IMG/VR virus record: IMGVR_UViG_3300032293_001369
Span: 1 to 34,209 of that record
Length of the DNA: 34,209 bases
From: a virus
Reading direction: 5' to 3' (one strand)
Positions 1-34,209 of this stretch are shown in pieces. A model generated the notes under the pieces. That model ran no database searches, was not told the DNA's origin, and worked only from the letters and a program-made list of their open reading frames with translations. How positions within the stretch are numbered: position 1 is the first letter of the stretch; the number at the start of each line of letters is the position of its first letter. A program made the translations under genes and the position numbers.

Positions 1-15
1 AGTGCCCGAAACAGA
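1..15. repeat. Left copy of 15-bp terminal direct repeat
   Basis: The first 15 bases, AGTGCCCGAAACAGA, recur exactly at 34193-34207. After them the two ends differ (CC here, GA at the far end). This is what a circular or circularly permuted genome gives when assembled as a linear contig, or it may be a short repeat near the packaging site. Fifteen bases alone cannot prove circularity, but small terminase starting at 64 fits opening near a cos/pac region. Confidence 0.6.
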
Positions 16-63
16 CCGATGTTTTCCTGTGAGCCATAAGCATTGACAGGTGCTTATACCCGC

Positions 64-636
64 ATGAGTCAGAGCCAGATCGCCAAAGCCCTCGGCATCA
101 GCCAGCCGGCGGTGGCCCAACTGGCAAAGAAGGGGATGCCCACCAACTCAGTCGAGGCGGCCCAGGCATGGCGCTCCGCCAACATTGGGGTCAAGCGGGC
201 CAAGGCCACGCCGTCCGCGCCGCGGCCGTCCGCGCCGATGCCCGCGGAGCCGATGCAGCTATCCGACGAACTGGCCGTGACCGACCACATGCGCCGGCTG
301 GCCGTGACGGACTTTGAGAATGCCGGGTCTATTCAAGAACGGGCCGCCGCCAGCCGAACTGTCCGCGACGCCGAAGAGGCGCACGAGACGCGCAAGCGGG
401 ACATGATTAAGAGCGAGCTTGAGTCGCAAACCCTGATGCACCGCGACCAAGTGCAGGCCATCGTTGCCGAAGAGGCTGGCAAGCTGCGCGCCTTACTCGA
501 GGCCATGCCGTCCTCCGTTGCCCAGGCGGCAAACCCTGCCGATCCTGAGTTGGCCCGCGACACCGTGGCCGACTACCTTGAACAAGTTTTTTCTACCCTA
601 AGCAACACCGGCAATGCCCTGCGATTGGATACCTGA
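64..636 (+). CDS. Terminase small subunit (Nu1-like DNA-recognition protein)
   Basis: The protein has 190 aa. The N terminus (about residues 1-30) reads as a helix-turn-helix, with the pattern QIAKALGISQPAVAQLAKKG, typical of small terminases that bind cos/pac DNA and load the large subunit. A Pro/Ala-rich linker (about 50-65) and a charged helical region follow, suited to oligomerisation or large-subunit contact. ATG 64 is preferred over the upstream TTG at 43 because the helix-turn-helix begins directly after it. The hexamer TTGACA (43-48) lies 15 nt before this ATG, as at many other starts here. It overlaps the large terminase by 23 nt, as expected for a packaging pair. The assignment rests on the helix-turn-helix and on position. 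Confidence 0.85.
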   Translation: MSQSQIAKALGISQPAVAQLAKKGMPTNSVEAAQAWRSANIGVKRAKATPSAPRPSAPMPAEPMQLSDELAVTDHMRRLAVTDFENAGSIQERAAASRTVRDAEEAHETRKRDMIKSELESQTLMHRDQVQAIVAEEAGKLRALLEAMPSSVAQAANPADPELARDTVADYLEQVFSTLSNTGNALRLDT

Positions 637-2386
637 TTCAGCCGCGGCGACCCGCGCAACCTGGCGAGCTCAATGGGTTCCGCACCCGAGGCAGTCGGTC
701 ACCGAGTGGGCCGAGGCCAACATCTCCTTCTCGTCTCGCTTTACCTCATCGCCTGGGCCGTTTCGCGTCCGATCTTACCCCTACATGCGCGAATGGCTCG
801 ACGCCTTCCACCCAGCCAGCGGCGTCCGTTCCATGGCCCTGCTTTGCGGCGCCCAGGTGGCTAAGAGCACAGCCATCAAAGTCGGCATGGCTTACCGCCT
901 CTGCCGCGCCCCGGCTCCGGCCCTGTGGGTGCTGGACACCCAGACCAACGCACAGTCGTTTTCCGAGTCTCGATGGCAAGTGATGATCGACGACAACGAA
1001 GTCCTGCGCGCCGAAATGCCAGGCAACAAGGACAAGTTCAAAAACCTCGACCAAGCCTTCCGCCGAATGCACCTCTGGTTCGTCGGATCTAACAGCCCCG
1101 GCAACTTGGCCGGCCGTTCCATCTCGCTCCTCTGTCTCGACGAGGTGGACAAATACAAGACCAAGACCAAGCAGGAGGCCGCCGCCGTCCAGCTGGCCGT
1201 GCAGCGCACCGCGTCCTTTCCGATGGCCCTGATCGTGCAGACCAGCACGCCGACCACGCAGGAAGGTTCGATCTGGAAAGCCTGGCTCGAGGGCGACCAG
1301 CGCCGCTTCTGGGTGCCGTGCCCACATTGCCAAGCAATGACCCTGCTCAACTGGCCAATGATGAAGTGGGACGAAGATGCCAAGATCGACGACAACCGAT
1401 GGGATCTAAAGCGCGTCCGCGAGACCGCCCGCCTAGAGTGCCCGCACTGCGCCGGACACCTGACCGACGCGCTCAAAACCAAAATGCTCCGCGAAGGCGA
1501 ATGGCGCGCGGAAAACCTCGGCGCTCTCCCCGGGCATCGCAGCTATCATCTTTCCGCGCTCTACTCAGTGCGCCGGTCCTTTGGCGCCTTGGCCGTCAAA
1601 TTCCTCCAAGACAAGCAATCCCTCATGGGCTTGCAGGATTTCGTCAACAGCATCCTGGCCGAGCCCTGGGAGGAGGCCATGACCACCGAGAGCCGGCCGC
1701 TTACCGTCGGCGAATACACCCTGCGCCCGCCGGTCGAGGAAGGCACGGCCCGCATCATGGCCGTCGACGTGCAACAGGACTGCTTCTATTTCGTTTGCCG
1801 TTCGTTTGCCAAAGACGGCAGCAGCAAACTCATTGACGAAGGCCGCCTCACCACCTGGGCCGACCTCGAGTTCAAAGTCACCGAGCTCGGCCTCGACACT
1901 CAGCGCAACATTGGCGGCATGATGGCCAAGCTGGTCGTGGTCGACAGCGGCTTCCGCACCGACGAAGTCCTCGATGTGTGCGTTCGCAACCGATACATCC
2001 CGGCCAAAGGCGAAGACCGCCTCGAAGGCTACGGCGTCAAATTCGGCAAATCCCTCCGCAAAGCCATTTCCGTCATCAAGCCCTACCGCCGCGGCTGGTT
2101 CCTCATGCTCTTCAGTTCGCCGGCCGCGCAGGACGTCCTCGAGTGGCTCCGCGGAGGCCAAGGCCCGGCGTGGACCGTGGCTTCTGACGCGAGCGAAGAA
2201 TACAAAGCCCACCTCGATGCCCACCGCAAAGTCATGCGTCGCTCACCCCTGACCGGCCGCGAGACCTACCTCTGGAAACAGATCGGCCGCCGACCCAACC
2301 ACATGCTCGATGCAGAACTGATGATCCTAGCCCTGGCCGAATACGGCAACATCATCAAGCCCGTCGCGGCCGCGCCCACCGATTGA
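614..2386 (+). CDS. Terminase large subunit, GpA family
   Basis: The 590-aa packaging motor has an N-terminal ATPase and a C-terminal nuclease. A Walker A-like loop GAQVAKST is at about residues 79-86, and a Walker B strand LLCLDEVD at about 172-179. Two CPHC knuckles at about 236-239 and 276-279 form the zinc-ribbon insertion seen in lambda gpA-type terminases. Nuclease acidic residues are plausible at D384 (AVDVQQD), D444 (VVVDSG) and D566 (PNHMLDAE). Length and order match the GpA family, which cuts cos sites in lambda-like phages. The stop TGA lies inside a TTGACA hexamer (2383-2388) that precedes the next gene by 16 nt. It acts at the portal vertex with the small subunit. Confidence 0.95.
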   Translation: MPCDWIPDSAAATRATWRAQWVPHPRQSVTEWAEANISFSSRFTSSPGPFRVRSYPYMREWLDAFHPASGVRSMALLCGAQVAKSTAIKVGMAYRLCRAPAPALWVLDTQTNAQSFSESRWQVMIDDNEVLRAEMPGNKDKFKNLDQAFRRMHLWFVGSNSPGNLAGRSISLLCLDEVDKYKTKTKQEAAAVQLAVQRTASFPMALIVQTSTPTTQEGSIWKAWLEGDQRRFWVPCPHCQAMTLLNWPMMKWDEDAKIDDNRWDLKRVRETARLECPHCAGHLTDALKTKMLREGEWRAENLGALPGHRSYHLSALYSVRRSFGALAVKFLQDKQSLMGLQDFVNSILAEPWEEAMTTESRPLTVGEYTLRPPVEEGTARIMAVDVQQDCFYFVCRSFAKDGSSKLIDEGRLTTWADLEFKVTELGLDTQRNIGGMMAKLVVVDSGFRTDEVLDVCVRNRYIPAKGEDRLEGYGVKFGKSLRKAISVIKPYRRGWFLMLFSSPAAQDVLEWLRGGQGPAWTVASDASEEYKAHLDAHRKVMRRSPLTGRETYLWKQIGRRPNHMLDAELMILALAEYGNIIKPVAAAPTD

Positions 2387-2404
2387 CAACCCATCGCGTG
2401 AGCA

Positions 2405-2725
2405 ATGTCGCCACGCTCCTTTGTTTTTAGTGTTTGGGTCTCCAACAGCAAAGACGCCACAAAAACTATCGCGGCCCTAGAGACTATCGCGGCTAATAAC
2501 TTCACGGTTCAGAAGGAAGGCGGCCGCGTCTTGGTCAGCGCCTCGATGGGCGGCAAGTCTTACAGCTACAGCCTGCCCCCTGACCAGACCGCTGGCACTG
2601 TGGCCGAGTTGGCTTTCTACGCCTGGAACCAGATCCGCAGCCTGTCGGACGCCGACCTCGAGCTCTGGCTGACAAGGAAGACCAGCAAGACCGCCATCAT
2701 GGCTTTCAACTACCCGCTTTCATGA
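2405..2725 (+). CDS. Small protein in the head-tail joiner (gpW) position
   Basis: This 106-aa protein lies between large terminase and portal, where lambda encodes the head-tail joiner gpW. A central stretch, TVQKEGGRVLVSAS at about residues 35-48, resembles the basic beta-hairpin region of gpW by eye. The protein is longer than gpW (68 aa), so the link is weak. The C terminus is helical (AELAFYAWNQIRSL). The start ATG is 16 nt after TTGACA (2383-2388), and its stop overlaps the portal start as ATGA. Role as a neck or joiner protein is inferred from position; structure comparison could overturn it. Confidence 0.75.
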   Translation: MSPRSFVFSVWVSNSKDATKTIAALETIAANNFTVQKEGGRVLVSASMGGKSYSYSLPPDQTAGTVAELAFYAWNQIRSLSDADLELWLTRKTSKTAIMAFNYPLS

Positions 2726-4203
2726 AATTAGCCGACCGCTGGAAACTTGTGACCCGTGCCTTCAACCCGAAGGCCCAGAGCTACGACGCCGCCCGGCCGT
2801 CCATCCAGCGCCGCTTTCCATACAACGCCACCGCGGTCGATTCGCACATCGACGTATCCGGCGCCGACCGTGAGCGGCTGATGAAGCTCTCCCGCTGGCT
2901 ATACAATAACGCCCCCTTTCTCCGCGGCCTCGTCAACGAGAAAGCCCGCTACTCGGTCGGCAGCGGAATCCGTCCGCAAGCCCGCTCGGGCGATGAAGCG
3001 TGGGACTTGGCCGCTGAGACTTTCTTCGAGCAGTGGTCCCGCGTAGCCGACGTCCAAGGCCGCTACACCTGGCGGGAAATGCAGCGCATCGCCAGCATCG
3101 CCATCGACCGCGACGGCGAGGTCTTCTTCCGCGCCACCGCGCAGACCACCGGCTATCCCGCCCTGCAACTCATCTTGGCCCACCGCATCGGCGACGCCCG
3201 CTCCTCGATCTACGAGCCGTCCAACCCGACGGCCCGGGAAGGCGGCCAGAACATCATCGACGGCGTGGTGGTCAATCCGCAGCTGCGCCCCATTTTCTAT
3301 CGTTACCTCATGGGCGACGGCATCGACCCATCGTCCCGCTTCGAGGACATCCCTGCCCAGCAACTCATCCACGTCGGCGAGGCCAGCCAGGGCGACGAGC
3401 TCCGCTACGTCACGCCGCTTGCCCCATCGATTAACCACCTTCGAGACGTGGGCGACGCGGTCGGCTTTGAGAAGATGGCCATCAAGATTTCCTCTTACAT
3501 CGCCCTGGCCATCAAGAGCAGCAACCCCCAAGGCGCCGACTTCTTCGGCGAGTCCACCGCCAGCGTCAACGCCCAAGACAACAGCGAGGTCACCGTAGAA
3601 AGCCTCGGCAACGCCGGCGGCGCCATCCCGCGCCTCGGCATGGGCGAAGACCTGATCTCATGGACAAGCAACCGCCCAAGCCAAAACTTCCGCGAGTTTT
3701 GTGACGTCCTTCTGCGCGAAGTCTGCCTTAACCTTGGCGTGCCTTGGGAGTTTGCCGCCCGCCCAGCCGAGGCCGGCGGGGCCGCCCTTCGCGCCGTCTT
3801 GGTCCGCGCGCAACGCACCTTCGAGCAACGCCAAGCCCTTTTGATCGACCGCCTTTGCTCCCGTGTGTGGGCGCACGTCATCACGATCGGGATGCAGCGC
3901 GGCCTCATTCCGCAGAACGACAACTGGTTTAAGGTCGAGTGGCAGCGTCCGGCAGCCGCCTCCGTGGACTACGGCCGCGAGGCCGCCGCCAACTTGAACG
4001 ACGTCCGCTCCGGCCTCCGCACCTATTCGGAAGACTACAGCGAGCGCGGCCTTGAGTGGAAAGACCAGCTACGCCAACGCGCGACCGAAGCCAAGTATCT
4101 GGCCGAACTGGCCGCGGAGTTTGGCATCAGCGCCGACAGCATCGCCACCTTTAATCCGAACCCTGCGCCAGTCACCGCGCCGCCTGTGCCCGATGGCCGT
4201 TGA
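2722..4203 (+). CDS. Portal protein, lambda gpB family
   Basis: The 493-aa portal would form the dodecameric ring at the unique capsid vertex through which DNA is pumped. Family features seen are the N-terminal LSRWLYNNAPFLRGLV segment, RYSVGSGIRPQA (about residues 74-85), the IAIDRDGEVFFR strand and LQLILAHRIG, followed by the long C-terminal region PWEFAARPAEAGGAAL. These are typical of lambda/HK97-neighbour portals of about 500 aa. It overlaps the preceding gene by ATGA and the protease ORF by 11 nt, so it is translationally linked to both. Its stop TGA lies in TTGACC (4200-4205), a one-base variant of the recurring hexamer, 17 nt before an in-frame ATG (4223) of the next gene. Confidence 0.95.
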   Translation: MKLADRWKLVTRAFNPKAQSYDAARPSIQRRFPYNATAVDSHIDVSGADRERLMKLSRWLYNNAPFLRGLVNEKARYSVGSGIRPQARSGDEAWDLAAETFFEQWSRVADVQGRYTWREMQRIASIAIDRDGEVFFRATAQTTGYPALQLILAHRIGDARSSIYEPSNPTAREGGQNIIDGVVVNPQLRPIFYRYLMGDGIDPSSRFEDIPAQQLIHVGEASQGDELRYVTPLAPSINHLRDVGDAVGFEKMAIKISSYIALAIKSSNPQGADFFGESTASVNAQDNSEVTVESLGNAGGAIPRLGMGEDLISWTSNRPSQNFREFCDVLLREVCLNLGVPWEFAARPAEAGGAALRAVLVRAQRTFEQRQALLIDRLCSRVWAHVITIGMQRGLIPQNDNWFKVEWQRPAAASVDYGREAAANLNDVRSGLRTYSEDYSERGLEWKDQLRQRATEAKYLAELAAEFGISADSIATFNPNPAPVTAPPVPDGR

Positions 4204-5602
4204 CCTTCAGCCGACCGAGCTCATGGCCGAGGAGGCCGAGCGCGGCCTTGCCTGGCGCGAAGAATATAATCGCGGCGGCACTGAAGTCGGCGTAGCCCGC
4301 GCCCGCGACATCAAAAACCGCAAGAACCTTTCGCCCGACACCGTCCGCCGCATGAAGTCTTACTTCGCCCGGCACGAGGTGGACAAAGAGGCCGAGGGCT
4401 TCCGCCCCGGGGAAGATGGCTATCCAAGCGCGGGCCGCATCGCATGGGCACTGTGGGGTGCGGACGCCGGTCAGTCGTGGGCCAACCGCAAAAGCGAGGA
4501 ACTTGACAACGAGGCCGAGGGCATGGCCTCAAAGTCCAACTGGTATGCAATTCACAAAGCCTCGGACGGCGAAGCCGAAGTCGAAGTTTCTATTTACGAC
4601 GAGATCGGCTTTGGCGGAGTCACCGCGAAAGACTTCATGGCCGAAGTCAAAAAGCTCAAAGGCCAGCACATTCACCTCCGCATCAATTCCGTCGGAGGCT
4701 CGGTCATCGAAGGCGCTGCCATTTACAATGCCCTGCGACGTCACAAAGGCGGTTTAACCGTTCACGTTGATGGACTTGCAGCGTCGATGGCCTCGGTCAT
4801 CGCCATGGCCGGTGAGGAAGTTTACATCGCCGACAACGCCATGCTGATGATCCACAACCCCTGGTCGATGACCATGGGCGACGCCGACGATCTTCGCAAA
4901 GAGGCCGACGTGCTCGACAAACTCAAGAACACTTTGGTCAACGCCTATGCCCGCAAGACAGGCATGGAGGCCGAGGACATTGCCGCGATGATGGACGAAG
5001 AGACCTGGCTCAACGCCACCCAAAGCGTGGCCATGGGCTTTGCCGACGAGATCGAAGACGGCATCGAGGCCGCGGCCTCTCTTAGCCCGGCCATTGCCCG
5101 CGCGCGCTTTGACACCTTTTCCCATTCTATGGCTCGTAAATCCAAAACCATCCTCGCCGAAGAGGTCGCCGCCGAAGAGGTCGCGCCGGTCGAAGCACCC
5201 GTCATTGACGAGGTCGCCGTTGACAACTCCTCGGAAGCAATGAACGCCGAACTGCAAGCCAAGGTTGACGCCCTCCAGGCCGACCTTGACGCCAAGAACG
5301 CCGAGCAGGCTCAGGCCAGCGAGGACATCGCCAAGGAGATCGAAGCCCTCAAGGCTGAAGTCGACCGCCTCACCGCCGAGTCCGCGGGCAAGGATGACGA
5401 GATCGCCGCTCTGACCGCCGCCTCCAAAAGCGCTGGCGAGCAAGCCGCCGCGATTGTCGCTTCTGTCGGAATCGACGCCGCAACTGTGGTGCCTTCCGAG
5501 CCGGAACTGAGCCCCGCACAAATTTTCAATAGTCTCAACGGCGCCGAAGCCGTCGAGTTCTACCGCAACAACAAGCGCGAAATCCTCGCCTCCGTTTACT
5601 AA
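4193..5602 (+). CDS. Prohead protease (ClpP-like) fused to N-terminal domain and C-terminal scaffold
   Basis: The 469-aa polyprotein has three parts. Residues 1-110 form a small phage domain (VGVARARDIKNRKN, SYFARHEVDK, PSAGRIAWALWG). Residues 111-300 are a ClpP/SppA-type serine protease, with RINSVGGSV for the oxyanion loop, Ser198 in LAASMAS and His221 in MLMIHNPW; the third catalytic residue is not clear to me. Residues 313-469 are a Glu/Ala-rich coiled coil (about 350-430), as expected for a scaffold. A capsid assembly role is clear from position before the coat gene. In-frame ATGs at 4523, 5129 and 5240 each follow a TTGACA by exactly 14 nt, suggesting separate protease and scaffold products. 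ATG 4223, after TTGACC, is an alternative first start. Confidence 0.92.
   Translation: MAVDLQPTELMAEEAERGLAWREEYNRGGTEVGVARARDIKNRKNLSPDTVRRMKSYFARHEVDKEAEGFRPGEDGYPSAGRIAWALWGADAGQSWANRKSEELDNEAEGMASKSNWYAIHKASDGEAEVEVSIYDEIGFGGVTAKDFMAEVKKLKGQHIHLRINSVGGSVIEGAAIYNALRRHKGGLTVHVDGLAASMASVIAMAGEEVYIADNAMLMIHNPWSMTMGDADDLRKEADVLDKLKNTLVNAYARKTGMEAEDIAAMMDEETWLNATQSVAMGFADEIEDGIEAAASLSPAIARARFDTFSHSMARKSKTILAEEVAAEEVAPVEAPVIDEVAVDNSSEAMNAELQAKVDALQADLDAKNAEQAQASEDIAKEIEALKAEVDRLTAESAGKDDEIAALTAASKSAGEQAAAIVASVGIDAATVVPSEPELSPAQIFNSLNGAEAVEFYRNNKREILASVY
5129..5602 (+). CDS. Internal in-frame scaffold product (lambda Nu3-like arrangement)
   Basis: An in-frame ATG at 5129 would give a 157-aa protein starting MARKSKTIL, made only of the acidic, coiled-coil tail of the protease ORF. 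TTGACA at 5109-5114 sits 14 nt before it. A second in-frame ATG at 5240 has TTGACA at 5220-5225, also 14 nt before, and would give 120 aa. In lambda the scaffold Nu3 is made from a start inside protease gene C, so the architecture has precedent. The coiled coil, the basic first residues and the start motif are seen in the sequence; actual internal initiation is inferred. Confidence 0.6.
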   Translation: MARKSKTILAEEVAAEEVAPVEAPVIDEVAVDNSSEAMNAELQAKVDALQADLDAKNAEQAQASEDIAKEIEALKAEVDRLTAESAGKDDEIAALTAASKSAGEQAAAIVASVGIDAATVVPSEPELSPAQIFNSLNGAEAVEFYRNNKREILASVY

Positions 5603-5606
5603 TTTT

Positions 5607-6503
5607 ATGGCAACCATCAACTCCAGCCTCAACGACAAGCTCATCGCCCAAGCGGCGCTTGAAGCCTTCACCGCGGACCTCGAGCCGCTCTCCGTTTTCA
5701 CGACCTCGTACTCCAACGAAGTCGTGCGCCGGGGCGCTTCGGTCGAAGTTCCGCTCATTGCTAACCTCACCGCGACCACATTTAACGACTCATACGAAGT
5801 CGACGGCGGCACGATGAACAAGGTCACGATCAGCGTGGACACCCACAAGATCGTTACCGTCTCCATCTCGGACACCGAATACAGCAAGTCTTCAGTGGCC
5901 GAAGTGACCAAGTTCGCCACCCAGCAGGGCCGCGCCCTGGCTCAGTCGGTGCTGACTTCGTTCTACAACCTCTTCGTCACCACGGCCTCCAGCGCCGCGC
6001 AGTTCAGCGCGACCTTGACCAACCTGTCCGCGTTCACCATCACGAACGCCCGCAGCCTCCGCAAGGCGCTCTCCGACGAGAAGGCTCCAATCAGCGACCG
6101 CGCGCTTATCCTCAACACGACCCTCTACGACAGCCTTCTGTCGCAGTCCGGCCTGTTGGATGCTTCTGCCTTCGGCGCCCGTGACGTCATCAGCGAAGGC
6201 CGCGTTCCCCGCGTCCTCGGCATGAACGTCTACGAGAGCATGATCCTCCCGACCAACAGCATCACGCTGTCGGCCCTGGCGGTTCATCCCTCGGCCGCAG
6301 CCATCGCCGTCCGCGCCCTCGAGCCCCAAGCCCCCAGCGAATACCTGGCGGCCACGGTGGTCACCGAGCCCATGAGCGGCCTGACCCTCGGCTATCGCCG
6401 GCATTACAACCCTTCGAGCGGCAAGCACTTCGTTTCTTTCGAGTGCGTGTTCGGAGCCTCCCGCGCCATCACCGGCGCCGCGAAGCTCGGCCTCGGAGCG
6501 TAA
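5607..6503 (+). CDS. Major capsid (coat) protein
   Basis: The 298-aa protein lies directly after the protease/scaffold, 4 nt downstream, and is followed by a strong terminator, the usual setting for the main coat gene. It starts with a flexible N-terminal arm, then SVEVPLIANLTATTF, a long helix (ATQQGRALAQSVLTSFYNLF) and ALILNTTLYDSLL, consistent with the spine helix and P-domain of an HK97-like fold. The late part GRVPRVLGMNVYES is typical of coat proteins. No catalytic motif is visible. No separate decoration gene (gpD-like) sits between scaffold and coat. No SD or TTGACA precedes it; the 5-nt leader may rely on coupling to the upstream ORF. Confidence 0.88.
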   Translation: MATINSSLNDKLIAQAALEAFTADLEPLSVFTTSYSNEVVRRGASVEVPLIANLTATTFNDSYEVDGGTMNKVTISVDTHKIVTVSISDTEYSKSSVAEVTKFATQQGRALAQSVLTSFYNLFVTTASSAAQFSATLTNLSAFTITNARSLRKALSDEKAPISDRALILNTTLYDSLLSQSGLLDASAFGARDVISEGRVPRVLGMNVYESMILPTNSITLSALAVHPSAAAIAVRALEPQAPSEYLAATVVTEPMSGLTLGYRRHYNPSSGKHFVSFECVFGASRAITGAAKLGLGA

Positions 6504-6529
6504 GTCTAGTCTCCAAATCAAATACGAAG

Positions 6530-6553
6530 CCCCCGGCCAACGCCGGGGGTTTT
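6530..6553 (+). terminator. Rho-independent terminator after the coat gene
   Basis: An 8-bp perfect GC stem, CCCCCGGC (6530-6537) with GCCGGGGG (6542-6549), closes a CAAC loop and is followed by TTTTCGTTTTG. It separates the coat gene from the glycosyltransferase and would keep coat transcripts abundant relative to downstream genes. TTGACA of the next gene begins at 6561. Confidence 0.88.
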
Positions 6554-6584
6554 CGTTTTGTTGACAAAGCTTCACCGCCCAGAG

Positions 6585-8369
6585 ATGGAGAACCCAAGCC
6601 CGCGCGAGCAGATCGCGCTTTGTGTAATCGTCGGCAACGAACCCAAACGGCTGGACCGTTGCCTTACCGAATTTGCCCCAGCCGTTAGCGAGATGGTGGT
6701 AGTCCATGCCACCGGGGCCGAAGCCAAGAGCATCAAGATTGCCGAGGTTTGCCAGAAGCACGGCGCGACCTACGACGTCTATGCCAACGCTCCGGGCAAC
6801 GAGTGGCCACACGTCGATGACTTTGGCGCAGCCCGCCAGCGGTCCTTTGACCTCGCCACTAAGCCCTGGGCGCTGTGGGTCGACGCCGACGATACCGCCG
6901 GCCCCGACTTCTCCAGCGGCCTGCACGAGCTTCTGACTAAGTTTGGTCCCGACTTCGATGCCTTCGCCCTCTACCATGACGTGGCCGGCCGCGGCATCGC
7001 CCACAACATCCGCGAGCGCCTCGTGCGGCGTGACCAGGGCAAGTGGGTCAACCGCATCCACGAGAACTTTCAACTCGTCCCAGAGGCCCGCATTGCCCGC
7101 TGTGACGCCCCGGTTGTCGTGCATCTGCCCGACGATGAACCCAAGCAGGGGAGCAACCGCAACCTGACCATCCTCGAGAGCATCCCCGAGGCCGACCGCA
7201 GCTTAAGTGAACTCTACCATCTCCATGGCGAATACATGGGCGCCGGCCGCAAGACCGAAGCCATGGCCCTGGCTAAACAAGCCCTAGCCAGCCCCAGCCT
7301 CCAGCCGACCGAACGCTACGAGCTTTGCCTTAACATTTGCGAACTGGCGCGCCCTCCGATCCTTGAGACCGGCTCGGCCGAATACAAAGCCATGCTCACG
7401 GCCCTGCATTCGGCCTACCGCACGCAACCCAACCGCCGAGAAGCCTTGGCCCTGCTCGGCGCCATGCACCTCGACCTGGGCGACATGGTGACGGCCGAAG
7501 CCTACCTCCGCAGCATGATGGCCCTGCCCCGGCCGATCGAGAAACAATGGACCCACCGCGACGGCCTCTACGGATGGGCAGGGGAGACCCTCTGGACCCA
7601 ATGGCTCCGCATGGCCGGGCAGAAAGAGAAGGCCGACCAGATCGAAACCGCGCGCATCGCCGCCCACAAATATCCCATTTCCATTTGCCACCCTACCCGG
7701 GGCCGCGCCCAACAGGCCGCCGCCACCCGCAAACGCTGGCTTGATTCTGCCGCCGATCCCGAACGCATTGAGTACATCTTTGGCTTTTCGGCTGACGATG
7801 AAGAGTCCGTCGATTTGCTCTCCCGCTTCCGCCACGCCGTCAGCCCGGCGGGCCACCTCGAGCGCCCAGGCGGGACCGCCGTCCAGAATTACAACGCCGC
7901 GACCAATGCGGCCACGGGCAAGATCATCATCACCGCTCAGGATGACGTCTTCCCGCCCCTGCACTGGGACAAGCAAGTCACCCAGGCGCTGGCCTCCCAC
8001 GTCGACGCCGACCAGCCGGCCATCCTGCAAATCCGAGACGGCTACCGCAACGACCGGCTCATGGTCACCTTTTGCGTGACCCGGCCAACCTTTGCCAAGC
8101 TCGGCTACGGCCAGCAAAACATCTTGGCCCCCGACTATCCGGGCATCTTCTCGGACACCGAGTTCAGTATGCGCGCCGAGAAAAGCGGCTTGCTCGTTGC
8201 CTCCGACTTGGTCTTCAAGCACGAGCACCCCTTCTGGAATCCGGCCGTGCCGTCGGACGATACCTACGCCATGGAGAACTCATCTGATGCCTACAAGGTG
8301 GGGGAGGCCATCTTCCGCCGCCGCAATCCCGACCTCGTGCCGCAGGCTGACACCGCCCCCAGCGCATGA
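6585..8369 (+). CDS. Two-domain glycosyltransferase (GT2-type), with TPR-like middle
   Basis: The 594-aa protein has an N-terminal GT2-like domain (about residues 10-180: LCVIVGNE for the nucleotide-sugar strand, DADD at 100-103 as the metal-binding DxD, WVNRIHENF). A helical region resembling TPR repeats follows (about 200-350). A second GT-like domain (about 363-555) has ISICHPTRGR, TAQDDV at 450-455 as a second DxD-type site, and FSDTEFSMRA. It likely transfers sugar from a nucleotide-sugar in the cytoplasm; donor and acceptor are unknown. Its place between the coat and the connector genes suggests a virion protein as acceptor. ATG 6585 follows TTGACA (6561-6566) by 18 nt; an upstream TTG at 6558 is possible. 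Its stop overlaps the next gene by ATGA. Confidence 0.87.
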   Translation: MENPSPREQIALCVIVGNEPKRLDRCLTEFAPAVSEMVVVHATGAEAKSIKIAEVCQKHGATYDVYANAPGNEWPHVDDFGAARQRSFDLATKPWALWVDADDTAGPDFSSGLHELLTKFGPDFDAFALYHDVAGRGIAHNIRERLVRRDQGKWVNRIHENFQLVPEARIARCDAPVVVHLPDDEPKQGSNRNLTILESIPEADRSLSELYHLHGEYMGAGRKTEAMALAKQALASPSLQPTERYELCLNICELARPPILETGSAEYKAMLTALHSAYRTQPNRREALALLGAMHLDLGDMVTAEAYLRSMMALPRPIEKQWTHRDGLYGWAGETLWTQWLRMAGQKEKADQIETARIAAHKYPISICHPTRGRAQQAAATRKRWLDSAADPERIEYIFGFSADDEESVDLLSRFRHAVSPAGHLERPGGTAVQNYNAATNAATGKIIITAQDDVFPPLHWDKQVTQALASHVDADQPAILQIRDGYRNDRLMVTFCVTRPTFAKLGYGQQNILAPDYPGIFSDTEFSMRAEKSGLLVASDLVFKHEHPFWNPAVPSDDTYAMENSSDAYKVGEAIFRRRNPDLVPQADTAPSA

Positions 8370-8671
8370 GTCAATTTGCCCAGGCTTACACCGCCGGCTG
8401 CACCGAGGGCATCGCCACGATCGATGACCAGATCGAATACCGCGAGCGCACCTACTCGGCCGTGGTCGGCGAGGAAACCTACGCCAACCAGCTGGGCGAC
8501 GGCGGCTTTGAGCCCTCCCGGGGCTTGACCGCCACGGTGCTCAAGGACGGCGCTCCCGACTTTCGCATGGGCGGCATCGTCAAGTATGCCAACCGCCGCT
8601 ACCGCATCGTCGGCATCGACACCGATGTTGCCTCCATCGACCTGACCCTACAATCCCCCGAGCAACGATGA
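8366..8671 (+). CDS. Putative head-tail connector / stopper protein
   Basis: The 101-aa protein lies downstream of the coat and glycosyltransferase genes and before the candidate tail terminator. The second half is beta-rich with a terminal strand pair (GGIVKYANRRYRIVGIDTD, then SIDLTLQS), a pattern common in small connector or stopper proteins that plug the portal after packaging. No motif fixes the family. ATGA overlaps at both ends suggest tight co-translation with its neighbours. Confidence is high that it is a gene and moderate that it is a connector. Confidence 0.78.
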   Translation: MSQFAQAYTAGCTEGIATIDDQIEYRERTYSAVVGEETYANQLGDGGFEPSRGLTATVLKDGAPDFRMGGIVKYANRRYRIVGIDTDVASIDLTLQSPEQR

Positions 8672-9153
8672 GCACCGTCTATTCCATCGAAGAGTCCCTC
8701 GAGCGGGCCACCGTTGCCGTCCTTGAAAACGCCGCGGCCCTTGATGACGTCCGCATCGTCAGCGCCGATGAGAGTGACGAGGACACCCTGCCGCAGATCA
8801 CAGTCCGCGCCGAGAAGCTCGAGGAGGTGGTCCGCGGGATGCAGACCTGGAACTGCCGCCTGACTATCTCCTTGGTCACGGCCGCCGACCTCACGCCGGA
8901 GGCCGAACGGGACGAACGCTTTGTCCCTGACCCAGACGATGACGATGACGGAGCCGCCGGCTTTAAGTCGCTTTGGAAGACCCTGTCCGACCTAGCCGAC
9001 GCCGACCAGTTCGTCACCGACCTCAACGCCGAAGACATCGTCAAAGTCTGGGCCGTGGAATTCGACCCTGTCTCTTATGAAAACGAAACCCGAAGTTTCC
9101 GCCGAAGCCTCAACATCCGCTGTTGGGCTAACGAAGCCTACCCGACCGCTTGA
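8668..9153 (+). CDS. Putative tail terminator / minor tail protein
   Basis: The 161-aa protein follows the connector candidate with a 4-nt overlap. It shows alternating strands and helices (ITVRAEKLEEVV, CRLTISLVTAADL, then a helix SLWKTLSDLADADQFV) and ends with SFRRSLNIRCWANEA, a layout like tail-terminator (gpU-type) proteins that cap the tail tube and join it to the head. An acidic run of Asp near residue 92 is unusual. The family assignment is from position and secondary-structure reading only. Confidence 0.75.
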   Translation: MSTVYSIEESLERATVAVLENAAALDDVRIVSADESDEDTLPQITVRAEKLEEVVRGMQTWNCRLTISLVTAADLTPEAERDERFVPDPDDDDDGAAGFKSLWKTLSDLADADQFVTDLNAEDIVKVWAVEFDPVSYENETRSFRRSLNIRCWANEAYPTA

Positions 9154-9286
9154 CGGCCGGCTGCGCCTGACCGGCTGGCCCGAGTGCCTGGCTGACAAGG
9201 ACACCGCCGCCCTGGTCAAAGACGCTGTCTTTGAGGGCTACGAGCAGGAGCAAGGCCAGCGCGTCGGCCTCTACCGCCTGCCCTAA
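9077..9286 (+). CDS. Small protein overlapping the tail-terminator candidate
   Basis: A 69-aa ORF starts 77 nt inside the preceding gene in another frame and continues alone for about 130 nt to a TAA at 9284-9286. The C-terminal half (WPECLADKDTAALVKDAVFEGYEQ) looks protein-like with C-rich third positions, while the first 25 residues lie under the other gene. No SD or TTGACA precedes the start. It may use a later non-ATG start or be joined to the upstream ORF by frameshifting. Function is unknown. Confidence 0.5.
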   Translation: MKTKPEVSAEASTSAVGLTKPTRPLDGRLRLTGWPECLADKDTAALVKDAVFEGYEQEQGQRVGLYRLP

Positions 9287-9320
9287 TCGCCCGCCAAGTT
9301 GACAAGCGGCCATGGTTATC

Positions 9321-9668
9321 ATGCCAGCTACAATCGTCGGACTCACCTCAATCACCTTTGGCGGCTCGGCCGAGACCGTTGCCGTGTTCACTTCTTTTTC
9401 GCAGACCTCCGACTCGGACAAGACCATCGTGGTCGATGAGGACGGCGATCATGTGGCCGTTGCTTTCCACGGTAAAAAGTCTGTCGCCAACATGAGCGGC
9501 TATCTCAAGTCGACCACGCCGACCATCGGCGCCTCGATCACTTTGGCCAACGCCACCGCCAGCCTTGGCGGCGTCACCGGCACCTTCTTTGTAGATTCCG
9601 TGGCCATCAACCGCGCCCCGAACGACTTCCAGCAAGTCACCATCGGCGCGAGCAACCACGGCTTCTAA
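9321..9668 (+). CDS. Putative major tail (tube) protein
   Basis: The 115-aa protein is rich in Thr/Ser/Gly beta strands (VGLTSITFGG, then KTIVVDEDGDHVAVAF, then GVTGTFFVDSVAI) and lies after the terminator candidate and before the tail chaperones, where tail-tube genes sit. It is short for a tube protein but within what small siphoviruses use. ATG 9321 is chosen over ATG 9312 because TTGACA at 9299-9304 is then 16 nt upstream, matching the other starts; 9312 would leave only 7 nt. The tail-tube call is inferred. Confidence 0.7.
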   Translation: MPATIVGLTSITFGGSAETVAVFTSFSQTSDSDKTIVVDEDGDHVAVAFHGKKSVANMSGYLKSTTPTIGASITLANATASLGGVTGTFFVDSVAINRAPNDFQQVTIGASNHGF

Positions 9669-9675
9669 AGCCAGC

Positions 9676-9690
9676 GCGCCCAATGGGCGC
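9676..9690 (+). other. Short GC hairpin between tail genes
   Basis: A perfect 6-bp stem, GCGCCC with GGGCGC around an AAT loop, lies in the 38-nt gap between two late genes. No T run follows, so it is not a clear terminator; it could stabilise the upstream mRNA end or pause transcription. Confidence 0.4.
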
Positions 9691-9706
9691 TTAGAGAGCA
9701 GAGATT

Positions 9707-10108
9707 ATGCAAGCAGGTTATTACGCCACGACAGATACGAAAGTTGCCGCCACCCTTTGCACGGTGGGGGCCAAGCCGCGACAGCAAGACCCCATCTCCC
9801 GCGTCGTTCAGAAAGGCCGCGAGACCTGGCACTACTGGTTCGAGCTCGACGGCGCCAACGGCGTGCCGACCGCTCGCATCGTCCAGGCTATTCTTGACGG
9901 CCAAGAAGCGTGCGAGGAACTGCGCGGCGAACTGCCCGACCTCCCTGGCGCCCGTGCTGGACTTTACAACCGCGAGATCCTCTTAGACCTCGGCCACAAC
10001 AAATGCCGACGCCTGGTCATGGTCAACTTGCCCAACGGCGGCATCATGCTGGCCGACGAAAAACTTTCCCCCGGCACCAAGCGCCAAGTGGCGCAGATGG
10101 TCATGTGA
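9707..10108 (+). CDS. Unknown tail-region protein
   Basis: The 133-aa protein lies between the tail-tube candidate and a strong terminator. It contains WHYWFELDGANGVPT, an acidic helix (LDGQEACEELRGELPDL) and a basic strand pair (NKCRRLVMVNLPNGGIMLA). I do not recognise a family. Position suggests a virion or tail-assembly role. A 38-nt leader with a small hairpin precedes ATG 9707; neither TTGACA nor a clear SD is present, though AGAGAG lies upstream. Confidence 0.78.
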   Translation: MQAGYYATTDTKVAATLCTVGAKPRQQDPISRVVQKGRETWHYWFELDGANGVPTARIVQAILDGQEACEELRGELPDLPGARAGLYNREILLDLGHNKCRRLVMVNLPNGGIMLADEKLSPGTKRQVAQMVM

Positions 10109-10131
10109 CTTTGTGTGGGTGTGTGTAGTTG

Positions 10132-10164
10132 CAGGGCGGGGCTCCGGCTCCGCCCTGTTTTTTT
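10132..10164 (+). terminator. Rho-independent terminator in the tail operon
   Basis: An 11-bp stem (10132-10142 with 10147-10157, one G-T wobble) around a TCCG loop is followed by seven T. The T run merges into TTGACA (10163-10168) of the next gene. This is the strongest terminator in the window, and it splits the tail genes into two expression units unless an antitermination system reads through it. Confidence 0.92.
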
Positions 10165-10181
10165 GACAGGCAGCAAGAGCC

Positions 10182-10901
10182 ATGGCGACCGTGCGACATC
10201 TTGGGCTGTTTCCATGGTGCCCGTTAACGGTCGAAGCAGAGGCCGGCAAGACAAGTCTCCCGCTGCGCCTAGCTTTGGCAGCGTGGTGGCGCGTCAAGTC
10301 CTGGCGCTTCACCATAAACTACACAGGCCAAGTTACAGAGGATGGAGAAACCTTTAGTCATGGTGAATTGCACGCTTCTTATATTGTAGAACGCGGCGAG
10401 ACTGTTATTGACGATCCAGAGTTTTTCGAGAGATCGGGCGCTTTTGTCGGAACAGAAAAAAATTTGGTTTGCGACAAGCAGGGAGGGGCGGAAACGACCT
10501 ACACCGGCTTTCAATCAACGCCTTCGGGCAGTTTTCGATTTGATTTTTCTAATTTGCCGGGCGACAACCCAGTGCAAATTTTGCAAAACAACCAGGGGGG
10601 GCTTTGGATTTTTGGCTCTTCTTTTGAAATGAACACCGTTTTAAGCGGTGGCTTCTTGGGAAATACCGTCACCGCCGGACCCAACCTTACGGAGGTGGGA
10701 ACCTTTACGTTCTCTATGTTTGACGAGGAGTTTACCTCACCGATCAACCTTATCCGGTTTCGACCCGACTTGGGAGGCGCCACTTATTTTTGCGACGCCA
10801 AAATTGAACCGCACAGTTTTTTTGCTTACGACCCCAATGATGGCGGCGGCCCGATCTACGACAGCGTGACCGGCGCCCAGCTGCGCGGCTTCCCAAGCTG
10901 A
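10182..10901 (+). CDS. Orphan protein with AT-richer gene body, probable virion protein
   Basis: The 239-aa protein begins HLGLFPWCP and has an early hydrophobic segment (LRLALAAWWRVKSW, about residues 28-41), then a beta-rich body with many Gly, Phe and Asn. No known family is recognised. From about 10360 to 10760 the DNA is visibly richer in A/T and has T-rich third positions, unlike neighbours on both sides. Together with the terminator just upstream, this suggests a later insertion into the tail operon. TTGACA (10163-10168) is 13 nt before ATG 10182. It could be a fibre, decoration or host-interaction protein. Confidence 0.75.
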   Translation: MATVRHLGLFPWCPLTVEAEAGKTSLPLRLALAAWWRVKSWRFTINYTGQVTEDGETFSHGELHASYIVERGETVIDDPEFFERSGAFVGTEKNLVCDKQGGAETTYTGFQSTPSGSFRFDFSNLPGDNPVQILQNNQGGLWIFGSSFEMNTVLSGGFLGNTVTAGPNLTEVGTFTFSMFDEEFTSPINLIRFRPDLGGATYFCDAKIEPHSFFAYDPNDGGGPIYDSVTGAQLRGFPS

Positions 10902-10923
10902 TTGACACTTCCCGCGGGTCGAT

Positions 10924-11322
10924 ATGGATATTGACCCAGAAAAAAGAGAAGCGCTCCTCGAGGCCTCGGCCCTTGGTGGCGAAGAACAAATCAACGGCAT
11001 CACCCTGCGGCCCGTCACGGCCGCGACCTGGAGCTTGCTGTCTCGGCTAAAGAACAGCTTTGTGACCGGCGAGCAAGACGGCGACTACGCCTTCGCGGTG
11101 CACTCGTTCATCTATCTCCACAGCCTCCCGATCAGCGACATCCGCCGCCGCATCGCCACCATCGATGACCTCCGCGGAGACATCTACGAGTGGATGGATC
11201 ACCGGGCGCCGGCCGACCTGTTTGCCTTTACCCCTTGGATTACCGGCCAGATCGAGCGGGTGGCCGCCACCATCACGCAAAGCGTGGGCGGTGGAGCCGA
11301 GGGCGACGGCCCAAAAGTCTAA
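10924..11322 (+). CDS. Tail assembly chaperone, short form (gpG-like)
   Basis: The 132-aa mostly helical protein (SLLSRLKNSFVTGEQ, DLRGDIYEWMDH) lies immediately before a second overlapping ORF and then, one gene later, the tape measure. That is the position of lambda G, whose products coat the tape measure during tail assembly. It ends GPKV, with the slippery heptamer CCCAAAA at 11310-11316 two codons before the TAA stop, in the correct phase for a -1 shift into the next frame. ATG 10924 lies 16 nt after TTGACA (10902-10907). Confidence 0.85.
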   Translation: MDIDPEKREALLEASALGGEEQINGITLRPVTAATWSLLSRLKNSFVTGEQDGDYAFAVHSFIYLHSLPISDIRRRIATIDDLRGDIYEWMDHRAPADLFAFTPWITGQIERVAATITQSVGGGAEGDGPKV

Positions 11323-11546
11323 GGGCTCGTCCGGCTTGGCAGCTTTGCCTCGCCGCCCGAGTCAGCAAATACGGCATCACCCTCGAGCAAGCCATGTGGC
11401 ATTTGCCCTTGGCCGCGCTCAACCAACTCATCGTATGGGACGAACTGACCAGCGGCCGCACGCCGCGGTGGATCGACAGCGGAGAACAAGGCGGCAGGGA
11501 CATCGATGCCTTGCTGGCTGATGCGCTGACAGCCCGCACGCTATAG
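10924..11546 (+). CDS. Tail assembly chaperone, frameshifted long form (gpGT-like)
   Basis: A -1 slip at CCCAAAA (11310-11316) would join residues 1-131 of the short form to 76 residues from the frame ending at 11546, giving about 207 aa. The added part (QLCLAARVSKYGITLEQAMWHLPLAALNQLI, split here as two helices) is protein-like and helical, while the same frame upstream of the slip site reads as noise, so it has no start of its own. This is the classic lambda G-GT arrangement: the T part is thought to bind tail-tube subunits. Frameshifting is inferred from heptamer, phase and context. Confidence 0.8.
11310..11316 (+). promoter_or_regulatory. Programmed -1 frameshift slippery heptamer
   Basis: C CCA AAA in the frame of the short chaperone fits X XXY YYZ, so both tRNAs could re-pair after slipping one base back. 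The stop of the zero frame follows at 11320-11322 and the -1 frame stays open to 11546. I see only a weak possible downstream stem (GGGCTCG with CGAGTC-like bases), so any stimulator is uncertain. Confidence 0.78.
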
Positions 11547-11547
11547 G

Positions 11548-12300
11548 ATGCCGGCCCAAGTCACCCCAGATCAAAAAGCCATGCAACGGTTCTCTCAAGC
11601 CGTGCAACAGCTTGGCAGCATGAGCGGCCGCCATTTTGAAGCCGTCATGCGTCACGAGCTTGGCGCAATCTTAACCTCTGCGGTGCGCGGCACTAAGAAG
11701 GCGAGCGTCAAGACCATCCGCGAAAACGCGCGCAAGCGTCCAGGCATGGTTTTAGATACCGACGACTACCGAGGCCCAGAGTCTTACACGGGAAAAACTT
11801 ACAGCGAGTCAGCCCGTCAGCGGTTGATCACTCGAGCGAACGAGCGAAGGACGCGCAGTCCGCTCATCTATTATTTACCTGGTAGCAAACAGCCCAAGTT
11901 CTACCCAAATTGGGTATGGCGCGAAATGCAAGAGAAGCGCGAGCGGCAACTCCGCGAGCGCCTTGGGGCTAGGGGATTGGCGGCCAAGATGTGGCTGCAC
12001 ATTTCCGACCAGTTGCGTCTCAACGCCAAGGCCCCGGGCTATGTTCGTAATGCCAGGCACGCCAAGCGCGGTGACTTAAAGGGAATGGTCGCAACTTCGG
12101 AAAAGGGGAGCGGGCCGCACTATGAAATTGCCTTTGTAAATGGACTGACCAAAACCAACCCACATGCCCGCGCCGGCCTAGCGTTCCGCACCGCGCTCAA
12201 TGCCCGAGCCAACTACTTCAAAAAGTCAGTGGAACTGGCCGCCAAAGGAGTCATTGCCAGCGTCTTTGACCGCTACCCAAACCTCGGACGGTATTCTTGA
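11548..12300 (+). CDS. Basic protein between tail chaperones and tape measure
   Basis: The 250-aa protein is strongly basic, with many Arg/Lys (RENARKRPG, RANERRTRS, EKRERQLRERLGARG), and ends with an Ala-rich helix. It starts 1 nt after the chaperone stop. Proteins of this sort in siphophages are often HK97 gp10-like completion factors, but those normally sit beside the connectors, so I leave the function open. Its stop TGA lies in TTGACA (12297-12302), which serves the tape measure gene. Confidence 0.75.
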   Translation: MPAQVTPDQKAMQRFSQAVQQLGSMSGRHFEAVMRHELGAILTSAVRGTKKASVKTIRENARKRPGMVLDTDDYRGPESYTGKTYSESARQRLITRANERRTRSPLIYYLPGSKQPKFYPNWVWREMQEKRERQLRERLGARGLAAKMWLHISDQLRLNAKAPGYVRNARHAKRGDLKGMVATSEKGSGPHYEIAFVNGLTKTNPHARAGLAFRTALNARANYFKKSVELAAKGVIASVFDRYPNLGRYS

Positions 12301-12315
12301 CACCCTCTTCTAGCC

Positions 12316-14163
12316 GTGGATTCCTCCATCAAATTTAACGTCTCGGCCAACACCGCCCAATTCCAAAGCGGCATGCGGCAGGTGGACACGGTGGCCAAAT
12401 CCACCGCGGCCGGAATCAAGACGGCGTTTGCCGGGGTGGGGAACATGCTAGTCGGCGGAGCCATGGTCGCCGGCCTTAACAAGCTACTCGATCAATTTGG
12501 CCGCATTGATGACTTGGCCATCCGCTTCGGCACCAACGCCGAAAGCATTCAGCGCGTGGGCTACGCAGCCCAGTTGGCCGGGACAGACATTGAGGCAGTG
12601 GCCAACGCCATGACCAAGGCCGGCATTGCCGCGACCACAGCGGCACGCGAAGGCGGCAAGGCGGCAGAGACGTTTGGCCGAGCCGGCATCAGCGCAAAGA
12701 GCTTTGCGGACGCGGACTTAGCCGAAAAGGTTGTAATGATTGCCGAGGCCTACGCCAAAGCCGGCGGAAACGCCGACAAGACTGCGGCCATTATTGAAAT
12801 CATGGGCGCCCGCGCCGGCGCAAATCTTATTCCGCTGATTTCTAACTTGGAAGAACTACGCGAGCGCATGAGCGGCGTTGCGGTTGCCAGCAGCGAAATA
12901 ACAAAACGGCTGGCCGAGGCTGGCGACATGCTGGACAAGTGGAAAAATCAGTTAACCGTTTCGGCTGTTGGCGGAATCCAGGTGTTTACCGATTCAATGG
13001 AGAGGCTCGGTTCAACCATTGGCACGCTGGACACCAAAAAACTGTTACAACTCGCTGTCGCCACGACTCAGTTGGCGCTCACCGGCAATGTCAGGCCGCT
13101 GTGGGAAGTGCTGCAAACGGGCAAGACCATCAAAGAGATGGAAGAAATCGAAGCCCGCGCGAACGCTATAAACCAACTTACCCGCGAAGGCGCCTTCGGC
13201 ATCAATGCTGAAAAAAACGCCGCTTTAATTGTTGAACGCACCGAGCAGATCCTTGCCAAAACACGCGACATAAATCAGCAGATTTCCATTTCTGAAGAAA
13301 CACTCGACAGCAGTCTAGGCCTTGAGAAAGAAAAGACGGACGAGCTCGCCAAGCAGGCCGATCAACTTGCCCGCCAAGAGGCGCAGCGCCAAGGTGCTAT
13401 CCGGGACATTCGCGCCGAAGTTGCGCTCATGGAGGCCAGGCTCACCGGCAACAAAGAGCTTGAAAAATCGTTATTAAAACAGGCCGACTTTAATGCAGCC
13501 TTTGAAAAGACAGGCAGCACTGAAGACGCCGAAAATTTTGCCGCACTCAAAGCCGCCGAACGTGCGGCCCAAGACGGCAAACAAGGCGGGGGCTCAAGCG
13601 GCGGCGGGTTTAGTTCTGGCGGGGTAAACAGATCCACCCTTGATCGCCTGCAGGACATGTCTCGCGGCGGCGACGTCGATGCCCGCACCGCGCTCATGCG
13701 CCTGCAAGCAGAGCAAGAGCGCTACGCCCCCCGCGCCGCCCAGCTGGAGGAAAGCGGGATGTTTCGCTCGGCTGCCGCAGCCCAGATCCGCAACGAGAAC
13801 CGAATGCAGAATCGCGCGATGAGCGAGCTAACCAAGCAGACCCGCGACCAGTTTTTCGGCGCCCGCAACGCGGGGGACGCCGCCCGCAACTTTATACGTG
13901 ATGCCCTCAAGAGCGGCATGACTACCAAGGACGCCATGAGCAAAATGGGCATCGACCGCAAGCTCGGCGAAAGCACGCGCGACGCCTTGGACCGCTTTGC
14001 CAAGGAACAGGCAAAGACCGAGACCGAGCGGGCCAAAGAAGAAGCTGACACTGGTGGCGGTGGAGGAGGGGGCGGCCGAGCAGCCAGCACCGAGCCAGCC
14101 ACCGAAGCCACCCTCAAGGAAATTTTCAAGAAGATCCAAGAACGTCCGATCCTTGTCGCCTAA
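12316..14163 (+). CDS. Tape measure protein
   Basis: The 615-aa protein lies after the chaperones and is the largest of the late arm. The N-terminal third has Ala/Gly helices typical of tape measures (GIKTAFAGVGNMLVGG, then TNAESIQRVGYAAQLAGTDIE split across two helices). A charged coiled coil lies at about 300-380, and a Gly-rich linker precedes the C terminus. Tape measures set tail length at about 0.15 nm per residue, so a tail of roughly 90 nm is expected. The start is GTG at 12316, 13 nt after TTGACA; no SD is present. No peptidase domain is evident. Confidence 0.88.
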   Translation: MDSSIKFNVSANTAQFQSGMRQVDTVAKSTAAGIKTAFAGVGNMLVGGAMVAGLNKLLDQFGRIDDLAIRFGTNAESIQRVGYAAQLAGTDIEAVANAMTKAGIAATTAAREGGKAAETFGRAGISAKSFADADLAEKVVMIAEAYAKAGGNADKTAAIIEIMGARAGANLIPLISNLEELRERMSGVAVASSEITKRLAEAGDMLDKWKNQLTVSAVGGIQVFTDSMERLGSTIGTLDTKKLLQLAVATTQLALTGNVRPLWEVLQTGKTIKEMEEIEARANAINQLTREGAFGINAEKNAALIVERTEQILAKTRDINQQISISEETLDSSLGLEKEKTDELAKQADQLARQEAQRQGAIRDIRAEVALMEARLTGNKELEKSLLKQADFNAAFEKTGSTEDAENFAALKAAERAAQDGKQGGGSSGGGFSSGGVNRSTLDRLQDMSRGGDVDARTALMRLQAEQERYAPRAAQLEESGMFRSAAAAQIRNENRMQNRAMSELTKQTRDQFFGARNAGDAARNFIRDALKSGMTTKDAMSKMGIDRKLGESTRDALDRFAKEQAKTETERAKEEADTGGGGGGGGRAASTEPATEATLKEIFKKIQERPILVA

Positions 14164-14166
14164 GCC

Positions 14167-14817
14167 ATGCCCGCCACCGTCATTTTCAAACAGGGGTTTC
14201 CCAACCTCGAGCGGCCCGTCGAGACCAGTGCGTCCATCGGCGCCGACGGCTTGGTCACCGGCTCTGCCGTGTTCTTAGTGGCGCCGTCCACGACCCTACT
14301 GAGCACGGCCAGCCTAAGTATCGGCACCCCGATCAGCACCTCCTTCTTCAGTGGTCTGCGCGACGTAGTTTTGCAGGGGCTTTTCATTGAGACCCGAAAC
14401 CTAGAAAAGCGCAACGGCCTGACCTATCTACGCCTCGGCGTGGTCGGCGCCCTGAACCCTCCCATCGTGGAGCTCAAGCGGGACGTCTCGCCGCGGGGCT
14501 TTAGCAAGTCGGCCTCTGTTGGGTCCGTCAACGTCATCTTCTCGTTCGACTACCAGGCGGAATCCTACTCGGCCAGCACGGTGCTGACCACCGGCCAGAC
14601 CTTTGCGCTCACCGTGCCGGTCCCGAAAGCGGTCAACACTTGGAATATTAGCGGGACGGGATTTATCTCCCGCCGCGGAGAGAGCGGGCGCTACGACTCG
14701 CCGCCGCTCACCTCGAGCGGGATTGCCGCTCGGCCCCGGGTACTGACCACCGAAAGCTCCGAGGAGCGAGCGGGCATTGTTCGCCTCACCAAGACCTCCC
14801 AATTTGTCTACGAGTAA
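14167..14817 (+). CDS. Unknown distal-tail protein
   Basis: The 216-aa beta-rich protein begins 3 nt after the tape measure stop. Visible segments include VIFKQGFPNLERP, GLTYLRLGVVGAL and a late basic strand (GFISRRGESGRY). The place after the tape measure is that of a distal-tail or baseplate hub adaptor, but no family motif is seen. Its TAA overlaps the next ATG by one base, implying coupled translation. Confidence 0.72.
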   Translation: MPATVIFKQGFPNLERPVETSASIGADGLVTGSAVFLVAPSTTLLSTASLSIGTPISTSFFSGLRDVVLQGLFIETRNLEKRNGLTYLRLGVVGALNPPIVELKRDVSPRGFSKSASVGSVNVIFSFDYQAESYSASTVLTTGQTFALTVPVPKAVNTWNISGTGFISRRGESGRYDSPPLTSSGIAARPRVLTTESSEERAGIVRLTKTSQFVYE

Positions 14818-15089
14818 TGCTCAAGAAATTCCGCGATATGCTTGCCGGGGGCTCGGGCGACGATGCCGTCAAGCGGCCGCCCTACGCACTCAAGGCCAGC
14901 GACCTCGACCACAACTTTGGCCTGTGCTACCCGCTGCCGACCGACGGGAACAATGCTCCCTATACGATCGAGCGCCTATCCGACGGCGGCTTCCGCTTCC
15001 GCGGCCAGCGCATCTTCGACGTCTGCGAAAACGGACTGCCGGTGCAATACCGATTTTTCGCCGAGCGCCTCGAGGATCTGAGCGCCTAG
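14817..15089 (+). CDS. Small tail-associated protein
   Basis: The 90-aa protein has a TAATG junction with the gene before. It has a basic start (MLKKFRDML), then a compact domain with FGLCYPLPTDGNNAPY, GGFRFRGQRIFDVCENG and PVQYRFFAERL. Two Cys are present but no metal motif. Function is unknown; a tail-tip role is inferred from neighbours. After its stop, TTGACA (15093-15098) introduces the next gene. Confidence 0.72.
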   Translation: MLKKFRDMLAGGSGDDAVKRPPYALKASDLDHNFGLCYPLPTDGNNAPYTIERLSDGGFRFRGQRIFDVCENGLPVQYRFFAERLEDLSA

Positions 15090-15114
15090 GCTTTGACATG
15101 GGCGGGGCACTGTA

Positions 15115-16209
15115 ATGCAGGCCCGCAAGTTCTACCTCGACACCCAGAGCCGCACCCTGGTCAGTTCGGCCGACAGCACCTTGGCCGCCGCGGACCCGAT
15201 CTTCTTTGACGAAGACGTGGAGTCCATTGAGCTCTACTTCCTCGAGCCAACCGGCGATGGCACCACGCCCTACCGCTACCTGGACTACTCGTCGAACACC
15301 GTCAAGTTTGCCGTTGGCACGACCACGCCAGCCGCCTTGCAGTTAACCTGGTCGACCATTGCCAGCGCGGTCACCGCAACCATCACTTCTCTAGTCACCG
15401 GCGGCAGCGGGTCCAACGAGCAGCAACGGATCACCCTGTCTCCCAAGCCCGTCTCCGGCGGCTTCGCCCTGCAACTCCCCAGCCGCAACGTGACCGTCTC
15501 TAGCGTCTCGGCCAACGTCTTCACCGCGGCCGACCACGGGCTTTACAGCGGCCAAAGCGTTAGCCTAAGCGCGTTTTCCTTTACGGCTTCCGCGGTCGCA
15601 AACGGGTCTAGCTATTTTGTCATCCGCAACAGCAAGGACACCTTCTCCCTGGCCAGCGTGGCCAGCGCCACCACAGGTCTGACCGCCTCAGTCACCTCCG
15701 GCGGTGGCACGGTTACCTTGTCGGCCACCACGACTGGTCAGTTGGCCTACAATGCTTCGGCAGCTGAGGTGGAGTCCGCATTCGTTTCGGCTGGCCTAAC
15801 TGTCGACAGTGCCGCGCAGATCCTCGTCACCGGCACGGCCGGCCAAGAATACATCCTGACCTACGCCAACGGATCAGCTAACCGCGACTACGACAACGTG
15901 ACGATCGTCGGCTCGACCCTGCTCGGAGCCTACGGCCTGTCGGCCAACGTGAATTTCTCCACGGCCGAAGTCGCCGCCCTGGTCGCCGCGGGAACGACGG
16001 GAGTCAAAATGGAAATCGAAGTCTCGGCCGCCGGCCGCCGGCAGACCTACCAGAAAGGCGTGACCTTAAGTGCGGACGTCATTTCCTCGGCCTCCCCGGC
16101 GCCCGTGCCGGTCGGCTCCTCGAGCTTCGCCCTCCTAGACTCAGGCTCTAACCAGTGGATCATTTCCATCGACCCCGACGGCGTCCTCTCCGCGACCAAG
16201 ACCCCTTGA
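15115..16209 (+). CDS. Large Ser/Thr/Ala-rich tail structural protein
   Basis: The 364-aa protein is rich in Ser, Thr, Ala and Val with repeated beta strands. A central region has HGLYSGQSVSLSAF, then SYFVIRNSKDTFSLAS, a pattern seen in phage tail and baseplate beta-domains where a position-type variable is mapped to a surface. No enzyme motif is present. It likely forms part of the tail tip or a receptor-contact structure with the fibre that follows. Start ATG 15115 is 16 nt after TTGACA; its stop TGA lies in the TTGACA at 16206-16211. Confidence 0.75.
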   Translation: MQARKFYLDTQSRTLVSSADSTLAAADPIFFDEDVESIELYFLEPTGDGTTPYRYLDYSSNTVKFAVGTTTPAALQLTWSTIASAVTATITSLVTGGSGSNEQQRITLSPKPVSGGFALQLPSRNVTVSSVSANVFTAADHGLYSGQSVSLSAFSFTASAVANGSSYFVIRNSKDTFSLASVASATTGLTASVTSGGGTVTLSATTTGQLAYNASAAEVESAFVSAGLTVDSAAQILVTGTAGQEYILTYANGSANRDYDNVTIVGSTLLGAYGLSANVNFSTAEVAALVAAGTTGVKMEIEVSAAGRRQTYQKGVTLSADVISSASPAPVPVGSSSFALLDSGSNQWIISIDPDGVLSATKTP

Positions 16210-16232
16210 CACTCCCGCAAACTGAAAGCCCA

Positions 16233-17561
16233 ATGAAACTTCGCCTCCTAATCCTCCTCGCCGCCGCCCTGGCTGCCGCACCAGCCGCAGGGCAGACGAT
16301 CAAGTCGCTGGGCTACAACACAACAAACGGCAACATTGTTGCGGCAACCAATGTGACGTTTACAAACTCGGTTGGTTTCGCCACCAACGCCCGGGCAGCC
16401 ACCCGCACCAACCTCGGCGGGACCACGGTGGGCAATGCGGTCTTTACGGCGACCAATGCTGCGGCGGCTGCTACGGCAATCGGCCTTGGCGCGGCCAACG
16501 ATGTGACGTTTGGCAGTGTTACTGCATCGTCGATCAAGGACTCTTCTGGAACAAGGGCTCTGGACCTTGAAAATTTTGCCCTAACATTTGGCACAAACTA
16601 TGTTTTGGAGTGGTCCGCGACTGAAGCACAATTCAACAAACCACTAACATTTTTTGGAACAAACACCGCCTCGACGACCCGCACCAACCTAGGCCTCGGC
16701 GCAACCAACAACGTCACCTTCTCCAACGTCACAGCAAGCGGAACGCTCACCGCCACCGGCAACGCGACCCTCAACGGCGTCAACAACACGATGCCGAACG
16801 CGACCACGGCAGACAGCGCGTCAAGTTTGATGACGCGGGGGCTTCTGTATGCGGCTCAGACGGATGACGCTTCAGGCGATCTGGTTTTTCCGGGTGGCTT
16901 TATACTGAGCGGCACGGGAGCCCTTGCTCAGGCACATCTGACCGCTGGCAATGTAGCACTAATAACCACGAACACAAACACAATGGCTGGTGCTTATTTT
17001 GCCGATAGCTTTTGGACGCACAAAGACTTTAGCGGGAGTTCTGTGCCATCGGACAAGGTTTTAGATTTGGCATTAAAGGGGGTTATTCTTCGCATGGAAA
17101 CAAACCAAAACTATGTTTTGCGTGTTGCTGTAGGCGTTGGCACACCAAGCCGCACCCCGCCTCCTGCGGGATCAGATGCGCTATCTTCCAGAGGCTGGGG
17201 CGTAAACTTTTTCTACAACGGGACCAACTACGTCTATCAACCATTTTGGTATACGACCAACTACAACACTGGCACAGCCGTTGCCATCTCCAATATGTCT
17301 ACCGCTTTTTCACAATGGACGTCTTCAGTTTTCACGCTGCGACTTCGGCAAGAAACCAACGGCGACATCAAGTTTTGGATCAACAACGGCCTAAATTCAC
17401 GGCTTGGATCAACACCATCGTTCCAAACAAACGTGGCGTGGGGTGCGTCAACTTTTGGTGGTCGCAGTTTAGCCATTGAGGCCGCAGCAGCCACAAACGC
17501 TGCGCCAGCAGCTCAGGTTCGCATTGGCTATCGGGTTGGTTACCTCAAATACGAACAATGA
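16233..17561 (+). CDS. Tail fibre-like protein with N-terminal signal peptide-like segment
   Basis: The 442-aa protein starts MKLRLLILLAAALAAAP and reaches AAGQ at about residue 21, which reads as a Sec signal with an Ala-x-Gly type cleavage site. After it come fibre-type repeats: ATRTNLGG with NDVTFGSVTASS, then TTRTNLGLG with NNVTFSNVTASG, similar to TRTNLGL repeats of trimeric tail fibres. The C-terminal 200 residues are Asn/Thr-rich and their DNA is A/T-richer, suggesting an exchangeable receptor-binding part. The start follows TTGACA (16206-16211) by 21 nt. A secreted or host-derived protein is the main alternative. Confidence 0.78.
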   Translation: MKLRLLILLAAALAAAPAAGQTIKSLGYNTTNGNIVAATNVTFTNSVGFATNARAATRTNLGGTTVGNAVFTATNAAAAATAIGLGAANDVTFGSVTASSIKDSSGTRALDLENFALTFGTNYVLEWSATEAQFNKPLTFFGTNTASTTRTNLGLGATNNVTFSNVTASGTLTATGNATLNGVNNTMPNATTADSASSLMTRGLLYAAQTDDASGDLVFPGGFILSGTGALAQAHLTAGNVALITTNTNTMAGAYFADSFWTHKDFSGSSVPSDKVLDLALKGVILRMETNQNYVLRVAVGVGTPSRTPPPAGSDALSSRGWGVNFFYNGTNYVYQPFWYTTNYNTGTAVAISNMSTAFSQWTSSVFTLRLRQETNGDIKFWINNGLNSRLGSTPSFQTNVAWGASTFGGRSLAIEAAAATNAAPAAQVRIGYRVGYLKYEQ

Positions 17562-17920
17562 AACTGCTCCTCTCCAACGACAGCTTGACCCGCTACTCCA
17601 ACGCGGGCGCATACGCCACCACAACCAACGTGCCGCTCGACGGCGACCTCGCCACAACAGCGCAGACTTTGCTCGCGTGGCTGCAATCTCAACTGGCCGA
17701 AGGCGAGAGCGTGGGCCAAGTATTCATCGAGCCAGAAGGCACGCATAGTGAACTGGACGAGGAAGGCAACGCCACCAGCACCCGCGCCAAACTGTCCGCA
17801 GCCGTAACCGCCCACGCTGCCGCCGGATCGCGCAGCGTTGTTTACTCAAGCGAAGCGCTGCCCGCCGAATTGCGGGACGGTCTGCTCGCCGCATGGGCAG
17901 CAATAGACGCAATGCCATGA
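17558..17920 (+). CDS. Unknown protein following the fibre gene
   Basis: The 120-aa acidic, Ala-rich protein overlaps the fibre by ATGA and the next gene by ATGA. Segments include LAWLQSQLAEGE, GQVFIEPEGTHSELDEEGN and LRDGLLAAWAAIDAMP. No motif is recognised. Position right after a fibre is that of fibre chaperones or short adaptors, which is only a possibility here. Confidence 0.72.
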   Translation: MKLLLSNDSLTRYSNAGAYATTTNVPLDGDLATTAQTLLAWLQSQLAEGESVGQVFIEPEGTHSELDEEGNATSTRAKLSAAVTAHAAAGSRSVVYSSEALPAELRDGLLAAWAAIDAMP

Positions 17921-18111
17921 GCGTCTTGGATCAACACTTGTCCACCGTTGAACGTGGGGCGCTTGGCACGCTGGCGACTACTGGATCAGTGGCCGTCAGC
18001 TTCATGGCCCAATTTGAACTATATCTGCGGATCGGTGGATTGATGCTCGGTCTGGCCATCGGCGTGATAACGCTGCTGTCCGTCTGGCGCGACTACCAAC
18101 GCAAGAAATAA
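17917..18111 (+). CDS. Small one-TM membrane protein, holin-like candidate
   Basis: The 64-aa protein has one clear membrane segment (GGLMLGLAIGVITLLSVW, about residues 41-58), a second weak hydrophobic stretch (GTLATTGSVAVSFMA) and a basic tail RDYQRKK. Size and topology suit a small holin or an i-spanin-like protein. ATG 17917 overlaps the stop of the previous gene; an upstream ATG in this frame at 17893 would add 8 residues. Which of the two small membrane genes (this or 18734-18895) is the holin is unclear. Confidence 0.72.
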   Translation: MSVLDQHLSTVERGALGTLATTGSVAVSFMAQFELYLRIGGLMLGLAIGVITLLSVWRDYQRKK

Positions 18112-18112
18112 C

Positions 18113-18460
18113 ATGGCCGCCACGACCTACGACATTCTCATCGAGCAGGGCGCGACTTACAGCCAGGTCATCACCTACAAGGAGTCGGGCGTGGCCGTAA
18201 ACCTCACGGGATATACGGCGCGGATGCAAGTGCGGGCCACTCTGGAATCTGCAAGCACCTTGGTTGAATTGACCACCGCAAACAGCCGCATTGCACTAGG
18301 CGGGGCCGCCGGGACGATCAGCTTGACCATCAGCGCAACAGACACCGCCGCCCTGACCTCGGGCCGTGGAGTCTACGATCTGGAACTAGTCAGCGGCTCG
18401 GGCATCGTCACACGCTTGCTCCAAGGCGTGGCCACCATTTCCCGCAACGTCACAAGGTAG
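18113..18460 (+). CDS. Conserved-looking phage beta protein
   Basis: The 115-aa protein begins with DILIEQGATYSQVITY and continues LTGYTARMQVR, then GGAAGTISLTISATDTAAL and GVYDLELVSG, ending in VATISRNVTR. The pattern (a low-complexity beta sandwich with YDLE near the end) is common in small tail-associated phage proteins, though I cannot name a family. It starts 1 nt after the preceding stop. Probably virion-associated. Confidence 0.75.
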   Translation: MAATTYDILIEQGATYSQVITYKESGVAVNLTGYTARMQVRATLESASTLVELTTANSRIALGGAAGTISLTISATDTAALTSGRGVYDLELVSGSGIVTRLLQGVATISRNVTR

Positions 18461-18464
18461 CACT

Positions 18465-18677
18465 ATGGCCACCGAACTGGTCATCGAGGCAAGCACGGCA
18501 ACCTTGGTTGTTGAGATGCCCTCTACAACGGTCCTTGAGATCGGCGCGGCTGGCCCACAGGGCGCGTCGGCTGTCCTGGCTAATGGCGTGACCAGCGTAA
18601 CCCTACGCACGGCCAACGGGGCCGAGTTCGCGCTGTCGGTGGATGATGATGGGATGCTGACCACCACGCGGCTTTAG
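18465..18677 (+). CDS. Small protein with a GPQG collagen-like turn
   Basis: The 70-aa protein is made of beta strands (TELVIEASTATLVVEMPSTT), then AAGPQGASA and a final hairpin (FALSVDDDGMLTT). The GPQG element is typical of joints in tail fibres. Function is unknown. After its stop a 56-nt gap holds TTGACA (18713-18718) for the next gene. Confidence 0.7.
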   Translation: MATELVIEASTATLVVEMPSTTVLEIGAAGPQGASAVLANGVTSVTLRTANGAEFALSVDDDGMLTTTRL

Positions 18678-18733
18678 CGTTTGCGGTTCGTGAATAGCAA
18701 ACGGGGCAGGCTTTGACACCCGTGCCGAGGTCT

Positions 18734-18895
18734 ATGGAAAAGATCTTTGAACAACTCGGACAGAACTCTACTTGGCGCGGACTCATTCTCTTGGCGGGAG
18801 CCCTCGGTTGGCAGCTTTCGGAGACGCACAACGAGGCAATCATCGCCGCCGCGCTCGGACTAGTCGGACTGATCAACGTATTCCGTAAAGGCTAA
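18734..18895 (+). CDS. Small two-segment membrane protein, holin candidate
   Basis: The 53-aa protein has two hydrophobic stretches (RGLILLAGALGWQL, about 15-28, and AIIAAALGLVGLINVF, about 35-50) and a basic end RKG. This matches the small holin-like proteins often encoded beside phage lysins. It precedes a lipoprotein and an amidase, so a lysis role is likely: holins permit the lysin to act on the wall. ATG 18734 is 15 nt after TTGACA; the TTG within the hexamer would add seven residues. Its TAA overlaps the next ATG by one base. Confidence 0.78.
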   Translation: MEKIFEQLGQNSTWRGLILLAGALGWQLSETHNEAIIAAALGLVGLINVFRKG

Positions 18896-19035
18896 TGCGC
18901 GCCATCTTGTTGGCGCTGGCCGCGCTTTGCCTGACCGGCTGCGCGGGCATGAAAGTTGGCATGGGCTACAACGTGCAAGCCAAGCAGTTTTTCCTGCAAC
19001 TAGAAAAGCCGCTTGAAGCTGGCCTTAAAAAGTGA
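18895..19035 (+). CDS. 46-aa lipoprotein, outer-membrane spanin (Rz1-like) candidate
   Basis: A 46-aa ORF starts in a TAATG junction and ends in GTGA with the amidase. It has a textbook lipoprotein signal: MRAILLALAALCLTGC, with lipobox LTGC placing the lipidated Cys at residue 16. The mature part is only about 30 aa and charged (FFLQLEKPLEAGLKK). Small lipoproteins in lysis cassettes are usually o-spanins that help fuse inner and outer membranes, which would imply a Gram-negative host. It lacks the Pro-rich middle typical of Rz1, so another lipoprotein role is possible. Confidence 0.75.
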   Translation: MRAILLALAALCLTGCAGMKVGMGYNVQAKQFFLQLEKPLEAGLKK

Positions 19036-19658
19036 AATTGATCCAATGGTTAAATCGTTTATTCGCGGCCTCTCCCGCTGGCCCAGCACCGACCTCGCTG
19101 AAATCGTCATCGCCATCCAGCGCATCCTCCACGACCGCGCCGAGCACAACAAAGCCAGCAAAGCCGACAAGCCCAAGGTTCAAAGAAAAGCTGCTTAACA
19201 CGCCAAATGTCTCGGCGGGCAGGCACATCACGCCAAAAGCCGTAGTGCTGCACCATACGGCAGGAAGCTATGCCGGCAGCGTGGCCTGGTGCATGGACCC
19301 AGCAAGCCGCGTCAGCTATCACGCCATTGTGGCCAAGGATGGGCGCAGGACGGTGCTGGCTGACGCAGACGAGCGGACTTGGCACGCTGGAGTTTCGTCA
19401 TGGCGCGGCAAGAAAGACCTTAATTCATGGAGCATTGGCGCGGCTTTTGAAGGCGACACGAATAAACGCGAGTTGGGCGAGCCCGAGATGGCCTCAATGG
19501 CGGAATACCTTGTGCCGCTGATGAAACGCTACGGCCTCACGCTTGCCGACGTTACCGACCACCGAACTGTTAGCCCGGGGCGCAAGGACGATCTGAACCC
19601 GAAGGAACTGGCGCGGTTCAAGGAGTATTTGGCCAAGCGCATACAAAGTGCTCAGTAG
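19032..19658 (+). CDS. Endolysin: N-acetylmuramoyl-L-alanine amidase (Amidase_2 type)
   Basis: The 208-aa lysin carries the zinc amidase fold: VVLHHTAGS with His74/75, SYHAIVAKDG, HAGVSSW, and TDHRTVSPGRKDDLNP with His177 and Asp187 as probable ligands. It would cut the amide bond between muramic acid and L-Ala in peptidoglycan. Residues 15-50 are Ser/Thr/Pro-rich, probably a linker, after a short amphipathic N terminus. The start is GTG 19032 overlapping the lipoprotein stop; no ATG lies in frame before the catalytic core. The linker stretch overlaps another ORF (19046-19198) with stronger coding bias, so the N terminus is less certain than the domain. Confidence 0.9.
   Translation: MKLIQWLNRLFAASPAGPAPTSLKSSSPSSASSTTAPSTTKPAKPTSPRFKEKLLNTPNVSAGRHITPKAVVLHHTAGSYAGSVAWCMDPASRVSYHAIVAKDGRRTVLADADERTWHAGVSSWRGKKDLNSWSIGAAFEGDTNKRELGEPEMASMAEYLVPLMKRYGLTLADVTDHRTVSPGRKDDLNPKELARFKEYLAKRIQSAQ
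19046..19198 (+). CDS. Nested small ORF inside the amidase linker
   Basis: A 50-aa ORF in another frame encodes a basic amphipathic helix (STDLAEIVIAIQRIL, then HDRAEHNKASKADK). Its codons end in C or G far more often (about three quarters by my hand count) than those of the amidase in the same stretch (about 60%), so it looks genuinely coding. Nested lysis genes are known (Rz/Rz1). It may be a real small gene, or the true path may switch frames here. Function is unknown. Confidence 0.45.
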   Translation: MVKSFIRGLSRWPSTDLAEIVIAIQRILHDRAEHNKASKADKPKVQRKAA

Positions 19659-19678
19659 TTCAAGCCACGCTTGAACTA
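19656..19678. other. Inverted repeat at the end of the lysis operon
   Basis: TAGTTCAAG (19656-19664, starting in the amidase stop) pairs with CTTGAACTA (19670-19678) around a 5-nt loop. The following bases, TTTCAC, are only weakly T-rich, so it may be a poor terminator. It marks the end of rightward late transcription facing the leftward cassette. Confidence 0.55.
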
Positions 19679-19694
19679 TTTCACAAAAAGCATC

Positions 19695-19741
19695 TGTCTA
19701 GATTTCTGTGATTTTTAGACACGTTGGCGGGATGTGTCTAA
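19695..19741. repeat. Three TGTCTA(A) half-sites at 20-bp spacing
   Basis: TGTCTA (19695-19700), its inverse TTAGACA (19715-19721) and TGTCTAA (19735-19741) alternate in orientation with exactly 20 bp between starts, about two helical turns. The array lies between two convergent transcription units and touches no gene. It looks like a binding array for a symmetric DNA-binding protein; the partner is unknown. Confidence 0.6.
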
Positions 19742-19751
19742 GGCGTCGACA

Positions 19752-19898
19752 TTAGCGCCAAGTCAGCCAAAGGAAGCCGACATTCGCTAGGGCATAGCCA
19801 CCAAAGGCCACGGCCATCGGCCCGTTGCCGTCGCGGAGAAAGCCGACCGCCGTCAGCACATATAGGCCGGTGCAGGCAAGCAATGGCCAGAACGTCAT
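19752..19898 (-). CDS. 48-aa small membrane protein (accessory cassette)
   Basis: A 48-aa ORF begins with ATG overlapping the zincin stop (ATGA) and ends before the half-site array. It reads as two short hydrophobic helices (FWPLLACTGLYVLTAVGFL and MAVAFGGYALANVGFLWL) joined by a charged turn RDGNG, so it is probably an inner-membrane hairpin. Third positions are G/C-rich, as in real neighbours. As last gene of a four-gene leftward cassette it may anchor or serve as effector for it. Function is unknown. Confidence 0.75.
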   Translation of the reverse strand: MTFWPLLACTGLYVLTAVGFLRDGNGPMAVAFGGYALANVGFLWLTWR

Positions 19899-20239
19899 TT
19901 GTCCCGCCTGTGCTGGCCAATGCTAATCTTTCCCTCGCAAAACGTATTGGCTAACCAACGCGCAACTACGGACACCACCCGCTCATGGTCCCTGATGTGC
20001 GTCTCGTCCACGCATGGCATGGTGGCGTGGCCGACTTCGTGCGCGACGATGCCGAGCAAGTTGCCGGCGATGGCGCGGGGGTGGAAATAAACCACACGCC
20101 GCCGGAAATCTGTCATCCCTTCGCAAAGCTCTTTGCTGGGTGGCCGCTGAACCTTGACCGTCCACCACTCTCCATCGAGCTTGAAGCGCAGCGTTGGCCT
20201 CTTGCTGCGCCTGCGTGGGGTGCTGGCGACCTTTTTCAT
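19895..20239 (-). CDS. Minimal HEXXH zinc metallopeptidase-like protein
   Basis: The 114-aa protein has a basic N-terminal tail, then WWTVKVQRP, RVVYFHPRA and the zincin helix IVAHEVGHATMP, with HEVGH at 67-71. DETHIRDHER, with Glu86 or Asp84, could supply a third ligand. The fold is about as small as a zincin can be. Substrate is unknown. Phage proteins of this type can be anti-repressors or anti-toxin peptidases, but nothing here shows which. It lies between a winged-helix gene (1-nt gap) and a membrane protein (4-nt overlap), so all should be made from one mRNA. Confidence 0.8.
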   Translation of the reverse strand: MKKVASTPRRRSKRPTLRFKLDGEWWTVKVQRPPSKELCEGMTDFRRRVVYFHPRAIAGNLLGIVAHEVGHATMPCVDETHIRDHERVVSVVARWLANTFCEGKISIGQHRRDK

Positions 20240-20240
20240 G

Positions 20241-20510
20241 CTAAAGCAAGCGGTAGTGCGGGACGGGTCGAGTCTGAGCGGCCAGCTTTATCGTGAAGCT
20301 GCGCTTCTCGGCTAGGCCCGCTTCGACCATCCGCGCCAGAGAGGTGCTAGTGCTGCACTCGCTACGGCCTCGGGCTTTTGCTAGTTGCTTGCAAGTGAAC
20401 CACCCCGGCGGGACCACTTCGGCCACCACCGTTCCGGCGGCCAGTGCTTTGCACCAGCGCGCAAGGTCGGGGTCGGGCGTCACAATCGTTGCGGACTTTT
20501 TGTGACTCAT
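20241..20510 (-). CDS. Winged-helix DNA-binding protein of the leftward cassette
   Basis: The 89-aa protein has a helix-turn-helix core (WFTCKQLAKARGRSECSTS, then LARMVEAGLAEKRSFTI) followed by a hairpin-like wing ending PHYRLL. This is the layout of small winged-helix regulators where the recognition helix carries Ser/Thr/Arg. Its ATG overlaps the phosphoesterase stop by 4 nt. It may regulate its own cassette, for example at the TTGACA/upstream region, but no operator is proved. Confidence 0.78.
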   Translation of the reverse strand: MSHKKSATIVTPDPDLARWCKALAAGTVVAEVVPPGWFTCKQLAKARGRSECSTSTSLARMVEAGLAEKRSFTIKLAAQTRPVPHYRLL

Positions 20511-21241
20511 AAGGGCAGGCGGTAGTGCGGCGACAAAGTCTCCAGCCGCACGATGGTTAGGTCGTCCGAATACTCAAACCAGCAGAGGCCGTGCGCCCAG
20601 CCAAGGGTCTGCCGGCGGGTCTGGGCATAACCGACATCCAGCTTGATGCCGCAGCCTACGTTGTAGCCGACCACCGGGCGCTGAGTGCGGCCCTGCTCTT
20701 GGGCCACACGATGGGTGTGGCCAAACACGCAAGACATCCCAAGGGCCTCGGCGTGGTCCCGAGCCGCGCTGACGTTATACATCACCCCATGCAGGAAAAG
20801 TGCGTTGCCAAGCTGGACGCAAGCGGAGGGGCGCAGACCGTCGTAGGGGATGAGCTTGGCCTTCATCTCCTTGACCGCATCGGAGATCCGCCCGAGCACG
20901 TTGCCGGCGGCGTAGCTGACCACGGCGTTGCCGCTGTGAGCCAGGCCGACCAGCCGGTGCTCGTGGTTGCCCATTAGGACGTGCGTCGGCTCCAACTCCC
21001 GCAGGAACGACAGGCCAGCCAGCAAATCGTCGGCCATGCTTTCGGCGCGGTCAGGATCGTCGGGCTTGGCCGAGGACCGCAGTGCGGCCATGTCGGTGAA
21101 GTCTCCGAGGTGCAGAACCGTATCAGGTTTCCACAACTGCCGCATTTTAAGCATGGCGGCGAGGGCGCGGGGGTCGGCCTCATGGCCATGAGTGCATGAA
21201 ATGGCCAGCCCACGGCGAAATTTTCGGGTTACGCTCGCCAC
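20507..21241 (-). CDS. Calcineurin-like metallophosphoesterase with Cys in place of the first Asp
   Basis: The 244-aa enzyme shows the family's motif order: SCTHGHEADP (C16, H18), LHLGDF (GD 46-47), GNHEHR (91-96), LFLHG (H151) and FGHTHR (174-178). These build a two-metal site for phosphoester hydrolysis of nucleotides, RNA or DNA. The first motif normally begins Asp-x-His; here it is Cys-Thr-His, so one metal may be bound differently or lost. GTG 21241 is supported by TTGACA on the minus strand (21261-21256), 14 nt upstream. It leads a four-gene leftward unit; substrate is unknown. Confidence 0.88.
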   Translation of the reverse strand: MASVTRKFRRGLAISCTHGHEADPRALAAMLKMRQLWKPDTVLHLGDFTDMAALRSSAKPDDPDRAESMADDLLAGLSFLRELEPTHVLMGNHEHRLVGLAHSGNAVVSYAAGNVLGRISDAVKEMKAKLIPYDGLRPSACVQLGNALFLHGVMYNVSAARDHAEALGMSCVFGHTHRVAQEQGRTQRPVVGYNVGCGIKLDVGYAQTRRQTLGWAHGLCWFEYSDDLTIVRLETLSPHYRLPL

Positions 21242-21283
21242 GAAGCGGCGGCATATGTCAAAGTTCTTGGTGGCAATGAGTCT

Positions 21284-21470
21284 TTACAGACCAGAAAGTA
21301 ACCAGAAAGTAACCACTATTCCGACTCTATGTTATCACCAAAGTTTCTCAAGTTCCTGTGTCGGACAGCACCAATTTGCACCCTAAAACACTAGGAGTGT
21401 AGATTCGACCCCCTCCGCCGGCATCTTACAAATCAACAACTTACAGAATTTGAGCAAGGAAAGTAACCAG
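21284..21470. other. Candidate attP region with arm-type repeats and tRNA-like core
   Basis: CCAGAAAGTAA is tandemly repeated (21291-21301, 21302-21312), and GAAAGTAACCAG recurs at 21459-21470 in the 3' end of the integrase gene. TTACAGA also occurs on both sides (21284-21290, 21441-21447). Between them lies ATTCGACCCCCTCCGCCGGC (21403-21422), which resembles the T-loop and acceptor end of a tRNA, a frequent integration target. Repeats flanking a core beside an integrase match arm and core sites of a phage attachment site. The T-stem pairing is poor, so the core could be another target. Confidence 0.55.
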
Positions 21471-22503
21471 TTTTGAACCACTCGGTTGCGGCCTTCCTTT
21501 CTTGAAATTCAAGGTAATGCTTGCGGACGATGGCCTCGGAGTTGCCCATCTCAAGCGCCACTTGGGAGGCACTTTTGACCGCCGCGCAGCGGTAGGAGCC
21601 AAACGAATGGCGCAATCCGTTTTTTACCCAGACCGCTCCCTTCCTGCGAAGCCGCTTGGCTAGGTTGTCTATGCGGTCCTGTGGGGCGACCATGCCGCCC
21701 GGCTGCGGCTCGCTTTTGCGTATCCACGTTGCCAGTGCGGGAAGAATAGGAACCAGCCGGCGGCGTTTGGTTTTGCAAATCTCAGGTCGCACTTCGATGT
21801 GCTTCCTGCCGAGCTTGATGTCCTCCCACCTTAAGCCTTGGATCTCCTCAGTGCGAAGACCAGCGAGGCCACCGATTGCCAGGGCGAGTCGCCATTCGCT
21901 AGGAGCGGCAGCAAGCAGGGCGCGAAATTCTTTCGGGGCGTAAGTCGCCACAGGCTTTGCGTCTAGCGTCTTTGAGTGCGTCCGCTCGGGCGCGGTCATG
22001 CCGTCAGGAATCAAAGCCGACTTGCGCGCCCAGGAGAAAAAGCTGACCAGCGCCGTTCGCACGTTGTTGTGGCGGCGTGGCCCAACAGGCAGCCGGTCAA
22101 GGTAGTCGCGGATCTGGTCGGCGGTCACCTCGCTCATCCGGCAAGGGTGGGCCTTGGCAAACTTGGCAAGGTCGGATGCGACGATGCGCGTTTCCTGAAC
22201 CTTGCGGTCTTTGAGGTGTGCAAGGTAACGGGTCGCGGCCTCGGCCACCTTGGGCGACTCAAGGCGGGCGGCTCGCCATTGCTCAAACTCGGAAATCAAC
22301 TCGGGGCTTACGTCGGCAAGATCGGACTTGCCGGCGCGCATCGCCTTTAGTTGGGCGCGAGCCTTGTCTCGGGCTCGGTCTAAGTCTTTGGCTGTGCAAA
22401 GGATACGCTTGCCGCCTTTGTGAGCGTGCCACTTCCACCTCTTGTCCGACCCTTGCCAAAGGTGCGCGGAAAATGAACCCACTTTGACGGACTCAGTTTT
22501 CAT
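21433..22503 (-). CDS. int: Tyrosine recombinase integrase
   Basis: The 356-aa integrase would insert and excise the phage genome at att sites. It has an N-terminal arm-binding region (about 1-60), a SAM-like core-binding region (about 65-165) and a catalytic domain. Catalytic positions seen are Arg217 (GLAGLRTEE), Lys about 243-246 (CKTKRRR), Arg298 in NGLRHSFGSY and Tyr330 in RKHYLEF. Two histidines usual in the family are replaced by Asn (N295, N321 in MGNSEA), still within known variation. The gene's 3' end carries one arm-type repeat of the candidate attP. Upstream are a 12-bp palindrome and a run of ten G. Confidence 0.93.
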   Translation of the reverse strand: MKTESVKVGSFSAHLWQGSDKRWKWHAHKGGKRILCTAKDLDRARDKARAQLKAMRAGKSDLADVSPELISEFEQWRAARLESPKVAEAATRYLAHLKDRKVQETRIVASDLAKFAKAHPCRMSEVTADQIRDYLDRLPVGPRRHNNVRTALVSFFSWARKSALIPDGMTAPERTHSKTLDAKPVATYAPKEFRALLAAAPSEWRLALAIGGLAGLRTEEIQGLRWEDIKLGRKHIEVRPEICKTKRRRLVPILPALATWIRKSEPQPGGMVAPQDRIDNLAKRLRRKGAVWVKNGLRHSFGSYRCAAVKSASQVALEMGNSEAIVRKHYLEFQERKAATEWFKTGYFPCSNSVSC

Positions 22504-22523
22504 TCCTTAATTATTGATTTGCA

Positions 22524-22533
22524 GGGGGGGGGG
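22524..22533. repeat. Ten-G homopolymer upstream of integrase
   Basis: A run of ten G (C on the integrase-coding strand) lies 21 bases before the integrase start. Such runs change length easily during replication and can alter promoter spacing or mRNA folding. It is also a place where assembly length may be wrong. A separate seven-G run occurs at about 23919-23925 inside a gene. Confidence 0.7.
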
Positions 22534-22559
22534 CAGACTGCCGCTGTCCTACCCCACCT

Positions 22560-22571
22560 AGTATTAATACT
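22560..22571. promoter_or_regulatory. 12-bp perfect palindrome, operator candidate
   Basis: AGTATTAATACT is its own reverse complement and lies between the end of the leftward RHH gene and the integrase start, in an otherwise GC-rich stretch. It could be bound by a dimeric regulator such as the RHH protein; no direct proof is possible from sequence. Confidence 0.45.
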
Positions 22572-22591
22572 CCCTTATGAACACCATGAAG

Positions 22592-22807
22592 TTACTTTCT
22601 GAAGCTGCGTTTTATGCGGCTCGCGGCCTTACGAAGATCGTCCTTGCCCGACTCGTGAAGCTGGTCTGTTAGCAATCCGGCGATCGCCTCGCGGACGATG
22701 TCGCTGCGGTTTACCCCCTCTGGGCGCGAGGCCACGACTGCGTCTATCTCTTTGCTCATGCCCTCGCTAATCCTTACTTTTAATTCAATATCTAGGTTAC
22801 TGCTCAT
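22592..22807 (-). CDS. Ribbon-helix-helix regulator, leftward (repressor candidate)
   Basis: The 71-aa protein has an N-terminal strand (NLDIELKVRISEG), helix A (MSKEIDAVVASRP) and helix B (NRSDIVREAIAGLLTDQ), the CopG/Arc ribbon-helix-helix layout, plus a basic tail RIKRSFRK. Such dimers bind operators through the beta ribbon. ATG 22807 is preferred over GTG 22825 because AAAGGA lies just upstream as an SD. It is divergent from a second RHH gene and would share the 100-nt control region with it. As leftward gene ahead of integrase it is the best lysogeny-regulator candidate; no CI-like protein is present. Confidence 0.82.
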   Translation of the reverse strand: MSSNLDIELKVRISEGMSKEIDAVVASRPEGVNRSDIVREAIAGLLTDQLHESGKDDLRKAASRIKRSFRK

Positions 22808-22882
22808 TGTGGTCCTTTGTTCCACATTCGACCCGCCTCAAAAAAAGTCAAAAATATTTCACATTAGGTCTTGACCCCATGC

Positions 22883-22900
22883 CCCATTGTGTCCCATTGT
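22883..22900. promoter_or_regulatory. Tandem CCCATTGT repeats in the divergent control region
   Basis: CCCATTGT occurs at 22883-22890 and 22893-22900, spaced 10 bp, one helical turn, just before the start of the rightward RHH gene. Direct repeats at this spacing suit cooperative binding of RHH dimers. The 100-nt region also has an A/T-rich stretch (22841-22863) where leftward and rightward promoters could lie; I see no perfect -35/-10 pair. Confidence 0.5.
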
Positions 22901-22907
22901 TCCCCAG

Positions 22908-23084
22908 ATGAACGAGCTTACGACTTCGATCAAGGCGCGCATTCCCTTGTCAATGTTTGATGCGCTGCAAAAACTTTCGGGGCGCGACTGCGTTCCTGTC
23001 TCGCACTTGGTTCGCACGGCGCTGCGCCTTTTTTTGGCGAGCCATGTGTCCCAACGCGGCCACAAGCGGACACGTTGTAAATGA
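22908..23084 (+). CDS. Ribbon-helix-helix regulator, rightward (first early gene)
   Basis: The 58-aa protein has a strand TTSIKARIPLSMF, helix A (DALQKLSGRDC) and helix B (PVSHLVRTALRLFLAS), an RHH fold, and a basic Cys-ending tail. Position opposite the leftward RHH gene resembles a repressor/Cro-type pair built from RHH proteins. ATG 22908 follows the tandem repeats closely. Its TGA overlaps the next gene (ATGA), so it heads the long early operon. It may set its own level. Confidence 0.8.
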   Translation: MNELTTSIKARIPLSMFDALQKLSGRDCVPVSHLVRTALRLFLASHVSQRGHKRTRCK

Positions 23085-23254
23085 TTCCGCAACTCGTCAC
23101 CACCAAGCAAGCCGCCGAAATGCTCCGCATCAGCAGGAACAAGGTGAAGCTGCATTTGCCCGCCGTGAAACTTTCAGCGCACGGAACCCGCTACGACGTG
23201 GCGGACATCCATGCGCTCATAGTCAGCAAAAAGGAAAACACATGGACCCACTAA
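23081..23254 (+). CDS. Excisionase / MerR-like helix-turn-helix (Xis-like)
   Basis: The 57-aa protein starts with a helix-turn-helix of the excisionase/AlpA type, TTKQAAEMLRISRNKVKLHL, and continues with a wing-like segment ending GTRYDVADIHALI, where the Arg-Tyr-Asp pattern is typical. Small proteins of this kind direct integrase to excise the prophage or regulate transcription. It follows the RHH gene in the early operon and precedes a membrane protein with a 13-nt overlap. Excisionase role is inferred; a regulator is the alternative. Confidence 0.75.
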   Translation: MIPQLVTTKQAAEMLRISRNKVKLHLPAVKLSAHGTRYDVADIHALIVSKKENTWTH

Positions 23255-23433
23255 GCATCATCATTGGCACTGGCATCACGGCCTCCCTCGTCGGCCTAGC
23301 TTTTCTAAGCGGCCACGAATACGGCAAGAAGGCAGGCATTACTACCGAGCGCAATTTGGGCAACCTCCGCGTCAATGCCCTCCTTGAGCGCGAAAACCGC
23401 CGCGCACCACGCAACAGGAGGGCGCGCAAGTGA
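23242..23433 (+). CDS. Small single-TM protein with basic tail
   Basis: The 63-aa protein has an N-terminal membrane helix (DPLSIIIGTGITASLVGLAF) and a basic C terminus (ERENRRAPRNRRARK), giving a likely inside-positive topology. It overlaps the Xis-like gene by 13 nt and the next gene by GTGA. No function is recognised; small membrane proteins in early operons can be superinfection factors, which is only a possibility. Confidence 0.7.
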   Translation: MDPLSIIIGTGITASLVGLAFLSGHEYGKKAGITTERNLGNLRVNALLERENRRAPRNRRARK

Positions 23434-23594
23434 GCATTCGTCCGAGCGTGATTGACCGCACCGGCGAGCGGCCCTGTCTGCCAGCCAACGCCTTGCTGGC
23501 CGTTTGCGAGCGTCTGGCCCAAGGCGGCACACCTTCGCTCAAGGACCGCGTGGTGGCCGTTCTTAGCCAACTCCGCAACCGCATTTGCCAGTGA
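23430..23594 (+). CDS. 54-aa unknown early protein
   Basis: An ORF of 54 aa starts at GTG 23430, overlapping the previous stop, and ends overlapping the next GTG. It contains LPANALLAVCERLAQGG, then SLKDRVVAVLSQLRNR, two amphipathic helices. Third positions are C/G-rich. Unknown function; the chain of GTGA overlaps supports it being real. Confidence 0.55.
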   Translation: MSIRPSVIDRTGERPCLPANALLAVCERLAQGGTPSLKDRVVAVLSQLRNRICQ

Positions 23595-23698
23595 CCCCGC
23601 ACCCTCCAGATCAGTCACTGATGGCCATGCTCATCCTCTGCGCGCTGGCGCTGGGCTGCGCTTGGTCAGTCAACGCCCTTATCCAGTTACTCAAATGA
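23591..23698 (+). CDS. 35-aa membrane peptide
   Basis: A 35-aa ORF (GTG start, GTGA overlap before, ATGA overlap after) is almost one hydrophobic helix, MAMLILCALALGCAWSVNALI. The overlaps on both sides suggest it is translated. It might associate with the neighbouring small TM protein; function is unknown. Confidence 0.5.
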   Translation: MTPHPPDQSLMAMLILCALALGCAWSVNALIQLLK

Positions 23699-24117
23699 TC
23701 CGCGAACTGGAAGGACTCACAGGCTCGTCGTTCAACGGCAAGCCGACCATGCGGACGGGCGACAAAAGCCGCGAGCGCAGCGGCTACGAGTTACTTGCCT
23801 GGGCCATCCTTGAGCAAGCCGTGGACGATCTTGCCACCTTCGCCCGCTACGGCCTCATTACTCCCCAGGGCGAATGCCGGCCTTGGCCCTATCAAATGCG
23901 GACAAGGTTTAAAATGCAGGGGGGGCAGCTTGAGTGCTTCAATCACAAATCCCGCGCCCAAATTTGCTGCTCCACTGGCCCGCATGAACACCGGCAACTA
24001 CGGGCGTGGTTCCTGTCAGACGAGGCGCAGACCTTTTGCGACCTGATCGGCTGCACTCTCGACCCCGCCGAGATTTTCGCCAGCACCATAAAACACCACA
24101 ACGGAGGAAAACAATGA
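23695..24117 (+). CDS. Unknown early protein
   Basis: The 140-aa protein contains a helix YELLAWAILEQAVDDLATFARYG, split here by a Tyr-rich turn, then PWPYQMRTRF, five Cys, two of them adjacent (CFNHKSRAQICCS), and HRQLRAWFLSDEAQTFCDL. The Cys/His content hints at a metal site but no regular motif is seen. It lies in the early operon before two coiled-coil genes. A seven-G run within the gene is a possible slip site. Function is unknown. Confidence 0.7.
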   Translation: MIRELEGLTGSSFNGKPTMRTGDKSRERSGYELLAWAILEQAVDDLATFARYGLITPQGECRPWPYQMRTRFKMQGGQLECFNHKSRAQICCSTGPHEHRQLRAWFLSDEAQTFCDLIGCTLDPAEIFASTIKHHNGGKQ

Positions 24118-24296
24118 GTAGCTACGAAATGGAAGTTGAAGATTTTCTTACCGACCTCCAGCGCAAGCTGGCGGTTGTCGAGCAGCAAAACCAAGACCTA
24201 AGGGAGGTAAACAGCCGTTTGACGCTGGCTCTTGATGAGGCTCTGGCTGTCGCTCGCCGTTATCGCGGCGGCATCGAGCAGGAGGAAACACTTTGA
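24114..24296 (+). CDS. Short coiled-coil protein with clear SD
   Basis: The 60-aa protein is almost all one acidic/leucine coiled coil (LTDLQRKLAVVEQQNQDL). GGAGG (24103-24107) lies 6 nt before ATG 24114, a classic SD that late genes lack. It overlaps both neighbours by 4 nt. Unknown function; dimer or scaffold roles are possible. Confidence 0.75.
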   Translation: MSSYEMEVEDFLTDLQRKLAVVEQQNQDLREVNSRLTLALDEALAVARRYRGGIEQEETL

Positions 24297-24583
24297 GCAA
24301 TCTCGTAGAGGGAATGTTGGTCGGGTCAGTGGGCTTTGGGGAGTCCATCCAAGCTGGCCCGGCCAACTATTCCTGCACCGAGGACGCAATGGCTCGGAGC
24401 ATTATTAGGTTGGAGTGCGAGAACGAGGAACTGCGGGCCACCGTAGCAATGCTTGAGGCCGAGCGCGAAATTCTGCGCGCCAAACTCATGGCCGGCGCAC
24501 GGGGCGCCACGCTTGAGGAAGTCAGGGACTCGGTGCGGGAGAAGTATGATCCCGAATACGAGTTTGGAGGGCGCGACGAGTAA
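24293..24583 (+). CDS. Coiled-coil early protein with TTG start
   Basis: The 96-aa protein has a Gly-rich N terminus, then a heptad-like helix (LECENEELRATVAMLEAERE). The start is TTG 24293 with GGAGG at 24281-24285, 7 nt upstream, and TTGA overlap with the gene before. A later ATG (MARSIIRL) in frame would give a shorter form. It resembles the preceding coiled-coil gene and may pair with it. Function is unknown. Confidence 0.68.
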   Translation: MSNLVEGMLVGSVGFGESIQAGPANYSCTEDAMARSIIRLECENEELRATVAMLEAEREILRAKLMAGARGATLEEVRDSVREKYDPEYEFGGRDE

Positions 24584-24584
24584 G

Positions 24585-25151
24585 ATGAGCCGCGAGATCC
24601 ATTATTGCAAATGCGGGCAGTCAATCTTTCACGACATGACTGAATGTGGCGACTGCGACCAGAGCACTGGGAGCGTTGTTATCGGCATTGATCCTGGCAC
24701 GGACAAAAGCGCGTTTGTCATGTTTGACGGCGAGACGGTCATGGATCACGGCATTTGGCCAAACGCTGAACTGGCGCTGCACGCCATCTGGGGCCAGCCC
24801 CGTATTTTTTGCGAAATGATCGCCAGCTACGGCATGGCCGTGGGTGCGTCAGTTTTTGAAACGTGCGTATGGGTCGGGCGGTTTATGGAATATGCCCGGC
24901 AAGACAGTGGTCGGGATTTGCAGCGCGTCTTCCGCAAGGACGTGAAGCTGCATCTCTGCCAAAGCCCGCGAGCCAAGGACGGCAACGTGCGGCAGGCGTT
25001 GATTGACCGACTCGGCCCGCAGGGAACGAAGAAAGCACCAGGGCCGACTTACGGTATCAAGTCGCACGAGTGGGCCGCGCTGGCAGTGGCCGTTTACGGC
25101 TGGGATCAAACTTTCGGACGGACAACCAAATACGGAGGCCCGCCCATCTGA
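24585..25151 (+). CDS. RuvC-like Holliday-junction resolvase
   Basis: The 188-aa protein has an N-terminal zinc-knuckle-like CKCG/CGDC (residues 8-24), then the RNase H-fold core VVIGIDPGTDKSA (Asp36), IFCEMIASYG (Glu77), KDGNVRQALIDR (Asp132) and a last helix KSHEWAALAVAV (His161/Glu162), the four-acid layout of RuvC-type resolvases. It would cut four-way junctions formed during recombination and replication, clearing branches before packaging. It is followed by a gap and the ERF gene, its natural partner. Start ATG 24585 is 1 nt after the preceding stop. Confidence 0.87.
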   Translation: MSREIHYCKCGQSIFHDMTECGDCDQSTGSVVIGIDPGTDKSAFVMFDGETVMDHGIWPNAELALHAIWGQPRIFCEMIASYGMAVGASVFETCVWVGRFMEYARQDSGRDLQRVFRKDVKLHLCQSPRAKDGNVRQALIDRLGPQGTKKAPGPTYGIKSHEWAALAVAVYGWDQTFGRTTKYGGPPI

Positions 25152-25164
25152 ACGAAAACCAAGA

Positions 25165-25192
25165 CGGGCCGAGCGCGCTAACGCTCGACCCG
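25165..25192 (+). other. Hairpin between resolvase and annealase genes
   Basis: An 11-bp stem with one C-A mismatch (25165-25175 with 25182-25192) and loop CGCTAA lies in the 58-nt gap. No T run follows, so it may act as an attenuator or mRNA stabiliser more than a terminator. Confidence 0.5.
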
Positions 25193-25209
25193 CGATAGAA
25201 ACACACACA

Positions 25210-25755
25210 ATGGAGACGAACCCAGAGAGCGTGTCAAAAACACGCAAACAGATATGCGCCGCCTTGGTCAAGGCCCAGAAAGGCTTTGGCCCGGCGCTGA
25301 AGAGCAGCCAGAACCCGCACTTTAAGAGCCGCTACGCCGACCTTTCGGCCTGCGTTGAAGCCGTCGTCGAGGCGCTGAACGACAACGGCATTGCCCTGAC
25401 TCAGCACACGCACCACGCCGAGGGTGGCGTTTGCGTGGAGACGATCCTGATTCACGAATCGGGCGAGGAGTTGAGCTTCGGCAAACTGTTTGTGCCTTGC
25501 ACCAAGCAGGACGCGCAGGGTTACGGCAGCGCCATCACTTACGCCCGCCGCTACCAACTGCAAACCGCGCTCGGCATCGCGCCGGAAGATGACGATGGCA
25601 ACGCGGCCTCGGCATCTGCGCCACGGACGCCGCTCAAATTTGGCTACCCCGCCAGCTTGAAGCCATCGCCACGCATGACTGACGAAGCGCCCAAGGCCAA
25701 GCCTAAACCCGCGCCAGCCCCAGCGGCGGCAGACGATGACCGCATTCCTTTTTAA
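25210..25755 (+). CDS. erf: ERF-family single-strand annealing protein
   Basis: The 181-aa protein has the ERF core: KAQKGFGPALKSSQ, NPHFKSRYADLSACVEAV, then YGSAITYARRYQLQTALGI. ERF proteins anneal complementary ssDNA and act with an exonuclease in phage recombination and circularisation. The C terminus is a Pro/Ala/Lys linker ending in DDDRIPF, close to the SSB tail (DDDIPF) that bacterial repair enzymes bind. It is followed by a second protein with the same ending and a RecE-like exonuclease. Confidence 0.9.
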   Translation: METNPESVSKTRKQICAALVKAQKGFGPALKSSQNPHFKSRYADLSACVEAVVEALNDNGIALTQHTHHAEGGVCVETILIHESGEELSFGKLFVPCTKQDAQGYGSAITYARRYQLQTALGIAPEDDDGNAASASAPRTPLKFGYPASLKPSPRMTDEAPKAKPKPAPAPAAADDDRIPF

Positions 25756-25787
25756 CCAACCAACCAACAACCCACCAAAAACACATT
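25756..25787 (+). promoter_or_regulatory. C/A-rich unstructured leader
   Basis: The 32-nt gap is made of CCAA-type repeats (CCAACCAACCAACAACCC) with no G and almost no T before ATG 25788, so it cannot fold. Such leaders support SD-independent initiation; no SD is present. Confidence 0.4.
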
Positions 25788-26069
25788 ATGGCAATTCAAC
25801 TCAAAATCGACGTTAGCAAGATCAGCAAGCCCGACCTTTACCAAGGCAAGAAGGGCATCTACCTGGACGCAATTCTCTGGGAGAACCGCGACGGGCAAAG
25901 CCAATACGGAGACGACGGTTACATCGTGCAGGGCATCAGCAAAGACAAGCGCGATGCCGGCGAGCGCGGGCCGATTGTCGGCAACTGGAAGCACATGGAG
26001 AAGAAGGCTGACGCACCGAAAGCAAAGCCGCAGACCGAGGAGATGGCCGACACAGACATTCCCTTCTGA
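25788..26069 (+). CDS. Small protein with SSB-type C-terminal tip
   Basis: The 93-aa protein has an OB-like, beta-strand N-terminal half (AIQLKIDVSKIS, then GIYLDAILWENRDG, GYIVQGISKDKR) and a charged linker ending in ADTDIPF, the tip used by SSB proteins to recruit repair enzymes. It is shorter than bacterial SSB (about 170 aa), so it is a candidate phage ssDNA-binding protein lacking a standard SSB fold. It is placed between ERF and the RecE-like exonuclease. Confidence 0.8.
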   Translation: MAIQLKIDVSKISKPDLYQGKKGIYLDAILWENRDGQSQYGDDGYIVQGISKDKRDAGERGPIVGNWKHMEKKADAPKAKPQTEEMADTDIPF

Positions 26070-26071
26070 CC

Positions 26072-26923
26072 ATGCGAACCCTCAAATACGGAACCCTCGG
26101 CGTGTTTTACGACATGATCGAGCAGGAGTATCGCAGCCAGACGGCAATCGCTGGCTCGGACGCCAAGCACATCCTGCCGCCCAAAACGCCGAGCCACTAC
26201 GCGGCACACATGGCAGGGGAGACCAAGCGCGAGCCAAGCAAGGCCATGCTCCTTGGCACGATGGCCCACCTTGCCGTTCTTGAGCCTAGCAAGCTCGACA
26301 CGGCTTTTGTGGAGAAACCCGAAGGCAAGGAGGGCGACTTCCGCACCAAAGAAGGCAAGGAGTGGAAAGCCAAGATGGGCAACACGCCGATCCTTGACGC
26401 CGACGAGGCCCGAGCCGTGCGGGGAATCCGCGACTCAATCGCCGCAAACAAGGCGGCGCGGGAGTTGCTGGCCGAAACCCAAAGCGAGGTGGCCTTGTTT
26501 GCCGAGCATCGCAGCGGCTTGTGGATCAAGGGCCGAGTGGATGCGCTCAAGGTGGTGGACGACATGGAGTCCGTCATCGTCGACGTTAAGACCACCTCGG
26601 CTGGGGCCGACTACAACACGTTCTCGCGCCAAGCGGCATCGCTTAACTACCACGTCAGCGCAGCCTGGTATTGCCATCTGGCAGGGCTGAACGGCCTGCC
26701 GCCGGCTCGGTTTTACTGGGTGGCGGTTGAAGTCGCCCCGCCATACGCGGCGGCGGTCTACGAGATCCATCCCGACGCGCTCGACTTGGGCGTTGGAATG
26801 ATGAATGACGCGCTGGAACTCATCGCTCAGTGCGAAGATGACGGCGTGTGGCCGGGCTATGCGCCCGAGGTGCAGTGCCTGAACCTTCCAAGCTGGGTCT
26901 ATGGAAAGGCGGTGGCGGCATGA
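26072..26923 (+). CDS. RecE/PD-(D/E)XK-type exonuclease
   Basis: The 283-aa protein shows GTMAHLAVLEP (62-72), GRVDALK (154-160) with Asp157, VIVDVKTT with Asp171 and Lys173, and a late NYHVSAAWYCHLAG. This is the PD-(D/E)XK nuclease pattern of the exodeoxyribonuclease VIII-like group. It would resect double-strand ends to produce ssDNA for ERF annealing. The order ERF, SSB-like, exonuclease is that of a two-component phage recombination module. Start ATG 26072 lies 2 nt after the previous stop. Confidence 0.87.
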   Translation: MRTLKYGTLGVFYDMIEQEYRSQTAIAGSDAKHILPPKTPSHYAAHMAGETKREPSKAMLLGTMAHLAVLEPSKLDTAFVEKPEGKEGDFRTKEGKEWKAKMGNTPILDADEARAVRGIRDSIAANKAARELLAETQSEVALFAEHRSGLWIKGRVDALKVVDDMESVIVDVKTTSAGADYNTFSRQAASLNYHVSAAWYCHLAGLNGLPPARFYWVAVEVAPPYAAAVYEIHPDALDLGVGMMNDALELIAQCEDDGVWPGYAPEVQCLNLPSWVYGKAVAA

Positions 26924-27111
26924 ACCGCTGGACTTTTAACCCTAACCGCTATTTGTGGAGCAACCACGGCACATGGTGGATGCGGGTGCAGCCCTACGAT
27001 CCGGCCAAGACGGAGCGCGTGGCGTTGAACCTCAAGACCCGCGACATCGAGGAAGCCCGGCGGAAGCGCGACGAGGCCATTGCAAACAACGGATGGAGGT
27101 TGGCCCGATGA
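26920..27111 (+). CDS. Stand-alone integrase-arm-like small protein
   Basis: The 63-aa protein reads as the N-terminal arm-binding domain of tyrosine recombinases, without a catalytic part: a strand pair (GTWWMRVQPY, then ERVALNLKT) followed by RDIEEARRKRDEAI. It could bind arm-type DNA sites and influence integration, or serve as a small regulator. It overlaps the exonuclease by ATGA and the next gene by ATGA. The link to att repeats here is only a hypothesis. Confidence 0.72.
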   Translation: MNRWTFNPNRYLWSNHGTWWMRVQPYDPAKTERVALNLKTRDIEEARRKRDEAIANNGWRLAR

Positions 27112-27380
27112 CCTGGCAACCCGAACTGTGGAGCAGTCACTCCACCAACGTGGCCGAGGCCGACCAAGCCGAGGAAATGCACAGCAAACCGAGTCAGCGC
27201 GGCAGCATCCTTATTTACCTACAAGCAGGAAACGCGATTACAGACATCGAGGCGCTGCGCCTGTTCCAGTGCCGCCGCCTGGCGGCGAGGATCTTGGAGC
27301 TAAAGCGCATGGGCCACGACATCAAAAGCCGCATGGTGGAGGTGATGAGCGGGAAACGGGTGGCGGAGTATTGGCTATGA
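27108..27380 (+). CDS. Helix-turn-helix phage protein
   Basis: The 90-aa protein has a winged-helix-like body: SILIYLQAGNAITDIEALRLF, split at the turn, then CRRLAARILELKRMGHDI and an end strand (RVAEYWL). This is a common layout in phage proteins with an N-terminal linker and a small winged helix. GGAGG (27095-27099) lies 8 nt before ATG 27108. It is probably a DNA-binding early regulator; target unknown. Confidence 0.8.
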   Translation: MTWQPELWSSHSTNVAEADQAEEMHSKPSQRGSILIYLQAGNAITDIEALRLFQCRRLAARILELKRMGHDIKSRMVEVMSGKRVAEYWL

Positions 27381-27688
27381 ACGCAAGACAACAAGCAGAG
27401 GAAATGGTCAGCCGACTAACGCCAGAGTGGCTTTACGAAGCTGCAAAACGACATGAGGAGGTCGAGCAGCAAATGCCTCCAGAGTTAAAGTTTGAGTGCC
27501 TTGACGGCGAGGGCGGGATGTTCCTGCAAAACGCGCTGGTCATGTTGGACGTGGCGCTTCCGCCGGATGGCCAGCCGCACCCGAAGGCACGGCAATGCGC
27601 GGAGGATGCCATGTTTGCCATGCTGATGGGCGGAATTTGCTTGGGGCGGCTGAACGAGATGCGCGGTGGGGAAGCGCAGGAGAATTAA
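27377..27688 (+). CDS. Unknown early protein
   Basis: The 103-aa helical acidic protein contains LTPEWLYEAAKRHEEVEQQ, ECLDGEGGMFLQNALVML and KARQCAEDAMFAMLMGG. No family is recognised. It overlaps the previous gene by ATGA and precedes the helicase by 4 nt. A replication or nucleotide role is possible only by context. Confidence 0.7.
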   Translation: MNARQQAEEMVSRLTPEWLYEAAKRHEEVEQQMPPELKFECLDGEGGMFLQNALVMLDVALPPDGQPHPKARQCAEDAMFAMLMGGICLGRLNEMRGGEAQEN

Positions 27689-27692
27689 CTTT

Positions 27693-29504
27693 ATGTTTAC
27701 CCAAAAAACAAAACTGGCGGCAGCGGTCTACCAAGACCAAACGCTGAAAGACAACGAGGCAGACCATTACATCCCGCGAGCCAACGGAGGCACAGATGAT
27801 GTAACAAATTGTCACATTATTCCGCGTGAAACAAACCGATCCAAAGGAGCAAAGCAGATCGACCTTCGTGTTTGGCAGGCTGAATTTGTCAGACAGTGGG
27901 ACTCATCGGAAAAAGGATCGTTTTTGTGCGTTGCGATACCTGGCGCGGGCAAGACTGTTGCCGCCCTAACTGTTGCGCGTAAGTTTTTAGACCAAGGCAG
28001 CGACCGAAGGCTTTTGATCGTTGTGCCGACTTTGAATCTACGCGAGCAGTGGCAGCGAGAGGCCATAACATTTGGCATACAGCTACAAACCAAGGAGTTT
28101 GGCGCGGATTTTAAGGGCGATTGGCGCGGAGGCGTGACCACATATCAATCGCTTGATGCTTTGGCGCAGTTGTTTCGCCTCATGTGCGCTCAAAATCGAG
28201 TGCTCGTGATTCTTGATGAGCCGCACCATTGCGGGGATCAAGCAAGATGGGGAAACCTTACTAAATCGGCTTTTGAGTGTTCTGCGCGTAGGTTGCTTTT
28301 AAGCGGAACCCCGTTCAGAACGGATGGGACGCCAATTCCGTTTGTTGAATATGACGGCGGCGGATTTTGCCTGCCAGACTTCCGCTACGATTACCCAAAT
28401 GCACTGCGCGACTGCGTTGTCCGCACGTTCAATTTTGACTACTCACGGGGCAGTTACGACGAGGTGCTGCCCACAGGCGAGCGGGTGACGCACCAGTTTC
28501 ACGGGGACATCACGGAGGACGAGGCATCATTCCGCCTGCGAAACATACTGAACCCTTCTGGGCAGTTTGTGGCCGAGACAATCCGCCAAGCGCACGCCAA
28601 ACTACAAGAGGTAAGGCGGCACATCCCCGACGCCGGGGCTATGGCTGTATGCATAGATCAAGCGCACGCGGCCAAGGTTGCCGAGGTTATTAAGACAGAG
28701 ACTGGATGCACGCCAAGTATCGTGGTCAGCGATAGCGATGTCGCCACGGACGATGTAAATTCCTTTCGCAAATCGGACAAACAGTGGATTGTTTCGGTGC
28801 GTCAGGTAAGTGAGGGAACGGATATCAAGCGCCTTCATGTGCTTTGCTATCTCACTAATGCGACCACCGAGCTTTTCTTCCGGCAGTTAATCGGGCGCGT
28901 TTGCCGAACTCGATACCAAGACGCAAGGTCACCAAAGGCCCCGAGCGGTGAAGCGGCTGATCTTGATCTTGAGGCGTTTGTGTATCTGCCGGCTGACCCC
29001 CGCCTAATCGAAAACGCTCGCAACATTGAATCGGCGCAAATGCGCGCCTTGAGAGAGCTTTCCGACAAGGAAAAGCGCGAGATGGAGCCGCGTGAGATGC
29101 AGCCAGTGTTGAGCATTTTTGCGGGGAGCGAGCATCAAGGCACTGACCGCATCATTGTTTGCGGCAAGGAATACGCCCAATGGCAGGCCGACGTTATCAA
29201 AAGCATGGCAACGGCTGGTGGACTGCCAATGGAAAAGGCTGTTGCGCTTTACGATGCAGGATTCGGGTTGCGCTCATCAGCGCAGCCAGAACCCCCAAAA
29301 CTACAAGCACAAGAACCAGAAGAAGTGTTGTTGGAGCGGGCGCGAAAAGAGGGTCAACAGCTTGCCTGGAGGCTTTCAAAGACGCTGGAGGTTGAAGTTA
29401 AGCAAGTTCACAAGGTCTATAAGCCAGCCGACCAACTAACACTCAAAGAGGCGTTGGCTAAAAATGCTGATTTGATGCGCCGTCTATCGGAGGCCAAGCG
29501 ATGA
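27693..29504 (+). CDS. SF2 helicase with N-terminal HNH nuclease motif
   Basis: The 603-aa protein starts with an HNH-like element: NEADHYIPRANGGTDD then NCHIIPRETNRSKG (His25, Asn39/His41, Asn48, Lys51). The SF2 motor follows: PGAGKT (83-88), DEPHH (175-179), LLLSGTP (201-207), then SEGTD and QLIGRVCRT. A charged C-terminal helical region ends the protein. The helicase would open DNA or a branched substrate; the HNH may cut it. The Cys pairs that usually support HNH folds are missing, so nuclease activity is uncertain. Codons are more A/T-rich than the neighbours. It overlaps the next gene by ATGA. Confidence 0.85.
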   Translation: MFTQKTKLAAAVYQDQTLKDNEADHYIPRANGGTDDVTNCHIIPRETNRSKGAKQIDLRVWQAEFVRQWDSSEKGSFLCVAIPGAGKTVAALTVARKFLDQGSDRRLLIVVPTLNLREQWQREAITFGIQLQTKEFGADFKGDWRGGVTTYQSLDALAQLFRLMCAQNRVLVILDEPHHCGDQARWGNLTKSAFECSARRLLLSGTPFRTDGTPIPFVEYDGGGFCLPDFRYDYPNALRDCVVRTFNFDYSRGSYDEVLPTGERVTHQFHGDITEDEASFRLRNILNPSGQFVAETIRQAHAKLQEVRRHIPDAGAMAVCIDQAHAAKVAEVIKTETGCTPSIVVSDSDVATDDVNSFRKSDKQWIVSVRQVSEGTDIKRLHVLCYLTNATTELFFRQLIGRVCRTRYQDARSPKAPSGEAADLDLEAFVYLPADPRLIENARNIESAQMRALRELSDKEKREMEPREMQPVLSIFAGSEHQGTDRIIVCGKEYAQWQADVIKSMATAGGLPMEKAVALYDAGFGLRSSAQPEPPKLQAQEPEEVLLERARKEGQQLAWRLSKTLEVEVKQVHKVYKPADQLTLKEALAKNADLMRRLSEAKR

Positions 29505-30052
29505 ACGAAGTCGAAGCGTATCAAGTGTGCAACTCGGCCATCTCGGCTCTATCGCATGGCGAGACAAGCCTTTCGACGTTCCCAAAGTTGTTGCGCCGGA
29601 TCATCAATGAGCGGGCGTGGGAATCTCGGCGCGTTCCCGGCAAGGGCGTTGTAACCATGCAATCGCTGCGCGAGCTGGTGACTACCGCGCCCATCACCGG
29701 CTGGGGCGAAGATCCCGCGAAGATCGAGGCCGTGATCCGCGATGATGCGGAGGTGCTGGCGATGTGGCGGGAAGCCATAAAGCAGAAGCAAGGCCAGCGG
29801 ACAGACATCGTTCATAATATAAACGAGGTTAGGACGAGCAAAGGAACATCCCGCGCATACACCGTCAGCCGCCTCCAACGCGAAGCGCCCGAACTCTTCG
29901 CCAAAGTCGCCGCTGGCGAAATATCGGCCAACGCTGCGGCCATCAAGGCGGGATTCCGAAAGCGCAAGTCGCCATTGGATCACCTGCTGCACTGGTGGGC
30001 GCGCTGCGGCGAACAGGAGCGCACGGTGTTTCTTAACAAGGTAACTCCATGA
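29501..30052 (+). CDS. Unknown replication-region protein with HTH-like C terminus
   Basis: The 183-aa protein lies between helicase and replication initiator, overlapping both by 4 nt. The N-terminal half is helical (LPKLLRRI-like region, LRELVTTAPITGWGEDP) and the C-terminal half contains AYTVSRLQREAPELFAKVAAG then SANAAAIKAGFRKRKS, a helix-turn-helix-like basic element. A ParB-like or helicase-loader role is conceivable; I do not recognise a family with certainty. Confidence 0.72.
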   Translation: MNEVEAYQVCNSAISALSHGETSLSTFPKLLRRIINERAWESRRVPGKGVVTMQSLRELVTTAPITGWGEDPAKIEAVIRDDAEVLAMWREAIKQKQGQRTDIVHNINEVRTSKGTSRAYTVSRLQREAPELFAKVAAGEISANAAAIKAGFRKRKSPLDHLLHWWARCGEQERTVFLNKVTP

Positions 30053-30930
30053 AACTTGACCCCGGCTTTGCCTCCCATTGGAAAACCGAACGGCTAATCG
30101 CCCGCTGCGGCCATAGTGCCGTAGTCGGCCTCCTGCGCCTGTGGGGCGATTGCCAGATCCAGCGGCGGTGGAGTGGCCTGGCCATCAACCCGACCAAACT
30201 GGCAGCCATGATGCGCTACGAGGGCGACCACACGGGACTTTGGGAGGCCATGACAGACGTTGACGCGCCCTGGTTGGACCCCGAGGAGGGTGGAACCTAT
30301 GCGGTCCATGATTTCGGCCATCACCAGAAACAGGTCATCCACATGTGGGAGAACGGTCGCAAGGGCGGCAGGCCGCGCAAAGAAATACCCCCCACACCCC
30401 CTAAAGAAACAGAAGATACAATACATACTCTTCCTCTTACCCCATTAGGTTACAAAACCGAACCTAATGGTTACGAAACGAAACCTAATGGTTTTTCCGT
30501 TGAGGTGGTTATAGAGGCAGGAAGGATGGCCATGATCCCCGAAGACGTGTGCCGCGCCTATCACGATGACCGAGAGGGAGCGGGCTGGATGGACGGCAAG
30601 GGCCGACCCGTGCGCTCAATGCCGCATGACTTGTCGGGGTTTAACCGCAAATGGCAGTCCAACCGCACGCCAAAGCAATTCGGCAACGGTGCGGTGAACG
30701 GCCACAACGGCAGCCCGAAGCCAACCGAGGGCGTGTGGCACCTCGAGAAGAGGATCGAGGCCGCGCAGAAGGAGGTTGACCGCATCCAGGCGAACCCTGC
30801 GAACAAGGAGCAGGTGCCGGATAGCTTCGACAGGCGATTGAAGGCCGAGCCGATGGCCAAGGTTAAGGCGCTTAAGGCCAGCATAAGCGAGATGCGGCAG
30901 CGCATGGCTGGAGTGGAGGTGGCGGCGTGA
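30049..30930 (+). CDS. Replication initiator-like protein, gene contains iteron-like repeats
   Basis: The 293-aa protein begins KLDPGFASHWKTERLIARCG and continues LLRLWGDCQIQRRWS, LAAMMRYEGDHTGLWEAM and VHDFGHHQKQ, a winged-helix-like N terminus of the phage replication-organiser type. A low-complexity linker follows, where the peptide T-P-N-G-Y-like unit recurs (PNGYETKPNG), then a helical C terminus with a coiled coil (LEKRIEAAQKEVDRI). The DNA of the linker holds three AACCTAATGG elements (30442-30493), as lambda holds its origin inside gene O. It likely binds them and recruits the helicase. Confidence 0.78.
   Translation: MKLDPGFASHWKTERLIARCGHSAVVGLLRLWGDCQIQRRWSGLAINPTKLAAMMRYEGDHTGLWEAMTDVDAPWLDPEEGGTYAVHDFGHHQKQVIHMWENGRKGGRPRKEIPPTPPKETEDTIHTLPLTPLGYKTEPNGYETKPNGFSVEVVIEAGRMAMIPEDVCRAYHDDREGAGWMDGKGRPVRSMPHDLSGFNRKWQSNRTPKQFGNGAVNGHNGSPKPTEGVWHLEKRIEAAQKEVDRIQANPANKEQVPDSFDRRLKAEPMAKVKALKASISEMRQRMAGVEVAA
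30442..30493. repeat. Iteron-like repeats, candidate origin of replication
   Basis: AACCTAATGGTT occurs at 30461-30472 and 30482-30493, spaced 21 bp (two helical turns), and the inverse CCATTAGGTT lies at 30442-30451, in an A/T-rich segment preceded by an A/T-rich stretch (30408-30440). The array sits within the linker of the initiator gene. This matches the logic of the lambda origin in gene O. Confidence 0.68.
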
Positions 30931-31463
30931 GTGAATTTATGAAAACGAATGAGATCAAAATGAACACCTGCCCGAAATGCGGTTCCGCTGCTGTTCCTGA
31001 AGAGCCGCATAAATACCCATCGACAAGGATTCACTTTGCCTGTGACGGCTATGGCTACACTGACGGCGGCGAGTTCGATTTAGTGTATCGCAGCGAACTG
31101 TGCCTTGAGCGCGAAGAGAAAAACACCTTGCAGCGCAAGGTCGAGGAATTTGCTGAAGACCTATGCGTTGAGAGGATAGCTCATGCCAATACAATTCGCA
31201 AACTCGACGACAAACACAAACAAGTTTGTGAACTAAAGCGGGAGCGAAACAGGCTTATCGACGACCTCCAAGCCTCCACGATCCACAGTTGCGGAGACTC
31301 CTGCAGTCGCCCCATGTGCGTGTTGCGGAGGGAGAGGGATGCTTACAAGGAGGCGTTGGAAATGATCGCCTACGATGGGAGTTTTCCAAAATTGGACTGC
31401 CAAAAACTGGCTGACGCAACCTTAACTGAAATTGAACTTTCCAAAGAAGGAGAAGCGAAATGA
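30927..31463 (+). CDS. Zinc-knuckle plus coiled-coil protein
   Basis: The 178-aa protein has CPKCG at about residues 15-19 and a later HFACDGYG, a zinc-ribbon-like N terminus as in transcription or replication accessory proteins. A long coiled coil (about 60-120) and a second Cys cluster (HSCGDSCSRPMC) follow. The start is GTG 30927 (GTGA); ATG 30939 is an alternative. Next genes also have coiled coils. Function is unknown. Confidence 0.7.
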   Translation: MSEFMKTNEIKMNTCPKCGSAAVPEEPHKYPSTRIHFACDGYGYTDGGEFDLVYRSELCLEREEKNTLQRKVEEFAEDLCVERIAHANTIRKLDDKHKQVCELKRERNRLIDDLQASTIHSCGDSCSRPMCVLRRERDAYKEALEMIAYDGSFPKLDCQKLADATLTEIELSKEGEAK

Positions 31464-31795
31464 GCGACACACCAAAACTTTGCCAGTCCTGTGCGGCAAT
31501 CGTGGAGGAAAGCGGTCTGCACTTTGTCGAGTGCGGCGGCATTCAAATCGGGCTGAAGACTTCGCCACAAGTCTGGAGATTGCGCCCCAAGAACGAGGCA
31601 ATTCGTGAGGCGCAAATCACCAAAGACCTGCAGCGACTTTCCAAGGCATTAGCCTTGTTGGATAAGTGGCAGGAGTTCGCGGAAGGGTTGGTGAGGTGTG
31701 TGCGCGGTGAAAAAAAATTGCGACCACTATTGTTCTCAGCAGATTTCAAAAAAGCACTAGCCGAATTTGATCGGCTGCAGGAGGAAAGCAAATGA
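31460..31795 (+). CDS. MSDTP-family small protein 1
   Basis: The 111-aa protein starts MSDTPKLCQSCAAIV with a CxxC knuckle and continues with HFVECGG, then a helical tail (LSKALALLDKWQEFAEGL). AAGGAG (31447-31452) lies 7 nt before ATG 31460, a clear SD. Its first five residues match the next gene, suggesting a shared or copied start region. Function is unknown. Confidence 0.72.
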   Translation: MSDTPKLCQSCAAIVEESGLHFVECGGIQIGLKTSPQVWRLRPKNEAIREAQITKDLQRLSKALALLDKWQEFAEGLVRCVRGEKKLRPLLFSADFKKALAEFDRLQEESK

Positions 31796-32472
31796 GCGAC
31801 ACCCCCGAAATCGACGCTGCAGAGCTTTACTACGATGGACCAACTGGCTTTGTGCCCATTGAGGATGCGCGGAAGGTGGAAAGGAAACTCAACGAGGCGT
31901 TGGAGTCAGGGGGTATTACCTTTCTCTTGGCAGAAAAGCACGCGCTTGAAAACGAGCTTGAGGCCATGACCTGCAAAGCGGCGGGATGGCAAAACCAAGC
32001 CGAACTGAACGCCCGACTACTTGTTAAGTGTCGGGAAAAAGCGGAACGCTACCGCTTAGAAGCCAACGCAATGATGGCAAAGCTGCACGAATTGCAAGCC
32101 TACGCCGACAAGCTGGCTGATGGTTTGCCAGAAGGAATGCTACCGAAGGACGTTGAAAACCTGCGGAACGCCAACGCTGGGCTTGCGGAGGATTTGCGAA
32201 AAGCAAAGCTCGAACGTGGCGAGGCTTTGGCAGCACTCGAACAAACCTGCGCGACCAACACCAAAATCAGGCGGGAGATTGAGGAGGCGCACCGAGAGAT
32301 CGCCAAACTCAAGGCCAGTTCCAACGAGAACTATTGGGAGCTATCGCGCCAGCGGGGCAATATGCTCCATGCGCTGCATGAGATTAGCGCGGCGGTGAAG
32401 CGGGGGATGAGGCAGGGGGGAATCACTATTGGGGAGACTGAGGTGCTTGGGCGCATGGAGGGGCGAGAATGA
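31792..32472 (+). CDS. MSDTP-family coiled-coil protein 2
   Basis: The 226-aa protein begins MSDTPEIDAAELYYDG and then forms one long coiled coil (about residues 27-190, for example ENELEAMTCKAAGW and DLRKAKLERGEALAALEQT). GGAGG (31780-31784) lies 7 nt upstream of ATG 31792. It shares its first five residues and SD layout with the gene before. Such proteins may form filaments or bridge complexes; function is unknown. Confidence 0.72.
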   Translation: MSDTPEIDAAELYYDGPTGFVPIEDARKVERKLNEALESGGITFLLAEKHALENELEAMTCKAAGWQNQAELNARLLVKCREKAERYRLEANAMMAKLHELQAYADKLADGLPEGMLPKDVENLRNANAGLAEDLRKAKLERGEALAALEQTCATNTKIRREIEEAHREIAKLKASSNENYWELSRQRGNMLHALHEISAAVKRGMRQGGITIGETEVLGRMEGRE

Positions 32473-32672
32473 GCGAATCCCTTCGCGCCTATATCGCCGC
32501 CCAAGGTTTAGACCAGGTATCGGTGCTGAACGAACTGCAAGAGCACGGTGTGATTTCGGACAATGCCGTGAGCGTGGCTGATGTGGGCAACGGCGGTGCT
32601 GCTATTGCTTGGCTGGAAAAGCGCGACCAGAGGCGTTTGCGGGAGCGGGAGACGGCAAGGAGGGCGGCGTGA
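32469..32672 (+). CDS. Small early protein, unknown
   Basis: The 67-aa protein has a short helical domain (LRAYIAAQGLDQVSVLNELQ, split at the turn, then HGVISDNAVSVADVG) and a basic tail (REREARR-like). It overlaps both neighbours by ATGA or GTGA. It may be a small DNA-binding protein; no family is recognised. Confidence 0.7.
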   Translation: MSESLRAYIAAQGLDQVSVLNELQEHGVISDNAVSVADVGNGGAAIAWLEKRDQRRLRERETARRAA

Positions 32673-32839
32673 GCATTCCAAAAACGATGGATCAAGTCCC
32701 CCAGCATTACGGTCAAAGCCCTGTGCGCCCGGTTGGGCCGCGATATGCGCGCAAGCGAACCAAGACCAAGCGCGACTTGGCCAAGGCCAAGGCGAGGAGG
32801 CTTATGCAGAAAAACAGCAGACGGAGGAACCGGGTATGA
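32669..32839 (+). CDS. 56-aa highly basic peptide
   Basis: GTG 32669 overlaps the previous stop and TGA 32837-32839 overlaps the next ATG. The C-terminal half is almost all Lys/Arg (ARKRTKTKRDLAKAKARR), so it should bind nucleic acid or ribosome. Function is unknown. Confidence 0.65.
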   Translation: MSIPKTMDQVPQHYGQSPVRPVGPRYARKRTKTKRDLAKAKARRLMQKNSRRRNRV

Positions 32840-33414
32840 TTGACATGAAACTCGCGCAAAGCATGGGAGGCGACCCCGCAGACCGAAAAGAGGCCAGCTA
32901 CTGGCCCGAACACCACGACGCACCCGAGGACATCTTTCTCGAGCGGCTGGCCGAGTTGGCACGGGCCAGCGGGGAGCCGGTGCCGGCGTTGGTCGGCAAG
33001 ATGGCGGCCCAGGCGTTTCTGGCCGCATCGAAGGAGACAGACAACGATTCCACCCGGCACGCGCAGCGCGAGGCCATTGTGCAGTTCCTTCATCAAGCGC
33101 GGGAGGCGTCGGCCTGCCCTGATCTGCAATACTTCGTTGCGTGCTGGATGGCAGCCTTCGAGATGGAGGACAGAGACGAGGACCGAACTCAGACACTCAT
33201 CGCCAAGCAGTTCAGCGTCACGCGGGCGGCCGTCTCCAAGCGGGTGGTGGAGATCCGCAAGGCAGCCAACCCTCAGACCATTGCCCGAAGCCAGAAAAGC
33301 ATCGCGGCCCGGAAAACTTATGCGCTGCGCCAGCTGATCGTTGGCCAGACGCGGACCAAGATAGACCTCAACAACCAACAGAAAGAGATGAACGAACTAT
33401 GGGAACAGAACTAA
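32836..33414 (+). CDS. Helix-turn-helix regulator, late-switch candidate
   Basis: The 192-aa protein has a helical body (DIFLERLAELARASGE, AQAFLAASKE) and a C-terminal helix-turn-helix LIAKQFSVTRAAVSKRVVEIRK, similar to sigma-like or resolvase-like recognition helices. Position near the end of the early operon suits a late regulator. ATG 32836 overlaps the previous stop, but ATG 32863 (183 aa) is 17 nt after a TTGACA (32840-32845), the spacing seen in the late genes, so either may be used. It overlaps the next gene by 16 nt. Confidence 0.75.
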   Translation: MIDMKLAQSMGGDPADRKEASYWPEHHDAPEDIFLERLAELARASGEPVPALVGKMAAQAFLAASKETDNDSTRHAQREAIVQFLHQAREASACPDLQYFVACWMAAFEMEDRDEDRTQTLIAKQFSVTRAAVSKRVVEIRKAANPQTIARSQKSIAARKTYALRQLIVGQTRTKIDLNNQQKEMNELWEQN

Positions 33415-33887
33415 CAACAGCGGTCAGCGTGGAGCAGTTGCGCGCACTGGCCGAGAAGATCCGCGAGGCCAAGGCCGGCGCGGTAACAGAGATGAAGGTG
33501 GCCATCCAAGCCATGCACGAGCAGGGGACGCTGATGGTCCAGGCTGAGATGGAGCTAGGTGCGGCCTTTGACGGATGGGTCAACGGGCTGGCCGATCAGG
33601 GCATTGACCCAATGGCGGCGCGCTACTCGATGAAGGTGGCCAAGAAGCACAAGGACATCAAAAGCCTGTTCAGCAATCCAAGCGCGGCCAAGCAGATGGT
33701 CTTGCAGAACTTTGCGCCGAGTGTGCCGCCTAAGCCAGAGAGCGAAGGGCAGGGAAGCGTGGCTCCTTACACGATCACCGTGCGGTTCAACGTCGACCCA
33801 ATGGATGCGGCGTTTCCTAGGGCCAAGTGGTTGGCTGACCCGTTGGTGCGGTCAGTGATTCAGACAACAGAGGATCTGAACGGGTAG
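33399..33887 (+). CDS. Unknown helical early protein
   Basis: The 162-aa protein has a helical N-terminal two-thirds (VEQLRALAEKIREAKAGA, AIQAMHEQGTLMVQAEMEL) and a beta-like end (PYTITVRFNVDPMD). It may act with the preceding HTH protein, with which it overlaps by 16 nt. No motif is recognised. A 37-nt gap follows. Confidence 0.72.
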   Translation: MGTELTTAVSVEQLRALAEKIREAKAGAVTEMKVAIQAMHEQGTLMVQAEMELGAAFDGWVNGLADQGIDPMAARYSMKVAKKHKDIKSLFSNPSAAKQMVLQNFAPSVPPKPESEGQGSVAPYTITVRFNVDPMDAAFPRAKWLADPLVRSVIQTTEDLNG

Positions 33888-33924
33888 ATCTTGCAAGCAG
33901 ATGCGCTAACGCTAGTGTAAGTCC

Positions 33925-34152
33925 ATGGACGGTTTGTTCAGTGGAGTTGTCGGAATTATTGCGTTGGTTGCTTTGTTCCTGGCCGCGCTGCTTCCTTTCT
34001 TTGTTGTCGCCATCTCCAGCCGGATCTGGCGACTGCTTCAAGAAACCAAGCAACAGACAGAGATGTTAAAGAAGATCAAAGTGGAACTAGAGAAGAGTAA
34101 CGCGCTGTCCCGGCAACTCCTCCGCAGCTACGGCCACGACCCCTTGGTTTAG
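33925..34152 (+). CDS. Membrane protein with TM helix and coiled coil
   Basis: The 75-aa protein has a membrane helix (GIIALVALFLAALLPFFVVAI, split here) and then a coiled coil (LLQETKQQTEMLKKIKVELE). Size, one TM and a cytoplasmic or periplasmic coil would fit an i-spanin or signalling anchor. It is the last gene before the end region. It is distant from the lysin genes but could be contiguous with the left end if the genome is circular. Confidence 0.72.
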   Translation: MDGLFSGVVGIIALVALFLAALLPFFVVAISSRIWRLLQETKQQTEMLKKIKVELEKSNALSRQLLRSYGHDPLV

Positions 34153-34173
34153 CCGCCCCCTCCTCGGAAGTCT

Positions 34174-34195
34174 ACTTGCAACCTAGGACGCAAGT
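34174..34195. other. 22-bp imperfect palindrome, cos-site candidate
   Basis: ACTTGC (34174-34179) and GCAAGT (34190-34195) flank CCTAGG (34182-34187), so 18 of 22 positions are symmetric. It lies between the last gene and the terminal repeat, directly upstream of terminase if the ends join. Nicking sites such as lambda cosN have dyad symmetry, so this is a candidate; no cleavage position can be seen. Confidence 0.5.
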
Positions 34196-34207
34196 GCCCG
34201 AAACAGA
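34193..34207. repeat. Right copy of 15-bp terminal direct repeat
   Basis: Exact copy of positions 1-15, followed by two different bases (GA). Read with the left copy it suggests that the two ends join near the terminase. Confidence 0.6.
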
Positions 34208-34209
34208 GA

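Follow-up and report, generated by a model that had tools for sequence, protein, structure and literature searches.

A strict TTGACA hexamer precedes three nested starts in a phage head protease gene and probably acts as a non-Shine-Dalgarno translation-start element

The virus record analysed here (IMG/VR record IMGVR_UViG_3300032293_001369; the whole 34.2-kb stretch is referred to below as the window) contains on its plus strand an open reading frame (ORF) of 469 codons, positions 4193–5602, in which the hexamer TTGACA occurs three times, each time 14 nt before an ATG in frame with ATG 4193. Do these pairs mark nested translation starts, and if so, is the hexamer a device of this one gene or of the phage as a whole? 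The pairs had been pointed out in a sequence-only reading, and their coordinates proved exact: site 1 (4503–4508) precedes ATG 4523, site 2 (5109–5114) precedes ATG 5129 and site 3 (5220–5225) precedes ATG 5240, with predicted products of 359 aa (4523–5602, protease plus scaffold), 157 aa (5129–5602, scaffold form A) and 120 aa (5240–5602, scaffold form B). No further TTGACA is present in the ORF.

The ORF lies between the portal gene (2722–4203) and the major capsid gene (5607–6503), in the position expected of a head protease, and its first ATG overlaps the portal stop codon (4201–4203). It comprises an N-terminal module of ~ 110 aa (residues 7–109 matching the separate module phrog_2859), a ClpP-type head maturation protease (residues 156–287 matching Pfam CLP_protease, E = 1.5e-35; residues 112–389 matching the PHROG head maturation protease, E = 1e-79) and a C-terminal scaffold. 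A low-confidence predicted model (mean pLDDT 58) matched ClpP chains in Foldseek (E = 9e-9), and the low-confidence model of the 359-aa product includes a 78-residue helix (residues 237–314) beginning three residues before the methionine of site 3 (residue 240), so that scaffold form B would begin at the onset of this predicted helix. As in nested protease/scaffold genes, a conserved in-frame start lies inside the gene, ahead of a C-terminal domain predicted to be helical. The 110-aa N-terminal module (4193–4522) is itself a mobile phage module, which stands in-frame before unrelated proteins in many viral contigs. It was considered as the source of site 1 and rejected, since no TTGACA marks the boundary where it is joined to other proteins elsewhere.

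Close relatives of the protease are encoded at about 50 IMG/VR loci, most of them without the N-terminal module, the protease gene then starting at the equivalent of the site-1 ATG. Homologues were checked for loss of the ATGs and hexamers, and the pairs turned out to be conserved in dozens of relatives with 60–98% protein identity, which makes the internal starts look real. Site 1 was kept in nearly all loci covering it, site 3 in all close relatives covering it, and site 2, with its scaffold form A start, in all relatives except six (L003, L190 and L193–L196). The scaffold start was also retained at ~ 40–53% protease identity, in phages (L012, L013, L207, L208, L211 and L213) that carry TTGACA before many other genes as well.

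Conservation inside the ORF acts on nucleotides, the hexamer and start codon being kept while the encoded amino acids vary. Site 3 reads GTT GAC Axx in 39 of 40 relatives, although GTT accounts for just 27% of valine codons elsewhere, and the residue after GTT GAC varies between N, T and I with its first base A constant. Site 2, which reads TTT GAC Axx in most relatives, behaves likewise (following residue T, N, K or I, first base again A). One relative (L189) has GTG as its third start and retains the hexamer, and the same replacement of ATG by GTG downstream of an intact hexamer was seen in several genes.

The equal 14-nt spacing, which the sequence-only reading said would be a striking coincidence for independent hexamers, has to be divided into two parts: the placement of the hexamers is not due to chance, but the equality of the distances follows in part from the reading frame. 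Because the nested hexamers must be read as xTT GAC Axx, another frame reading TGA as a stop, spacings within the 13–18 nt range are limited to 14 or 17. The site-3 spacing is in fact 17 nt in most relatives (19/25).

The total number of TTGACA hexamers in the window is ordinary (17 observed, 13.1 ± 3.4 expected). Their placement is not: an ATG follows 13–18 nt downstream of 12 of the 17 (binomial p = 5.6e-10, rank 1 of 3,534 hexamers, the next-best hexamer reaching 1.2e-4), and with GTG also counted and an ORF of at least 40 codons required, the number of hexamers ahead of an ORF start is 14 of 17. Besides the nested sites, plus-strand hexamers are located at 43–48 (15 nt before ATG 64, terminase small subunit), 2383–2388 (16 nt before ATG 2405, 106 aa, with the upstream TGA stop inside the hexamer; 28/28 orthologues), 6561–6566 (18 nt before ATG 6585, glycosyltransferase-like, 594 aa; 17/17), 9299–9304 (16 nt before ATG 9321, 115 aa; 19/19), 10163–10168 (13 nt before ATG 10182, 239 aa), 10902–10907 (16 nt before ATG 10924, 132 aa; 19/19), 12297–12302 (13 nt before GTG 12316, tape measure-like, 615 aa; 11/11), 15093–15098 (16 nt before ATG 15115, 364 aa; 7/7), 18713–18718 (15 nt before ATG 18734, a 53-aa ORF with equivalents of 53–57 aa in relatives) and 32840–32845 (17 nt before ATG 32863, 183 aa, helix-turn-helix (HTH) protein with a weak sigma-like match; 12/12). 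One minus-strand site (21256–21261) lies 14 nt before GTG 21241 of a metallophosphoesterase gene, and the TTGACA at 16206 is an exception, being located 21 nt before its ATG. An Rfam search of the window returned no match.

Several of these genes deserve separate mention. The glycosyltransferase-like gene (6585–8369) is located directly behind the capsid gene, a position kept in relatives. Two overlapping frames before the tape measure gene (10924–11322 and 11190–11546) resemble a frameshifted tail assembly chaperone pair. The HTH protein (32863–33414), whose own gene carries the element, showed a weak sigma-factor match (phrog_351, E = 0.002); in relatives its gene sits upstream of the packaging genes, and the protein is a candidate late regulator.

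Across seven phage contigs of 30–37 kb, 84 of 107 TTGACA hexamers precede an ORF start by 12–18 nt, including 13/13 in one contig. The distribution of spacings in these contigs is bimodal, with 16, 22, 5, 27 and 12 cases for 13 to 17 nt, respectively, a spacing of 15 nt being rare. A separate hexamer survey also ranked TTGACA first in the window and in the clade, but not in the isolated phage P8625. The suggestion that the same start element marks protease and scaffold is too narrow in this light, as most uncoupled starts of the phage carry TTGACA.

The requirement for the hexamer is strict. Exact TTGACA preceded ORF starts in 70 of 103 cases, compared with 51 of 1834 (2.8%) for all one-mismatch variants together and 3.1% for random hexamers. 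CTGACA was the only variant above background (13/80), an excess that we attribute to the GCGCTGACAG conserved upstream of the coupled 11548 gene. In divergent phages with proteases 40–60% identical, the count was 37/60 for TTGACA at 13–17 nt, versus 4/60 at 23–27 nt.

When orthologues were compared, the element followed an all-or-none pattern: 11 families have it in every or almost every member, a twelfth in 2/4 (the 239-aa protein starting at 10182) and nine in none. It was present in 11/13 orthologues of the terminase small subunit, 28/28 of the protease (site 1), 18/18 of scaffold form A and 25/25 of scaffold form B, the nested scaffold counts covering just those loci in which the start codon was found, so that losses of site 2 are not included. 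The families that never carry TTGACA are the terminase large subunit, portal and capsid genes and those at 8366, 8668, 9707, 11548, 14167 and 14817. In the window eight of these nine overlap or abut the upstream stop codon, the exception being 9707, which is uncoupled yet has no element. Genes overlapping or abutting an upstream stop thus lack TTGACA, which therefore appears to mark starts beyond the reach of termination-reinitiation.

Shine-Dalgarno-like sites showed a different distribution, being present at 5 of 9 valid starts among right-arm genes (four of 13 coordinates were excluded as not being start codons); among motif starts the figure was 1 of 14. The CACCTCCTTT tail of 16S genes in the phylum Verrucomicrobiota has no complementarity to TTGACA. 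As for rRNA pairing, UGUCAA occurs in some Verrucomicrobiota 16S loci and not in others.

The exact sequence, the spacing, the conservation at nucleotide level, the occurrence at many unrelated genes, the absence from coupled starts and the lack of a -10 box all argue for TTGACA as a translation-start element. On these sequence data we consider it likely that TTGACA 13–18 nt before the start codon is a strict non-Shine-Dalgarno start element of this phage group, specifying here a nested protease and two scaffold forms. We infer that its action is on mRNA and at the level of translation, where UUGACA would direct independent initiation at starts unreachable by termination-reinitiation and replace the Shine-Dalgarno sequence. 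A trans-acting factor, encoded by the phage or by its host, would recognise UUGACA close to where the 5′ edge of the 30S ribosome lies during initiation, although no such factor was found. The three elements within 4193–5602 would then yield the 359-aa ClpP-type protease with its scaffold domain and scaffold-only proteins of 157 and 120 aa, and a 469-aa fusion may be made in addition from ATG 4193, which is coupled to the portal stop. More tentatively, the phages may possess a start-site code of their own, in which an invariant UUGACA and a phage-specific or phage-induced trans factor bring ribosomes to late starts without Shine-Dalgarno pairing, shift translation to virion genes and set protease-to-scaffold ratios from nested starts; this fuller scheme we put at somewhat below even chances.

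Several lines of evidence bear on the host of these phages. The best match among GenBank phages is the isolated Verrucomicrobia phage P8625 (PMC4642752), with 30% identity in the portal and 31% in the capsid protein. It shares the gene order terminase large subunit–portal–Clp protease–coat with the window phage, but TTGACA at 13–17 nt before starts does not occur in P8625 (0/20). The best cellular match in a contig scan was an uncultured Opitutae bacterium, and the best match in a search of Verrucomicrobiota genomes was a 38.9-kb temperate phage contig in a metagenome-assembled genome (MAG), in which the scaffold-start element is kept. Judging by these sequence matches, the phage group probably infects Verrucomicrobiota.

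The hexamer could be the ordinary start signal of the host lineage, which the phages merely follow. That divergent phages with G+C contents of 45–65% share TTGACA could be explained by such a common host habit. A host-wide motif was indeed considered for the sampled Verrucomicrobiota, in which TTGACAN{13,17}ATG was enriched compared to a reversed-pattern control, but it was rejected as N{5,9} counts were equal in the same genomes and DNA retrieved from the phylum had no preferred spacing. Across 289 Verrucomicrobiota genomes TTGACA at 13–17 nt was no commoner than at 5–9 nt, and 258 kb of a MAG bearing a related phage (G126) contained no peak in TTGACA spacing. With 0 of 289 genomes of the indicated phylum showing the signal, albeit under an indirect host assignment, we regard this explanation as unlikely.

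It is also conceivable, though distinctly improbable in our estimation, that late mRNA is cleaved at UUGACA by a sequence-specific RNA endonuclease from the phage or its host and that the resulting leaders of ~ 13–18 nt are preferentially translated. The need for all six bases would be more in keeping with recognition by a nuclease or another protein than with base pairing, and the tight distance to the start codon would suit a short processed leader. No such nuclease was identified, however, and cuts at sites 1 to 3 would break the message of the full-length protein. In a related contig of G126 (G126:C38; L297 12484 and 14497, L298 4962), TTGACA lies 45–51 nt before the ATG of genes that include the capsid gene, with strikingly C/A-rich leaders in between, and such sites could be cut as well.

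The three sites of that contig can equally be counted in favour of a third reading, according to which TTGACA, the exact consensus of the sigma70 -35 box, belongs to many promoters, one per late gene and some of them intragenic. In addition, a few TTGACA sites of P8625 resemble promoters ~ 30 nt before an ATG. At three of them (L266 5412, 10736 and 15558) the hexamer is followed by GTATC and a GGATAC-like or GAATAC repeat, and these TTGACA-GTATC sites are possibly regulated promoters with very short leaders. In the window phage, however, the first T of the hexamer lies just 19–24 nt upstream of the start codon, and a 17-nt spacer would put the -10 box in codons 2–3; transcription would therefore start inside the gene and the start codon would be lost. 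The best TATAAT match 15–19 nt downstream averaged 2.35 of 6 versus 2.20 at random positions, so that no -10 box was apparent. One-mismatch variants are unused, unlike those of -35 boxes, and promoters would not be predicted to correlate with translational coupling. On balance we give a promoter function little credence.

Finally, coincidence or protein constraint (F-D, V-D or L-D before methionines, with the full-length protein alone being made and self-cleaved) would fit the xTT GAC Axx reading of the ORF hexamers and hence the Asp conserved at each, but is very hard to reconcile with the recurrence of hexamer and spacing at numerous unrelated genes, where the sequence is non-coding or read in other frames, with synonymous choice and first-base conservation in excess of protein needs, and with the persistence of the site-1 hexamer both where the codons upstream are part of the same protein and where they are not.

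Nested production of protease and scaffold has a well-known precedent. In phage lambda the C-terminal part of the gene for the C protease, an SppA/S49-type enzyme, also encodes the scaffold Nu3, whose translation begins at an in-frame start within that gene. The C and Nu3 proteins interact during prohead assembly (PMC3224144). The window gene resembles this pair in its conserved internal in-frame scaffold start, but differs in having a ClpP-type protease, two scaffold starts and TTGACA in place of a Shine-Dalgarno sequence. Like the latter, TTGACA sits at a short, loosely fixed distance upstream of start codons; unlike it, the hexamer has no sequence relation to the anti-Shine-Dalgarno tail, stands at a greater distance upstream and tolerates no mismatch. 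Bacteroidota are also described as initiating without Shine-Dalgarno sequences, a Kozak-like A standing at -3, and it has been suggested that bS21 encoded by phages gives preference to late phage messages (PMC6847099, PMC9723584). The present phages would share with those systems initiation without Shine-Dalgarno pairing; the portions of the two reports considered here describe no strict hexamer, and no bS21 gene was found in ten phage records. Nor did we find any report of a strict TTGACA start element in the open-access literature. While nested protease/scaffold starts were already known, the hexamer thus appears to be new.

Bacterial and phage translation-start signals are generally regarded as degenerate and as dictated by the ribosome of the host. 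A strict hexamer at uncoupled phage starts, absent from the sampled genomes of the probable host phylum, would, if true, amount to a different way of choosing start codons. The element would correct start calls for many genes of uncultured phages and expose nested products missed by gene finders, and it would offer a test for phage takeover of initiation.
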